Source: Oscillospiraceae bacterium (GTDB taxonomy: Bacteria > Bacillota > Clostridia > Oscillospirales > Ruminococcaceae). Taken from it: 53,168 nucleotides of DNA. A model generated the notes under the pieces. That model did not search any database, was not told where the DNA came from, and was given only the letters and a program-made list of their open reading frames with translations. Positions 1-53,168 of the stretch are shown here, piece by piece. The DNA lies in contig JAIRWC010000038.1 of the NCBI GenBank assembly GCA_031253495.1, positions 1 through 53,168 of the forward strand, in the 5' to 3' direction. The stretch's first letter is position 1, and every line of letters begins with the position of its first letter. A program made the position numbers and the translations under genes.

Positions 1-1032
1 CGGAGCCACCAACCGGACCAGGGACTAACCATCCTCGCTCTGTCGTAATCGTCGCGTATAAAATACGCTCCGCTTGGTCTGTCGCTTAGCTGCCCGCTGT
101 CGCCGAAGTATTTCACCACTTCTTCAAGGCTTAACAGGAAGATATAATCTTCGGTGTCTTTCCCGCCCGACGTGCCGTACCACGGATTGTCCTTGTTTTT
201 TACTTTTGTCTTTACGACCCGCGCTTTGTCCGATTTGCCGAACGAGTTATAAAATTCACCGTTTAGATAAGCGCATAAGTCGCAGGTTTCCCATGTCGCG
301 CTTTGGTCGCTATACGCCCTTTTTTCTATTACTGTATCGGTGAGGATTAAGGCTTTGCCGTCCTTCACGTCCAGCACTCGCCAGTCATATTCGCCGAATT
401 TGATTGTGCTTCCTTTTTTCACGGTTGCCGTTCCCGATGTCTTTTTCGACTTAACCGCCGAGTTCGCGCCGGTATAATTCTTTCCGCTCACGGTTTTGTA
501 CGCCCTTACGCGGAAATAGTACGTCGTTCCGGAATCCAGCGCCTTAGTGGTGAATGTCGTGGTTGACGCGCCCTTCACGGTTTTGAGCAGTTTGTAATCG
601 CCGCTTTTGCTCTCGGAATAATACACCTTGTACCCCGTGACAAGAACCCGAAACCTTATCCCATTTAAGCGTGATTTTTTGCTTGCTTTCCGTAATTGAC
701 GAAATCGCCGCTTTTTTCGGCACGATTTTGAACGTCACGGTCTTGCTCCCCGAATAGTCGCCTTTGCCCGTGATTTTCACCGACGCTTTCCCGATGTTCT
801 TGTTCTTGCCGTACGAAAGCGTGTAGTCCGTCCCCGATTTAAGCGTCTTGCTCCCGTCTTTGACCGTAACGCCCGGTTTGAGCGACTTCCCCGTGTAGGC
901 TTGGTCGGAGATTTTCGAGATTGAAAGGGACGAAATCTTTTTCGCCGCCGCGCCCGCCGTAATCCCCGGAATTGCGGTTACCGCGATAACCATCGCCATG
1001 AATGTGCTTAACAGTTTCTTTTTCATTGACAT
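1..1032 (-). pseudogene. Secreted Fn3-like/DUF6273 protein, frameshifted and cut by the window edge
   Basis: The reading frame starts at 1032 (AAAGGCGG six bases upstream) with a signal peptide (KKK start, hydrophobic stretch, AGAAA). A Ser/Lys-rich domain with SLSISKISDQAYTG, a bacterial Ig-like repeat, follows. At about 641-643 one extra base shifts the frame: the original frame stops at 544. The next frame continues in register with GYKVYYSESKSGDYKLL and TTYYFRVRAY, a fibronectin type III repeat. It then runs into FGEYDWRVLDV, NPWYGTSGG and IFLLSLEEVVKYFGDSG, which are hallmarks of DUF6273, and stays open to base 1. Such proteins are exported or cell-surface proteins of clostridia with unknown function. 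The protein is either a recent pseudogene or an assembly/sequencing error, since the second half shows no other damage. Confidence 0.75.
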
Positions 1033-1059
1033 TATCCGCCTTTCACAAAAGTTTCACTT

Positions 1060-1088
1060 ATTATAACATTTTTTCGCGGGGATGTCTA
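1060..1088 (-). promoter_or_regulatory. Sigma-A-type promoter for the DUF6273 gene
   Basis: On the minus strand TAGACA (1083-1088) and TATAAT (1060-1065) are separated by 17 bases. Transcription would begin about 20 bases upstream of the ribosome binding site of the gene ending at 1032. Confidence 0.6.
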
Positions 1089-1171
1089 TTCGTATAATAC
1101 ACATAGTTTTGGCACCTTTTTTTTTTTTGTATATATTGCACAAAGGGTGGCAGTTCGACAAATCCCGCCGC

Positions 1172-1200
1172 TTGACATTCACGCAAAATTATGGTACACT
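1172..1200 (+). promoter_or_regulatory. Sigma-A-type promoter for the SEC-C protein
   Basis: TTGACA (1172-1177), a 17-base spacer and TACACT (1195-1200). It decides the start of the downstream gene: transcription would begin near 1207, so in-frame ATGs before that point cannot be used. Confidence 0.65.
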
Positions 1201-1271
1201 GCAAAATGCGGGCGGACGACAGCGTCGTCAACGCGGAATCGCCATATGTGAAAATTAAGGGGTATGCCGGT

Positions 1272-2645
1272 ATGACTGAAAAACAAGCGCAAAAGACTTT
1301 TGAAAAATATAACCCCGCGAGCAAAGCGGTCCGCTGTCCGAACGGGCGGGCGCCCGTTCGCAAATTGCTGGATATTTACGCGCGAGCCGCAATCAATCTT
1401 TATGGAATTATCTCCCGAAAAGAGCTTGCCGACATATTCAACAGCCAGAACGACGACCGGACAAGCGCCGACGAGGTGTTTTCCCTGCTTCTTCCTCTTG
1501 TGATAAAAAGCAAAAGACCGCGGTATTGCTTTTATAAGGATTATATCGTTCACTATTGGGCGTTTGACGATTTTGATTATGCCGATTATTGGCTGTGGGA
1601 GCAGAGCGATAAGCCCAGGTTTATCCCGGAAAAAGAAGAATTTTTGAAGTTTGAAAACCAATATTACGAGAGTGAATCGCAAGAAGCTTACTGGGAAAAG
1701 CTGTGGACGTTCATTGTAAAAGAATGGTCGGGTAATATTGAGCGTTATCGTTTTTTTAATGAGATAAAAGAGCTTTCGGCTTATAATTTCGAGCTTCGGG
1801 AAATCAGCGATTTGATTGACGAATACGGATTAATTTTCAAAAACGAAAAATCGACGCAAAATTTCTTTAATTTGCTTATGAACGCGCGGAATAATACCCG
1901 TTTATGGGCAAACAAGGGCTATTCTCCGAAAGAGTTGGTTGCGATTATGGAAAAGGAACGCCCCAAAGAGGCGCCCGTTGAAATGGTTATACATCAAAAT
2001 AAAAAAGTGGGCCCCAACGAGCCTTGCCCCTGCGGCAGCGGAAAAAAATACAAGAAATGCTGCCGCTTAACCGAAGAATCGGGAACGGCGCGGCTTTCTC
2101 GCAGCGAGTGCGGGCTGTTCTACGTAACTTGGTATAGGTTGCTTGATTATATAAATCGCAAATTGGATGTGGTCGATTATAAATTCAGCTTAAAATATCC
2201 CGATTTTCACGATGAAACCCTGCTTTATAAAATACGCGAGCGATTGTGGGAAGAACCGAAGTTAATCAGCGAATTTATCGACGAGAATAGCGGCAAGCTT
2301 TCCGATGAAGAAGCCGGTCTTTTGCGGTCCTGGGAGAAGCATCATATAAAACAGATGTTTTTCGTGGTGGATTATAAGCCGGAATATGCCGTTTTGCTCG
2401 GCAATGACGGAAAAAAAAGGGACGTACTTTACGGCGTGAAAGGTATGACCAGCTCCATTGCGGACACAATGCGGCGGGAATTGCCCATCCAGCTTGAGAC
2501 GGTGTTGCTTCCGTTCAAAGATATAATCATCTACGACAGCTTTATGAGCTCCATGCCCGTCAGCTTTGCCGCCGGCGCGAAGAGAGCGTTTGGCGAGATG
2601 TATGAAGCGGCGCTTGCGCATGGGATTATCACCCGTTTAGGGTAA
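1272..2645 (+). CDS. SEC-C metal-binding motif protein of unknown function
   Basis: Predicted 457 residues. The start at ATG 1272 is chosen because AAGGGG sits 9 bases upstream and the promoter at 1172-1200 excludes the earlier ATGs. A SEC-C motif (CPCGSGKKYKKCC) lies mid-protein at about residues 250-264, with the CXC...CC pattern that binds zinc in SecA and in many otherwise unrelated proteins. The rest is rich in charged and aromatic residues, lacks a signal peptide or membrane segment, and resembles no catalytic domain I recognise. It is a single-gene unit with its own promoter, upstream of the branched-chain amino acid operon. In known proteins this motif mediates contact with SecB or the ribosome; a role here is not established. 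Confidence 0.8.
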   Translation: MTEKQAQKTFEKYNPASKAVRCPNGRAPVRKLLDIYARAAINLYGIISRKELADIFNSQNDDRTSADEVFSLLLPLVIKSKRPRYCFYKDYIVHYWAFDDFDYADYWLWEQSDKPRFIPEKEEFLKFENQYYESESQEAYWEKLWTFIVKEWSGNIERYRFFNEIKELSAYNFELREISDLIDEYGLIFKNEKSTQNFFNLLMNARNNTRLWANKGYSPKELVAIMEKERPKEAPVEMVIHQNKKVGPNEPCPCGSGKKYKKCCRLTEESGTARLSRSECGLFYVTWYRLLDYINRKLDVVDYKFSLKYPDFHDETLLYKIRERLWEEPKLISEFIDENSGKLSDEEAGLLRSWEKHHIKQMFFVVDYKPEYAVLLGNDGKKRDVLYGVKGMTSSIADTMRRELPIQLETVLLPFKDIIIYDSFMSSMPVSFAAGAKRAFGEMYEAALAHGIITRLG

Positions 2646-2683
2646 TGACAGGCGGGAATAACGCTTCGCCCCCGTAACTTTAC

Positions 2684-2718
2684 GCGGCAGTTCCGCATGA
2701 AATGTGGAATTGCCGTAT
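2684..2718. repeat. Dispersed hairpin repeat, family 1, copy 1
   Basis: Inverted repeat with arms 2686-2698 (GGCAGTTCCGCAT) and 2702-2714 (ATGTGGAATTGCC) around a 3-base loop. It matches copies at 17904-17936 and 35671-35705. It lies just upstream of the ilvB promoter. Confidence 0.6.
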
Positions 2719-2725
2719 GTTGTTC

Positions 2726-2755
2726 TTGACTTGCGGCGGGAAAACATGATATAAT
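2726..2755 (+). promoter_or_regulatory. Sigma-A-type promoter of the ilvB-leuB operon
   Basis: TTGACT (2726-2731), an 18-base spacer and a perfect TATAAT (2750-2755). Transcription would begin near 2762, leaving a leader of about 43 bases. That is too short for a T-box or leader-peptide attenuator. Confidence 0.7.
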
Positions 2756-2804
2756 TTGACGGCGGGGGAATTTTGCCCGAACAAGTTTGACCGGGAGGGG
2801 AATT

Positions 2805-4502
2805 ATGCGTATGACGGGCGCGGACATACTTTTGGAATGTCTGCTTGAACAAGGCGCGGATACGGTTTTCGGGTATCCGGGCGGCGCGGTTTTGAACATT
2901 TACGACAGCCTTTATAAATATAAGGATAAAATCCGCCATATCATCACCTCCCACGAACAGCACGCGGGACACGCCGCCGACGGTTACGCGCGGGCCACGG
3001 GGAAAACCGGGGTCGTTCTCGCGACGAGCGGTCCGGGCGCGACGAATTTGGTTACGGCAATCGCGACGGCGCAAATGGATTCAATCCCGCTTGTGGCGGT
3101 TACGGGGAACGTCAACCTTGACCTTCTCGGGTTAGACAGTTTTCAAGAGGTGGATATAACGGGGATAACCATGCCCGTTACAAAGCATAATTTCCTCGTC
3201 CGCGACGCCGGGGATTTGGCCGGCACGGTGCGCGAGGCGTTTTTTATCGCCGGCGACGGGCGAAAAGGCGCCGTCCTTATCGACATACCTAAGGACGTTA
3301 CGGCGGCGTTCGCCGACTATGAACCCGCCGAAAACGGTTACCGCGCCGCAAACGCGTTGAAAAAACGGGAAAATCCCGATTTGGAACGGCAAATTAAAGA
3401 AGCCGCCGAGCTTCTCCGCGTTTGTGAACGCCCTTATATTTACACCGGCGGCGGGGTGATTTCGGCAGGCGCGGAAAAAGAATTGGCGCTGTTCGCGCGG
3501 ATTATCGACGCCCCGGTGTCAAGCTCGCTTATGGGGCAGGGGTGCTTTGACCAAACCGATTCCCGCTATATCGGGATGCTCGGTATGCACGGAACCAAGG
3601 CGGCGGCTGAAACGGTGCGTCATTGCGATTTGTTCGTCGCGCTCGGAACGCGCTTTTCCGACAGGGTAACGGGCGATAAGACGGTTTTCGCCAAAGGCGC
3701 GAAAATTCTGCACATTGACATCGACGAGGCGGAACACGGGAAAAACGTTACCCCGCATATTGAGGTTCGGGGCGACTTGAAGGAAATTTTAGCAAGGTTC
3801 AATAAAATGCTCCCCCGCCGTCATAACGGCGATTGGAACAAAAAGGCGAAGCGGCTCCATTCTGTCCACTCGGCGAAACAAAAGGGAACCGTCGAGTTCC
3901 CCGTAACCCCGCAAGCGGTTATAACCGAGCTTGACCGCCTTACCGACGGAGAGGCGATAATCACCACGGAGGTGGGGCAAAACCAGATGTGGGCGGCGAT
4001 GTATTACCGCTACAAGACGCCGAGGAGCTTTATTTCGTCGGGCGGATTGGGAACAATGGGGTTCGGGTTGGGCGCGGCAATCGGCGCGAAAATAGGTAAA
4101 CCTGAAAAGGTTGTCGTAAATATAGCGGGCGACGGCTCTTTCGGGATGAACATGAACGAGCTGATTACTTTGGCCGAACATAACATCCCCGTAATCGAGC
4201 TTGTTTTGAATAATTCCGTACTCGGAATGGTTCGGCAATGGCAGAGGCTGTTTTATGGAAAGCGGTTTTCCGAAACCACTCTCGACCGTTCCTTCGATTA
4301 TATGAAATTGGCCGACGCTTTCGGGATTGCGGCTTTTAAAATCAAGCGGGAAGACGATGTCGAACCCGTCCTCGCGAAAGCGCTGGAAACGGCGAAAAAC
4401 AGACCGGTTCTCATAGAGTGCGAAATAGACCGCGATTTGAACGTTTTGCCGATGGTTCCGGCGGGAAAGCCGATAACAGACCCCATCATGGAGATTGATT
4501 AG
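2805..4502 (+). CDS. ilvB: Acetolactate synthase large (catalytic) subunit
   Basis: Predicted 565 residues. It condenses two pyruvates to 2-acetolactate (valine/leucine) or pyruvate with 2-oxobutanoate to 2-aceto-2-hydroxybutanoate (isoleucine), using ThDP, FAD and Mg2+. The N-terminal ThDP domain has the catalytic Glu in SHEQHAGHAADGYARATG. The central domain carries the FAD-binding region, and the C-terminal domain has the ThDP/Mg motif GDGSFGMNMNE followed by NNSVLGMVRQWQ. Length is normal for the family. Start ATG 2805 follows GGGAGGGG at a good distance; a TTG 18 bases upstream overlaps the RBS and is unlikely. It is first gene of the operon, with ilvN next. No ilvC or ilvD is present in the window. 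Confidence 0.95.
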   Translation: MRMTGADILLECLLEQGADTVFGYPGGAVLNIYDSLYKYKDKIRHIITSHEQHAGHAADGYARATGKTGVVLATSGPGATNLVTAIATAQMDSIPLVAVTGNVNLDLLGLDSFQEVDITGITMPVTKHNFLVRDAGDLAGTVREAFFIAGDGRKGAVLIDIPKDVTAAFADYEPAENGYRAANALKKRENPDLERQIKEAAELLRVCERPYIYTGGGVISAGAEKELALFARIIDAPVSSSLMGQGCFDQTDSRYIGMLGMHGTKAAAETVRHCDLFVALGTRFSDRVTGDKTVFAKGAKILHIDIDEAEHGKNVTPHIEVRGDLKEILARFNKMLPRRHNGDWNKKAKRLHSVHSAKQKGTVEFPVTPQAVITELDRLTDGEAIITTEVGQNQMWAAMYYRYKTPRSFISSGGLGTMGFGLGAAIGAKIGKPEKVVVNIAGDGSFGMNMNELITLAEHNIPVIELVLNNSVLGMVRQWQRLFYGKRFSETTLDRSFDYMKLADAFGIAAFKIKREDDVEPVLAKALETAKNRPVLIECEIDRDLNVLPMVPAGKPITDPIMEID

Positions 4503-4511
4503 TTTGGTGTT

Positions 4512-4536
4512 GTTTCTCGTTTAATTGCCGTAAACG
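4512..4536. repeat. Family 2 repeat element, reverse orientation
   Basis: GTTTCTCGTTTAA (4512-4524) is the exact reverse complement of the TTAAACGAGAAAC core found at 15101-15113, 18778-18790 and 35656-35668. A partial right arm (AAACGAAAA) follows, so it may fold as a weak hairpin between ilvB and ilvN. Confidence 0.5.
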
Positions 4537-4551
4537 AAAAAAGAAGGGAAC

Positions 4552-4836
4552 GTGGTAAACCGCGGTTTTCAAAGCCGCGCGGCGAACCACGCGGCGTGTG
4601 ATATGGAAAAGCAAACGTTTGTTTTAAGAACCGAAAACCGCGTGGACGCGTTGAGGCGCGTCGCGGGGATTTTCAGCAGAAACGGGTGCAATATCGAAAC
4701 GGTTAACGCCCGCCCGGAAGGAAACGCGTCGGTTATGGAGATTACGGTTTTTTTGAGCGGCGAAAAGGCGCGCGAGTTGAAGAAAGCGCTTAACCGCCTT
4801 TACGACGTGATAAGTGTTGACGTCAAAGCAAAATAG
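4552..4836 (+). CDS. ilvN: Acetolactate synthase small subunit, ACT domain only
   Basis: Up to 94 residues. It contains one ACT domain (FVLRTENRVDALRRVAGIF, then GCNIETVNARP) and lacks the C-terminal domain of the long IlvN/IlvH type, so it resembles the short IlvM-like regulatory subunits. ACT domains of these subunits bind valine or other branched-chain amino acids and tune IlvB. The GTG at 4552 has GAAGGGA directly upstream. The ATG at 4603 would give 77 residues and begin right at the ACT domain, as homologues do, but has no visible ribosome binding site. The start is therefore uncertain. It lies between ilvB and cimA, 10 bases before the cimA start. Confidence 0.85.
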   Translation: MVNRGFQSRAANHAACDMEKQTFVLRTENRVDALRRVAGIFSRNGCNIETVNARPEGNASVMEITVFLSGEKARELKKALNRLYDVISVDVKAK

Positions 4837-4846
4837 GAGTATAATT

Positions 4847-6418
4847 ATGAAAGGCGCGAAATTGCAAATCTTTGATTCCACTTTGCGGGACGGGGCGCAG
4901 GGGGAGGGCGTGAGTTTTTCCGTCGCGGACAAACTGAAAATCCTCGGGAAATTGGACGATTTCGGTATAGATTATGTCGAAGCGGGAAACCCGGGGTCAA
5001 ACCCCAAGGATTTGGAATTTTTCAAAAAAGCCTCCGGTATGGAGTTAAAATCCGTTAAACTCGTTGCGTTCGGCTCAACCAAGCGGAAAAACCTGCTCCC
5101 CGGCGACGATGACAACCTTAAAGCATTGATAGAAGCGAATACCGATTGTATCGCGATTTTCGGAAAAAGCCACGATTTTCACGTTGATTGCATATTGCGG
5201 GTTACGTTAGAGGAAAATTTGGCGATGATTGGGGAAACGGTGGAATATCTTACAGGGAAAGGCAAAACCGTTTTCTTTGACGCGGAACATTTTTTCGACG
5301 GGTATAAATCCAATCAGGTTTACGCTATGCAAACGGTTATAACGGCGGCGGAAAAGGGAGCGAAAGTCGTGGTGCTGTGCGATACAAACGGCGGGTGTTT
5401 TCCTGATGAAATCGCTCAAATAACCGAAAAAGTCCGTAAACATATAAAAGTTGACATAGGTATTCACTGCCATAACGACACGGGGTGCGCGGTAGCCAAT
5501 TCAATCGCCGCCGTAAAAAGCGGGGCGGTCCAAGTGCAGGGAACGTTCGTCGGCATAGGGGAGCGGTGCGGCAATGCCAACCTATCTGTGTTGATACCTA
5601 ACCTGCAGCTTAAATTGGGATATTCCTGCGTGCCGGAAGAAAGCGCGGGGGAACTCACCGAAACGGCGAACTTCATAGCCGAGGTGGCGAACATCAGGCT
5701 TCCGCGGAATCTGCCGTACGTGGGCGGGGCGGCTTTCGCGCATAAGGGCGGGATGCATGCCGACGGGGTGGCGAAGAACCCCGCCACGTTTGAGCACATC
5801 GCGCCCGAAACCGTGGGCAACGAGCGGAATTTCCTGCTGTCTGAGGTATCGGGGAGGTCCGCGCTTATATCCAAAATCAAGAAAATCGACCCGAATTTGG
5901 ATAAAACCGACCCTATCGTCCGAAAATTAACCGACAGGATAAAAGAGCTGGAGCACAAGGGCTATCAGTTTGAAGCGGCGGACGCGAGTTTCGAGTTGCT
6001 TGTGCTTAGGGAATTAGGGTGGTTTGCGCCCTATTTTGAAGTCGTTGATTTTAAAATTGTGTCGTCGCTTTCCACGAAGGCGAGCGCGATGATAAAAATT
6101 CGCGTGGACGAGAAATACGAGATTTCGGCGGACGAAGGGGACGGTCCCGTCAACGCGATTGACAAGGCTTTGCGGAAAGCGCTTGAGGTGTTTTATCCCG
6201 CTTTGGGAAAAGTCAGGCTGACGGATTATAAAGTCAGGATAATCAATTCGGGCGATAATACGGCGGCGGTAACGCGGGTGCTTATCGAAAGCGCCGACGG
6301 GGCCGCGAGCTGGACGACGGTCGGCGCGAGCGAGAACATTATCAACGCGAGTATGACCGCGTTGTTGGATTCTTTGGAATATTCGCTGTACATGAACGGG
6401 GAGCGCAACTATAACTGA
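4847..6418 (+). CDS. cimA: (R)-citramalate synthase
   Basis: Predicted 523 residues. It condenses acetyl-CoA with pyruvate to (R)-citramalate, the entry to the threonine-independent isoleucine route. The DRE-TIM barrel starts with DSTLRDGAQGEGVSFSVADK. HCHNDTGCAVANS provides the metal-binding HxH, and QGTFVGIGERCGNANL follows. The C-terminal third is the LeuA-type allosteric domain. This arrangement and a length of ~520 fit the CimA family rather than 2-isopropylmalate synthase (LeuA), and the barrel lacks LeuA-typical spacing. Start ATG 4847 is set by TAGGAGT seven bases upstream. It lies between ilvBN and leuCDB, whose enzymes can convert citramalate to 2-oxobutanoate. Substrate specificity is inferred from family and context. 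Confidence 0.9.
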   Translation: MKGAKLQIFDSTLRDGAQGEGVSFSVADKLKILGKLDDFGIDYVEAGNPGSNPKDLEFFKKASGMELKSVKLVAFGSTKRKNLLPGDDDNLKALIEANTDCIAIFGKSHDFHVDCILRVTLEENLAMIGETVEYLTGKGKTVFFDAEHFFDGYKSNQVYAMQTVITAAEKGAKVVVLCDTNGGCFPDEIAQITEKVRKHIKVDIGIHCHNDTGCAVANSIAAVKSGAVQVQGTFVGIGERCGNANLSVLIPNLQLKLGYSCVPEESAGELTETANFIAEVANIRLPRNLPYVGGAAFAHKGGMHADGVAKNPATFEHIAPETVGNERNFLLSEVSGRSALISKIKKIDPNLDKTDPIVRKLTDRIKELEHKGYQFEAADASFELLVLRELGWFAPYFEVVDFKIVSSLSTKASAMIKIRVDEKYEISADEGDGPVNAIDKALRKALEVFYPALGKVRLTDYKVRIINSGDNTAAVTRVLIESADGAASWTTVGASENIINASMTALLDSLEYSLYMNGERNYN

Positions 6419-6454
6419 ACCGCCGCCCGAATAAAAATCAAGGAGAAAATTATC

Positions 6455-7708
6455 ATGCCGATGACGATGACGCAGAAAATCCTCGCCAAACACGCGGGGG
6501 CGGATTCCGTAACCGCCGGGCGGCTGATTAAAGCGAAAGCGGACATGGTGCTCGGCAACGACATAACAAGCCCCGTCGCCGTCAACGAATTTGAGAAAGC
6601 GGGTTTTGACAGGGTTTTCGACGCGAAAAAAATCGCTTTGGTCATGGACCATTTCACCCCGAACAAAGACGTCAAGGCGGCGGAACAGTGCAAACAGTGC
6701 CGCGAGTTCGCCGTGAAGCACGGTATCGAACACTTCTACGATTCCGGGGATGTCGGGGTGGAACACGCGCTTTTACCCGAAAAAGGCATGGTCGCGCCCG
6801 GGGAACTGATTATAGGCGCGGACAGCCATACCTGCACTTACGGGGCGTTGGGCGCGTTCTCGACGGGGGTGGGTTCCACCGATATGGCGGCGGGGATGGC
6901 GACGGGCGAGGCGTGGTTCAAGGTTCCCGAAGCCATACGGTTCAACCTGACCGGCAAACTTGGCGAAAACGTTTCCGGAAAGGACGTGATTTTGAGTATT
7001 ATCGGGCTAATCGGGGTGGACGGCGCGCTTTACAAGTCAATGGAATTCGGCGGGGAAGGAATGGGGAACCTTTCGATTGACGACCGTTTGTGCATGGCGA
7101 ACATGACCGTCGAGGCGGGCGGGAAAAACGGAATTTTCGAGGTTGACCGCGTTACGCTGGATTACATAAGCGATAAGGTCGAGCGGGATTATGAAATCTT
7201 TTCGCCCGATAAAGACGCGGAATACGCCGGGGTTTTCGATATCGATTTAAGCGGGGTGAAACCGACGGTGGCGTTCCCGCATTTGCCGGGCAACACCAAG
7301 ACGGTCGGCGAAATCGGCGACGTGAAAATAGACCAGGTGGTTATCGGCAGCTGCACGAACGGCAGGCTTTCCGACATGAGGACGGCGGCGGAAATCCTCA
7401 AAGGGAAAAAGACGGCGAAAGGCGTAAGGTGCCTCGTTATCCCCGCCACGCAAAAAATCTTCCTCGAGTGTATACGGTTAGGGTACGCCGAAATTTTCAC
7501 GGAGGCGGGGTGCGTGTTCAACACCCCGACCTGCGGACCGTGTTTGGGCGGGCATACGGGCGTTCTCGCGGCGGGGGAAAGGTGCGTGGCGACCACCAAC
7601 CGCAATTTCGTGGGGAGAATGGGGCATAAGGACAGCGAGGTTTATCTGGCGGGGCCGGCGGTGGCGGCTTACAGCGCGATTGCCGGAAAAATAAGCGCGG
7701 GAGAATAG
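6455..7708 (+). CDS. leuC: 3-isopropylmalate/(R)-2-methylmalate dehydratase large subunit
   Basis: Predicted 417 residues, the short clostridial/archaeal type of the aconitase superfamily. It isomerises isopropylmalate or citramalate with LeuD through a [4Fe-4S] cluster. Cluster ligands are visible in [10 protein letters not shown] and in [36 protein letters not shown] is the conserved substrate and cluster region. AAGGAG lies 9 bases before the ATG. Because cimA is in the same operon and no leuA is, its main job here is probably citramalate to erythro-3-methylmalate, with leucine synthesis possible if leuA exists elsewhere. Confidence 0.93.
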
Positions 7709-7750
7709 CAGACCTCCTCGGAAAGCGAGCGGGGTTGCGGAGATTTAAAC

Positions 7751-8245
7751 ATGAAAGTAAAAGGTTATGTTCACAAATACGGGGACAATATTGACACCGA
7801 CGTGATAATCCCCGCGCGATACCTGAACACCTCCGACGTGAAGGAGCTCGCCTCCCGCTGTATGGAGGGCGTCGACGCGGAATTCGCCGGAAAAGTCAGG
7901 CGGGGCGACATAATGGCGGGGGGAGCCAATTTCGGGTGCGGAAGCTCCCGCGAACACGCGCCCATTGCCATTAAAGAAAGCGGCGTTTCCTGCGTAATCG
8001 CCAAAACGTTCGCGAGGATTTTCTACCGCAACGCCATTAACATAGGCCTGCCTATCCTCGAATGTCCCGAAGCGGCGGAGGAAATACGAAACGGCGACGA
8101 GGCGGAAATCGACTTCGACGCCGGAACCGTAACGGATTTAACGTCAGGCAAGCGCTATAAAGCCGAGCCTTTCCCGGACTTTATCAAAGAAATCATAAGT
8201 CATGGCGGGCTTTTAAACTCCATTAAGGGGGAAAAACATGAATAA
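7751..8245 (+). CDS. leuD: 3-isopropylmalate/(R)-2-methylmalate dehydratase small subunit
   Basis: Predicted 164 residues, the swivel domain that completes the LeuC active site. Typical motifs are [16 protein letters not shown] near the N terminus, [19 protein letters not shown] in the middle and [17 protein letters not shown]. Length matches the short LeuD type that partners with ~420-residue LeuC. CGGAGA lies eight bases before ATG 7751. Its last eight bases overlap leuB, indicating translational coupling. Confidence 0.93.
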
Positions 8246-9323
8246 GGCAATCACCGTTATCAAAGGCGACGGAATAGGTCCGGAAATCACCGCGCAGGCG
8301 GTTCGCGCGCTTGAAAAAATCGCCGCCAAATTCGGGCATGAGTTTACTTTCGGTTACGCGTTGATGGGCGGTTGCGCGTTGGACGAATACGGCGTCCCTT
8401 TGCCCGAGGAAACGATAGATATGTGCCGCGAAAGCGACGCGGTTCTTTTGGGGGCGGTGGGCGGTCCGAAATGGGATTACGGTCCGGGTCATCTGCGCCC
8501 GGAAGCGGGGTTGCTCGGTATTCGCGGGGCGCTGGGGCTTTTCGCGAATATTCGCCCCGTCAAGCTGTTCCCCGCGCTGAAAAAATCCTGCCCGCTGAAA
8601 GACGCCGCGCAAAAAATAGACATGATAATCGTCCGCGAACTTACAAGCGGCGCGTATTTCGGCGACAGGCGGACCTACACCGACGAAGAGGGTTACAAAA
8701 CCGCCTACGACACCATGAAGTACAACGATTATGAAATCCGCCGGATTGCCCGCGTGGCGTTCGATTTGGCGCGAAAACGCGGCAAAGGCTTAATCAGCGT
8801 GGACAAGGCAAACGTCCTCGATTCCTCGCGGCTGTGGCGGGAAATAGTCAAGGACGTCAGGGCGATGGATTATCTCGACGTGGAATTGTCCGATATGCTC
8901 GTGGATAACGCGGCGATGCAGTTAATCCGCAATCCCGCGCAGTTTGACGTAATCGTTACCGAAAACCTTTTCGGGGACATACTCTCCGACGAGGCGAGTA
9001 TGCTTACGGGTTCGCTGGGTATGTTGCCTTCCGCCAGCCTCGGAAGTTCGGGGTTGGGGTTATACGAGCCCATCCACGGTTCCGCGCCCGACATAGCGGG
9101 GACGGATACGGCAAACCCGACGGCGGCCATTCTTTCGGCGGCGATGATGCTGCGTTTTTCGCTGGAAATGGAGAGGGAAGCCGACGAAATCGAAACGGCG
9201 GTAACACGCGTGCTTAACCGCGGTTACCGCACGGCGGATATAATATGCAAAAGCGAATTGAGTTCGTGCGAGGTCGTGGGCTGCGAAAAAATGGGCCGGT
9301 TAATCGCGGACGAGATAAAATAG
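8238..9323 (+). CDS. leuB: 3-isopropylmalate/3-methylmalate dehydrogenase
   Basis: Predicted 361 residues. NAD-dependent oxidative decarboxylase of the isocitrate/isopropylmalate dehydrogenase family. Seen: GDGIGPEI at the N terminus, [11 protein letters not shown], the substrate-binding [28 protein letters not shown], the catalytic Lys/Tyr region [17 protein letters not shown], the metal-binding [15 protein letters not shown] and the NAD-binding [21 protein letters not shown]. It starts inside the end of leuD (8-base overlap). As last gene of the operon it would yield 2-oxobutanoate from 3-methylmalate, the substrate IlvB needs for isoleucine. Confidence 0.95.
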
Positions 9324-9362
9324 ACCTCCTCGAAAAACCGTATCGCGGCGGTTTCGCGGGGA

Positions 9363-9391
9363 TTGACAAACGGTGGTTTTAAGTGTATAAT
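9363..9391 (+). promoter_or_regulatory. Consensus sigma-A promoter of secA
   Basis: Perfect TTGACA (9363-9368), 17-base spacer and perfect TATAAT (9386-9391), 26 bases before the secA start. It is one of the strongest-looking promoters in the window. Confidence 0.8.
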
Positions 9392-9417
9392 GTCCTATAT
9401 ACGAGGGGGTCTGTTAC

Positions 9418-12129
9418 ATGGGGCTGTTCAAAAGCTATTCGGAAAAGGAACTCAAGAGAATTGAGCCGCTTAAGCAAAAAACGCTCGAACTGGAAGAAAT
9501 TTATCGGGGAATGAGCGACAAGGAGCTTAAAGGCCGGACGGAAATCCTGAAAAATCGGCTCTCCGGCGGGGAAACGCTCAACGACGTCCTGCCCGACGCT
9601 TTCGCGGTCTGCCGCGAGGCGATGTGGCGCGTGATAGGCATCAAGCCTTACCCCGTCCAGATAGTGGGCGGCATAGTGCTTCATCAAGGGAGGATAGCCG
9701 AGATGAAAACGGGCGAGGGCAAAACCTTTGTCGCCGCTTTGCCCGCTTATCTCAACGCGCTCGGCGGCAAGGGCGTGCATATCGTTACGGTGAACGACTA
9801 TCTCGCCAAATACGGTTCCGACCTTATCGGGCGGGTGTTGCGTTTCCTCGGGCTGACGGTGGGGTTAATCGTGCATGAAAAAGACAACGACGAACGGCGC
9901 GAGGCGTATGCCGCCGACGTTACCTACGGAACCAACAACGAGCTGGGGTTCGATTATCTCAGGGACAATATGTGCGTCAGAAAAGCGGACAAGGTTCAAA
10001 GGGAATACAGCTTCGCCATAGTCGACGAGGTCGACTCGATTCTCATAGACGAGGCGAGGACGCCGCTGATTATTTCCGGCAGGGGGGATAAGTCGACCGA
10101 TTTGTACGAGAAGGCGAACAGGTTAGCGAAGGGCTTCTGGGCGGTAAAGGTCGTGGAACTCAACGAAAAGGAGGAACACGACGATTACGAAGGCGATTAT
10201 ATCGTCGACGAAAAGCATAAAACCTCGACGCTTCTGCCGGCGGGCGTAAAAAAAGCGGAACAGTATTTCGGGGTGGAAAACCTCATGGATTCCGAGAACC
10301 TTACCATCCTTCACCACGTCAACCAAGCCATTAAGGCGCACGGCGTCATGAAACTCGACGTCGATTACGTGGTTAAAGACGGGGAAATAATAATAGTCGA
10401 CGAGTTTACCGGGCGGCTGATGCTGGGGCGGCGTTTCAACGAGGGCCTTCATCAGGCCATCGAGGCGAAAGAGGGCGTCAAGGTAAAAAACGAGTCGAAA
10501 ACGCTCGCCACCATCACTTTCCAGAATTTTTTCCGCCTTTATGAGAAACTTTCGGGAATGACGGGGACGGCCATGACGGAAGAGGCGGAGTTTCGCGGGA
10601 TATACAGCCTTGACGTGGTTGACATCCCTACGAATATGCCCGTTATACGAACCGACCACAACGACCAGGTATACAAGAACGAAAACGGCAAATTCACCGC
10701 CGTCATACGCCAAATCGAGGAATGTCACGCCAAGGGTCAGCCTGTTTTGGTGGGTACCATTTCCATCGAGAAATCGGAATACTTATCCAAACTGCTGAAG
10801 AAAAAAGGCATCCGGCACGAAGTCTTAAACGCCAAGCACCACGCGAGGGAGGCGGAAATAGTGGCTCAGGCGGGCAAGAAAAACGCCGTTACAATCGCCA
10901 CGAACATGGCGGGGCGCGGAACCGACATTATGCTGGGCGGCAACGCGGAATACCTTGCCCGGGCGCAAATGCGGAAGCACGGGATAGAGGAGGAGGTTAT
11001 ATTCGAGGCGACCGGCTTTTCGGAAACGAACGACGCGGAAATCCTTAAGGCGCGCGCCATGTTCAGGGAATTGAACGAGAAATATAAGAGGGAAATCGTT
11101 CCCGAGGCGGAAGAGGTGAAGCAGGCGGGCGGGCTGTTCATACTCGGAACCGAAAGGCATGAATCCCGTCGTATAGACAATCAGCTGCGCGGGCGCGCCG
11201 GGCGTCAGGGCGACCCCGGGGAAAGCCGTTTTTTCATCTCGCTGGAGGACGACTTAATGCGGCTGTTCGGCGGGGAGCGTATCCAAAGAATGATGGAGGC
11301 GCTCCGCGTGGAAGAGGATATGCCCATCCAAAATCGCCTGCTTTCAAAAACGATTGAATCCTCTCAAAGGAAGATTGAGGGGCGCAACTTTTCAATCCGT
11401 AAAAACGTGCTGGATTTTGACGACGTTATGTCCCGGCAAAGGACGACCATTTACGAACAGCGCGGCAAGGTTTTAAACGGCGAGGACGTCAGCGAAAACA
11501 TCAAGCAAATGATAAAAGAAACGGTCCGCGACGTCGTGAACACGTTCTGTCAGGGCGACATAGCGGACGACTGGAACTTAACGGGTCTGCGCGAGAGCTT
11601 CGCGGGGATTTTAACCAGACCGCAGGATTTTCACTACACGGCGGCGGAGCTTAACGAGATTACGCGGGGAGAAATCGAAAACGAGCTGATTGACCGCGCC
11701 ATGGAGATTTACGCGCAAAAGGAGCTGGAGTTCACGCCCGAAACGATGCGCGAGGTGGAACGCGTCATTCTGCTGAAGAACGTCGATACGAAGTGGATGG
11801 ACCATATCGACGCCATGGCCGATTTGAAACAGGGGATTTACCTGCGCTCGATGGGCGGGCATAAAGACCCCGTGGTGGAATACCGCCACGAGGGCTTCGC
11901 GATGTACGACGAAATGATTGCCGCCATTCGCGAGGATACGACGAGAATGGTGCTGACCGTCCGGGTTCAAAAGGAAAGGCCCCCGCAAAGGGAGCGGGTT
12001 CTGCGGCCCGACAAGGAGAACGCGGGTTCGAGGGTTCCGGTCGTGAGGAAAGCGGGGGAGAAGGTGGGGGCGAACGACAAATGCCCCTGCGGAAGCGGCA
12101 AGAAATACAAAAAATGCTGCGGAATGTAA
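9418..12129 (+). CDS. secA: Protein translocase ATPase SecA
   Basis: Predicted 903 residues, full length. The motor drives unfolded preproteins through SecYEG. Walker A is at about residues 96-103 (MKTGEGKT), followed by VHIVTVNDYLAKYGSD and the DEAD-type Walker B with EVDSILIDEARTPLIISG. The preprotein cross-linking domain spans roughly 230-370. The second nucleotide-binding fold has ATNMAGRGTDIMLGGN and QLRGRAGRQGDPGES. The helical scaffold and wing follow, and a C-terminal SEC-C zinc motif (KCPCGSGKKYKKCCGM) ends the protein. GAGGGGG precedes ATG 9418. SecE, its channel partner, is encoded at 39740. Confidence 0.97.
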   Translation: MGLFKSYSEKELKRIEPLKQKTLELEEIYRGMSDKELKGRTEILKNRLSGGETLNDVLPDAFAVCREAMWRVIGIKPYPVQIVGGIVLHQGRIAEMKTGEGKTFVAALPAYLNALGGKGVHIVTVNDYLAKYGSDLIGRVLRFLGLTVGLIVHEKDNDERREAYAADVTYGTNNELGFDYLRDNMCVRKADKVQREYSFAIVDEVDSILIDEARTPLIISGRGDKSTDLYEKANRLAKGFWAVKVVELNEKEEHDDYEGDYIVDEKHKTSTLLPAGVKKAEQYFGVENLMDSENLTILHHVNQAIKAHGVMKLDVDYVVKDGEIIIVDEFTGRLMLGRRFNEGLHQAIEAKEGVKVKNESKTLATITFQNFFRLYEKLSGMTGTAMTEEAEFRGIYSLDVVDIPTNMPVIRTDHNDQVYKNENGKFTAVIRQIEECHAKGQPVLVGTISIEKSEYLSKLLKKKGIRHEVLNAKHHAREAEIVAQAGKKNAVTIATNMAGRGTDIMLGGNAEYLARAQMRKHGIEEEVIFEATGFSETNDAEILKARAMFRELNEKYKREIVPEAEEVKQAGGLFILGTERHESRRIDNQLRGRAGRQGDPGESRFFISLEDDLMRLFGGERIQRMMEALRVEEDMPIQNRLLSKTIESSQRKIEGRNFSIRKNVLDFDDVMSRQRTTIYEQRGKVLNGEDVSENIKQMIKETVRDVVNTFCQGDIADDWNLTGLRESFAGILTRPQDFHYTAAELNEITRGEIENELIDRAMEIYAQKELEFTPETMREVERVILLKNVDTKWMDHIDAMADLKQGIYLRSMGGHKDPVVEYRHEGFAMYDEMIAAIREDTTRMVLTVRVQKERPPQRERVLRPDKENAGSRVPVVRKAGEKVGANDKCPCGSGKKYKKCCGM

Positions 12130-12163
12130 AATAACGCGGGAACGGCGGTTAGGGGTTGATAGC

Positions 12164-12625
12164 GTGAAAAGGCTTAAAGCGACGGTAATATCGGCGGCGA
12201 TAACGCTTGGTTTATGCGTCTGCGACGGCGGCGCGAAATCGGGAACCGCCGAATACACCGAGCCGGAACCGCGCCGTTCGGCGGCGGATATTTGTTAATC
12301 CTGCATTTTAACGAATACGACGAATACCGTTACACCCTGTTCGACACGGAGGAATACAAAATCGTATATTCCGAGCCGCTGAAAGGTCGTCCGTACGGCT
12401 ACGACTGTAAAATTGACGGCAAGACGGGGGAATACTATATGTATTCATACGACCCGGACCAAACGGGCGCGGTTGACGGAGCGTATAAAACCTATTTTTA
12501 TCCCGACGGGGGCGTTACGAAAGAAGTAAACCGCGACGAACATCGACACGCTGGAAACCGTTTATCTTTTGAACGACGGGGATTTTCCGAAAGACGAATA
12601 CGCGTATATAATCCCGACAAAATAA
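12164..12625 (+). pseudogene. Decayed small lipoprotein gene with two frameshifts
   Basis: GTG 12164, preceded by AGGGGT, opens a signal-peptide-like segment (KRLKATVISAAITLGLCVC) that stops at 12296-12298. A second frame continues without a start: GGGYLLILHFNEYDEYRYTLFD, GKTGEYYMYSYDPD and VDGAYKTYFYPDGGVTKEV. A third frame picks up at about 12540 with NIDTLETVYLLNDGDFPKDE and ends at 12625. Joined, these give one lipoprotein of about 150 residues with tyrosine-rich beta-strand-like repeats. I do not recognise the family. Two independent shifts in a short gene favour true decay over a sequencing error. It lies between secA and the PBP gene on the same strand. Confidence 0.6.
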
Positions 12626-12665
12626 CCTTGCGCGGCGGGTCGGTTTTTTTCTCAAGGAGTGAAAC

Positions 12666-15050
12666 ATGAGCAGTTTTCAAAAAAGGTACGTCAGCCTGAA
12701 CGGCGGGGCCGCCGTGAAAAAGGTCAAAAAGAACGGGAAACTCACGCTGCGGCAGGGGTTGAAATACGTTTTGTCCGTTATCGGGACGACGTTCCTGACG
12801 TTGTTTTTGATAATCGTCATAACCGTCTGTATAGTCGCCGTCGCGCTTACGGTTTACATAACGCAGTTCGCGGAAAGCATGTACGACGTCGATTTAAAAG
12901 GCTCGGTGGATTTAAGCCTTTCGAGTTTTATGTACGCCTACGATAAAAACGCGGGCGACTACGTTCAGATTATGCAAATCAGCGCGGACGAAAACCGCAT
13001 TTGGGTGGATATCGAGGAAATTCCGCAACACGCGATTGACGCCGTTATCGCCATGGAGGACAAGCGATACTTCGCGCACGCGGGCGTCGATTGGTCGCGA
13101 ACCGTTTCGGCGACGCTCATCACGCTGTTTGAAGACGATATGCAGGGCGGCTCCACCATAACGCAGCAGCTGGTGCGCGACATCACGAAAGACAACAACG
13201 TCAACATAGGCAGAAAGCTGCGCGAGATATTCCGCGCGTTAAGCTTAGAGAAAAAATATTCCAAATCCGACATCCTGGAAAGCTACCTTAACAGGATAGC
13301 CTTCGACAACACCACCTACGGTATAGGTTCGGCGGCGAGGCACTTTTTCGATAAGGACATCTCCGACGTAACAATAGCGGAAGCGGCCGTTTTGGCGGGC
13401 GTAATCCGCTCGCCCGTAAGCTACAGCCCCTATTACGACTTAGACGCGACGCGAAAGCGCCAGGTTGACGCCCTCGAAAAAATGTACGCGCAGGGGTTAA
13501 TCAGCTATTCGGATTACGATAAGGCGCTCAGCGAAAAGGTAAGGTTCCGCAAGCCGGTGAAGGGCGATTATTTCGGTTATACCGACGAAAGGTACAACGA
13601 GTATTACGGGGTTCAGGACGGCGGGGAAGAGAACGGCGGGGAAGAGGATTTATACTTTGAAAACACGGATTGGGAGGATATGCTCGGCGACCCGTATAAA
13701 TGGGACGGCGATTACGCGGTTACGGTCGACTGGTACGCGGACGCGGCTTTAAAAACGGTGATAGGCGATTTGGCCTCGGAAAAAGGCGTCACGCGGGAAA
13801 GCGCCAAAGAGTTGCTGAAACGCGGCGGTTACGGCATCTACCTTAACGTGGATATGGAAATGCAAAGTAAAATCGAAAACGTCTTCCGCGATTGGAGGAT
13901 TATCCGCAGTTCCGATTTCCCCTATCCCGCCGGAACGGAAGCGAAAGACACGCTGCAGGGCGCTTTCGTGATTATGGACTATAAAGGGCGTGTCGTCGCC
14001 CTTGCCGGCGGCGTGGGCGACAAACCCGGAAACGACTGTTACAACCGCGCCATTCAATCCTCCCGCAGTATCGGCTCCACGGTTAAGCCGATTGCCGTTT
14101 ACGGACCCGCCGTGGAATACAATAAGATTACCTATTCCACCCTGCTTCTCGACACGGCGGGGGAGGTGGACGTCCCCAACGAAACCGACGAGAAGATTCC
14201 GTGGCCCCAAAACTATGAAAAGAATTACGGGACGGGGGTATATTATAACGCTTGGTCGGCGGTGATGCACTCGACCAATACCATCTCCGCGAGAACGCTG
14301 CAAATGGTCGGGGTGCAAAACTCATACGCCTTTTTGCAGGATAAGCTGGGGGTAACCACGCTTGACCGCGGGAGAAACCTTAACTATTCCTCGCTTGCGA
14401 CCGGTTCTTTGGATATGAAACTGCACGAGTTGGCGGCGGCGTATCAGATTTACGGGAACGGCGGGGTCTATCACAGCCCGAGCTTATACTCGAAGGTGGA
14501 GGACAGCAACGGGAAGATAGTTCTCCGGCGGGAACCCGCGGGTATTCAGGCGGTCGGAAAGGACACCGCGTGGATAGTCAACCGCATGATGAAAAAGGTC
14601 GTGGACGGCGGCAGCGGCACCGGTTATTTGGCGGCGCTTGACAATGTCGAGGTCGTGGGCAAAACGGGAACCGCGAACGATATGGCAAACCTGCTTTTCT
14701 GCGGGCTGACGCCGGATTATGTCGGCGTCGTGCGGATAGGATTTGACGACAACCGCGAGATTAAATCGCAGGGGATAGACCACTGGCGCGCGATAGCGCG
14801 TATTTGGTCGGACGTTATGAAAGAGTGTATCCCAATCGACGAACCGCTTAAATTCACGCCGGAGCCAAGCGTCGTCGAAGCTGATTATTGCACCTATACG
14901 GGGCTTATCGCCGGACCGAGATGCCCCTCGGTGAACACGGGGTATTACAAAAAGTCCGATTTGGACGACATATGCGACGACACAAGGCACGACGGCTCTT
15001 ATATAATCAATCACCCGCAGGAAAGGACGCCTTATTACAAGAACCCGTAA
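12666..15050 (+). CDS. Class A penicillin-binding protein (transglycosylase/transpeptidase)
   Basis: Predicted 794 residues. It polymerises lipid II and cross-links peptidoglycan outside the membrane. A cytoplasmic N terminus is followed by a transmembrane helix at about 35-66. The GT51 domain has EDKRYFAHAGVDW with catalytic Glu131, GGSTITQQLVRD, and ILESYLNRIAFDNTTYGIGSAA. The transpeptidase domain carries the SxxK motif (Ser471-Thr-Val-Lys474), STN at 536-538 and KTG at 666-668, so all catalytic motifs are present. AAGGAGTG precedes ATG 12666. PBP1A/2c-type assignment is by domain order; the exact paralogue cannot be named. Confidence 0.93.
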   Translation: MSSFQKRYVSLNGGAAVKKVKKNGKLTLRQGLKYVLSVIGTTFLTLFLIIVITVCIVAVALTVYITQFAESMYDVDLKGSVDLSLSSFMYAYDKNAGDYVQIMQISADENRIWVDIEEIPQHAIDAVIAMEDKRYFAHAGVDWSRTVSATLITLFEDDMQGGSTITQQLVRDITKDNNVNIGRKLREIFRALSLEKKYSKSDILESYLNRIAFDNTTYGIGSAARHFFDKDISDVTIAEAAVLAGVIRSPVSYSPYYDLDATRKRQVDALEKMYAQGLISYSDYDKALSEKVRFRKPVKGDYFGYTDERYNEYYGVQDGGEENGGEEDLYFENTDWEDMLGDPYKWDGDYAVTVDWYADAALKTVIGDLASEKGVTRESAKELLKRGGYGIYLNVDMEMQSKIENVFRDWRIIRSSDFPYPAGTEAKDTLQGAFVIMDYKGRVVALAGGVGDKPGNDCYNRAIQSSRSIGSTVKPIAVYGPAVEYNKITYSTLLLDTAGEVDVPNETDEKIPWPQNYEKNYGTGVYYNAWSAVMHSTNTISARTLQMVGVQNSYAFLQDKLGVTTLDRGRNLNYSSLATGSLDMKLHELAAAYQIYGNGGVYHSPSLYSKVEDSNGKIVLRREPAGIQAVGKDTAWIVNRMMKKVVDGGSGTGYLAALDNVEVVGKTGTANDMANLLFCGLTPDYVGVVRIGFDDNREIKSQGIDHWRAIARIWSDVMKECIPIDEPLKFTPEPSVVEADYCTYTGLIAGPRCPSVNTGYYKKSDLDDICDDTRHDGSYIINHPQERTPYYKNP

Positions 15051-15082
15051 TACTGTTCGCCGTTTAAAAACGATGAATCCCC

Positions 15083-15118
15083 GTTTCTCATTTAACGCGA
15101 TTAAACGAGAAACAGTAT
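15083..15118. repeat. Dispersed hairpin repeat, family 2, copy 1
   Basis: Arms GTTTCTCATTTAA (15083-15095) and TTAAACGAGAAAC (15101-15113) with loop CGCGA, followed by AGTATAA. The sequence TTTAACGCGATTAAACGAGA plus AACAGTAT recurs at 18768-18796. Here it is immediately upstream of the nagB ribosome binding site. Confidence 0.6.
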
Positions 15119-15133
15119 AAGGAGACGGTTTGA

Positions 15134-15859
15134 ATGGATAAGATAGTATGCGCGAATTATGAGGAAATGAGCGCGGTGGCGGCGTACATTATCGCCGAAC
15201 AGATAAAAAGGAAGCCTGAAAGCGTCGTCGGGTTCGCGACGGGTTCGACCCCGCTGGGCGCTTACAAAAGGCTCGCGGAACTGTATTCGTGCGGGTACGT
15301 TGACTTTTCGGGCGTAATCTCGTTTAACCTCGACGAGTATTACCCGATAAAGCGGGATAACAGCCGAAGTTATTTTTCTTTCATGCGCGAGAATTTATTC
15401 AAGTATGTGAACATCCGCCCGGAAAACGTCAATATCCCGAACGGCGAGTGCGCCGACCCGGAAAAAGAATGCGCCGATTACGACGGCAGGCTGAAACGCC
15501 TCGGCGGAACGGATTTGCAGATACTGGGCGTAGGCAATAACGGGCATATCGGTTTCAACGAACCGCGCGAGGAATTGCCGCTTGCCGCCGGGTTGGTCGA
15601 CTTAGCCGAAGACACCGTGAAAGCCAACTCGCGGTTTTTTGAAAAGCCCGAAGACGTTCCGAGGCGGGCCATTACGTTGGGGTTGGGCGGGATTTTCTCG
15701 TCGAAGCGCGTGCTGGTGCTTGTCAGCGGCGCGGGAAAAGCGGAAATAGTCAAAAAAATGTTTTCGGGGAGCGTTTCGGCGCTGGTTCCCGCGAGCCTTT
15801 TAAATCTGCGCGGCGGCGTAACGGTTATCGCCGATAAAGCGGCGGACGGTCGGCTGTAG
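15134..15859 (+). CDS. nagB: Glucosamine-6-phosphate deaminase
   Basis: Predicted 241 residues, typical of the short Gram-positive form. It converts glucosamine 6-phosphate to fructose 6-phosphate and ammonia in amino-sugar catabolism. Visible motifs are GFATGSTPLGAYKRL (phosphate loop), FNLDEYYPIKRDNSRSYFSF with the catalytic Asp, LQILGVGNNGHIGFNEP with the catalytic His, and the C-terminal sugar isomerase region. AAGGAGACGG precedes ATG 15134. It sits after the cell-wall synthase gene; no nagA is present. Confidence 0.93.
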   Translation: MDKIVCANYEEMSAVAAYIIAEQIKRKPESVVGFATGSTPLGAYKRLAELYSCGYVDFSGVISFNLDEYYPIKRDNSRSYFSFMRENLFKYVNIRPENVNIPNGECADPEKECADYDGRLKRLGGTDLQILGVGNNGHIGFNEPREELPLAAGLVDLAEDTVKANSRFFEKPEDVPRRAITLGLGGIFSSKRVLVLVSGAGKAEIVKKMFSGSVSALVPASLLNLRGGVTVIADKAADGRL

Positions 15860-15877
15860 CCGCCGGCTTTCGCGTCT

Positions 15878-15899
15878 GCGGAAAAACCGCCGTTTTTTT
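15878..15899 (+). terminator. Possible weak terminator after nagB
   Basis: GCGG (15878-15881), five A, CCGC (15887-15890), then CG and seven T (15893-15899). The stem is only four base pairs, so termination efficiency is doubtful. Confidence 0.35.
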
Positions 15900-15909
15900 C
15901 GCAAAAGTA

Positions 15910-15938
15910 TTGCATATTCGTTTTAACTGTGATATAAT
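15910..15938 (+). promoter_or_regulatory. Sigma-A-type promoter of the pilin-like gene
   Basis: TTGCAT (15910-15915), 17-base spacer, TATAAT (15933-15938). The gene start at 15972 lies 33 bases downstream. Confidence 0.65.
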
Positions 15939-15971
15939 GGTAAATAATACCTTTTTGAAAGGGTGAGTTTG

Positions 15972-16820
15972 ATGCTGTCTTATTTCTCCAAGATGAACAA
16001 TAAAAAGGGGTTCACGATTATCGAAATGATTGTCGTCATTACGATTATCGGCGTTTTGTCGGCGATTGCGGTGCCTTCGTTCATCAGTTCCCAAAGGAGG
16101 AGCGAGGGCAGGAAATCCGGCGATTACGCGCGGAGCTTCTATAACGGGTTGCAGCAGACGCTTGCGTCTTATCTGTCCAAGGACAACACCAATTTCGAGT
16201 TTTCGCTCGCCGTGCCTTCGTCGAGTCTGCCGTTTTACAGAACGGTGAAGCGGGTTACCCCCGACAGCTTGTACGGCGATTCTTTCTCCGACAGGTCGGG
16301 TGCGTTTTTTCTGTATGCCGAGGTAGGGACGGGTAGCACGGTTTCTTACGCCGACTTGTGCTTCGCGGCGGCCGGGGATTATCGGAGCGGGGGCGACGCC
16401 GCCATAAGGGGCGGCACCGTCGGGGATATGTTCGCGGCGTATCCGAAAAGGGCGGTCGCGACCCCGGACGAGGGGTTTAACGACGGCGCGCTTGAAGGGA
16501 TAATGAACGAGTTGTCCGTTTACTTCAAAACGGCGGACAGCGACGGGTATTTTTACGCGATGTTCGATACGGACTTTCGGGTGTCGATGGTTTATTACTC
16601 GCGTTACGCCGACAGGAGCAGGGTCGCGGCGGGTTCCGGCTTGGTGATAACGTCCGGCGGCTGGATTTTCGACAGGGATAACGAAATCGGCGGTTATGTG
16701 TTCGGCGCGTACCCGAGGGAATACGGCTATATCAGGAGCCGCCTTTACGACTATCCGGAACGCCAGTGGTTCAACACGACGAACCACTATAACGCCGGCG
16801 GCGCCGAGTTGGGGCTTTGA
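15972..16820 (+). CDS. Type IV pilin-like protein with prepilin cleavage/methylation motif
   Basis: Predicted 282 residues. A short basic leader ends KKG13, then FTIIEMIVVITIIGVLSAIAVPSF: the class III prepilin signal with Glu5 of the mature protein and a hydrophobic assembly helix. The remaining ~240 residues form a large exported head rich in Tyr, Ser and Gly with no cysteine pair like that of adhesive pilins. ATG 15972 is chosen because GAAAGGG lies 8 bases upstream; the GTG at 15963 would overlap that site. No prepilin peptidase or pilus ATPase is nearby; the only possible partner is the ComEA-like gene at 17482. It has its own promoter and terminator. It may be a pseudopilin or major pilin. 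Confidence 0.8.
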   Translation: MLSYFSKMNNKKGFTIIEMIVVITIIGVLSAIAVPSFISSQRRSEGRKSGDYARSFYNGLQQTLASYLSKDNTNFEFSLAVPSSSLPFYRTVKRVTPDSLYGDSFSDRSGAFFLYAEVGTGSTVSYADLCFAAAGDYRSGGDAAIRGGTVGDMFAAYPKRAVATPDEGFNDGALEGIMNELSVYFKTADSDGYFYAMFDTDFRVSMVYYSRYADRSRVAAGSGLVITSGGWIFDRDNEIGGYVFGAYPREYGYIRSRLYDYPERQWFNTTNHYNAGGAELGL

Positions 16821-16838
16821 GCGAACTTTGAATTGACG

Positions 16839-16870
16839 CGCCCTTGAGTGTTTTCAAGGGCGTTTTTGTT
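16839..16870 (+). terminator. Rho-independent terminator after the pilin-like gene
   Basis: CGCCCTTGA (16839-16847) pairs with TCAAGGGCG (16854-16862), followed by TTTTTGTT. Confidence 0.85.
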
Positions 16871-16907
16871 AAAGAAAATATGAGCTTTGGGAAAGGACGG
16901 TTATAAC

Positions 16908-17498
16908 ATGAAAAACCGTAAAAAACTGCTCACAATCCAAAACATAACGTTAATCGCGGTGTTGGGCGCGTTTGCCACCGCCGCGTATTATCTGCTGGAA
17001 GTGCCGATTATCCCTTTCGCGCCCCATTTGAAAGTTAATTTCGCCGATATCCCCTCCGTTATCGGGGGGCTTGTGATTTCCCCGCTCGCCGGGTTGTTGG
17101 TGCTTGTAATCCGCTGCGCCGCGCATTTATTCAGAACCACGACGGCGGGGATAGGCGAACTTATGGATATATTCGTCGGAACCTCGCTGTTAATGCCGTT
17201 CATGTTGGTTTACCGAAAAGCCGCCGCGCGTTTCGGCTTGACCGTTTCATATTCCCTCGCGGCGGCGGCGGGCGCGGCGGGCGCGGTCATAGGCGGAATA
17301 ATCGGGAACTCGATTTTTTACCCGATTTTCGTTTATTTCGTAATCGGCAAAGAAATTGAAACCTTTAATATCTTTTTAGTCTATCTCGGGGGAACCGTCG
17401 TCGCGAACTTGGTGAGGAGCGGCGCGGCTTTTATCGGGTGTCTGCCGTTTTTGCCGCTTATACCGAGGTTTAAAGAAATCATCAGTCGACACAAATAA
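16908..17498 (+). CDS. ECF transporter S component (RibU-like)
   Basis: Predicted 196 residues, almost entirely hydrophobic with about six membrane helices. The motif VNFADIPSVIGGLVISPLAGL and the following HLFRTTTAGIGELMDIFVG are characteristic of the S (substrate-capture) subunits of group II energy-coupling-factor transporters, closest in pattern to the riboflavin importer RibU. It would share the EcfA-EcfA'-EcfT module encoded elsewhere. ATG 16908 follows GAAAGGA; an earlier TTG at 16887 is less likely. There is no room for an FMN riboswitch in its ~40-base leader, so the substrate is uncertain. Its last 17 bases overlap the convergent ComEA-like gene. Confidence 0.75.
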   Translation: MKNRKKLLTIQNITLIAVLGAFATAAYYLLEVPIIPFAPHLKVNFADIPSVIGGLVISPLAGLLVLVIRCAAHLFRTTTAGIGELMDIFVGTSLLMPFMLVYRKAAARFGLTVSYSLAAAAGAAGAVIGGIIGNSIFYPIFVYFVIGKEIETFNIFLVYLGGTVVANLVRSGAAFIGCLPFLPLIPRFKEIISRHK

Positions 17499-17823
17499 AT
17501 TCCTTTATATTTTCAAACATCTTCTCCCCTATTCCCGAAACCTCCGTGATTTCCCGGATGTTCAGAAAATCGCCGCTTTCCTCGCGGTAAGCTATTATCC
17601 GTTCCGCGATAACCTCGCCTATTCCCGGCAAACGCCGCAATTCCTCGGAAGAGGCGGTGTTGATGTTGATTTTATCCGCGGAAGAAGACGCCGCCGTTTT
17701 CGGCGGCTCGGAGTGAACGACCCTTACGTATTGCGGCTCGTCGCGGGTGAAAACCGCCGTTATTACCGCGCAGGCGACCAAAAACGCCGCGATTGTCAAA
17801 ATAAAGGGTAAATTTTTTTTCAT
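17482..17823 (-). CDS. ComEA-like helix-hairpin-helix DNA-binding protein
   Basis: Predicted 113 residues. An N-terminal membrane anchor (about residues 5-24) is followed by a short Ser/Ala-rich linker. The helix-hairpin-helix domain reads KININTASSEELRRLPGIGEVIAERIIAYREE and then ITEVSGIGEKMFENIKEF. This is the C-terminal DNA-binding module of the competence receptor ComEA, which captures DNA outside the membrane. It lacks the SLBB domain of longer ComEA proteins. No good ribosome binding site is visible before ATG 17823. It converges on the ECF gene, and the pilin-like gene lies about 0.7 kb away, which hints at a DNA-uptake role. Confidence 0.8.
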   Translation of the reverse strand: MKKNLPFILTIAAFLVACAVITAVFTRDEPQYVRVVHSEPPKTAASSSADKININTASSEELRRLPGIGEVIAERIIAYREESGDFLNIREITEVSGIGEKMFENIKEFICVD

Positions 17824-17840
17824 AATTTTTTTCGTTTCGT

Positions 17841-17867
17841 TAAAGTTTTATAAAGCCCGGACGATAT
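17841..17867 (+). promoter_or_regulatory. Sigma-28 (SigD/FliA) type promoter
   Basis: TAAAGTTT (17841-17848), exactly 11 bases, then GACGATAT (17860-17867). The consensus is TAAAGTTT-N11-GCCGATAA. It lies 89 bases upstream of the DUF5610-like gene and matches the promoter at 38539-38565. Confidence 0.75.
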
Positions 17868-17903
17868 AATAATTGTAAAGAGGTTTTCAATACGGGCTAA
17901 CTG

Positions 17904-17936
17904 TGGCAATTCCGCGTTTCATGCGGAATTACTATA
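17904..17936. repeat. Dispersed hairpin repeat, family 1, copy 2
   Basis: AATTCCGC (17908-17915) and GCGGAATT (17923-17930) around GTTTCAT, inside the 5' leader of the sigma-28-controlled gene. It is closely related to 2684-2718 and 35671-35705. Confidence 0.6.
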
Positions 17937-17956
17937 TACCGAAAGGAGAATATGCC

Positions 17957-18640
17957 ATGAATATCAGCAAAGTAATCGACACGTCGATGACGAACCACGC
18001 CAACATCCCGAAAACGGCGCAGCAGGACACCCAGAAGAAATCGACCACGCTCGCCGCCGATAACGTGGATAAGTACGACGCCAACACCGCCGCCTATAAC
18101 GCCAATTACAACGCCGCGGCGAACAGGACCGAAAACCTTAACGTGCAGGCGTACAAAGGCGGCGTAAAACAAATCAAGAACGCGCTTTTCCAAGACTACG
18201 TCAATTTCAACTTCGGAAAGCAGTCGGGCGTTTCGATAAATCGGTTTTTCGAGGATTTCAGCTTTAACCCTTCGTCGTTCGCGGTGAACGCGTTTAACGC
18301 GGCCGAGGCGACGTCCGAGAAACACGCGGATTATTGGAGCGCGGACGCGGTGGCGGAACGTATTTTCACTTTCGCCAAGACGCTGGCGGGGGAAAACGAC
18401 GAGCTTTTCTCCACTATGAAAAACGCGTTCTTGAAGGGCTTTAAATTAGCCGAAGGCTCAAGGGGCGGAACCGGCAAACTTCCGGATATAAGCTATCAGA
18501 CCAAAGAAAAGGTTTTGAGCTATTTCGACGACTGGGAAAAGGAAATCAACGGCAAGAAAGCCGCCGCCGCAGGGGAAAGCGCTCCGACCGCCCCCGCCGC
18601 AGGGGAAGGCGCTCCGACCGCCCCCGATTCCCGACAATAA
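17957..18640 (+). CDS. DUF5610-like protein under a sigma-28 promoter
   Basis: Predicted 227 residues, no signal peptide or membrane helix. The N-terminal ~90 residues are Asn/Ala/Thr-rich and probably flexible. The C-terminal part has VAERIFTFAKTLAG, then FLKGFKLAEGSRG, LPDISYQTKEKVLSYFDDWE, the pattern I associate with DUF5610 (family assignment from memory). The tail is a 30-base tandem duplication (18566-18625) giving two GESAPTAPAA-like units. ATG 17957 follows AAAGGAG; an earlier in-frame codon lies in the repeat. The promoter suggests co-expression with flagellar and chemotaxis genes. Function unknown. Confidence 0.7.
   Translation: MNISKVIDTSMTNHANIPKTAQQDTQKKSTTLAADNVDKYDANTAAYNANYNAAANRTENLNVQAYKGGVKQIKNALFQDYVNFNFGKQSGVSINRFFEDFSFNPSSFAVNAFNAAEATSEKHADYWSADAVAERIFTFAKTLAGENDELFSTMKNAFLKGFKLAEGSRGGTGKLPDISYQTKEKVLSYFDDWEKEINGKKAAAAGESAPTAPAAGEGAPTAPDSRQ
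18566..18625 (+). repeat. Two-copy 30-base tandem repeat in coding DNA
   Basis: Period 30, units differing by one base (AGGGGAAAGC versus AGGGGAAGGC), both followed by GCTCCGACCGCCCCC. It encodes a Pro/Ala-rich C-terminal tail. Confidence 0.7.
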
Positions 18641-18727
18641 AATAACCAAACACGGACGGAAGAAACATAGGAACGTGTAAGCGTTTCCTCGCCATCTCCA
18701 AGATTTCCTGCGTTCTTCCTGTGAACG

Positions 18728-18797
18728 GGGCTGTACTACGGTGCAGCCCTAACCTTTTCGCGTACGGTTTTAACGCGATTAAACGAGAAACAGTATT
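18728..18797. repeat. Intergenic hairpin and family 2 repeat, copy 2
   Basis: GGGGCTG and CAGCCCT (about 18728-18750) form a hairpin without a clear T run, possibly a weak terminator for the DUF5610-like gene. TTTTAACGCGATTAAACGAG plus AAACAGTATTA (18768-18797) is the second copy of the family 2 element and ends at the stop codon of the convergent gene. Confidence 0.5.
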
Positions 18798-19419
18798 ACG
18801 ACGGCGCCCGCCCGCTTCTGTCGGGCGCCAGCACTTCAAGCGCCGCGCCTTTGCCGAAAGGGAACAAAACGACGGTAATCCCGCCCCCGACCGCTTTATA
18901 CACCCGTTTTTGCACACATAACGTCAGCTTCGCGCATTGCAGGTAAAACTCGTCGAACGACCCGCTTTCCTCCTCGCGCCTGCTCCAGATTTTATGGATA
19001 ATCTCAAAATCATACGCCTCGTATTTGCGCTTTTCCAAAGCCGCCCGCTTTTTCGCGGCCTTTTTCCCCGTTTTCCCCTCAAGAACGAAAACGGCGGCGA
19101 ACGCGGCGACCAACGCGTTCAACATAACCGCCGCGTAAAGCGGCAGCCCCGGAATAAAGTGCGGAACCAAAAAGAACGCCGCGAACATCACCGCGCAAGC
19201 CGCGTAAAACCCCCTCGATTCTTTTTTTGCCGCGCCCTTGCTTCTGAATTTGTTTTTCAGCCGGAAAACCTCGCTTTCGGTAAGCTCCCGCCTGCTCCCC
19301 GCTTTTCGGATTTTTTCCGCCAGTTTCGCGGAAACCCTTTCCTCGTCCGTATTGTCGTACTTTATCCTGCCCCATTCGACTTTTTTACCGTCGTATTCCC
19401 TGCCTTCCTTAACCTTCAT
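18796..19419 (-). CDS. Two-helix membrane protein, paralogue of its upstream neighbour
   Basis: Predicted 207 residues. A charged N-terminal domain contains GKKVEWGRIKYDN and ELTESEVFRLKNKF. Two hydrophobic helices (about 70-88 and 92-113) follow. The C-terminal domain has YDFEIIHKIWSRREEE and ends EVLAPD. All three blocks align with the gene at 19416-20024 (GRRVKYGDVRYEE, ELSENERNRLKEK, YEFEVTQKMW, EYFAPD), so the pair arose by tandem duplication. Start ATG 19419 overlaps the neighbour's stop by four bases (ATGA). I do not recognise the family; topology suggests an inner-membrane hairpin with two cytoplasmic domains. Confidence 0.8.
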   Translation of the reverse strand: MKVKEGREYDGKKVEWGRIKYDNTDEERVSAKLAEKIRKAGSRRELTESEVFRLKNKFRSKGAAKKESRGFYAACAVMFAAFFLVPHFIPGLPLYAAVMLNALVAAFAAVFVLEGKTGKKAAKKRAALEKRKYEAYDFEIIHKIWSRREEESGSFDEFYLQCAKLTLCVQKRVYKAVGGGITVVLFPFGKGAALEVLAPDRSGRAPS

Positions 19420-20024
19420 CGCCTTTTCCCCCCGTCGGGCGCGAAATATTCTAAAACCGTTTCGCCGTCAAGGAAAAATAACACCGTGGCCACTCTCTCG
19501 CCAACCTCGTCGTATTCGTCTTCATGCACCAAAAAGACCATCCCGCCGCAATCGATATAATAGCTTTCCGTTTGCCGTTTGTTCACCCGGTAACCGCACC
19601 ACATTTTCTGCGTTACCTCAAATTCATAGGCGGCGTATTTCCCGTTTTCCAACGCGTTCAGCTTGCCTTTCACCAGCTTCTTATGATTTAAGTTCGTGAA
19701 AAGAGCAAGCGCGGCCACGGCGGTCATAATAACCAACCATACAACGGCCCCGCCGACGCTGCCATTCATCGCCATTAACGCGGTCGGAAGCAGCGCCAGC
19801 GCCAAAACGATTACCACCGCGACTATCGAACTCCACAAAGGCGCCGGCTTGTCGTTATCCGACAATTTCTCCTTAAGCCGATTGCGCTCGTTTTCGGAAA
19901 GCTCGAAATGCTTCCCCCTGTTTTGCACCGCCGCCGCAAATTCCGGCGAAACCTTGTACCTGTCAACCTCTTCGTATCTGACGTCCCCGTATTTGACCCT
20001 TCTGCCGTCGCGTATGTTGTTCAA
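19416..20024 (-). CDS. Two-helix membrane protein, tandem paralogue, TTG start
   Basis: Predicted 202 residues, same architecture as 18796-19419: N-terminal charged domain, helices at about 64-85 and 90-110, and a C-terminal domain with two cysteines (ESYYIDCGG and KMWCGY) absent at the same places in the partner. The start is TTG 20024: AAAGGAGA lies 8 bases upstream inside the end of recN, and the TTG overlaps the recN stop in TTGA. No in-frame ATG is better placed. It is translationally coupled to recN. In many clostridia spoIVB follows recN; here this pair takes that place. Confidence 0.78.
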   Translation of the reverse strand: MNNIRDGRRVKYGDVRYEEVDRYKVSPEFAAAVQNRGKHFELSENERNRLKEKLSDNDKPAPLWSSIVAVVIVLALALLPTALMAMNGSVGGAVVWLVIMTAVAALALFTNLNHKKLVKGKLNALENGKYAAYEFEVTQKMWCGYRVNKRQTESYYIDCGGMVFLVHEDEYDEVGERVATVLFFLDGETVLEYFAPDGGKRR

Positions 20025-21679
20025 CTTTCTCTCCTTTCAATAAGCCGTTCCGCGTTCGCCAACGAAAGCTCGTCCTCGTCGCCGGAAATTATCCGCGCCA
20101 ATTCGCGCTTGCGTTCCTCCCCGGAAACGCTTTTCACGTTCGTAAAAACCCGCTTGCCGTCGCTCTTTTTTTCAATAAGCAGGTGGTTGTCCGCCAACGC
20201 CGCGATTTGCGCCAAGTGCGTTACGCATAACACCTGCCTTTTCTTTGACAAGTTCTTTAGCTTTACACCTACTTTATGCGCCGCCCTGCCGCTTATCCCC
20301 GAATCGATTTCATCGAAAACCATAACGGGTATGTCGTCGCTTTCGGCTAAAACGCTTTTAATCGCGAGCATAATCCGCGACAATTCCCCGCCGGACGCGA
20401 TTTTTGAAGCGGGCTTGGGTTCCTCCCCCTTATTAACCGAAATCATCAGCCGAGCGCCGTCCATGCCCTTTACCGTAACCTTTTCCCGCGTTATGTCGAA
20501 AACAAGCCGAACGTCGGGCATATCAAGGTAAATCAGTTCCTCGCGGATAAGCGATGCCAGCCTTTCGGCTGTTTTCAGCCGCTTTGCGGTAAGCGCCTCC
20601 GCCTTGGCGCGGACTTCGTCCCCTAACCGCTTTTTCTCGGCGCGCAGTTTCGCGGTGATGTCTTCCGCCCCCAGCAACCCGTCAAGCTCCGCCCGCCACC
20701 CTTCGATTTTTTCAACCAAGCCGTCAATATCGGTTCCGTATTTTCGCTCAAGTCGCAGAAAATCGCTCACGCGCTCTTCCAAGTATGACAACCTTTGCGG
20801 ATTGTCGTCTTCGTTTTCGGTTAAATATGAGCCGATTTCCCGCTTTATATCGTCTAATTCGATTATAACTCCCTCTAACCGCTCTTTAAGCGCTTTACAT
20901 CCGGGAATATGTTTGGCGGCCTCGCCCAGATACCCCTTGCATAAGCCCAATAAGCCCAAAGCCCCCGCTTCGTCGCCGTCGCCGCTCACGGAAGAATACG
21001 CCCCGCCGATTGTTTCCGAAAGCGCCCTGGCGTTCCTCGCGCGCCACAGTTCCCCGGCAAGCTCCTCTTCCTCCCCTTTTTTCAGTTTATAAGGGGATAA
21101 GTCGTCGAGCCGCCCGGTAAGCCGTTCTATTCTTTCCGCCTTTGACTCGTTTTCGTTTTGAAGCGTTTTTATTTTTCTTGAAACCGCCGAAAATTCCCGA
21201 AAAGACCGTTCATATTCCGAAAGCGAGATGTTCCCGAAACTGTCAATCAATTCAAGTTGACGGTCTGCGACGGCTATGGAATGGGTTTCATTCTGCCCGT
21301 GAATATCGATTAACCCCTCCGCGACCTCTTTTAAAACCGAAGCGGTCGCGGTTCGCCCGTTAATCCGCGCCGCGCTTTTCCCGTCGGCTGAAATCTCTCG
21401 CGCGAGCGTTAATTCAAAATCGCCGCCGTAACCGTATTCGGTCAATTTTTTTACGGTCTTTACGGGCAAGCCGTCAAACAGCGCGGTAACGACGGCTTTT
21501 TCCGCGCCCGCCCTTACCATGTCCTTATAGACCCTTCCGCCCAGCACGGCGTTGATTGAACCGATAAGTATGCTCTTCCCCGCGCCCGTTTCCCCGGTGA
21601 ACGCGTTAAACGCGCCGCCGAAAGCAATCACGGCTTTTTCTATAACCGCGAGATTTTCTATACACAATTCCCTCAGCAT
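20021..21679 (-). CDS. recN: DNA repair protein RecN
   Basis: Predicted 552 residues, normal length. SMC-like ATPase that acts in double-strand break repair. Walker A is GETGAGKS at 29-36; coiled-coil arms occupy the middle. The C-terminal half has the signature region ASGGELSRIMLAIKSVL and Walker B VMVFDEIDSGISGRAAHKVG, then VLCVTHLAQIAALAD. It is downstream of argR and the DMT permease and stop-start coupled to the following membrane protein gene. The argR-recN pairing is conserved in Bacillota. Confidence 0.95.
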   Translation of the reverse strand: MLRELCIENLAVIEKAVIAFGGAFNAFTGETGAGKSILIGSINAVLGGRVYKDMVRAGAEKAVVTALFDGLPVKTVKKLTEYGYGGDFELTLAREISADGKSAARINGRTATASVLKEVAEGLIDIHGQNETHSIAVADRQLELIDSFGNISLSEYERSFREFSAVSRKIKTLQNENESKAERIERLTGRLDDLSPYKLKKGEEEELAGELWRARNARALSETIGGAYSSVSGDGDEAGALGLLGLCKGYLGEAAKHIPGCKALKERLEGVIIELDDIKREIGSYLTENEDDNPQRLSYLEERVSDFLRLERKYGTDIDGLVEKIEGWRAELDGLLGAEDITAKLRAEKKRLGDEVRAKAEALTAKRLKTAERLASLIREELIYLDMPDVRLVFDITREKVTVKGMDGARLMISVNKGEEPKPASKIASGGELSRIMLAIKSVLAESDDIPVMVFDEIDSGISGRAAHKVGVKLKNLSKKRQVLCVTHLAQIAALADNHLLIEKKSDGKRVFTNVKSVSGEERKRELARIISGDEDELSLANAERLIERRES

Positions 21680-21700
21680 CGACGCACTCCCTATGGTCGT

Positions 21701-22114
21701 TTAAAGCGCCAAAATCAACGCGCCGACCGTAATGACGACCCCGCCGACGATTGACTTTAAATCCGCTTTTTCCCCCAGTATGACGAAAGCCATAATCATG
21801 GCCATAACGACGCTCAATTTGTCTATCGGAACGACTTTAGACGCTTCCCCCGATTGGAGGGCTTTATAATAAAAGAGCCACGACAAACCCGTCGCGCACC
21901 CCGACAGGGTGAGGAACAGCCAGCTTTTCCGCCCGATATTCGGGATTTCCGCGTGTTTCCCCGTTATAAAGACGACGCCCCACGCGATAACCAAAACGAC
22001 GGCGGTTCTGACGGCGGTCGCCAGATTTGAATTAACGCCCGTTATTCCCGCTTTAGCCAATATCGCGGTCAAGGCGGCGAAAACCGCCGAAAGCAAAGCG
22101 AATACCACCCACAT
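21701..22114 (-). CDS. EamA/DMT-family half-size transporter
   Basis: Predicted 137 residues with about five membrane helices. One EamA domain is seen: MWVVFALLSAVFAALTAILAK, GCATGLSWLFYYKALQSGEAS and VVPIDKLSVVMAMIMAFVILGEK. It is half the length of the usual ten-helix drug/metabolite transporters, as is common for this clostridial subfamily, which probably dimerises. It is inserted between argR and recN, genes usually adjacent. Substrate unknown. Confidence 0.85.
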   Translation of the reverse strand: MWVVFALLSAVFAALTAILAKAGITGVNSNLATAVRTAVVLVIAWGVVFITGKHAEIPNIGRKSWLFLTLSGCATGLSWLFYYKALQSGEASKVVPIDKLSVVMAMIMAFVILGEKADLKSIVGGVVITVGALILAL

Positions 22115-22125
22115 AATCCGACCCT

Positions 22126-22563
22126 CTAAATCAAACGTTTAAACTTTTCCGCCAACTCCGAAGCGTCGCTTTCCGTCCGCGCCAACACGAAAATCGTGTC
22201 GTCCCCCGCGATTGTCCCCGCCACCGCCGGAATATCCATTATATCCAACATGGCGCACACGGCGTTCGCCATCCCCGGGTGGCATTTTATCACCACGGTG
22301 TTTAAAGCGCGGTCTATCCCCGTTACGCCGGTCGCGAAAAGTCCCGAAAATTTCACGTTCTTGGCTTTTTTTTGAACGGCGTAACGGCACACGCCCTCGT
22401 CCGAAAGCGTTTTTTCCAGTTTCAGCTCGTTTATATCGCGTGAAACCGTCGCCTGCGTTACGAAATGACCGCGCCCGCGCAATTCGGCGATAAGCGTTTC
22501 TTGATTTTCGATATCTTTTTCGCGTATTATGGAAAGGATTTCGGCAAGCCTTTTCTTTTTCAT
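22126..22563 (-). CDS. argR: Arginine repressor ArgR
   Basis: Predicted 145 residues. The N-terminal winged helix carries HFVTQATVSRDINELKLEK, the SR motif that reads ARG boxes. The C-terminal domain (GIDRALNTVVIKCHPGMANAVCAMLD, then VAGTIAGDDTIFVLAR) forms hexamers and binds L-arginine. It represses arginine synthesis and activates catabolism in Bacillota. No arginine genes are in the window; its place next to recN and nadK is the conserved clostridial order. It is 21 bases downstream of nadK. Confidence 0.95.
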   Translation of the reverse strand: MKKKRLAEILSIIREKDIENQETLIAELRGRGHFVTQATVSRDINELKLEKTLSDEGVCRYAVQKKAKNVKFSGLFATGVTGIDRALNTVVIKCHPGMANAVCAMLDIMDIPAVAGTIAGDDTIFVLARTESDASELAEKFKRLI

Positions 22564-22584
22564 GGGTATTCCCTTTTCGCCGCG

Positions 22585-23382
22585 CTATTTAAGCGGCTTC
22601 ATCAGCTTGTTGTGTATCGAATCATAGAAATTATTTCCGTCTATGTCGATTAAGTCGAGATAATCCGCCGATTGGGCGATTTCGACGACTTGGTTTTCCC
22701 CAAGTATCTCGCTTTCGCCGCCGTCCACGCTCATAAACACATCCCCGCCGCAATCGGCGTAACTGACGTTTAACCGCCCTTTCCCCGAAAAAATCATGGA
22801 GCGGTTAAAAAGCGTGTGCGGGCATAAAGCCGTTACCTCCACGCACTCCAATTCAGGCTCGATAATCGCGCCGCCCGCCGAAAGCGAATACGCCGTCGAA
22901 CCCGTCGGCGTGCCGACGATTATACCGTCCGCCCGCACCCGCAAAATCTCGGTTCCGTTGCGCGAAACTATAAATTCAGGCAGTTTGGAACGCGCCCCCC
23001 TGTGCAAAACCACGTCGTTCAAGGCGTTATCAAACGCGTTGTTGCTTACAACGTCGAGCAATATTCGCCGGCTTATCCTGTAACCGCCGTTTTTCAGCCG
23101 CTCTAACTTGTCGAGTTCATCGCTTTCGAGGGTCGCCATAAAGCCCAGCCGCCCCGTGTTGATTCCGAGAAGCGGTTTTTTCGCGCGCGCCGCGATTTTG
23201 CCTATTTTAAGAATGGTTCCGTCGCCGCCGATTGTAATTACGGCGTCGCAGGCGGACAACTCTTCCAACTTCAATTCGCCCGTAACAGGCTCAATTCCGA
23301 GTTCGGACAATTTCGCGATAACCGCTTCAAGCGTTTTTTGCGTGTTGGGCTTATTTAATTTAGGCGCGATAAAAACTTTCAT
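22585..23382 (-). CDS. nadK: NAD kinase
   Basis: Predicted 265 residues. It phosphorylates NAD to NADP. Visible: AVITIGGDGTILKIG (the GGDG phosphate-donor motif), PLLGINTGRLGFMATLE and GIIVGTPTGSTAYSLSAGGAII. Start ATG 23382 (MKVFIAPKLN) is where homologues begin; an open extension upstream to 23580 runs into the CAP-domain gene and has no plausible leader. AAAGGA lies 12 bases upstream, a little far. Confidence 0.93.
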   Translation of the reverse strand: MKVFIAPKLNKPNTQKTLEAVIAKLSELGIEPVTGELKLEELSACDAVITIGGDGTILKIGKIAARAKKPLLGINTGRLGFMATLESDELDKLERLKNGGYRISRRILLDVVSNNAFDNALNDVVLHRGARSKLPEFIVSRNGTEILRVRADGIIVGTPTGSTAYSLSAGGAIIEPELECVEVTALCPHTLFNRSMIFSGKGRLNVSYADCGGDVFMSVDGGESEILGENQVVEIAQSADYLDLIDIDGNNFYDSIHNKLMKPLK

Positions 23383-23413
23383 AAATACGACCGTTCCTTT
23401 GTGCCGGCAAGCG

Positions 23414-24430
23414 TTAATATAAAAACAACTGCACCCAATAAAATCTTCCGTTTTTTTCCGCAACGCCGACCCCGAGATGTGTGTAATTCGGGTTGAGTAT
23501 ATTTTTCCTGTGTCCCTCGGAATCCATCCAATCCTCCACAACCTCGTCCGGCGTGGCTTGACCGCCAGCGATGTTTTCACCCATACCGGAATATTTGCCG
23601 CCTAAATCCGTGTAAGCCGTAAAACAGCGTTTGTCGTCGGGGCGGGTGTGTGAAAATCTTTCAATGATTTCCGGCGCCCTGACCATGGCAGCGGAATTCA
23701 ATGTGGCGTTATTCCCCGATAACGCGGATAACCCGTTGTTCTTTCTCTCTTTATTGGTTAACCGCAGAACCTCCGCCGCAAGCGCCGCAAGTTCGTCCGT
23801 GCTCAACTCGGAGTTCGTTTTAACTGTCAATACCGACGAACGTAGCCCGTAAAAATTGGTTTTGTTTACGGTGCTTTTAGACCTGACGCGAAACTTGTAT
23901 GATGTTTTCCTTTTTAAATCCTTTACGGTAAGCGAAAGTTTTGATGTCGTTTTTACCGTCGTCCATTTACCGTTTATCGACTGTTCAACGACATATTTTT
24001 CAGCGTTTACCGCTTTATCCCAGGTTAATGTCACACTGTCGGTTTTGATTTCCGCCGCTTTAAGGTTTTTTACCTGCCTCAGCGTTGTTCTTGCCGCCGA
24101 CTTCGCGATTTTATCGCCGTTTTTGTCAATCGCTCTGACATAATACTTTTGCGCTGTTTTGGATTCAACGTTTGTGTCAACGTATAAAAGATTTTCCGTT
24201 TCGGCTATTTTTTCATACTTCCCTGTTTTCGTGTTTATTCGGTATACGTGATAGCTTACCGCTTTTTTTGTCTTTTTCCACGAAATGACGGGATTGTTTC
24301 CCGATACGGACACTTTTATTGCCGGCTCCGCCGCAGCCGCCGACGATTTAAAAATAACCCCTCCGTTAGGGATTAACACGATGTTCACCGCCATGAACAG
24401 GGATAAAACCGCGCTTAACACCTTCTTCAT
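23414..24430 (-). CDS. Secreted Fn3/CAP (SCP) domain protein
   Basis: Predicted 338 residues. A signal peptide (about 1-34, ending AAAAEP) is followed by two fibronectin III-like repeats (ISWKKTKKAVSYHVYRI and LTWDKAVNAEKYVVEQS). The C-terminal CAP domain (about 215-338) has AAMVRAPEIIERFSHTRPD, GENIAGG and WMDSEGHRKNILNPNYTHLG, with the conserved His and Glu cavity residues. CAP proteins of this YkwD type are exported; their activity in bacteria is unclear. AGGAGG precedes ATG 24430. It is inserted between tlyA and nadK, which are normally adjacent. The Fn3 repeats resemble those of the DUF6273 protein at the left edge. Confidence 0.88.
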   Translation of the reverse strand: MKKVLSAVLSLFMAVNIVLIPNGGVIFKSSAAAAEPAIKVSVSGNNPVISWKKTKKAVSYHVYRINTKTGKYEKIAETENLLYVDTNVESKTAQKYYVRAIDKNGDKIAKSAARTTLRQVKNLKAAEIKTDSVTLTWDKAVNAEKYVVEQSINGKWTTVKTTSKLSLTVKDLKRKTSYKFRVRSKSTVNKTNFYGLRSSVLTVKTNSELSTDELAALAAEVLRLTNKERKNNGLSALSGNNATLNSAAMVRAPEIIERFSHTRPDDKRCFTAYTDLGGKYSGMGENIAGGQATPDEVVEDWMDSEGHRKNILNPNYTHLGVGVAEKNGRFYWVQLFLY

Positions 24431-24516
24431 AAAAACCTCCTGAAATTTTGGGGCTTGACAAAGTTAAAGCGTATCGCCTCGCTTATTATATCATTTTGCT
24501 CCGACTTTGCCGACTC

Positions 24517-24555
24517 CGTTTAAATTCAAAATGCAAAGCGTTTTAAATTCAAACG
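24517..24555. repeat. 39-base palindrome, family 3, copy 1
   Basis: Arms 24517-24534 (CGTTTAAATTCAAAATGC) and 24538-24555 around AAA. The same 18-3-18 design with closely related arms is at 29842-29880. It overlaps the tlyA stop codon. Confidence 0.6.
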
Positions 24556-25262
24556 ACTATACGCATCAAAAACTCCCTGTTCCCCGAACCGCCCGGTATG
24601 GGAGAATCGATTACACCCTTTACGGAAAAGCCCAGCGTCTTTGAAAACGCGGCTATGTCGGCGGCGATTTTCTCCCTTTGCGCTTTGTCCGCCGCGCGTT
24701 TGCGTTTTTCGCCCAATTCAAACTGCGGTTTGATTAAAACCGCCGCCGAACCCGAATTTTTTAAGAATCGCCTTAATTCCGGCAACACCAACTTCAGCGA
24801 GATAAACGACACGTCGACCGCCGCGAAGTCTATTTCGTCGGGAATAACGGAGCGGTCCGCCTTTCTTATGTCAAGGCGCTCCAGCGGCACGACGCGTTTA
24901 TCCTCGCGCAAAGACGAAACGAGCTGCCCGGTTCCGACGTCGACGGCGTAAACGCGTTCCGCCCCCCTTTGCAGCATACAGTCGGTGAAACCGCCCGCGC
25001 CCGCGCCCGCGTCAAGGCAAATTAAGCCGTTTAAGTCTATTCCGAACGCGTCGAGGGCGCGTTCCAATTTAAAACCGCCCCTTCCGACGTAACGGGGCGG
25101 CTCCCCGATAATTTCTATTACGTCGCTCCCGCCGACGCAACGCGACGGTTTTCGGCGGATTACGCCGTTGACGGCGACGGAACCGTTCGCGATAAGCTCG
25201 GCGGCGGCGGAACGGCTTTTCGCGAGCGAGCGCGAATACAATTCTTTATCCAGTCTGTTCAA
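24549..25262 (-). CDS. tlyA: TlyA-family rRNA 2'-O-methyltransferase / hemolysin-like protein
   Basis: Predicted 237 residues. An N-terminal S4 RNA-binding domain (RLDKELYSRSLAKSRSAAAELI, then GNV-like SVAVNG) is followed by a FtsJ-type Rossmann methyltransferase with the SAM loop LDAGAGAGGFTDCMLQRGA and the PQFELGEKRK region. Homologues 2'-O-methylate 16S/23S rRNA cytidines. The start is TTG 25262, which overlaps the dxs stop as TTGA and places Met-Asn-Arg-Leu-Asp where family members begin. Gene order dxs-tlyA is typical of clostridia. Confidence 0.9.
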   Translation of the reverse strand: MNRLDKELYSRSLAKSRSAAAELIANGSVAVNGVIRRKPSRCVGGSDVIEIIGEPPRYVGRGGFKLERALDAFGIDLNGLICLDAGAGAGGFTDCMLQRGAERVYAVDVGTGQLVSSLREDKRVVPLERLDIRKADRSVIPDEIDFAAVDVSFISLKLVLPELRRFLKNSGSAAVLIKPQFELGEKRKRAADKAQREKIAADIAAFSKTLGFSVKGVIDSPIPGGSGNREFLMRIVV

Positions 25263-27034
25263 TTTTTTCTTGTATCGGCGGAAAGTATCAGGCTTAACTG
25301 CTTTTCCGTGTCCGCCGCCGGAACAAAGCCCTTAAACGCCTTAATTCCATACTTTCCTCTGTAACCGCGCCTAAGCAGTTCGGAGGCGACCAGTTCCCCC
25401 ACGCCGCCGCGTTCCGTCCCCTCTTCGACGAACAAAACGTTTTTATAGCCCCTTATTATATCAATCACCCCGTCGGGCAGCGGCTGTATCCTTATCAGTT
25501 GAAGCGCGTCCGCCCTGCCGATTATCTTATGGATTAACCTGCCGTACGTAACGATTAAACTCTTCGCGGAACCGGTCTTAAACAAACGGTAATCCCCGGC
25601 GCCCCCGCGAACGCCGCCTTTGTCCGCGAACCCCGCCCGCCCCCGCGGGTAACGCACCGCGACGGGACCCTTAACCTCGTACAAGGCCCGCCTTAAACAT
25701 TCGCGCAGCTCTTCGGGGGAAGCGGGTGAAAACACGGTAAAACCCGGGATTATCGAAAGCATCGCCGCGTCGAAAATGCCCTGATGGGTTTCCCCGTCCT
25801 CGCCGACCGCCCCGGCGCGGTCAATCGCCAGAACTATGTGCAGCTTCTCGATTGCCGCGTCGTGTATTAACCTGTCGAAGCATCTTTGCGAAAACGTCGA
25901 ATACACCGCGAAAACGGGCAGCATCCCCCGCGCCGCCAGCCCGCAGGCGAACGTCGCCGCGTGCCCTTCGGCAATCCCGCAGTCGAAAAAGCGTTCGGGG
26001 AAAACGTCGTTGAAATAATTGCACCCCGTCGCGTATTTCATCGCCGCGCTGATTAGGCAGATTTTTTCGTCTTTTTCGCCCAAAGCGAGGATTTCCCTGC
26101 CGAAAACCTCCGAAAATGTCCCTTTGCCGCGCTTGGCTTTGTCAAGGCCGTGATATTCCCCGGAATTGCGCTCGGCGGGTTTGAAACCCTTTCCCTTTTT
26201 GGTTTTGACATGGATTAAACAGGGGGAATTTATCATTTTGGCAAGCTCCAGCGCCTCGATTAACTCTTCCGGGTTGTGCCCGTCAACCGGGCCGTAATAT
26301 TTAAAACCGAGGCTTTCAAACAAATTGCTTTGGTAAACGGCGTTTTTCACGAATTTCTTCGTTTGGCTAATCGCGCCCTTTATCGCCTCGCCCGCCCGCG
26401 ACGTCCCGAGAAAGCCTTTCACGCTTAATTTGGCGCGATAATACTTCCTCGTCGTCCTCAAATGCGACAAATACGCGGAAATCGCCCCCGCGCTCTTTGA
26501 AATGCTCATTTCGTTGTCGTTGAGTATCACCAATAAATTCGCTTTGCTTTTCCCCGCGTTGTTCAACCCCTCGTAAACGCCGCCGTTGGTGAACGCGCCG
26601 TCGCCCGCCACGGCAATCGCCTTGCCGGCGTCGCCGGAAAGGCGCATCGCCTCCGCTATGCCGAGAGCCGCCGAAACGGAGATTCCTCCGTGCCCGCCGA
26701 TAAAGGCGTCGTGCTCCGATTCCGACGGCCGCGGGAACCCGGACAACCCCGCTTCGCCGCGCAGCGCGCCGAAACGCCCCATTCTGCCCGTGAGCAGTTT
26801 ATGGGTATAAGCCTGGTGCCCCACGTCGAAAACAATCTTGTCGAACGGCGAGGAATAAACCCTGTGCAAAGCGGTAATCAACTCGACCGTTCCCAAGTTG
26901 GACGCCAAATGCCCGCCCGTCTTCGGAACGGTTTTAATAAGAAATTCCCGTATTTCCGCGCATAAAACCTTCAGTTCTTCTATCGACAACCTTTTAAGCT
27001 TGTCAGGGGTGATGTCGCCGTCGAGGTATTTCAT
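25259..27034 (-). CDS. dxs: 1-deoxy-D-xylulose-5-phosphate synthase
   Basis: Predicted 591 residues, slightly shorter than the usual ~620. First enzyme of the MEP isoprenoid pathway: pyruvate plus glyceraldehyde 3-phosphate gives DXP, with ThDP. Seen: GGHLASNLGTVELITALH with catalytic His42, FDVGHQAYTHKLLTGR, the ThDP motif AVAGDGAFTNGGVYEGLNNAG to NDNEMSIS, and DRAGAVGEDGETHQG in the pyrimidine domain. Its ATG overlaps the stop of the PAP2-like gene (ATGA). ispA, often between xseB and dxs, is missing here. Confidence 0.95.
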   Translation of the reverse strand: MKYLDGDITPDKLKRLSIEELKVLCAEIREFLIKTVPKTGGHLASNLGTVELITALHRVYSSPFDKIVFDVGHQAYTHKLLTGRMGRFGALRGEAGLSGFPRPSESEHDAFIGGHGGISVSAALGIAEAMRLSGDAGKAIAVAGDGAFTNGGVYEGLNNAGKSKANLLVILNDNEMSISKSAGAISAYLSHLRTTRKYYRAKLSVKGFLGTSRAGEAIKGAISQTKKFVKNAVYQSNLFESLGFKYYGPVDGHNPEELIEALELAKMINSPCLIHVKTKKGKGFKPAERNSGEYHGLDKAKRGKGTFSEVFGREILALGEKDEKICLISAAMKYATGCNYFNDVFPERFFDCGIAEGHAATFACGLAARGMLPVFAVYSTFSQRCFDRLIHDAAIEKLHIVLAIDRAGAVGEDGETHQGIFDAAMLSIIPGFTVFSPASPEELRECLRRALYEVKGPVAVRYPRGRAGFADKGGVRGGAGDYRLFKTGSAKSLIVTYGRLIHKIIGRADALQLIRIQPLPDGVIDIIRGYKNVLFVEEGTERGGVGELVASELLRRGYRGKYGIKAFKGFVPAADTEKQLSLILSADTRKN

Positions 27035-27513
27035 ACGTCAAAAGCCATTCCTATCAATATTCCCAGTAACGCCCCGCACAAAACCTCAAGCGGGCTGTGC
27101 CCGAGAAATTCCTTCAGTTCCTTCGCGTTTCTCCCATTGATTTTTTCTTCCGAATCGCCTTGTTTCCCCCCGCCCGGGCTGTTTGCGCGCCGGCGGAGCC
27201 TGTTCAGTTCCCTCGCGTGCAGACCCGCCGCCCTGCGAACGCCCGTCGCGTCGTACATGACGATTAGCGCCACAATCATCGCCAACGCGAACAGCGGCGA
27301 CTGAAAACCCTCCGACCGCAGCGCGACGACCGCCAACGCGCACACCCCCGACGAATGGGAGGAAGGCATCCCCCCCGCGCCGGTAAGCCGCTCTTTCCGG
27401 AAAACCTTGTACTGCACCGCGTAAATCAAGTATTTCAATAATTGCGCCGCGATAAAACTGACAATGGGCGCGATTAATAAAACGTTATAATATTCCTTAA
27501 GAAAATCGGGCAT
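27031..27513 (-). CDS. Divergent PAP2-family membrane protein (DUF212)
   Basis: Predicted 160 residues with four to five hydrophobic helices. The core GAGGMPSSHSSGVCALAVVAL is the signature of this family, which resembles acid phosphatase/vanadium haloperoxidases. MYDATGVRRAAGLHARELN and the C-terminal LGHSPLEVLCGALLGILIG are also typical. Enzyme activity has not been established for the family. It is stop-start coupled to dxs, a conserved clostridial neighbour, which suggests a link to polyprenyl phosphate metabolism (inference). Confidence 0.88.
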   Translation of the reverse strand: MPDFLKEYYNVLLIAPIVSFIAAQLLKYLIYAVQYKVFRKERLTGAGGMPSSHSSGVCALAVVALRSEGFQSPLFALAMIVALIVMYDATGVRRAAGLHARELNRLRRRANSPGGGKQGDSEEKINGRNAKELKEFLGHSPLEVLCGALLGILIGMAFDV

Positions 27514-27539
27514 CGCTCAACTTCTCCGCTCGGTTATTA

Positions 27540-27764
27540 TCAAGAATTTTCCACGCCCGGGGGTTCGCCGCCCGCGCTCTCGTTTTCGATTTTTTCAACG
27601 GTTAATTTCGCGGTTTCTATCCGGCGTTTGCAAATATCGATTAACCCCACCGCCTCGCCGTAGAGTTTAAGCGATTCCTCAAGGGGGAGATTCTGGTCGT
27701 TCATGGTCGCCGAAATTTCGGCAAGGCGGCTTAACGCCTGTTCAAAGTTTAATCTTTCAGCCAT
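27540..27764 (-). CDS. xseB: Exodeoxyribonuclease VII small subunit
   Basis: Predicted 74 residues, the usual size. LNFEQALSRLAEISATMNDQNLPLEESLKLYGEAVGL is the XseB helical hairpin; several small subunits coat the XseA coiled coil. I choose ATG 27764 (MAERLNFE). Homologues start there, and the bases before it belong to a leader repeat that ends at the ATG of another gene (35146). An ATG 12 bases upstream (27776) is possible and has GAGG nearby. Confidence 0.9.
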   Translation of the reverse strand: MAERLNFEQALSRLAEISATMNDQNLPLEESLKLYGEAVGLIDICKRRIETAKLTVEKIENESAGGEPPGVENS

Positions 27765-27836
27765 GTTTATGACCATGCCGCCTCACCCTACACAAAACTC
27801 AATGAAAATTGCGGCATGGCGATTCGTCCTTTTCTT
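27765..27836 (-). repeat. Duplicated ~73-base leader element, copy B (upstream of xseB)
   Basis: Read on the minus strand it runs from AAGAAAAGGACGAATC to GGCGGCATGGTCATAAAC, ending exactly before the xseB ATG. It matches 35075-35145 with 11 substitutions, all transitions, and one single-base gap. It starts at the xseA stop codon and fills the entire xseA-xseB gap. Confidence 0.75.
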
Positions 27837-29046
27837 ATTTTTCAACCTTCTCCTCGACCCTCGCGATAATTTTCCCCTTGTGCAGTTTTATATGCAACCT
27901 GTCCCCCGCGCCGACGTCTTCGCAGCTCGTAACGGTCTTGCCGCCCTCGGTCGAAACGATGGCGTAACCCCGCATAAGGACGTTCGCGGGACCTAACGCC
28001 TCGACCCGTTTCATCTCGGTGATTAACCGCTGTTTTTTCCCCGTTATCAAAGCGCCGACCGCGTTTTTCAACTGTTTTTCAAAAATATCGAACTGCCTTT
28101 CGTAAGACGATAAACGCGCCGACGGCGACTTGGCGTTGATTTCCCGCCTTAACGCCTCAACCCGCTCCGAACCGAGCGCGACTATCCGCGTCATCCCTAT
28201 TCTCATATCTTCTCTCAACGCGATTAACGCCGCGTACGTCTCGCTCAAATCGGGGACGCACATCTCCGCCGCCGCGGACGGGGTGGGGGCGCGCGTATCG
28301 GCGACAAAATCTCCGATTGTAAAGTCCGTTTCGTGCCCCACCGCCGAAATCGTGGGAACATCACTGGCGAATACGGCCCTCGCCACCGCCTCGTCGTTGA
28401 ACGCCCGCAAATCCTCTATCGAGCCGCCGCCCCGCCCGAAAATGATTACGTCCGCGCCTTTTTCAAGCGCCCGCGCCTTATTGAAAGCGGAGATTATGGA
28501 GGCGGGGGCGTTCGCGCCCTGAACCAGCGCGGGTATAAGCGTTACCTTAACCAAAGGGTTGCGCCTGCCCAAAACGTTCAGGATATCCTGAAACGCCGCG
28601 CCCGTTTCCGCCGTTATAACCGCCACGCGACCGGGCGAACGCGGAAGGGGGCGTTTTTTCGCGAACAACCCCTCTTTTTCAAGTTTTTCCTTAAGTTCCA
28701 AAAAGGCGAGATAAAGCGCGCCTTTTCCTTCGGGCCTCATCTCGAAGACGTAAAGCTGATACTGCCCGTCGCGCTCGAAAGCGCGGACGTCGCCGCGGAC
28801 CGTAACGGTCAAACCGTTTTCGGGCTTGAACTTCAGCCCGCCCGCGCTTGATTTGAACATTACGGCTCTTATGGACGAATTTTCGTCCTTGAGCGTGAAA
28901 TAAAGGTGCCCGGTCTTATAGTGGTCGGTAAAATTTGAAATTTCGCCCTTAACGCGAACGTCCGAAAGGGACTTGTCGCTTTTCAGCAACGCCGCGATTT
29001 TGCGGTTGACCTGCGATACCGTAACCGTCGTTTGCCCGTTATCCAT
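27835..29046 (-). CDS. xseA: Exodeoxyribonuclease VII large subunit
   Basis: Predicted 403 residues. Catalytic subunit that degrades single-stranded DNA to oligonucleotides. N-terminal OB fold: VSQVNRKIAALL, VKGEISNFTDHYKTGHLYFTLKDENSSIRAVMFK. The catalytic domain includes VAVITAETGAAFQDI, IIFGRGGGSIEDLRAFNDEAVARAVF and SAVGHETDFTIGDFVADTRAPTPSAAAE. A coiled coil follows. ATG 29046 overlaps the nusB end by eight bases and is preferred to an extension at 29088 lying inside nusB. In most clostridia xseB abuts xseA; here the leader repeat separates them. Confidence 0.95.
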   Translation of the reverse strand: MDNGQTTVTVSQVNRKIAALLKSDKSLSDVRVKGEISNFTDHYKTGHLYFTLKDENSSIRAVMFKSSAGGLKFKPENGLTVTVRGDVRAFERDGQYQLYVFEMRPEGKGALYLAFLELKEKLEKEGLFAKKRPLPRSPGRVAVITAETGAAFQDILNVLGRRNPLVKVTLIPALVQGANAPASIISAFNKARALEKGADVIIFGRGGGSIEDLRAFNDEAVARAVFASDVPTISAVGHETDFTIGDFVADTRAPTPSAAAEMCVPDLSETYAALIALREDMRIGMTRIVALGSERVEALRREINAKSPSARLSSYERQFDIFEKQLKNAVGALITGKKQRLITEMKRVEALGPANVLMRGYAIVSTEGGKTVTSCEDVGAGDRLHIKLHKGKIIARVEEKVEK

Positions 29047-29437
29047 TGTGCTTATCCCTGTAATACGCGCCCAAAAGACCGCCGACAAAGCCGCAGTCGG
29101 ATTTGCCCGCGTATTTCTTGCATAATTCTATGGCTTCGTTGACGGCGACCTTGTCCGGCATATCCGGACATTCGTCCATTTCGTAAAGGGCGAGCCTCAA
29201 AACGGCTAAGCTGACCTTGGCTATCCTCTCCGCCTTGCGCGTTTTGCTGTAACGCGCGATAATTTCGTCGGCCGCCGCGTTCCCGAGAACGCCCTTTACC
29301 GTTTTGACCACCGAATTGTCGGTTTTAAGCTCGAACCCGTAAACGTCGTTCTCGATAATTTCTTCTACGCTGTCGTCGTTTAACTGCGTTTGATAAAGCA
29401 ATAAAAACGCCGCTTCCCTTTTTTCGCGCCGGGTCAT
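29039..29437 (-). CDS. nusB: Transcription antitermination protein NusB
   Basis: Predicted 132 residues. It binds boxA RNA with ribosomal protein S10 in rRNA antitermination complexes. Typical start MTRREKREAAFLLLYQTQLN, then the C-terminal all-helical fold with LALYEMDECPDMPDKVAVNEAIELCKKY and GFVGGLLGAYYRDKH. Its ATG overlaps the Asp23 stop by four bases and its end overlaps xseA, so asp23-nusB-xseA are translationally coupled. Confidence 0.94.
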   Translation of the reverse strand: MTRREKREAAFLLLYQTQLNDDSVEEIIENDVYGFELKTDNSVVKTVKGVLGNAAADEIIARYSKTRKAERIAKVSLAVLRLALYEMDECPDMPDKVAVNEAIELCKKYAGKSDCGFVGGLLGAYYRDKHNG

Positions 29438-29799
29438 TGAACCGCTTCCCCGTTCGCGCGGATACCGGCGATTTTGACGTTGACCTTTGAAACGGCTATG
29501 CCGGTCATGTTCTGCACCGCCGACTTGACGCTGCGCTGCGCCGATTCCGCCACGCGAACGGCTTTATGCCCTTCGACGACGATAATGTTGACGTTTATTT
29601 CGGCGGCCTCGCCTTTCAAAGAAACGCGTATGGGGGATATGAAACGGTTGGCGATTAACAGCGGATTTTCGGCGGTTTCAAGATGATTCCCCGCCGTTGA
29701 GACGCCTTTTATCTCCATCGCCGCGAGTTCCGCGATTTTGACAATCACGCCGCCCGATATTTTCAAGCCGCCCATGGCCGTGTTTATCTTTTTGTCCAT
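29434..29799 (-). CDS. Asp23/Gls24 family envelope stress protein
   Basis: Predicted 121 residues. The fold is seen in GGLKISGGVIVKIAELAAMEIKGV, IRVSLKGEAAEINVNIIVVEG and VAESAQRSVKSAVQNMTGIAVSKVNVKIAGI. Members of this family, such as AmaP-associated Asp23 and YloU, are membrane-associated cytoplasmic proteins linked to cell-envelope homeostasis. First gene of the nusB operon, as in many clostridia, with its own promoter at 29892-29920 and GGGGGGAG before ATG 29799. Confidence 0.9.
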   Translation of the reverse strand: MDKKINTAMGGLKISGGVIVKIAELAAMEIKGVSTAGNHLETAENPLLIANRFISPIRVSLKGEAAEINVNIIVVEGHKAVRVAESAQRSVKSAVQNMTGIAVSKVNVKIAGIRANGEAVQ

Positions 29800-29841
29800 A
29801 ACTCCCCCCGTAAAATCGGTCTGCCGCTTTCGGCGCGACCC

Positions 29842-29880
29842 CGTATAAATTCAAGACGCGAAGCGTTTTGAATTTATACG
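29842..29880. repeat. 39-base palindrome, family 3, copy 2
   Basis: Arms CGTATAAATTCAAGACGC (29842-29859) and its near-perfect complement (29863-29880) around GAA, one mismatch in 18. It lies in the 5' leader of the asp23 operon, between promoter and RBS, so the RNA would carry a long hairpin. Related to 24517-24555. Confidence 0.7.
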
Positions 29881-29891
29881 GCCGTAAGGAC

Positions 29892-29920
29892 AGTATACCA
29901 TAAATTTCATAAAGGCGCAA
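29892..29920 (-). promoter_or_regulatory. Sigma-A-type promoter of the asp23-nusB operon
   Basis: On the minus strand TTGCGC (29915-29920), 17-base spacer, TATACT (29892-29897). The transcript start near 29885 precedes the palindrome at 29842-29880. Confidence 0.6.
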
Positions 29921-29955
29921 TATAAATTTTGTTAATTTTACATTTATCGCCCGTA

Positions 29956-31332
29956 TTACGGGGTTCGCCGCCTCGTAACCTCTTTTATCCACTTTCGCCG
30001 CTTAATCCTTACCGCGCATATAACCGTCTTTATCGCCTCGTCCGACTTCATCCCGGCCAGAACCGCCGCCACCGGCAGTTTAAGAGCGAACGCGAACACC
30101 GCCGCCAAGGGGAGCGCCACCCCCCAAATCACGGCGATTTCCATAATCAGGCAAAAGCGCGTGTCGCCGCCGCCGCGCAGGGTTCCGACAATCGTCATGG
30201 TGGCGATTGAAGAAAAGATGATTACAAACGCCATGACGAACATCAGTTCCTTTGCCAGCGCCAGCGTTTCGGCGGACAAACCGAACGCGCGCGCCGCGGC
30301 GTCGCGTATCAACAGCACGAATACGCAACCGACGGCCCCCATAATCACGCTCATTTTAAAGAACTTTTCGGCCTTGCGCTGCGCTTCCCCGAGTTTGCCC
30401 TCGCCGACGGACTTCCCCACCAGCACCATGGCCGCGTTTGAAATTCCGATTATAGCCGACGAAAACAGCTGGAATATTTGGTTTGAGACGGTGTTGGCGG
30501 CGACGGGGTCGCCTTTCGCGTATTCTATATGCCCGATTATCGCCGCCTGAACGGCTATCGCCAAAGCCCAGACCAATTCGTTGAACAAGACGGGGAAACC
30601 GTATTTCAGCAAATCCCCGAATAACGGCTTGTCAAAACAAAAAATATCCTTAAAGCGGAACTTCAGCCTTTTATCCGCCAAGAACACATACGCGGCGAAT
30701 ATGGCAAATCCGGCGGCGCGGGCGATTAACGTCGCGATTGCCGCGCCTTTTATCCCGAGCGCGGGGAAGCCGAGGTTACCGAATATGAGCGCCCAATTCA
30801 AAAAGACGCTTATGAAAAGGGCGATTAAATCGGTGAAAAGCGATATTTTCACGATTTCCACGCTTCGCAGCATAGCCATGAGCGTAAAGGAAATCCCGCA
30901 CATAAAGTAAGAATATCCGACAATTCCGAGATATTCGACCCCTTTTTCAATGATAACCGCGTTTTTGGTGAACAGACCCATTACCCCCGCCGGAAACATC
31001 AAAACCGCCATTCCCGTGACAAACGAGATTATAACGCCGATATGCAAAATCATCGCGGTGATTTTACGGATAGCCTTAACGTCGCCCTTGCCCCAGTATT
31101 GCGCGGCAAGCGTAATGCCGCCGCCCGTCAGCCCGACCATGGTAAGGATGAAAATAAAAAACAGTTGGTTGGCAAGGCTTGCCGCGGATATAAGCTCGTC
31201 GGCCTCGGAAGCCCAACCGAGCATAACCGCGTCGGCCATGCTCACCGAAAAGCTGACCAACTGCTGAAAAGCTATCGGCACGCCTATCGCGATTACGCTT
31301 TTATAAAATTTTTTGTCTTTGATAAGTTCCAT
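29956..31332 (-). CDS. MATE family multidrug/cation antiporter
   Basis: Predicted 458 residues with about twelve helices in two homologous halves. The N terminus reads FYKSVIAIGVPIAFQQLVSFSVSMADAVMLG, followed by LFFIFILTMVGLTGGGITLAAQYWGKGD; the second half starts near FPVLFNELVWALAIAVQAAIIGH. These are the MatE domains of the NorM/DinF class, which export cationic drugs or metabolites against Na+ or H+. ATG 31332 is the family start; its ribosome binding site is poor, and a TTG seven codons upstream is possible. It is preceded by a strong terminator. Confidence 0.92.
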   Translation of the reverse strand: MELIKDKKFYKSVIAIGVPIAFQQLVSFSVSMADAVMLGWASEADELISAASLANQLFFIFILTMVGLTGGGITLAAQYWGKGDVKAIRKITAMILHIGVIISFVTGMAVLMFPAGVMGLFTKNAVIIEKGVEYLGIVGYSYFMCGISFTLMAMLRSVEIVKISLFTDLIALFISVFLNWALIFGNLGFPALGIKGAAIATLIARAAGFAIFAAYVFLADKRLKFRFKDIFCFDKPLFGDLLKYGFPVLFNELVWALAIAVQAAIIGHIEYAKGDPVAANTVSNQIFQLFSSAIIGISNAAMVLVGKSVGEGKLGEAQRKAEKFFKMSVIMGAVGCVFVLLIRDAAARAFGLSAETLALAKELMFVMAFVIIFSSIATMTIVGTLRGGGDTRFCLIMEIAVIWGVALPLAAVFAFALKLPVAAVLAGMKSDEAIKTVICAVRIKRRKWIKEVTRRRTP

Positions 31333-31361
31333 GTTTGGCAAACCGCTCCGCAAACGCCCGT

Positions 31362-31414
31362 AAAAAACGGCCGGCGATTAATTACAATCACCGACCGACA
31401 AGCCAATCGCCGAC
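31362..31414 (-). terminator. Rho-independent terminator after the OadG-like gene
   Basis: On the minus strand GTCGGCGATT (31405-31414) pairs with AATCGCCGGC (31370-31379), then CG and six T (31362-31367). It begins three bases after the stop at 31417. Confidence 0.75.
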
Positions 31415-31416
31415 CA

Positions 31417-31842
31417 TTATAATCCGCTTTTGATATTTTCCCAAACGCCCGCTTTCCCCCAGGCGGAACGCAAAACCTTCTTTTTAACGCTTTTTATCTC
31501 ATACCGCTTCCCTTCCGCTTCGGCGAAAGCGGCGACCGCCGCGCTTATAACGGCGATAATCTCGCCGCCGACGGCTTCGGTCTCCTCAAGGCGGCGTTTC
31601 GCGTCGAACCGAACGGGTTCCGCGAGGCGAAACGATTTGGCGTCGGCCATATGGAAAGACTTTATCTCCCCGCGCGCCTTGCCTTTTTTTCTCCCGTTCG
31701 CGGAAAGAACGCCCCTGACAATCAAATAAGCGAACGTTACGCCGACGACCGCGAAAAACGCGACCGTCAACGCGCCCACCGCGCCGGAATCAAGGCTGTT
31801 CAGCCCGTTTGGCGCAACCGCCGATAAAACAAAAGCGTTCAT
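31417..31842 (-). CDS. OadG-like sodium-pump gamma subunit family protein
   Basis: Predicted 141 residues. One N-terminal helix (about 26-50, ALTVAFFAVVGVTFAYLIVRGVL) is followed by a charged linker and the pattern EIIAVISAAVAAFAEAEGKRYEIKSVKKKVLRSAWGKAG. That combination is typical of the gamma subunit of biotin-dependent decarboxylase sodium pumps (OadG/MmdC). However, no alpha, beta or biotin-carrier subunit is nearby. Start ATG 31842 follows GGAGGG. It may be an orphan gamma subunit or a look-alike. It is cotranscribed with the CheX-like gene upstream (28-base gap). Confidence 0.6.
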   Translation of the reverse strand: MNAFVLSAVAPNGLNSLDSGAVGALTVAFFAVVGVTFAYLIVRGVLSANGRKKGKARGEIKSFHMADAKSFRLAEPVRFDAKRRLEETEAVGGEIIAVISAAVAAFAEAEGKRYEIKSVKKKVLRSAWGKAGVWENIKSGL

Positions 31843-31870
31843 AAACCCTCCGCGTTTTTGATGCGGCAAA

Positions 31871-32767
31871 TCATATATTGTGTGAAATCGTCGCGAAATT
31901 CGGCTTTATCCCGAAGCCTATCAGCAAATCCAACCGCGTGTCGCCGACGGTTACGGGCAGGAGGAAACAGCTTTCGTTCGCGCTGACCGTGCTGAATTTA
32001 TACACGAAAGGGCTGTCGAGAAGATAAATGCTCTTTTCCTTTTCGATAACGCTTTGAAAAATACAGGAAACGCAGTTCAAAAACGTGCGCAGACTGTCGT
32101 ACCGCCCGTCGTAGCCGCCCGCGGCGAAATCGCGCGCGAGCGAGTCGTTGAGCTTTTGCAGCGTCGGCTTATCCCCGCAGATTCCGATAAAATACCGCTC
32201 GTCCCCCGCCACGACCTTTTGAACCGCCATCCTTTCCGCCGAATAGCTGAACACGCCCGAACCGGGCGAAAACCTTATCCCCGCGCCGACAAAGCGGAGT
32301 ATATGCTTCAACAGAATGGCCATGTACTGGTTGGCGAAATAATCCCGCGAATCGATAAACGAGGCGAACACCATTTCCGTATCGTCGCCGAACACGCGGG
32401 AAACGCCGTCCTCGCCGAGGGAATAGTGCTTTTCAAATTCCCGCAGTTCGCCGTCCAAACGGTCGGCGGGGATAACCTTTTCCCTGATTAACCTTTTGAA
32501 AAACAAATAATTCGGCGCATAAGACCCGCTACGCCCCTCTTTCGGGTTAACGGCGCCCGCCCGCGCGTCGTATTCCGCAATCAATTCGGACAGCTTGGAA
32601 TTTAAAACGGCGTCAAGACGCTCTATTTCCGCGTAAAAGCCTTCCTCCCCGCGCGCGTTCTCCCGAATAAGGCTTTCCGCGTTGCTGCAGTCAATCAGCC
32701 CCGAAAGTTTTTCCGGCGTTATCTTGCCCGTATTTATCAAATATCTGCCGAACAAGTATTCAAACAT
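31871..32767 (-). CDS. CheX-like chemotaxis-associated protein
   Basis: Predicted 298 residues, soluble. The N-terminal MFEYLFGRYLINTGKITPEKLSGLID resembles the start of a clostridial two-domain family: a short helical repeat, similar to the type II secretion GspE N-domain, plus a CheC/CheX-like domain. The C-terminal half (about 120-298) includes FANQYMAILLKHILRFVG and LRTFLNCVSCIFQSVI and ends with VTVGDTRLDLLIGFG. CheX-type proteins dephosphorylate CheY-P; I cannot confirm the catalytic Glu-Asn pair. ATG 32767 is placed 9 bases after GAGGGG. The divergent promoter region separates it from 32905. Confidence 0.45.
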   Translation of the reverse strand: MFEYLFGRYLINTGKITPEKLSGLIDCSNAESLIRENARGEEGFYAEIERLDAVLNSKLSELIAEYDARAGAVNPKEGRSGSYAPNYLFFKRLIREKVIPADRLDGELREFEKHYSLGEDGVSRVFGDDTEMVFASFIDSRDYFANQYMAILLKHILRFVGAGIRFSPGSGVFSYSAERMAVQKVVAGDERYFIGICGDKPTLQKLNDSLARDFAAGGYDGRYDSLRTFLNCVSCIFQSVIEKEKSIYLLDSPFVYKFSTVSANESCFLLPVTVGDTRLDLLIGFGIKPNFATISHNI

Positions 32768-32800
32768 ATCAAAATTCCCCTCAGTCAAAGCCTTTCCCCC

Positions 32801-32829
32801 ATTTTATCATACTTTCCGCGAAATGTAAA
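32801..32829 (-). promoter_or_regulatory. Sigma-A-type promoter of the CheX-like/OadG-like pair
   Basis: Minus strand TTTACA (32824-32829), 17-base spacer, TAAAAT (32801-32806). It is back to back with the promoter at 32839-32867. Confidence 0.55.
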
Positions 32830-32838
32830 GCGAAAGAT

Positions 32839-32867
32839 TTGACAAATTAAAATAAAAGTGATATTAT
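32839..32867 (+). promoter_or_regulatory. Sigma-A-type promoter of the 32905 gene
   Basis: TTGACA (32839-32844), 17-base A/T-rich spacer, TATTAT (32862-32867). Only 9 bases separate its -35 box from the divergent -35 box. Confidence 0.65.
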
Positions 32868-32904
32868 ATTCCGTGTATACAGTCTGAAAAGAAGGTGTTG
32901 AATT

Positions 32905-33771
32905 TTGGCGAACAGTGAAATTAACAACAGCGCGGAAATAAACCGTATGTTCGGCGAACCCGACCCCCCCGCGGAAGAAGCGGCGCAACCCGGCGGCGAC
33001 CCCCCCCCGGCGGAAGTCGCTCCGCCCGCCGCGAGCGATACGGTCAACCACTCCGACGACGTTCTTCTTGACGACGCGGCCGTTCAAGCCGCCGTCGAAC
33101 AGCAGCCCGGCGAAGAGGGCCAATCGGCGGAAAGCGACGGGCAGCCGGTTACCGAGGGCAGCACCGAACGTTTCGGTTTCGCGAAAAAGAGGGATATAAA
33201 GAAAGCGAAAGCTCTCGCCGACCCCAAAAGGATAAGGACGAAAGTCGTTTTCGCGATTTTGCCGCTGACGCTCGCCATAGGGTTCGCGGCGGGCGCGTTC
33301 GTCTGTTTCTCATATTTCTTCGGCGTGAAGACGGACGGCGTCCACAGAGCCGCCGTAAACGCGGCGAAAGCCGCCGAGGGGCGCGTCGGGGAAAAATTCG
33401 GGGAAGACTGCGAGGTAACGTTTTTAAACGTTTATGTCAAAAACAAAACGGACGAATACGAGTGTGTCGTTTTTTGCTCCGTGAGCGGTCAAACCGCTTC
33501 TTACGACAACGCGGCGTTTCGCGTCGTGATAAATAAGCGCGGCGGCGACGAAATTCAAGACGAGTTCGACCCCGCCGAATACGGGCGGCTTTCAACCGGA
33601 AATGACGAGGAACGCGTTTTAGCGGGCTTAATGATGAATTATAAAAAGGAGTTCGACCGCTGTATCGCGGAAATCCGTTCGGACGGAACGGATTGGACGG
33701 AAATAAGCGCGGATTATATCAACATAAGGATACACAGGGAAAATTTGTTGATATTCAAACTGATACGCTGA
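32905..33771 (+). CDS. Single-pass membrane protein with acidic Pro/Ala-rich N terminus
   Basis: Predicted 288 residues from a TTG start (GAAGG 10 bases upstream, promoter just before; the next ATG at 32947 has no RBS). Residues 15-85 are acidic and Pro/Ala/Glu-rich, probably disordered. A basic stretch (FAKKRDIKKAKALADPKR) precedes one transmembrane helix at about 114-139. The outer domain of ~145 residues has EVTFLNVYVKNKTDEYECVVFCSVSGQ and looks like an alpha/beta fold; I do not recognise it. It is followed 17 bases later by the CmpB-type permease, so the two may be co-transcribed. Confidence 0.75.
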   Translation: MANSEINNSAEINRMFGEPDPPAEEAAQPGGDPPPAEVAPPAASDTVNHSDDVLLDDAAVQAAVEQQPGEEGQSAESDGQPVTEGSTERFGFAKKRDIKKAKALADPKRIRTKVVFAILPLTLAIGFAAGAFVCFSYFFGVKTDGVHRAAVNAAKAAEGRVGEKFGEDCEVTFLNVYVKNKTDEYECVVFCSVSGQTASYDNAAFRVVINKRGGDEIQDEFDPAEYGRLSTGNDEERVLAGLMMNYKKEFDRCIAEIRSDGTDWTEISADYINIRIHRENLLIFKLIR

Positions 33772-33788
33772 TACGGCGATAAAATCTG

Positions 33789-34484
33789 ATGTTCGAGATT
33801 TTTTCTTATTGGCTGCTTATATTCTTTACGTTTAACGTGATGGGCTGGATTTTGGAAAGCGCCATCGAGTCGCTTTATCACAAACGTCTTATAAACAGGG
33901 GTTTCCTCAGAGGGCCGTATATCCCGATTTACGGGGTGGGCGGGATAATGTTGGCGAACGTCTGTATGCCGTTCAGGGAGAACGGGTTCGTGGTGTTCGC
34001 GGCGGGGATGTGCGCCGCCACGACTTTGGAATACTGCGCGGGCAGCATTTTGGAAAGGATATTCAAAAAGCAGTTTTGGGATTACAGTATGCTGCCTTTC
34101 ACCTACAAGAACAGGGTTTCGCTCCTGTCCTCCCTGTTTTGGGGGGTTCAGGCGCTGTTCATGGTCTATGTGCTGTACGATTTTATCTCGCCGATTATTT
34201 CTGCGGTCAACCCGTTCGCGCGGCACGGGATAAATGCGGTTATGACCGTGATTATGGGCGCGGACGCCTTTTTTCAAATAAGGCGGCAGGAGAACATCGA
34301 TAAAATTCTCGCCAAGCTGTCATACGAACAGGTCCGCGAGGTGCTTATAAAGACGATAATGCAAATCGGCAATCCGAGCCAGGTCCGCGCCGCGTTTATG
34401 AACAGGTTCAGACCGCGCGGCGCGGACGGCTGCACCGAGGAAAAACAAGAAGAACAAGAGGAACAAACGTTCTATGACGGATAA
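33789..34484 (+). CDS. Putative ABC-transporter permease, CmpB family
   Basis: Predicted 231 residues, about five membrane helices. MGWILESAIESLYHKRLINRGFLRGPYIPIYGVGG and GMCAATTLEYCAGSILERIF plus KQFWDYSMLPFTYKNRVSLLSSLFWG are hallmarks of the PF06541 (CmpB-type) membrane family widespread in clostridia. Annotation as an ABC permease is historical and no ATPase gene is nearby. The C-terminal tail is highly acidic (EEKQEEQEEQ). Its end overlaps the HD-domain gene by 11 bases, a pairing that implies coupled translation. Confidence 0.85.
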   Translation: MFEIFSYWLLIFFTFNVMGWILESAIESLYHKRLINRGFLRGPYIPIYGVGGIMLANVCMPFRENGFVVFAAGMCAATTLEYCAGSILERIFKKQFWDYSMLPFTYKNRVSLLSSLFWGVQALFMVYVLYDFISPIISAVNPFARHGINAVMTVIMGADAFFQIRRQENIDKILAKLSYEQVREVLIKTIMQIGNPSQVRAAFMNRFRPRGADGCTEEKQEEQEEQTFYDG

Positions 34485-34926
34485 ACAATTTGACGAAGCG
34501 GCGAAGGAAATCCTGTCCTCGCCCGAGATGAAAAAAAGCAAAAAGTTCGTCCAGCACGGAAAGGTTTCGGTTTACTCCCACAGCCTTGCCGTCGCGAAAT
34601 ACAGCGTTAGATTCGCGGGGAAAATGGGTATTAAGGTGGATTACCGCAGTCTTGTGCGCGGCGCGCTTTTGCACGATTTTTTCCTTTACGACTGGCACGA
34701 CGACTGGGATAAGCTGCACGGCTTCAAACACCCGCGCATAGCTCTCGAAAACGCGAAAAAACGGTTCAAACTCAACAAAAAAGAGCGCGAAATCATCCGA
34801 AAGCATATGTGGCCCATGACTTTTATAAACATTCCGCTGTGCCGCGAGGCGTGGCTGGTTTGTATAATCGACAAATACTGCTCCATGCTCGAAACGCTGA
34901 AAATCAGCAAATACAACGACCTGTAG
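34474..34926 (+). CDS. HD-domain phosphohydrolase
   Basis: Predicted 150 residues. Metal-dependent phosphohydrolase fold with the metal ligands in VYSHSLAVAKYSVRF (His), RGALLHDFFLYDWH (the HD pair), FKHPRIALENA (His) and CIIDKYCSMLE (Asp). Nucleotide or cyclic dinucleotide substrates are typical of such proteins; the real one cannot be told. It starts within the end of the CmpB-family gene. Downstream is about 220 bases without a gene, including a short hairpin (AATCCGC/GCGGATT at 34937-34955) and the next promoter. Confidence 0.85.
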   Translation: MTDKQFDEAAKEILSSPEMKKSKKFVQHGKVSVYSHSLAVAKYSVRFAGKMGIKVDYRSLVRGALLHDFFLYDWHDDWDKLHGFKHPRIALENAKKRFKLNKKEREIIRKHMWPMTFINIPLCREAWLVCIIDKYCSMLETLKISKYNDL

Positions 34927-35003
34927 GGGCGCTTAATCCGCTTCCGGCGGATTGGCGGCAAACGGACGTCAATTCGGAAAACCCGGGCTTCGGCAAAAAA
35001 CAG

Positions 35004-35032
35004 TTGACTATTTTCCGAAAACACTATATAAT
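35004..35032 (+). promoter_or_regulatory. Sigma-A-type promoter of the dCMP deaminase gene
   Basis: TTGACT (35004-35009), 17-base spacer, TATAAT (35027-35032). The leader is about 107 bases and ends with the duplicated leader element. Confidence 0.75.
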
Positions 35033-35074
35033 GGAGCGGTATCGATAAAAAACAAAGGAACAAGTTTGAAAGAC

Positions 35075-35145
35075 AAGAAAGGACGAATCACCGCGCCGCA
35101 ATTTTCATTGAATTTTGCGCGGGGTGGGGCGGCACGGTCGTAAAT
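35075..35145 (+). repeat. Duplicated ~73-base leader element, copy A (upstream of dCMP deaminase)
   Basis: From AAGAAAGGACGAATC to CGGTCGTAAAT, ending at the ATG of 35146. CCGCGC (35091-35096) can pair with GCGCGG (35117-35122) across a U-rich internal region. In copy B most of these positions change together, keeping G-C, A-U or G-U pairs except one C-A mismatch. Confidence 0.75.
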
Positions 35146-35631
35146 ATGCAAAGGCGCGATAAAATAAACTACTATCTTGACATAGCCTGGACCGTCGGCG
35201 AACGCGGAACCTGCCTGCGCAGAAATTTCGGCGCGATTGTCGTCAATAACGACGAAATTATTTCAACGGGGTTCAACGGCGCCCCTCGCGGGCGCGAAAA
35301 CTGTTGCGACCGCGATTTGTGCCTTCGCCAAAAAATGAATATTCCGAAAGGGCAGCGAATGGAAATTTGCCGCTCCGTCCACGCCGAGGCGAACTGTATA
35401 ATTTCCGCGTCCCGCCGCGATATGCTCGGCGCGACGCTTTATCTGACCTGCCGCGACGCGCAAACGGGGGAAATTGACAAAAACGTCGAGCCTTGCTCGA
35501 TGTGCAAGCGGCTGATTATCAATTCCGGAATTTCCACGGTGATTATCCGCGCCGCGAAAGACGAGTACAGAACCACGCTTGTGGAAAAATGGATAGAAAA
35601 CGACGACACCATCGCCAGCGAAGGGTATTAG
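35146..35631 (+). CDS. Deoxycytidylate (dCMP) deaminase family protein
   Basis: Predicted 161 residues. Zinc-dependent deaminase giving dUMP from dCMP for thymidylate synthesis; the same family includes ComEB. The active site is CRSVHAEANCIISASR (zinc His and catalytic Glu) with NVEPCSMCKRLIINSG (two zinc Cys). Additional features of dCMP deaminases are GAIVVNNDEIISTGFNGAPRG and the Cys-rich insertion NCCDRDLCLRQ, usually a second zinc site. It has its own promoter and an unusual leader with no clear Shine-Dalgarno close to ATG 35146. Confidence 0.9.
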   Translation: MQRRDKINYYLDIAWTVGERGTCLRRNFGAIVVNNDEIISTGFNGAPRGRENCCDRDLCLRQKMNIPKGQRMEICRSVHAEANCIISASRRDMLGATLYLTCRDAQTGEIDKNVEPCSMCKRLIINSGISTVIIRAAKDEYRTTLVEKWIENDDTIASEGY

Positions 35632-35647
35632 GCCTTTCGGCGGCGCG

Positions 35648-35668
35648 CAACGCGATTAAACGAGAAAC
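35648..35668. repeat. Family 2 repeat element, copy 3
   Basis: CAACGCGATTAAACGAGAAA then C, sharing TTAAACGAGAAAC with 15101-15113 and 18778-18790. It is directly followed by family 1 copy 3, forming a composite element. Confidence 0.55.
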
Positions 35669-35670
35669 GG

Positions 35671-35705
35671 TGCGGCAATTCCGCGTTTCACGCAAAATTG
35701 CCGTG
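35671..35705. repeat. Dispersed hairpin repeat, family 1, copy 3
   Basis: Outer arms CGGCAATT (35673-35680) and AATTGCCG (35696-35703) with an inner GCG/CGC pair around TTTCA. It lies just before the RBS of the 35721 gene. Confidence 0.6.
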
Positions 35706-35720
35706 TAAGGGGGCGTTCGT

Positions 35721-36662
35721 GTGAAACCCGTTATAATCGACAAAAGCCTTGTCGGCATGAATTTCTATGAAAGCGCCGAGAAAAAAGAGGTCTTTTTCTA
35801 TGTCTGCTCCCTCGCGGAAGCGGGGGCGAGTTATATCGAACTGGGTCTCGAGGCGGCGGTAAAATTACCCAAGCCGAACGGTTCGGAGAAATACATATAC
35901 AGAATAAACGGCGCGGAAGAGCATATAATCGCGAACGCTTTCGAATTTGCCTACGCCGTCGTCCCGCTTAAATACTCTTTCGTCATACCCAAATTGACGC
36001 TTCCGGTAATCCTTGAGATAGACGTCGACGGCGCGGACGTTTTTGAAACGCTCGGTCTGGTGGCGGGCAACCTCGACTTTTCTCGCGTCAACATGATTAG
36101 GTTGACAGGCAATTTCGAGCCGGAACAGCTTTCAAAAATCATTTTTGACTACAGGCGGAAAATGGTTCTGCCGATTGACGTCTGCCCGAAAAACGACAGG
36201 CTTTCCGCGCTTTCCTCCGCGATAGCGGCATATACGGCGAATTTCGATTCCGTAACCGTCTGTTTCGGCGACAGCGATTCTTTCGCGTCGCTGGAAGAGC
36301 TTTTGATTATGCTTTCGGCGGTGCATAAGATAATAATAAGCCGGGATTACCTTACGGGAATATGCAAGGCGTCCTTGCTCTCCGCGGTAATCGCCGAAAC
36401 GAAAATCACCAACCTTTCCGTTATGATGCGCAAATATATGTATTGCCCGCTGGATATAGAAAACATCGACGGAAAAGACGGAATCCGGCGTTCAAGACCG
36501 TTCGGGCAAAATCGGTTCCGCCGCGTTCCCGCCGTCGAGAAGGCGGTGCGCGCCCTCGGTATCGAGCGGGAAATATCCGAAAGCATCATCAAGGCTTTAA
36601 ACGGATGCGACATGGGTTTTCCGGGGAAAGCCGAGGATTCTGACGACAGGGAGTTGCAATGA
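35721..36662 (+). CDS. Degenerate DRE-TIM metallolyase-like protein (tentative)
   Basis: Predicted 313 residues from GTG 35721 (AAGGGGG seven bases upstream). The N terminus VIIDKSLVGMNFYESAEKKEVFFYVCSLAEAGASYIELG follows the layout of homocitrate/isopropylmalate synthases (hhDTTLRDG, then a helix and IExG). However, the catalytic Arg-Asp of the RDG motif is replaced: Asp7 is kept and residues 11-12 are Val-Gly. Alternating hydrophobic strands then fit a TIM barrel. No HxH metal motif is seen near the C-terminal part, which carries DIENIDGKDGIRRSRPFG. It is probably not a functional synthase. Its end overlaps the VanY-type gene by four bases (ATGA). The family link is weak and the gene may be an unrelated barrel. 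Confidence 0.6.
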   Translation: MKPVIIDKSLVGMNFYESAEKKEVFFYVCSLAEAGASYIELGLEAAVKLPKPNGSEKYIYRINGAEEHIIANAFEFAYAVVPLKYSFVIPKLTLPVILEIDVDGADVFETLGLVAGNLDFSRVNMIRLTGNFEPEQLSKIIFDYRRKMVLPIDVCPKNDRLSALSSAIAAYTANFDSVTVCFGDSDSFASLEELLIMLSAVHKIIISRDYLTGICKASLLSAVIAETKITNLSVMMRKYMYCPLDIENIDGKDGIRRSRPFGQNRFRRVPAVEKAVRALGIEREISESIIKALNGCDMGFPGKAEDSDDRELQ

Positions 36663-37618
36663 CCGAAAAAAAGCATACGCGCCGCGCGTTCGCCGCCGTT
36701 ATCGCCTGTTTGGCTTTAACCGCCGCGGCGTGCGTCGGCATCCCCGAAAACGCGGAAACGCCCGCCGAAACGCCGAGCGAAACGCCGAGCGAAACGCCCG
36801 CCGAAACGCCGAAAATGACAAAGCAAGTCACCGAAACGCCCGCCGAAACGTCCGCCGAAACGCCGAGCGAAACGTCCGCCGAAACGCCGAGCGAAACATC
36901 CGCCGAAACGCCGAGCGAAACGGTTACCGCGACTGACGCCGTCACGGCTTCCCGCTCGCCGGAAGAGCGCGCGCGGGAAACGGCCGCGCTTACCGTTGAC
37001 GAAAACGGCGTTGACAACGCTTGGGCTTTCCTGCTCATAAACGCGAGGAATCCGCTTCCCGACGGGTATGTTCCCGTAACCGCCCCGATAGGCGTATATT
37101 CCCTTGACGCGCGCTGCGCGGAATACGCCCTGCTTATGTTCGAGGCGGCGCGGAACGACGGGATAACGCTTAACGTTCAGTCGGCTTACAGGAGCATAGA
37201 ACGGCAGACGGTCAATTTCGAGAGCTTTTATAATTCCTTGGTCAGCCGCGGGTATACGCCGGAACGGGCTTTTGACGCGACCGCCGCCGAAATCGCGCCG
37301 CCTTACACAAGCGAACATAACGCCGGGCTCGCCGCCGACATAGGAATCATCGAAAGTTATTTCGACACGACGGAGGAATTTCGCTGGCTTAAGGAAAATT
37401 CGTGGAAATTCGGTTTCATCATGCGCTATCCCGCCGACAAAACCTCGGTTACCGGAATAATATACGAACCGTGGCACTACCGTTTCGTGGGGTTGTACCA
37501 CGCCGGGAGAATCCGCGATTCGGGGCTGTGCCTCGAGGAATACATGGGGGACGACGGTTCGGACAACGACGTGAACGGGGTCGTCGAAAAGTTCAGGGAA
37601 TATATCACGGGAAGATAA
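36659..37618 (+). CDS. VanY-type D-alanyl-D-alanine carboxypeptidase, exported
   Basis: Predicted 319 residues. A basic N terminus and hydrophobic stretch end LTAAAC25, a possible lipobox. Residues ~30-95 are a low-complexity stalk of repeated ETPSET/ETPAET/ETSAET units. The M15B peptidase domain follows: NVQSAYRSIERQ, PPYTSEHNAGLAADIG (zinc His and Asp) and GIIYEPWHYRFVG (catalytic Glu and zinc His), so the zinc site is complete. It trims the terminal D-Ala of peptidoglycan stem peptides outside the membrane. The long Thr/Glu stalk would hold the enzyme away from the membrane. Confidence 0.9.
   Translation: MTEKKHTRRAFAAVIACLALTAAACVGIPENAETPAETPSETPSETPAETPKMTKQVTETPAETSAETPSETSAETPSETSAETPSETVTATDAVTASRSPEERARETAALTVDENGVDNAWAFLLINARNPLPDGYVPVTAPIGVYSLDARCAEYALLMFEAARNDGITLNVQSAYRSIERQTVNFESFYNSLVSRGYTPERAFDATAAEIAPPYTSEHNAGLAADIGIIESYFDTTEEFRWLKENSWKFGFIMRYPADKTSVTGIIYEPWHYRFVGLYHAGRIRDSGLCLEEYMGDDGSDNDVNGVVEKFREYITGR
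36755..36925 (+). repeat. Coding low-complexity repeat (Glu-Thr-Pro/Ser units)
   Basis: GAAACGCCGAGC and GAAACGTCCGCC units alternate with periods of 12 and 24 bases, interrupted once by AAAATGACAAAGCAAGTCAC. Encodes the stalk of the carboxypeptidase. Confidence 0.75.
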
Positions 37619-37631
37619 GGGGAGCGCGATT

Positions 37632-38507
37632 ATGATAAGGAGCATGACGGGCTACGGCAGGGAGCAAAAAACCGTCGGCGGCAGGGAAATTACCGCCGAG
37701 ATACGCTCGGTGAACCATCGGTACTATGAATTTTCAGCCAAACTGCCGCGTCAGCATAATTTCCTTGAGGAAAGGCTTAAAACGCTTTTGGGCGGGAAAA
37801 TCAGCCGCGGCAAGGTCGAGGTCGGCATAATCATCTGCAACGTTAGCGGGAAAGAAACGCAAATTACGGTCAACGCGGACGTGGTGGAGGCGTATGTTTC
37901 CGCCCTGAGGAAGTTGCGCCCGGAAACGGTTCTTACGGACGACCTGTCCTTATCGGACGTGTTCAAGATGACCGACGCTTTCAATATCGTCAAAAGCGAA
38001 ACGGACGAGGATGAGATATGGGCGGCGGTTTCGGAAACCGCGTCCGCCGCTTTGGAAAAGTTCGTCGCAATGAGGGAGGCGGAGGGAAAAAGGATAAAGG
38101 ACGACCTTCTCAAAAAATTAGATTTTATCGAAAACGCCGTCGGGGAAATAGAGAGAATTTCCCCCGAAAGGGCGTTGAAATACCGTTTGAGGCTGTTCGA
38201 GAAAATTAAGGAAATCGTCGGAAGCGGGGTCGACGAACAGCGGATTTTGACGGAAGCGGCGATTTTCGCGGAGAAAACCGCGGTGGACGAGGAAACGGTC
38301 CGGTTAAGGAGCCATATCGCCCAAACGCGCGAGCTCCTCGACGCAAATGGCGTGGCGGGCCGGAAACTGGATTTCATCGTGCAGGAGATGAACAGGGAGG
38401 TTAACACCATAGGCTCGAAGGCGCAGGAAATATCGATTACGCGGATTGTGGTGGATTTGAAAAGCGAACTTGAAAAGATAAGGGAGCAGATTCAAAATAT
38501 CGAATAA
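37632..38507 (+). CDS. yicC: YicC family endoribonuclease-like protein
   Basis: Predicted 291 residues. The start MIRSMTGYGR is diagnostic, followed by EIRSVNHRYYEFSAKLPR and the N-terminal YicC domain. The C-terminal DUF1732 domain includes RLRSHIAQTRELLD, GRKLDFIVQEMNREVNTIGSKAQEISITRIVVDLKSELEKIREQIQNIE. E. coli YicC has been reported as an RNase with a role in small-RNA turnover and stationary-phase survival. It usually precedes gmk and rpoZ in Bacillota; here neither follows. Confidence 0.95.
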   Translation: MIRSMTGYGREQKTVGGREITAEIRSVNHRYYEFSAKLPRQHNFLEERLKTLLGGKISRGKVEVGIIICNVSGKETQITVNADVVEAYVSALRKLRPETVLTDDLSLSDVFKMTDAFNIVKSETDEDEIWAAVSETASAALEKFVAMREAEGKRIKDDLLKKLDFIENAVGEIERISPERALKYRLRLFEKIKEIVGSGVDEQRILTEAAIFAEKTAVDEETVRLRSHIAQTRELLDANGVAGRKLDFIVQEMNREVNTIGSKAQEISITRIVVDLKSELEKIREQIQNIE

Positions 38508-38538
38508 AAAATTTTTTGTCAATTATTTTTAAATACGT

Positions 38539-38565
38539 TAAAGTTTTCCCGCCGCCTGCCGATAT
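38539..38565 (+). promoter_or_regulatory. Sigma-28 (SigD/FliA) promoter, near-perfect
   Basis: TAAAGTTT (38539-38546), exactly 11 bases, GCCGATAT (38558-38565). Fifteen of 16 consensus positions match. The gene at 38602 starts 36 bases downstream. Confidence 0.85.
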
Positions 38566-38601
38566 GATAATAAACGGCATAGAAAGGACGGCGGGTAAAT
38601 T

Positions 38602-39318
38602 ATGATTAACAACGTAAACGCGCACACAAACGCGAGCGGCGTTTGGCGCGCCAACAACAAGCCCTCCGCTATGAATATTTGGAAGGTCGAAAAACCGGAG
38701 GTTCAAAAGACCGGCGCGTTAAGCGCGGCGGCGCAGTCTTACCTTGAGGAACTTAAGAAAAAGTTCGGGAACGTCGATTTTATCATAGCGGACTACTCCA
38801 CCGACGACGAGGCGCAGAAACTGCTCAGACAAGGCACGGGCGAGTATAACTGCCTCATCACTCCCGCTTTGCTGGAGGAAATGGCGGCGGACGAGGGCGT
38901 TCGCGACAAATACGAGGGCGTCATCGGCGACGCCATCGGTCAGGTCGACGAACTGAAAGAAACCGTTAAGGAAACCATCGGGGAAAAGGCCGAGGCGATA
39001 CAGAATTACGGGTTTTCCGTGGATTCCGAAGGCAACGTAAACTACTACGTCTTGCTGAAAGACGGTCTTCCCGGCGACGTGAACGGCGGTTCAAGCATAG
39101 TGAAGGCGGGTTCGATTGAGGAATTGCTTAAAAAGCTCGACGAGCTTGACTTGAAAAAGAGCGAGGAGAGGCGCGCCGAACGCCGCAAAGAATGGGAGAA
39201 GCCCTACGGGGACGGGTTCGGTTTGAATATCGAGGAATTTCTCAAAGACGACGTCGCGCGGAAAATTCGCGGCAAGAACGAGAGCCGCAGGGATGAAAAC
39301 TTAGATTTTCTCGCATGA
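38602..39318 (+). CDS. DUF6033-like protein under a sigma-28 promoter
   Basis: Predicted 238 residues, soluble, no signal peptide. AAGGACGG precedes ATG 38602. The core is SYLEELKKKFGNVDFIIADYSTDDEAQKLLRQG, NCLITPALLEEMAADEGVRDKYEGVIGDAI, and then a Lys/Glu/Arg-rich C-terminal tail. The core matches my recollection of DUF6033, a family common in flagellated Lachnospiraceae; function unknown. It shares its promoter type with 17957-18640, 20 kb away, and both have an Asn/Ala/Thr-rich N-terminal ~30-80 residues. It may be a motility-linked or flagellum-exported protein (inference). Confidence 0.75.
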   Translation: MINNVNAHTNASGVWRANNKPSAMNIWKVEKPEVQKTGALSAAAQSYLEELKKKFGNVDFIIADYSTDDEAQKLLRQGTGEYNCLITPALLEEMAADEGVRDKYEGVIGDAIGQVDELKETVKETIGEKAEAIQNYGFSVDSEGNVNYYVLLKDGLPGDVNGGSSIVKAGSIEELLKKLDELDLKKSEERRAERRKEWEKPYGDGFGLNIEEFLKDDVARKIRGKNESRRDENLDFLA

Positions 39319-39342
39319 GATATGCGTGAAATAAAGGGGTTG

Positions 39343-39385
39343 CCGTAACGGGGGATTGGTTAGTTCGCCGTTACGGGATTTTTTT
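39343..39385 (+). terminator. Rho-independent terminator after the DUF6033-like gene
   Basis: CCGTAACGG (39343-39351) pairs with CCGTTACGG (39368-39376), then GA and seven T. Confidence 0.85.
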
Positions 39386-39418
39386 GCCCCGCGCCCCCGC
39401 CGTTTTTTAAAAAAACGC

Positions 39419-39447
39419 TTGACAAGCCCCCTTTTTTATGCTACAAT
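39419..39447 (+). promoter_or_regulatory. Sigma-A promoter of the rpmG-rplA operon, inside a terminator loop
   Basis: TTGACA (39419-39424), 17-base spacer, TACAAT (39442-39447). The -10 box lies in the loop of the hairpin at 39425-39469. The predicted start near 39454 is downstream of the hairpin's left arm. Confidence 0.8.
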
Positions 39448-39477
39448 ATAGCCACCTCATAAGGGGGCTATTTTTTT
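39425..39477 (+). terminator. Terminator overlapping the rpmG promoter
   Basis: AGCCCCCTT (39425-39433) pairs perfectly with AAGGGGGCT (39461-39469), followed by A and seven T (39471-39477). An alternative shorter stem is TAGCC (39449-39453) with GGCTA (39466-39470). Confidence 0.75.
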
Positions 39478-39485
39478 GCGGAACT

Positions 39486-39540
39486 TATATAATTCCCCTA
39501 AACCATATATAATTCCCCTCAACCATAATTCCCCTTAACT
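39486..39540 (+). repeat. 20-base tandem repeat in the rpmG leader
   Basis: TATATAATTCCCCTAAACCA (39486-39505), TATATAATTCCCCTCAACCA (39506-39525) and a third partial unit TAATTCCCCTTAAC (39526-39539). The units carry CCCCT, partly complementary to purine-rich RBS sequence nearby. Confidence 0.75.
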
Positions 39541-39576
39541 CGCGAGGGAGGCAATTTAAACGGGAGGAGCCGAAAA

Positions 39577-39726
39577 ATGAGAATAAAAATCACCATGGCT
39601 TGCACGGAATGTAAGCAGCGGAATTACAACACCAAGAAAAACAAGAAGAACGACCCCGACAGGATTGAAATGAAAAAGCATTGCAAATTCTGCCGTAAGC
39701 ACACTCTTCACAAAGAAACGAAGTAA
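39577..39726 (+). CDS. rpmG: 50S ribosomal protein L33
   Basis: Forty-nine residues, full length for bL33. It begins [19 protein letters not shown] and has the two CxxC pairs (CTEC and CKFC) of the zinc-binding C+ form. GGGAGGAG lies 7 bases before ATG 39577. It is the first gene of rpmG-secE-nusG-rplK-rplA, a classic bacterial order, and has a ~120-base leader with tandem repeats. Confidence 0.95.
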
Positions 39727-39739
39727 AGGGGGCGGTAAC

Positions 39740-40030
39740 GTGGCCGAAAAAAAGAACGCCGAAAAACAAAAACAAAAAAAGACCGAGGCGGAAAAGAAAC
39801 TGAACGAAAAGCGCGCCAAACGCGCCGCCGCCGCGAAAAAACCGCGCAAATCAATTTTCAGGTACTTCAAAGACGCGAGGGCCGAATTTAAGAAGGTTAC
39901 CTGGCCCACCCCGAAGCAGACGGTGAACAACACCGCCGTCGTTCTGACTATGCTCGTGGTGGCGGGTTTGGCCATATGGGGCTTGGACAAAGCCTTTGAA
40001 GCCCTTTTCGGTCTTGTTTTGCTGAGATAG
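39740..40030 (+). CDS. secE: Preprotein translocase subunit SecE
   Basis: Predicted 96 residues from GTG 39740 (AAAGGGGG upstream). The N-terminal ~40 residues are extremely Lys/Ala/Glu-rich. FRYFKDARAEFKKVTWPTPKQTVNNTAVVLTML is the conserved amphipathic helix and start of the single membrane helix of the short, one-helix SecE. It clamps SecY in the SecYEG channel driven by SecA (9418). It is followed eight bases later by nusG. Confidence 0.94.
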   Translation: MAEKKNAEKQKQKKTEAEKKLNEKRAKRAAAAKKPRKSIFRYFKDARAEFKKVTWPTPKQTVNNTAVVLTMLVVAGLAIWGLDKAFEALFGLVLLR

Positions 40031-40038
40031 GGGGACCG

Positions 40039-40557
40039 ATGACAGAAGCTAAGTGGTATATACTGCATACCTATTCCGGTTATGAGAACAAGGTGATGAA
40101 CAACATCAACACGTTGGTGGAAAACAGGAAACTTAACCATTTAATCGAGGAAGTGATGGTTCCGACCGAAGTAGTTACCGAGGTTCACGACGGAAAGACC
40201 AAGCAGGTGGAAGTGAAGCTGTTCCCGAGTTACGTCTACGTCAAGATGGTGATGACCGACGAATCTTGGTATATCTGCCGCAATACGAGGGGCGTTACGG
40301 GTTTTGTCGGACCCGGCTCGAAGCCCATTCCCCTAACCGACGAAGAGGTTCGCAATCTCGGCATGACAAGGCAGAAAAGCGAGGCTACGTTCAAAGTGGG
40401 CGAGGTTATCCTGATAAATTCGGGGCCGCTTGAAGGCAGCGAAGGCGTTATCAAGGAAATCGACGAACCCAACTCCAAGGTCGCAATCGGCGTAATTATG
40501 TTCGGCAGGGAGACGCCCGTTACGCTCGACATCTCCGGTATCGATAAAATCAACTGA
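40039..40557 (+). CDS. nusG: Transcription termination/antitermination protein NusG
   Basis: Predicted 172 residues. NGN domain: KWYILHTYSGYENKVMNNI, VMVPTEVVTEVHDGKTK and LFPSYVYVKMVM, RNTRGVTGFVGPGSKPIPL. The C-terminal KOW domain has VGEVILINSGPLEGSEGVIKEID and FGRETPVTLD. It binds the RNA polymerase clamp and links it to Rho or ribosomal S10. Its place between secE and rplK is almost universal. Confidence 0.97.
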   Translation: MTEAKWYILHTYSGYENKVMNNINTLVENRKLNHLIEEVMVPTEVVTEVHDGKTKQVEVKLFPSYVYVKMVMTDESWYICRNTRGVTGFVGPGSKPIPLTDEEVRNLGMTRQKSEATFKVGEVILINSGPLEGSEGVIKEIDEPNSKVAIGVIMFGRETPVTLDISGIDKIN

Positions 40558-40612
40558 AATCGGCGGGGGCGTCCGTCCGCCGCGATAAATCAAAATTAGC
40601 GAGGTATTTAAA

Positions 40613-41041
40613 ATGGCGCAGAAAATCACGGGGTACATTAAACTGCAAATCCCCGCCGGGAAAGCGACGCCGGCTCCGCCCGTGGGTCCCGCCTTGGGTC
40701 AGCACGGCGTGAATATTATGGCTTTCACCAAAGAGTTTAACGAACGCACCAAGAACGACGCGGGGTTGGTTATCCCCGTCGTAATCACGGTGTACTCGGA
40801 CAGGAGCTTTTCGTTCATCACGAAAACGCCCCCCGCCGCCGTTCTGATAAAGAAAGCCTGCGGGATAGAAAAGGCTTCCGGCGAGCCTAACAAGAACAAA
40901 GTGGCGAAGATTACAAAAAAGCAGGTGGAGGCAATCGCGCGGCAGAAGACGCCCGACCTTAACGCCGGCAGCCTCGAAGCCGCAATGTCGATGATTGCGG
41001 GTACCGCCCGTTCCATGGGCGTGGAAGTGGCGGGCGACTGA
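40613..41041 (+). CDS. rplK: 50S ribosomal protein L11
   Basis: Predicted 142 residues, full length. [39 protein letters not shown] is the invariant N terminus, with [18 protein letters not shown] and the C-terminal rRNA-binding domain ending [11 protein letters not shown]. It forms the GTPase-associated centre with 23S rRNA. GAGG precedes ATG 40613. Confidence 0.97.
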
Positions 41042-41115
41042 ATTGCCGCAAAAGGTTATAAACGAGTGGGAGGCCGTTGACGCGGTCGTTACGCACCACA
41101 AGGAGGTTATTTTAA

Positions 41116-41808
41116 ATGAAGCACGGCAAAAAGTACAGGGAAAGCGCGAAACTCGTCGACTCGGCGAGGTATTATGAAACCGGTGAGGCGCTTGAGCTGG
41201 TCTGCAAGACCGCGAAAGCCAAATTCGACGAAACCGTGGAAACGCACATCAGGTTGGGCGTCGATTCGCGCCATGCCGACCAACAAGTAAGGGGCGCGGT
41301 CATCCTCCCCAACGGAACGGGCAAGACCGTCAGAACCCTCGTATTCGCGAAAGGCGATAAAATCAAAGACGCCGAAGAGGCGGGCTCCGATTTTATAGCG
41401 GACGACGACACCGTAGCCAAAATCCAAGGCGGCTGGATGGATTTCGACGTGGTAATCGCCAGCCCCGATATGATGGGCGCGGTGGGCAAACTCGGAAAGT
41501 TGCTGGGTCCGCGCGGGCTTATGCCCAACCCGAAAGCCGGCACGGTTACCCCCGACGTGGGGAAAGCCGTTAAAGAAGCCAAGGCCGGTAAAATCGAATA
41601 CAGACTTGACAAAACCAACATCATCCACTGCCCGATAGGGAAAGCGTCGTTCGGGCGGGAAAAATTGGAAGAGAATTTCGACACGTTGATGAACGCCGTC
41701 GTTAAGGCGAAGCCCGCCGCCGCGAAAGGCCAATACGTGAAGAGCTGCACGGTCGCGTCGACCATGGGGCCCGGCGTAAGGGTCAACACGGTAAAATTCG
41801 GGGGATAA
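41116..41808 (+). CDS. rplA: 50S ribosomal protein L1
   Basis: Predicted 230 residues. [49 protein letters not shown] and [31 protein letters not shown] are invariant L1 motifs. It forms the mobile L1 stalk near the ribosomal E site and often represses its own mRNA. AAGGAGG precedes the ATG. The usual rplJ-rplL-rpoBC does not follow: a convergent gene ends 17 bases downstream, so the operon ends here. Confidence 0.97.
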
Positions 41809-41825
41809 CCGCGCGGTTGAGGCTT

Positions 41826-43406
41826 CTATTTCCGTAACGAGCGCGTGTACCCGGTTTTTTCCCGATTGACGACTTCGCCGTTTTCATCGAGCGTGTAAGC
41901 GAATATACGGCTTACCCCCCCGAAACTGAACGAGCTGGTGTAAGGCGAGAAAAAAACGTAGGTTATACTCGCCGTTTCCCATAACAGATTACCGTCGCCG
42001 TCAACGGACAGACCATCGCCGAACGAACCGTTCACGGAATAGAAGCTTTCGGGGAGCATGGTTTCGACGTCGCAGACAAGCAAGAACGCCGTGTAATTTT
42101 CGCGGAACGCCTCGGTCAAACCCTCGACTTCGCCCGAATACTTATCATCCCACATATAGTCGGTATCCCCGAAAACGAGCTCCAAAATCGCCGCGAGCTC
42201 AGACCGTCCGCCCGCGCGTTCGGCTTGTTTTGCGGTGGGTTCGGGGACGCAGTAACCGCTTAAATACAGCTTGCCGTTATAAACCAGCATATCCGTGAAG
42301 GTATAGCCCAAAACGTCGTCGCCGTCGAAACTGTGCCACCCGCTTTTATCGGCGGCGAAGCTGCCGTCCGAAAAACCGATAATCCAACCGCCGTCGACGA
42401 GCGACGCGGAATTAACCTGTTTCCAACCGTCCGACGCCATTCCGTCGATGTTGACGATATTGCCGTCAAAGTCGTATCTCGCGACCATGACGACGCCGAG
42501 CCCGCCCCGTGCCGTGCCCCACTCCACACCTAACGCCGTTATCCCCGTTTCGTCCGTAATCGCCTTATTGTACGCGCTGTCGAAGCCGGTCGGCGGGTTT
42601 TCTTTTGCCGAGGGGTTTTCCCACATTATATCCCCGTTACGGTCGAGCATGGCTATATACGCGAGGCTGTATTGCGCCGTCCGTTCGCCGTCCGTTACAT
42701 ATTCATGTCCGATTTTACTCCCGACGACGAGTGTGCGGTCCGTGCCGGGCACGTCGAGTATATCTTCGACGGCAATAGAGCCGTCAAGCTCCGCCCACCA
42801 TATTATTTCATTGTCATAATAGCCGTTGTCCATTAAGTTCCGCGCCCCTTTGTACTTCGTGATAAAGGTTTTGGCTGGCAGGTCATAGTCGTTGTAACCG
42901 TAGTCATACCAATAACCGCGCCCGTTTTCTTCCCAATAAAACCCCGATTGCTTTTCGTTTGGGTTTGCGCGTATATATTCGATTTCCTCCTTGGAAGGGG
43001 CGGCGTTTTCGATTTCATAACCGTTTACGGTAACGCCGTTAATCACGCGAAACGCGTTAAATTCCGGCGGCGGTCGGCGGTCGGTTTCTTCCGGCGGCGC
43101 GTCGGCGGTCGTTTCTTCCGAATAAAGCGCCCCGTCGCCTTTAAGCGCGGCGTAAAATCCGAAGCCCCCGGCGATTAGCGCCAATGCCGCGCAAAGCGCC
43201 GACAACTGCGCGGCGTAAGCGTTTTTCGTTTTGCCGGGTTTTGTTTTTTCGGGTTTAAAATCATCCGCCCGGGCGGGAACGCCGATTGACGCGCCCGCTT
43301 CCTTATTCGCCGCGCCGGCGGCTTGCCGGCGGCAGTCTTCGCGGAGCCGTTCCAAGTCGGGGATTTCCCCCCGTATGGTATAGTCTATGATTTCTTTGCC
43401 TTTCAT
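41826..43406 (-). CDS. Membrane-anchored protein with large external domain, probable anti-sigma partner
   Basis: Predicted 526 residues. A ~65-residue cytoplasmic N terminus (KGKEIIDYTIRGEIPDLERL, then Lys-rich) precedes one transmembrane helix at about 66-86. The outer domain of ~430 residues has repeated beta-strand units of the type WWAELDGSIAVEDILDVPGTDRTLVVG, VMVARYDFDGNIV, LLVCDVETML and IFAYTLDENGEVV, which look like blades of a beta-propeller. It starts 18 bases after the sigma-factor gene, and that order, size and topology are those of an anti-sigma factor fused to a sensor domain. There is no recognisable zinc-binding anti-sigma motif, so the role is inferred from position. Confidence 0.7.
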   Translation of the reverse strand: MKGKEIIDYTIRGEIPDLERLREDCRRQAAGAANKEAGASIGVPARADDFKPEKTKPGKTKNAYAAQLSALCAALALIAGGFGFYAALKGDGALYSEETTADAPPEETDRRPPPEFNAFRVINGVTVNGYEIENAAPSKEEIEYIRANPNEKQSGFYWEENGRGYWYDYGYNDYDLPAKTFITKYKGARNLMDNGYYDNEIIWWAELDGSIAVEDILDVPGTDRTLVVGSKIGHEYVTDGERTAQYSLAYIAMLDRNGDIMWENPSAKENPPTGFDSAYNKAITDETGITALGVEWGTARGGLGVVMVARYDFDGNIVNIDGMASDGWKQVNSASLVDGGWIIGFSDGSFAADKSGWHSFDGDDVLGYTFTDMLVYNGKLYLSGYCVPEPTAKQAERAGGRSELAAILELVFGDTDYMWDDKYSGEVEGLTEAFRENYTAFLLVCDVETMLPESFYSVNGSFGDGLSVDGDGNLLWETASITYVFFSPYTSSFSFGGVSRIFAYTLDENGEVVNREKTGYTRSLRK

Positions 43407-43424
43407 AATAAAATTCTCCTTTCG

Positions 43425-43964
43425 TTACCCCAAAAGTTTCCGCAGCTCTTTCAGCGTGCGGTACAGCTTGTTTTTAACGCCTGATTCGCTCATTGAAAGG
43501 GCGCTCGCGATTTCGGGGATGGATAAGCCGACGTCATAAAAGAGATAATACGCCTTTTTTACGTCGTTCGGCTTTGACATGATGAACTTTCGCGCGTTTT
43601 CAAGCGTTATACGGTCGACGACGTAATCCTCCGTCAAGAAAGCGTCGGCTTCCTCCGCAAACAGACAGTTTTCCCCGTCGTCCCCCCCGCCCGCGGAAAA
43701 CGGAACGAACCCCCGCAGCCTTTCCGCCAAAGAATAGTACCGCGCGATTTTCCGCTTTGCCAACCGCATGACAAAAGCCCTTTCGTTCATTATATAATCC
43801 GCCCCGCGTTTAACCAGAACTTTATACAATTCCATGTACGTGTCTTGAAGAATATCGTTTATATCGGCGGTATTCTTGCATTTTGCCGTAATCAGCGCCA
43901 ATACGGCCTTGCTTGTGGAGTTGTATATTTCGTCGAACCGCGAAGCGGCGTTTGGGTTCGACAT
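43425..43964 (-). CDS. RNA polymerase sigma-70 family (ECF-like) factor
   Basis: Predicted 179 residues. Region 2: FDEIYNSTSKAVLALITAKCKNTADINDILQDTYMELYKVL, with the DxxQDTY signature. Region 4: NDVKKAYYLFYDVGLSIPEIASALSMSESGVKNKLYRTLKELRKLLG, a clear helix-turn-helix. A short linker and no region 1 or 3 make it ECF-type. ATG 43964 is chosen because GAGGCGG lies upstream; a TTG 11 codons earlier overlaps that site. It is first in a two-gene unit with the membrane protein at 41826 and diverges from lepA. Confidence 0.88.
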   Translation of the reverse strand: MSNPNAASRFDEIYNSTSKAVLALITAKCKNTADINDILQDTYMELYKVLVKRGADYIMNERAFVMRLAKRKIARYYSLAERLRGFVPFSAGGGDDGENCLFAEEADAFLTEDYVVDRITLENARKFIMSKPNDVKKAYYLFYDVGLSIPEIASALSMSESGVKNKLYRTLKELRKLLG

Positions 43965-44029
43965 CAAATCACCGCCTCTACTGTTACAGTGGCGCAAAAC
44001 CCGTAAAAAGTTTCACGCTTTTTAAAATA

Positions 44030-44058
44030 TTATCGCTTTTTATTATATCGCGGTTCCC
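44030..44058 (-). promoter_or_regulatory. Possible ECF-type autoregulatory promoter
   Basis: On the minus strand GGGAAC (44053-44058), 17 bases, CGATAA (44030-44035), about 65 bases upstream of the sigma-factor start. GGAAC/CGTC-like spacing is typical of ECF-regulated promoters. A sigma-A-like TATAAT also occurs inside the spacer. Confidence 0.4.
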
Positions 44059-44097
44059 GCGAAAAAGGCGAAATCTTGCCAAAGGAACGCGAAATCA

Positions 44098-45888
44098 ATG
44101 GAAAATCTGCGGAATTTTTGTATAATCGCGCATATAGACCACGGAAAATCCACGCTTGCCGACCGCATACTCGAACTTACCCAAGCCGTCGCCAAGCGCG
44201 ATATGGAAGAACAGCTCCTCGACGACATGGAGCTTGAGCGCGAACGCGGAATCACCATAAAGGCGCGCGCCGCGCGGCTCAATTACCGCGCCAAGGACGG
44301 GCGCGAATATGTTTACAACCTTATCGACACGCCGGGGCACGTGGATTTCACATACGAGGTTTCGCGCTCGCTGAACGCCTGCGAGGGGGCGATACTGGTC
44401 GTGGACGCGACGCAGGGGATTGAGGCGCAGACGCTCGCCAACACCTATTTGGCGCTTGAGCAGAATTTGGAAATTCTGCCCGTAATAAACAAAATCGACC
44501 TTACTTCCGCCCAACCGGAATTTTGCAAGGAGGAAATAGAAAGCGTAATCGGCATACCCGCCCGCGACGCGCCGCTGATTTCCGCGAAAAACGGGGTTAA
44601 CGTAGAAGAAGTTTTGGAGCAAATAGCCGCGAAAATCCCGCCTCCGTCGGGCGACCCGAAGGCTCCGCTTAAAGCGTTGATTTTCGACAGCTATTACGAT
44701 ACGTATAAAGGGGTAATCGTTTACGTGCGCGTTAAGGACGGCGAGGTGAACGTAGGCGACAAAATCAAGATGATGGCCACCGGCGCGGAATTTCAAACCG
44801 TCGAATTGGGTTATATGGGCGCCGCAGGCTTGATTAACGCCAAAACGCTTACCGCCGGGGACGTGGGGTATATCGCCGCCTCGATTAAGATGATTGGCGA
44901 CACCAAGGTGGGCGACACGGTAACGCTGGCGGCCGTTCCCGCTTCCGAACCGCTCGCCGGCTACAGGAGCGTTTTGCCCATGGTATTCAGCGGGATTTAC
45001 CCCGCCGACGGCGCGAAATACGCCGACTTGCGCGACGCTTTGGAGAAATTGAGGCTTAACGACGCCTCGCTCACTTTCGAGCCGGAAACGTCAATCGCGC
45101 TGGGGTTCGGGTTCAGGTGCGGCTTCCTCGGGCTGTTGCACATGGAAATCATTCAAGAGCGGGTCGAGCGGGAGTATAACCTCGACCTGATAACCACCGC
45201 GCCGTCCGTCGTCTATAAAATAAAGCTGACGGACGGAACGGTAACGACGATTGACAACCCCGCGAATTATCCCGACCCGTCGTTAATAGACACGGCGGAG
45301 GAACCGATTGTTTCCGCCCATATATTCAGTCCGTCGCGGTATGTCGGCGTGATTATGGAATTGTGCCGGGACAGGCGCGGCAATTATAAGGATATGAGTT
45401 ATGTCGACGCCGAAAGGGTGGATTTGCGCTATGAACTGCCGCTCAACGAAATCGTCTACGATTTTTTCGACGCGCTGAAAAGCCGCACCAAGGGTTACGC
45501 GAGCTATGATTACGAATTGATTGGGTTCGCCCCGTCAAAACTCGTCAAACTGGACATTCTGCTCAACGGGGAGGTCGTCGACGCGCTTTCTTTTATCGTC
45601 CACGCGGATAAGGCGTATTCCCGCGGGCGCAAAATCACGGAAAAACTTAAAGAGAATATTCCGCGCCAGCTTTTCGAGATTCCCGTGCAGGCGGCCGTCG
45701 GCGGGAAAATCATCGCCCGTGAAACGGTTAAGGCTATGCGAAAGGACGTCCTCGCGAAGTGTTACGGCGGCGATATCACCCGAAAAAAGAAACTGCTCGA
45801 AAAGCAAAAGGAGGGGAAAAAACGCATGAGGAAATTCGGCAGCGTTGAAGTCCCGCCCGAAGCGTTTATGGCGGTTTTGAAAGAATAG
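44098..45888 (+). CDS. lepA: Elongation factor 4 (LepA)
   Basis: Predicted 596 residues, full length. Translational GTPase that remodels stalled or misassembled ribosomes. G1 is [19 protein letters not shown]2 [18 protein letters not shown]3 [12 protein letters not shown], and G4 NKIDL. Then EF-G-like domains II, III and V, and the LepA-specific C-terminal domain with [49 protein letters not shown] lies ~11 bases upstream of ATG 44098. It is a single gene on this strand, diverging from the sigma factor. Confidence 0.97.
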
Positions 45889-45908
45889 GCGGCGGAACGG
45901 ATTTTCGC

Positions 45909-45950
45909 AAAAAAAAAAATCCCCGGTACCCCGCCGCTTGGGGTACCGGG
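45909..45950 (-). terminator. Rho-independent terminator of the tgt-zinc ribbon operon
   Basis: Minus-strand reading: CCCGGTACCCC (45940-45950) and GGGGTACCGGG (45922-45932), an 11-bp perfect stem, then GA and a run of T (45909-45919). On the plus strand the same stem is followed by TTCGTTT, so it may also stop lepA transcripts weakly. Confidence 0.85.
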
Positions 45951-45972
45951 TTCGTTTGACCGGAAACGACGT

Positions 45973-46143
45973 CTAATCCGTTCGGTTAACCTTGTTCCAG
46001 TCCCTCGCGGCATAATCCTGCGTCGCCGATTCCCTCGCGGTTTTGCCGCAACTTCTGCAGCCGGCGAAATACATCCCCGAAAAAGGGTCGAGCTTAACCT
46101 CGGCGGCGCCGCCGCAGTCCTTACATTTTAACAGCTCTTCCAT
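45973..46143 (-). CDS. Small zinc-ribbon protein (Lar-like)
   Basis: Fifty-six residues: MEELLKCKDCGGAAEVKLD near the start, then FAGCRSCGKTA and YAARDWNKVN. CxxCGG, a spacer, CxxCG and a C-terminal WN are the pattern of the Lar/restriction-alleviation-like zinc ribbon family often seen in phage and gut clostridia. GGAGG lies upstream of ATG 46143. It follows tgt by 37 bases and ends just before the strong terminator. The function in this context is unknown. Confidence 0.75.
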   Translation of the reverse strand: MEELLKCKDCGGAAEVKLDPFSGMYFAGCRSCGKTARESATQDYAARDWNKVNRTD

Positions 46144-46180
46144 AAAAATTTCACGCCTCCTTCACGGCAGTTTTTTACGT

Positions 46181-48003
<1,823 letters not shown>

Positions 48004-48047
48004 AACGCTTGCCCTCCGATTAAATGATGTTTATCGAATACGACTGA

Positions 48048-48076
48048 ATTATACCACATATTGTTTGAAAATGCAA
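48048..48076 (-). promoter_or_regulatory. Sigma-A-type promoter of the S51-like/tgt operon
   Basis: Minus strand TTGCAT (48071-48076), 17-base spacer, TATAAT (48048-48053), 45 bases before ATG 48003. Confidence 0.7.
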
Positions 48077-48115
48077 GCCGTTTTTGCATATATTGATAAA
48101 AATATTCGGACAACG

Positions 48116-49435
48116 TCAACCCAAATATTCCCCGATAATCCTTATCAGCATTTCGTTCAGCTTCTCCACCTCATAAGCGCCGATTGTCGGCTCGACGTGC
48201 CCGTCGCCTATTCCGGAATGGTCGGTAAGGAACGTGTAGGTTCCGCCCGTCGTTATCGAAAGGCAGCGCAGCAGGAACTCGGTCTCTTTATCGACCCCGC
48301 TTGCCGCCACGGGAATTATACGAACGCCGTCATCCGCCGCCCCGGCGATAATTTTCCCCATATTCGCCGCGGTTTCGGAGTTATAATGCGGCGGCGCGTC
48401 TAAGACGAACAGAATTATTTTAACGCTGCCCCGTTCCCAGTCATGCTCGTAAACCGCGTTCAAGAGCGCCGCGTCGACCGCTTCGGGATAATCGCCGCCG
48501 CCGCCCGCCGACTGCTTTTTCAGAACGTTGACCGCCGCCTTTATGTCATCGGTGAACTCATACGGCAAAACCACGTAATCGTCGCCCTCGTCGCGGTAAA
48601 AATTGACGGAAAGCCTTACGGGAACGCCGATATTATCACGGTTGACCGCGTTCACGACGCTTTCAAGCTCCCTTTGCAGATAATCGAGCTCGTCGCTCAT
48701 TGAACCCGTGGTGTCGCACACCAGCATTAAATCAAGCGTCTTCGCGGGGGAAACCGCGCCGGTCAGCTCAATCTCAATATAATCCGAATCAACCGTTTTG
48801 CTCGCCGTAACGCCGTTCGCCGAAACCTCCGCCCGCTTTTCCGAAGTCCGCGATTGGGATTGCGGGTCGGTTTCCCCGAACAGATAGGCTATCCCGTTAT
48901 GGTCGGTTCTCGCCCGCCAAAGAGGTTCGCCGTCCCCTCCGAAAAGCGCGACTTGCGCGTCGCGGACGGGCTCGCCGCCGCCCGTAACCTTCACCGTTAT
49001 GCGCTCGGACGGGTTAATCCGCCATTTCGACGCCAAACTCGCCCACTCGGGATTGTTTTTGATAAGGTCGCCCCAAAAATCCCAGTTGGCGTTATCGTTC
49101 CATTCGCCCCCGGTAAGCAACCCGTAAGGGACGGGCTCTTCCTGCCCGCCGCGGTCTCCGTCGTCCGCTTTCGGAGCTTCCGCCGCGCCGCCCGCGACCA
49201 TATCCCATGCATCCTCAATAAGTGCATCCTCAATAAGCGCCGCTTCGCCGTCGCGGCCGTCCGCTTCCGCCGGGGCTTCCGCCGCGCCGCCGTCGACCGT
49301 CGCCTCCGCGCCCACAGCCGCTCTGACGTCGCCGTCTTTTAGGGCGCCGAATTCGCCGCCGTTCTTGTCGGAGGAACACGCGGCCGTCGGCAGCAACACG
49401 GCCGCCGTTAAAAGCAATGATAAAACCTTTTTCAT
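48116..49435 (-). CDS. von Willebrand A domain lipoprotein
   Basis: Predicted 439 residues. Signal peptide with lipobox LPTAAC20. Residues 25-105 are acidic and Ala/Gly-rich; they contain a tandem LIEDALIEDA. A carboxypeptidase-regulatory-like Ig fold (ITVKVTGGGEPVRDAQVALFGGDGEPLWRARTD) occupies ~145-205. The vWA domain follows, with the MIDAS loop DTTGSMSDEL (Asp241, Ser245), a Thr/Asp region in EFTDDIKAAVNVL and PEAVDAALL. AGAGGTG lies upstream of ATG 49435; an open extension to 49582 overlaps the next gene and is not used. Related surface proteins bind ligands through Mg2+; the partner here may be the neighbouring membrane protein. Confidence 0.85.
   Translation of the reverse strand: MKKVLSLLLTAAVLLPTAACSSDKNGGEFGALKDGDVRAAVGAEATVDGGAAEAPAEADGRDGEAALIEDALIEDAWDMVAGGAAEAPKADDGDRGGQEEPVPYGLLTGGEWNDNANWDFWGDLIKNNPEWASLASKWRINPSERITVKVTGGGEPVRDAQVALFGGDGEPLWRARTDHNGIAYLFGETDPQSQSRTSEKRAEVSANGVTASKTVDSDYIEIELTGAVSPAKTLDLMLVCDTTGSMSDELDYLQRELESVVNAVNRDNIGVPVRLSVNFYRDEGDDYVVLPYEFTDDIKAAVNVLKKQSAGGGGDYPEAVDAALLNAVYEHDWERGSVKIILFVLDAPPHYNSETAANMGKIIAGAADDGVRIIPVAASGVDKETEFLLRCLSITTGGTYTFLTDHSGIGDGHVEPTIGAYEVEKLNEMLIRIIGEYLG
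49207..49236. repeat. Two-copy 15-base tandem repeat in coding DNA
   Basis: TGCATCCTCAATAAG occurs twice in tandem with one mismatch at the end, giving the duplicated residues LIEDA in the vWA lipoprotein. Confidence 0.7.
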
Positions 49436-49526
49436 TTCACACCTCTGTTTTTTAAATGTTTCCGGGCGGTAAAAACCGCTCTTGATATAAACACAACGCA
49501 AAGGTTCAAAAGGTTGCAAAAAAAGA

Positions 49527-51053
49527 TTATAACAGCAGGTCGTCGAAATCGGAGCCCCCGCCTTTCTTTTCGGCGTTTTCATTCGGTTCGGCGGCGGTCT
49601 CCGCGTTTTTAAGGTTATAAAGCGCGTTTAAGTCGACGGTTTCCTCCATAATGTCGTATTGTCCGGGCGCGGGGTTGCCATACGCCGGAACGCCCGCCGC
49701 CCCCGTATACGGGGAAACCGCTTCCATTTCCGGGGAAACCGCCCCCGCCGGTTGGTTGGCTTCGTCAAAGGCGTAAAGACCGGACGCGCCCAAGGTGTTT
49801 CGGGGAGCCGCGCCCGTCGAGAACTCGGAACCGCCGAAAGGGGGAACCGCCCCGCAGTGGGCGAACAGCCTAAGGAGAAAATCCCTGCTGACCGGAATAC
49901 TTCTGATAAAAACAGACTCGTTGTAATTCTTCGACTTCGCGTTGTAAGACATACGTTTTATCGAGATATAGTTTTCCTCGAACCCGCTCGAGTGGTAGAT
50001 ATCCGCCTGAAAATACGCGGGACCGCCCGCTATTCCGTTAAGCGACAACGCCGTCAAAAGCGTTTCCGGATAATTTTTCAGATAATTCTTGTCGTTGCGG
50101 AAAACCTCGCCGTCCTCCAACAGCAGATTATACCCTTTGTAAAGTTCCGCCCATTTATTCTCAAACTCGATGAACGGGCGTCTCGCCCTGACGGAAGCCA
50201 CCGCGACGGCGGGCGCGCAGATAAAGAACAGTTCCGCAATCCAAACGACGCAGAGCAAAGGCCCTTTCACGTCCATGGCGTTCCCGCCGGAGCCGTTGCC
50301 GACGTAAGACCAGCGACCCTCGCCGTTGATAAGGCCTATTATGCTCAGCATACGGCCCGGACGCGCCATATAATAGACCGCGGTAGGATACTTCCCGTTA
50401 TTTTTTTCCCGGTCGGCGTAATAATAATACAGGCTGTTATCCGTTATTTCCCTTATCGAGCGTATTGCCGAAGCGTCGGAAACCCCAAGCGTTTCTTCAA
50501 ACCCGAACAACTCGTAAAAGGATATGCCGCTTAATTCGTCTTTGAGTTCCTCGGTGAGGGATGTGCCGAACAGGTAGATACATTTTTCGTCGTCAAGGAA
50601 TTTATACGCCGGCGGTTCTTTCATATCGCGGATAATTTCCGATAATTCTGAGTTGGGGCGGATGTTCCCGTTTTCATCGCCGAAAAGGTCGCCGACAAGC
50701 CAAAACCCCGTCAACACCTCGTCCGCGCCGTCCTCGCCCAAATTATCCCCGAACACGGCGTTATAATCGTTCGCGAGGTACAGCGCCCATTTAAAGTACG
50801 TGAACCCCAAGCAGCCGACTATTACGGCGGCAATCGCCAAAGCGGGCGTCCTGATTTTAAGGAACGCTATCATCTTTCCCGAGACGAACCCCGCCAGCGC
50901 GCCGAACGTGACCGCCGCCAGCGCGCAAAGATAGACGCTGGGAACGACGCCGTTAAGCCGAAGGTATATCGCGCTTAATACCGAGCCGACCGCGGCGGTT
51001 CCGGCGGCCACCAAAATCAGACCCGTATAGTTCGCCTTTTTTTCAGAATACAT
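49527..51053 (-). CDS. Large multi-pass membrane protein of unknown function
   Basis: Predicted 508 residues. Three N-terminal helices (about 10-29, 37-57, 70-90), an acidic external segment of ~170 residues rich in Tyr, Asp and Glu, a fourth helix at ~262-285 (LLCVVWIAELFFICAPAVAVASV), then a cytoplasmic domain with FIEFENKWAELYKGYNLLLEDGEVF, typical of clostridial proteins that sense or transmit through the membrane but with no domain I can name. The C-terminal ~90 residues are Gly/Ala/Pro-rich and end in an acidic tail (SDFDDLLL). Its start overlaps the amidohydrolase gene by 11 bases, implying co-translation. Confidence 0.75.
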   Translation of the reverse strand: MYSEKKANYTGLILVAAGTAAVGSVLSAIYLRLNGVVPSVYLCALAAVTFGALAGFVSGKMIAFLKIRTPALAIAAVIVGCLGFTYFKWALYLANDYNAVFGDNLGEDGADEVLTGFWLVGDLFGDENGNIRPNSELSEIIRDMKEPPAYKFLDDEKCIYLFGTSLTEELKDELSGISFYELFGFEETLGVSDASAIRSIREITDNSLYYYYADREKNNGKYPTAVYYMARPGRMLSIIGLINGEGRWSYVGNGSGGNAMDVKGPLLCVVWIAELFFICAPAVAVASVRARRPFIEFENKWAELYKGYNLLLEDGEVFRNDKNYLKNYPETLLTALSLNGIAGGPAYFQADIYHSSGFEENYISIKRMSYNAKSKNYNESVFIRSIPVSRDFLLRLFAHCGAVPPFGGSEFSTGAAPRNTLGASGLYAFDEANQPAGAVSPEMEAVSPYTGAAGVPAYGNPAPGQYDIMEETVDLNALYNLKNAETAAEPNENAEKKGGGSDFDDLLL

Positions 51054-51873
51054 GGCAATCCTCCAAATTCAACAATCTTTTCGCGTTCTCGCATAAGATT
51101 TTCTCTCTGGCGCGGTCGTCAAGCCCGAGCCCGTCGAACCGTTCAATCTCCCCTTTTATGTCCCACATGGGATAATCCGTCCCGAACAGCACTTTATCCT
51201 CGCCGTAGGCGGCTATGTATTCGCGCGCCTTTTCGGGGCTCAACGCGTAAAGCGAGCTTGAAACGTCGACGTAAACGTTTTCCCGCCCCGCCAATTCCCG
51301 AACGGCGTCGCCCCATTCCGACCAGCCGCCGAAGTGCGCGGCGACGACGGTCATCTTCGGGAAGCGGTTAAGCGCGTTCGCTATGCGCTTCGGCGAGGAA
51401 TAGGGATACCTCGGGTCCCCCGCGTGGAACAGCACGGGCAGCCTGCCGTCTATCGCTTCATAAATCTTGTACGCCCGCGCGCCGTCCGCCTCAAATTCCT
51501 GAAAGTCGGGGTGAAGCTTAACCCCTTTCAAGCCCAACCGCATGGCGCGGTTAATCTCGTTATCGAGCGAAACCTCGCCCATATCGGGGTGAAGCGAGCA
51601 AAACCCCGTAAAAAATCCGTTTGAAGCCGCCGCGCTTTCGCTTATAAAGCTGTTTATGTTTTCAACCTGTTCCGTCTTTGTGGCGACGGAGCAGATTAAA
51701 CAGCCCGAAACCCCGTTTTTGCGGCAGGCGCGCCTTAAGGCGCCCGCCGTGCCGTCGAACGCGACGGGCATACCGTAAAAGCCGCTTATGCCGGCGGACG
51801 CCTTTTCGGCTATTTTATCGGGGAAAATATGGGTATGGCTGTCAAAAATTTTCACATCACGTTTCGCGCACAT
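51043..51873 (-). CDS. Amidohydrolase family 2 (TIM-barrel metal hydrolase)
   Basis: Predicted 276 residues. DSHTHIFPDKIAEKA near the N terminus (HxH), LKGVKLHPDFQEFEAD (Lys and His), LFHAGDPRYP (His), VAAHFGGWSEW (His) and LFGTDYPMWD (Asp), all amidohydrolase metal ligands, so it should bind metal. Similar enzymes are decarboxylases or lactone/ester hydrolases; the substrate is unknown. It is first of a three-gene minus-strand group. The promoter 51880-51908 ends only six bases before ATG 51873, and no Shine-Dalgarno is seen, so the mRNA may be leaderless. Confidence 0.85.
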   Translation of the reverse strand: MCAKRDVKIFDSHTHIFPDKIAEKASAGISGFYGMPVAFDGTAGALRRACRKNGVSGCLICSVATKTEQVENINSFISESAAASNGFFTGFCSLHPDMGEVSLDNEINRAMRLGLKGVKLHPDFQEFEADGARAYKIYEAIDGRLPVLFHAGDPRYPYSSPKRIANALNRFPKMTVVAAHFGGWSEWGDAVRELAGRENVYVDVSSSLYALSPEKAREYIAAYGEDKVLFGTDYPMWDIKGEIERFDGLGLDDRAREKILCENAKRLLNLEDCHVF

Positions 51874-51879
51874 ACAACC

Positions 51880-51908
51880 AGTTTAGCATATTTTGTGAAA
51901 AATCACAA
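51880..51908 (-). promoter_or_regulatory. Extended -10 promoter giving a probable leaderless mRNA
   Basis: Minus strand TTGTGA (51903-51908), 17-base spacer, TAAACT (51880-51885) preceded by TGC. The distance from the -10 box to ATG 51873 is six bases, so transcription would start at or next to the A of the ATG. Confidence 0.5.
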
Positions 51909-51926
51909 GGACTTTTCATAAATTTG

Positions 51927-51955
51927 TTGACTAACCCCGCGAATTTTGTTATAAT
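51927..51955 (+). promoter_or_regulatory. Sigma-A-type promoter of pyrB
   Basis: TTGACT (51927-51932), 17-base spacer, TATAAT (51950-51955). The leader is only ~23 bases, leaving no space for a PyrR attenuator. Confidence 0.75.
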
Positions 51956-51984
51956 TAATGAAAAACACGAAGGAGCGAACGAAA

Positions 51985-53049
51985 ATGTACAGCCATTTGA
52001 TTGATTTGAACGACTATTCGGTGGAACAGTGGAACGAGATTATCAAACTTGCCCGGGATATCAAGAGCAACCCACATATTTACGAGGGGGCGTGCACGGG
52101 TAAAATAATGGGGACGCTTTTTTACGAACCCAGCACGAGGACGCAGATGAGCTTCCAAAGCGCCATGTTAAGGCTCGGCGGCGGTATAATCGGGTTTGAC
52201 AATCCCCAGACCTCCAGTATCGCCAAGGGCGAAAACCTTAAGGACACCACGAAAACCGTAAGCGGCTATTCCGATATCATGGTAATGCGCCACCATCTGG
52301 AAGGCGCGGCGAAAGCCGCCGCGCTCACCGCCGACTGCCCCGTCGTGAACGCGGGCGACGGGGGGCATCTGCACCCCACGCAGACGCTTACCGATTTGCT
52401 CACGCTGACCGCGGAAAAGCGCCTTACCGATTTGAACATCGGGGTTTGCGGCGATTTGAAAAACGGCAGGACCGTCCATTCGCTTGTCCGCGCCCTGTCG
52501 AAATACGAGGGGAACAAATTCACGTTTATCTCGACCAAGGCCCTCGGCCTTCCGGAATACATAAGGAAAGAGCTTATCGAGGGCGGGGCGGAATGCGCGG
52601 ACGTTTCATCCATTGAAGAGGCTTTGCTTGATTTGGACGTTTTGTACATGACGCGCATACAAAAAGAAAGGTTCGCGAGCGACGAGGAATACGAACGGCA
52701 AAAAGACGTGTTCGTCCTGAACGCGCGCAAGCTGAAGGCGGCGAAAAAAGACCTCGCCGTACTGCATCCGCTTCCGAGGGTCGATGAAATAACCCACGAG
52801 GTTGACGGCGACCCCCGCGCCTTGTACTTCAAGCAGGCGAATTACGGTATGTACGCGAGGATGGCGCTGATTCTGATAATACTGAACTATGACGGCTTTA
52901 AGCCCAAACCCCTTTTCGAAGGGGAAAGCGGCGGGTTGAAGTGCGCGAACAAGCGTTGCATCGTCAATAACGAGAAAGGGCTTAAACAAAGTTTTGTCGG
53001 CGGGAGCGACGTCCTCGTATGCGAATATTGCGAGGAGCGCGTCATATAG
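51985..53049 (+). CDS. pyrB: Aspartate carbamoyltransferase with a C-terminal PyrI-like zinc tail
   Basis: Predicted 354 residues, about 45 longer than typical PyrB (~310). It makes carbamoyl-aspartate in pyrimidine synthesis. Carbamoyl-phosphate motif FYEPSTRTQMSF (Ser50-Thr-Arg-Thr53), then the HPTQTLTDLLT loop, GDLKNGRTVHSLVRALS, and HPLPRVDEI. The extra tail has Cys320-x4-Cys325-x20-Cys346-x2-Cys349 with CANKRCIVN and VCEYCEERVI, the same pattern as the zinc domain of the regulatory chain PyrI (CPNSNC...CKYC), without PyrI's nucleotide-binding domain. ATG 51985 follows AAGGAGC; an earlier in-frame ATG lies at the transcription start and is not used. Confidence 0.95.
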   Translation: MYSHLIDLNDYSVEQWNEIIKLARDIKSNPHIYEGACTGKIMGTLFYEPSTRTQMSFQSAMLRLGGGIIGFDNPQTSSIAKGENLKDTTKTVSGYSDIMVMRHHLEGAAKAAALTADCPVVNAGDGGHLHPTQTLTDLLTLTAEKRLTDLNIGVCGDLKNGRTVHSLVRALSKYEGNKFTFISTKALGLPEYIRKELIEGGAECADVSSIEEALLDLDVLYMTRIQKERFASDEEYERQKDVFVLNARKLKAAKKDLAVLHPLPRVDEITHEVDGDPRALYFKQANYGMYARMALILIILNYDGFKPKPLFEGESGGLKCANKRCIVNNEKGLKQSFVGGSDVLVCEYCEERVI

Positions 53050-53076
53050 CGAAAAACGAAATATTTCAAAAAAGGC

Positions 53077-53105
53077 TTGTTTTCCGTCTTGGCTTGTGTT
53101 ATAAT
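53077..53105 (+). promoter_or_regulatory. Promoter of a gene beyond the right edge
   Basis: TTGTTT (53077-53082), 17-base spacer, TATAAT (53100-53105). No coding start is visible before the window ends. Confidence 0.5.
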
Positions 53106-53146
53106 CTTTTAAAATGAAAACTCCCGAAAAGTTTTCGTTTTAAAAG
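53106..53146. repeat. 17-bp-arm palindrome at the putative transcription start
   Basis: CTTTTAAAATGAAAACT (53106-53122) and AGTTTTCGTTTTAAAAG (53130-53146), one mismatch in 17, loop CCCGAAA. It begins immediately after the -10 box at 53100-53105, so it could be an operator or a 5' hairpin. It differs from repeat families 1-3. Confidence 0.6.
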
Positions 53147-53168
53147 GGTTTCCGCCGCGTCGTATCGG

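Follow-up and report, generated by a model that had tools for sequence, protein, structure and literature searches.

Two predicted sigma-28 promoters in an Oscillospiraceae genome precede candidate members of the late flagellar programme

The window described here (the whole stretch of DNA that was analysed, 53,168 bases, contig C35 of genome G000, which comprises 1.67 Mb in 45 contigs and is 98% complete) raises the question whether the sigma factor of the late flagellar genes also transcribes two uncharacterised genes, and what their products might do. The initial annotation had placed a site with the sigma-28 consensus, at the right spacing, upstream of gene 1 and another upstream of gene 2, with no flagellar gene between them. 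Both sites are exact matches (Table 1), their -10 elements lying 89 nt and 36 nt, respectively, before the ATG codons of genes 1 and 2 as read from the sequence, and no flagellar gene was recognised anywhere in the window on reading its translated ORFs.

Table 1. Positions and properties of the promoter-like sites and genes in the window.
Feature	Position	Strand	Elements or properties	Basis and remarks
Sigma-28 (FliA/SigD) type promoter 1	17841..17867	+	-35 TAAAGTTT, 11-base spacer TATAAAGCCCG, -10 GACGATAT	Exact match; similar sites at relatives
Ribosome-binding site AGGAG, 5' of gene 1	17944..17948	+		Sequence reading
Gene 1, 227 aa, ATG at 17957	17957..18640	+	Disordered N-terminal half, helical C-terminal domain (~107-206)	Remote DUF5610 resemblance
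Sigma-28 type promoter 2	38539..38565	+	-35 TAAAGTTT, 11-base spacer TCCCGCCGCCT, -10 GCCGATAT	Exact match; DUF6033 genes of two congeners with 16/16 sites
Gene 2, 238 aa, ATG at 38602, DUF6033 (PF19498)	38602..39318	+		Pfam E 1.2e-32; single-sequence model

When up to one mismatch is allowed, the pattern TAAAGTTT-N11-GMCGATAW occurs just twice in the window, both times exactly and at promoter distance from a gene, as compared with 0.01 matches expected (the mean of 100 dinucleotide shuffles, in which two matches were never reached). Occurrence of the motif at random frequency, which the initial annotation had named as evidence that would speak against its proposal, is thus not what is seen in the window. 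Allowing up to three mismatches gives an unremarkable count (4 versus 2.5 expected), and a looser pattern with the spacing one base off gives 8 matches versus 10 expected; the latter skips both sites and is uninformative.

The genome possesses the corresponding regulatory system, the absence of which had also been named as a possible objection. A profile search of G000 located FliA/SigD at C32:13222-13878, with 217.5 bits versus a curated cut-off of 189.6, as well as two flagellins on C5. The operon around fliA on C32 presumably encodes FliM, FliP, FliR, FlhB, FlhA, FlgF/FlgG, CheC, and CheD, and on C5 a gene that we take to be FlgL-like adjoins those that we take to be FlgM, FlgN, and FlgK, all of them named from sequence. 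The flagellin genes were expected to share the motif, and they do so, as does the putative flgM: with a spacer of 12 bases, it scores 16/16 upstream of flagellin 1 and flgM and 15/16 upstream of flagellin 2. At the unknown genes, the spacer is shorter, with 11 bases. Counted in the manner used for Butyrivibrio, the sites of the window become TAAA-N16-MCGATAT and those of the flagellins TAAA-N17, both inside the range of the Butyrivibrio sigma-28 consensus, TAAA(N16-17)MCGATAa (PMC3720852). The SigD promoters of C. difficile include those of flgM and fliC (PMC7438776). In G000, a pair of sigma-28 type sites lies 81 bases apart upstream of flgM (C5:32374-32401 and C5:32455-32482), with scores of 15/16 and 16/16.

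Throughout the genome, there are four exact sites with the 11-base spacer and two with the 12-base spacer, with two and three more, respectively, at one mismatch. Up to two mismatches, the numbers are 13 versus 6 for the backwards pattern (11-base spacer) and 12 versus 4 (12-base spacer). Five of the six exact sites precede a gene in the appropriate orientation; the one at C2:21357 lacks a clear oriented gene. Besides the sites already described, an exact one lies upstream of a 167-aa ORF on C45 and a one-mismatch site upstream of a 204-aa ORF on C16, neither of these ORFs having a credible Pfam match. When 147 genomes of the order were searched, each of the two families was found in three, one of which is G000 itself. 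In the congener G067 the relatives of both the C45 and C16 ORFs have 16/16 sites, and a second gene of the C45 type has a 14/16 site; at weak matches to these families in G105 and G045 no site was found, the ORF in G045 not having been correctly located. As a separate observation, C2:21357 and C45:127950 are similar stretches, with the -10-like part and the palindrome behind it in common. One of them lies before a tRNA-Gln and the other beside a gene that we take to be rpmF, and they resemble a dispersed repeat that happens to contain a sigma-28-like match.

A scan of named genomes yielded 48 relatives of gene 1, from Oscillospiraceae, other Clostridia, Lachnospiraceae, Nitrospirota, and Desulfuromonadales/Desulfobacteraceae, and the sites within 300 nt upstream of them were scored out of 16. 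The closest named-genome relatives are from Oscillospiraceae MAGs (84% identity in L083 and 69% in L084), the isolate codes of which presumably point to termite hosts. A score of at least 14 is reached by 27 of the 48 relatives, of at least 15 by 22, and of 16 by 10. The upstream regions of neighbouring ORFs, used as a control, reach at least 14 in 3 of 208 cases and at least 15 in none, and of 1,664 pieces drawn at random from these loci 0.42% reach 14 and none 15. Clustering at 60% identity reduces the 48 relatives to 20 clusters; a score of at least 14 is reached by some member in 10 of these, and by the first member in 8. In the congeners, the gene 1 sites score 16/16 (G067) and 14/16 (G108), and high scores extend to a locus from Lachnospiraceae (L121, 16/16) and to those from Desulfobacteraceae and Desulfuromonadales (L126/L127, 15/16). 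The remaining 21 relatives, including all five from Nitrospirota and most Lachnospiraceae loci, have no site of at least 14/16 within 300 nt. About half of the known gene 1 relatives retain the late flagellar switch, and since just 27 of the 48 wider relatives reach at least 14/16, the site is not kept in every lineage. A profile search of the phylum, the results of which partly overlap with the set of 48, gave 30 loci; among the 29 that were scored, with the window gene included and L153 left out, 9 reach at least 14 and 6 at least 15. A relative is also present in a cultured organism, Agathobacter ruminis JK623 (L113), with a site of 13/16.

With a flagellin match taken as the marker of flagella across genomes (the search for FliA having covered G000 only), flagellin is present in 37 of 197 genomes of the order. 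Relatives of gene 1 occur in 14 genomes of the order, 13 of which have flagellin (Fisher p 6e-10, with kinship ignored); in the exception, G004, the lack of a flagellin match is possibly a gap, because this genome is just 55% complete. In the sample of the phylum, all 33 genomes with a relative of gene 1 are flagellin-positive, versus 322 of 398 overall (p 9e-4, kinship again ignored). DUF6033, the family of gene 2, is found in 7 of the 197 genomes of the order, six of which are flagellin-positive (Fisher p 2e-4, likewise with kinship ignored), and the exception, G036, is listed as 100% complete. Both families are absent from most flagellin-positive genomes, and gene 1 must therefore be regarded as accessory.

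Only a minority of gene 1 relatives have flagellar genes nearby, which counts against the flagellar reading: by BLAST against the flagellar proteins of G000, such genes were recognised in 2 of the 48 named loci. In L083 the relative of gene 1 is arranged tail-to-tail with cheD-cheC-flgG-flgF (some names putative), and in L130 a flagellin lies ~2 kb downstream, yet the relative has no good site. In the phylum set, 3 of 30 loci have flagellar neighbours by BLAST (L146, L149, and L152), with L148 added by Pfam. Downstream of the relatives in L146 and L149, on the same strand, flgB or flgB-flgC (some names putative) follows after an ORF of 136-170 aa. In L152, which is the same place as L076, a flagellin is found downstream of the gene 1 relative, with a similar arrangement in L080 of genome G138. 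The ORF that precedes the relative in L113 and L121 is presumably yvyF. In four Nitrospirota loci among the 25 of 48 that were displayed, no flagellar ORF was recognised. An ABC transporter ATPase lies upstream on the opposite strand in 20 of the 48 loci, all within L086-L109; these loci belong to Oscillospiraceae or other Clostridia, with one labelled Bacteroides and one Bacillota.

Gene 2 exceeds the gathering cut-off of DUF6033 (113.9 bits versus 25) and is thus a member of this named yet uncharacterised family. With the starts set at the conserved N terminus, the three flagellin-positive congeners sampled (G000, G067, and G108) each have a DUF6033 gene with a 16/16 site. Lower scores are found for two more copies in G067 (14 and 13), for G169 (12), and for the scored copies of G036 and G189 (at most 11). 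The two genes of the window had been regarded as unlinked, which is true of this genome and not of L108, where the two families are neighbours: a gene 1 relative follows a DUF6033 gene (PF19498, E 1.7e-16) on the same strand after 209 nt, their site scores being 13 and 11, respectively. In G036, G189, and G067, DUF6033 genes stand immediately behind GHKL kinases (PF14501, E 7e-23 to 2.5e-21). Several copies lie in one stretch of G036:C11 (L051, L056, and L058), together with more ORFs starting with MSVSGI, and the other kinase-preceded copies are in L052 (G189) and L057 (G067). Since DUF6033 occurs in G036 without a flagellin match, as well as behind GHKL kinases, the family is not purely motility-linked.

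The description of gene 1 as DUF5610-like amounts to a remote resemblance, seen among its relatives, 9 of 14 of which match PF18433 with E values of up to 1, the best being 1.6e-4. The window protein itself has no Pfam match, and membership in DUF5610 was rejected on the ground that no match is found at E up to 10. Among 291 genomes of the class, one DUF5610 match reaches E 0.001 and none the cut-off. The model of the gene 1 product, based on 46 aligned sequences, comprises a disordered N-terminal half and a helical domain that is predicted with confidence (block means above 90 from residue 111 to 200) and that contains the conserved core; no clear fold match to this domain was found in the PDB. 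In the single-sequence model of the gene 2 product (mean pLDDT 64), the first 37 residues are disordered and an alpha/beta core is predicted at lower confidence, with no reliable structural match.

FlxA is a coiled coil, and both models differ from it, that of gene 1 in its disordered N terminus and helical domain and that of gene 2 in its predicted alpha/beta fold. The likeness to FlxA-like proteins (PF14282) consists in uncharacterised function and in sigma-28 dependence, which is predicted for the window genes and described for E. coli flxA (PMC4183435). With E values of up to 1 considered, neither of the two window proteins matches PF14282, and their assignment as FlxA-like was rejected. 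FlxA-like genes are found after one DUF6033 copy of G067 (E 2.5e-8) and near a gene 1 relative in G760.

Four unknown proteins of G000 preceded by such sites contain 1 Cys in 836 residues. When the flagellar proteins of this genome are compared, with the classes and some starts assigned by the analyst, 12 exported ones have 9 Cys in 3,874 residues (0.23 per 100 aa) and 11 cytosolic ones 20 in 2,851 (0.70). For the 48 relatives of gene 1 the count is 21 in 10,626 (0.20 per 100 aa), compared with 880 in 67,600 for neighbouring ORFs. The DUF6033 relatives have 17 in 2,676 (0.64 per 100 aa), and the set as a whole is therefore not Cys-poor by the flagellar yardstick. No long hydrophobic stretch is present in the unknown proteins. 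An N-terminal pattern, M-x(0-2)-[IV]-x(1-2)-[VI]-[NADSGT], occurs in 29 of 48 gene 1 relatives, 6 of 10 DUF6033 proteins, and 13 of 233 neighbouring ORFs, the pattern having been picked post hoc, with homologues that are not independent and control ORF starts that are crude.

Taken together, these data are consistent with the following sequence of events. RNA polymerase with sigma-28 (FliA/SigD) would transcribe both genes, and their products would therefore be made late, alongside flagellin. Late genes in sigma-28 systems are turned on after export of FlgM, and expression of genes 1 and 2 would accordingly follow completion of the hook-basal body and exit of FlgM from the cell. As members of the late flagellar programme, the products would be small and soluble, and the role favoured for them is that of accessory proteins exported by the flagellum. 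Each chain would pass through the export gate of the flagellum with its flexible N terminus and conserved first residues ahead, and its folded C-terminal part would act at the filament or outside the cell. As judged from the upstream sequences, sigma-28 control of both genes appears well supported and their dependence on FliA is very probable. The explanation as a whole, in which membership in the late programme is combined with the role of an exported accessory, seems to us somewhat probable. Flagellar export of both products is predicted only tentatively, with rather less than even confidence, and activity outside the cell is putative. The Feds of Campylobacter jejuni are non-structural proteins co-expressed with the flagellum under sigma-28, and they would be functional analogues of the window proteins if export holds. 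Secretion of non-flagellar proteins through the flagellar system of Campylobacter is described in two reports (PMC5223770, PMC2764114).

That the motif matches arose by chance or are not promoters is highly improbable, considering the 0.01 matches expected in the window and the 22 of 48 relatives with at least 15/16 versus none of 208 controls, even though, of the 11 sites that the genome contains at no more than one mismatch, three (those on C2, C36, and C30) are unlike promoters of an oriented gene, and many newly found FliA binding sites of E. coli are located inside genes, some without a change in expression (PMC4183435). A different origin can be considered for DUF6033, which might mainly act downstream of GHKL kinases, as the output of their peptide or quorum sensing, with sigma-28 control in this genus as a secondary recruitment. 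The kinases that directly precede it in three genomes, as well as the several copies in the stretch of G036, which has no flagellin match, point in this direction, and a role of the kinase-preceded genes as quorum-sensing output is possible; with six of seven DUF6033-positive genomes of the order having flagellin and 16/16 sites kept in three congeners, such an origin for the family nevertheless seems unlikely.

The location of the products is less certain than the control of their genes. Both could be sigma-28 controlled and remain in the cytoplasm, where they would serve late flagellar assembly as chaperones, adaptors, or regulators, which is conceivable, at a confidence well below even. The compact helical domain modelled for the core of gene 1 would suit such a role; in L146 the ORF that follows the relative is weakly FlgN-like (PF05130, E 0.0054, below the cut-off), and in L148 the relative is near, and convergent with, FliW and CsrA. 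On the other hand, the low Cys content is nearer to that of the exported than of the cytosolic flagellar proteins of G000, and a long disordered N terminus with a conserved start is unusual for chaperones of the FlgN/FliS type. Flagellar export, putative as it is, is favoured over a cytoplasmic role on grounds that are all indirect, namely the low Cys content, the lack of a long hydrophobic stretch, the disordered N terminus, and the N-terminal pattern.

The small, undescribed set of motility-linked proteins suggested at the outset agrees with the conserved sites of the relatives and with the co-occurrence with flagellin; it must be enlarged by the C45 and C16 families, and its DUF6033 part is not purely motility-linked. 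Genes 1 and 2 point to a little-studied protein set that accompanies the flagellum, and the gene 1 family, found almost only in flagellin-positive genomes and with the late promoter in several lineages, makes a good candidate for a late flagellar or flagellum-secreted component that has so far gone unrecognised. The open-licence literature searched contained no mention of DUF6033 or DUF5610 and no report of these families, DUF6033 included, as sigma-28 targets. We can speculate that several unrelated families (those of gene 1, DUF6033, C45, and C16) together make up a single, so far undescribed class of flagellar export clients under sigma-28 control, with a common N-terminal start and a partly common C-terminal tail; although this is doubtful, such a class would, if real, span Bacillota, Nitrospirota, and Desulfobacterota. 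The tail, [FVILM]-[DN]-[FVILT]-[KR]-[AV], was defined after looking at sequences, among which the homologues are not independent, and is present in 10 of 846 distinct ORFs of the fetched loci, five of which are DUF6033 members and the other five gene 1 relatives of the Nitrospirota branch. Counting against a single class are this post hoc definition, the lack of good sites at the Nitrospirota genes, and the absence of the tail from the four unknowns of G000, gene 2 ending with LDFLA.

The tail-bearing loci are L048, L049, L055, L057, L108, L112, L117, L118, L120, and L123, and a similar tail was seen by eye at the end of L165, a member of the C45 family in G067. The C terminus of gene 1 (18560-18640 of the window) carries a short repeat, AAGESAPTAP and AAGEGAPTAP, that is absent from the nearest relative, L083. 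Elsewhere in the window (36659-37618), a VanY-type carboxypeptidase (PF02557, E 6.5e-30) contains a Ser-Ala-Glu-Thr-Pro-like repeat after its N terminus.
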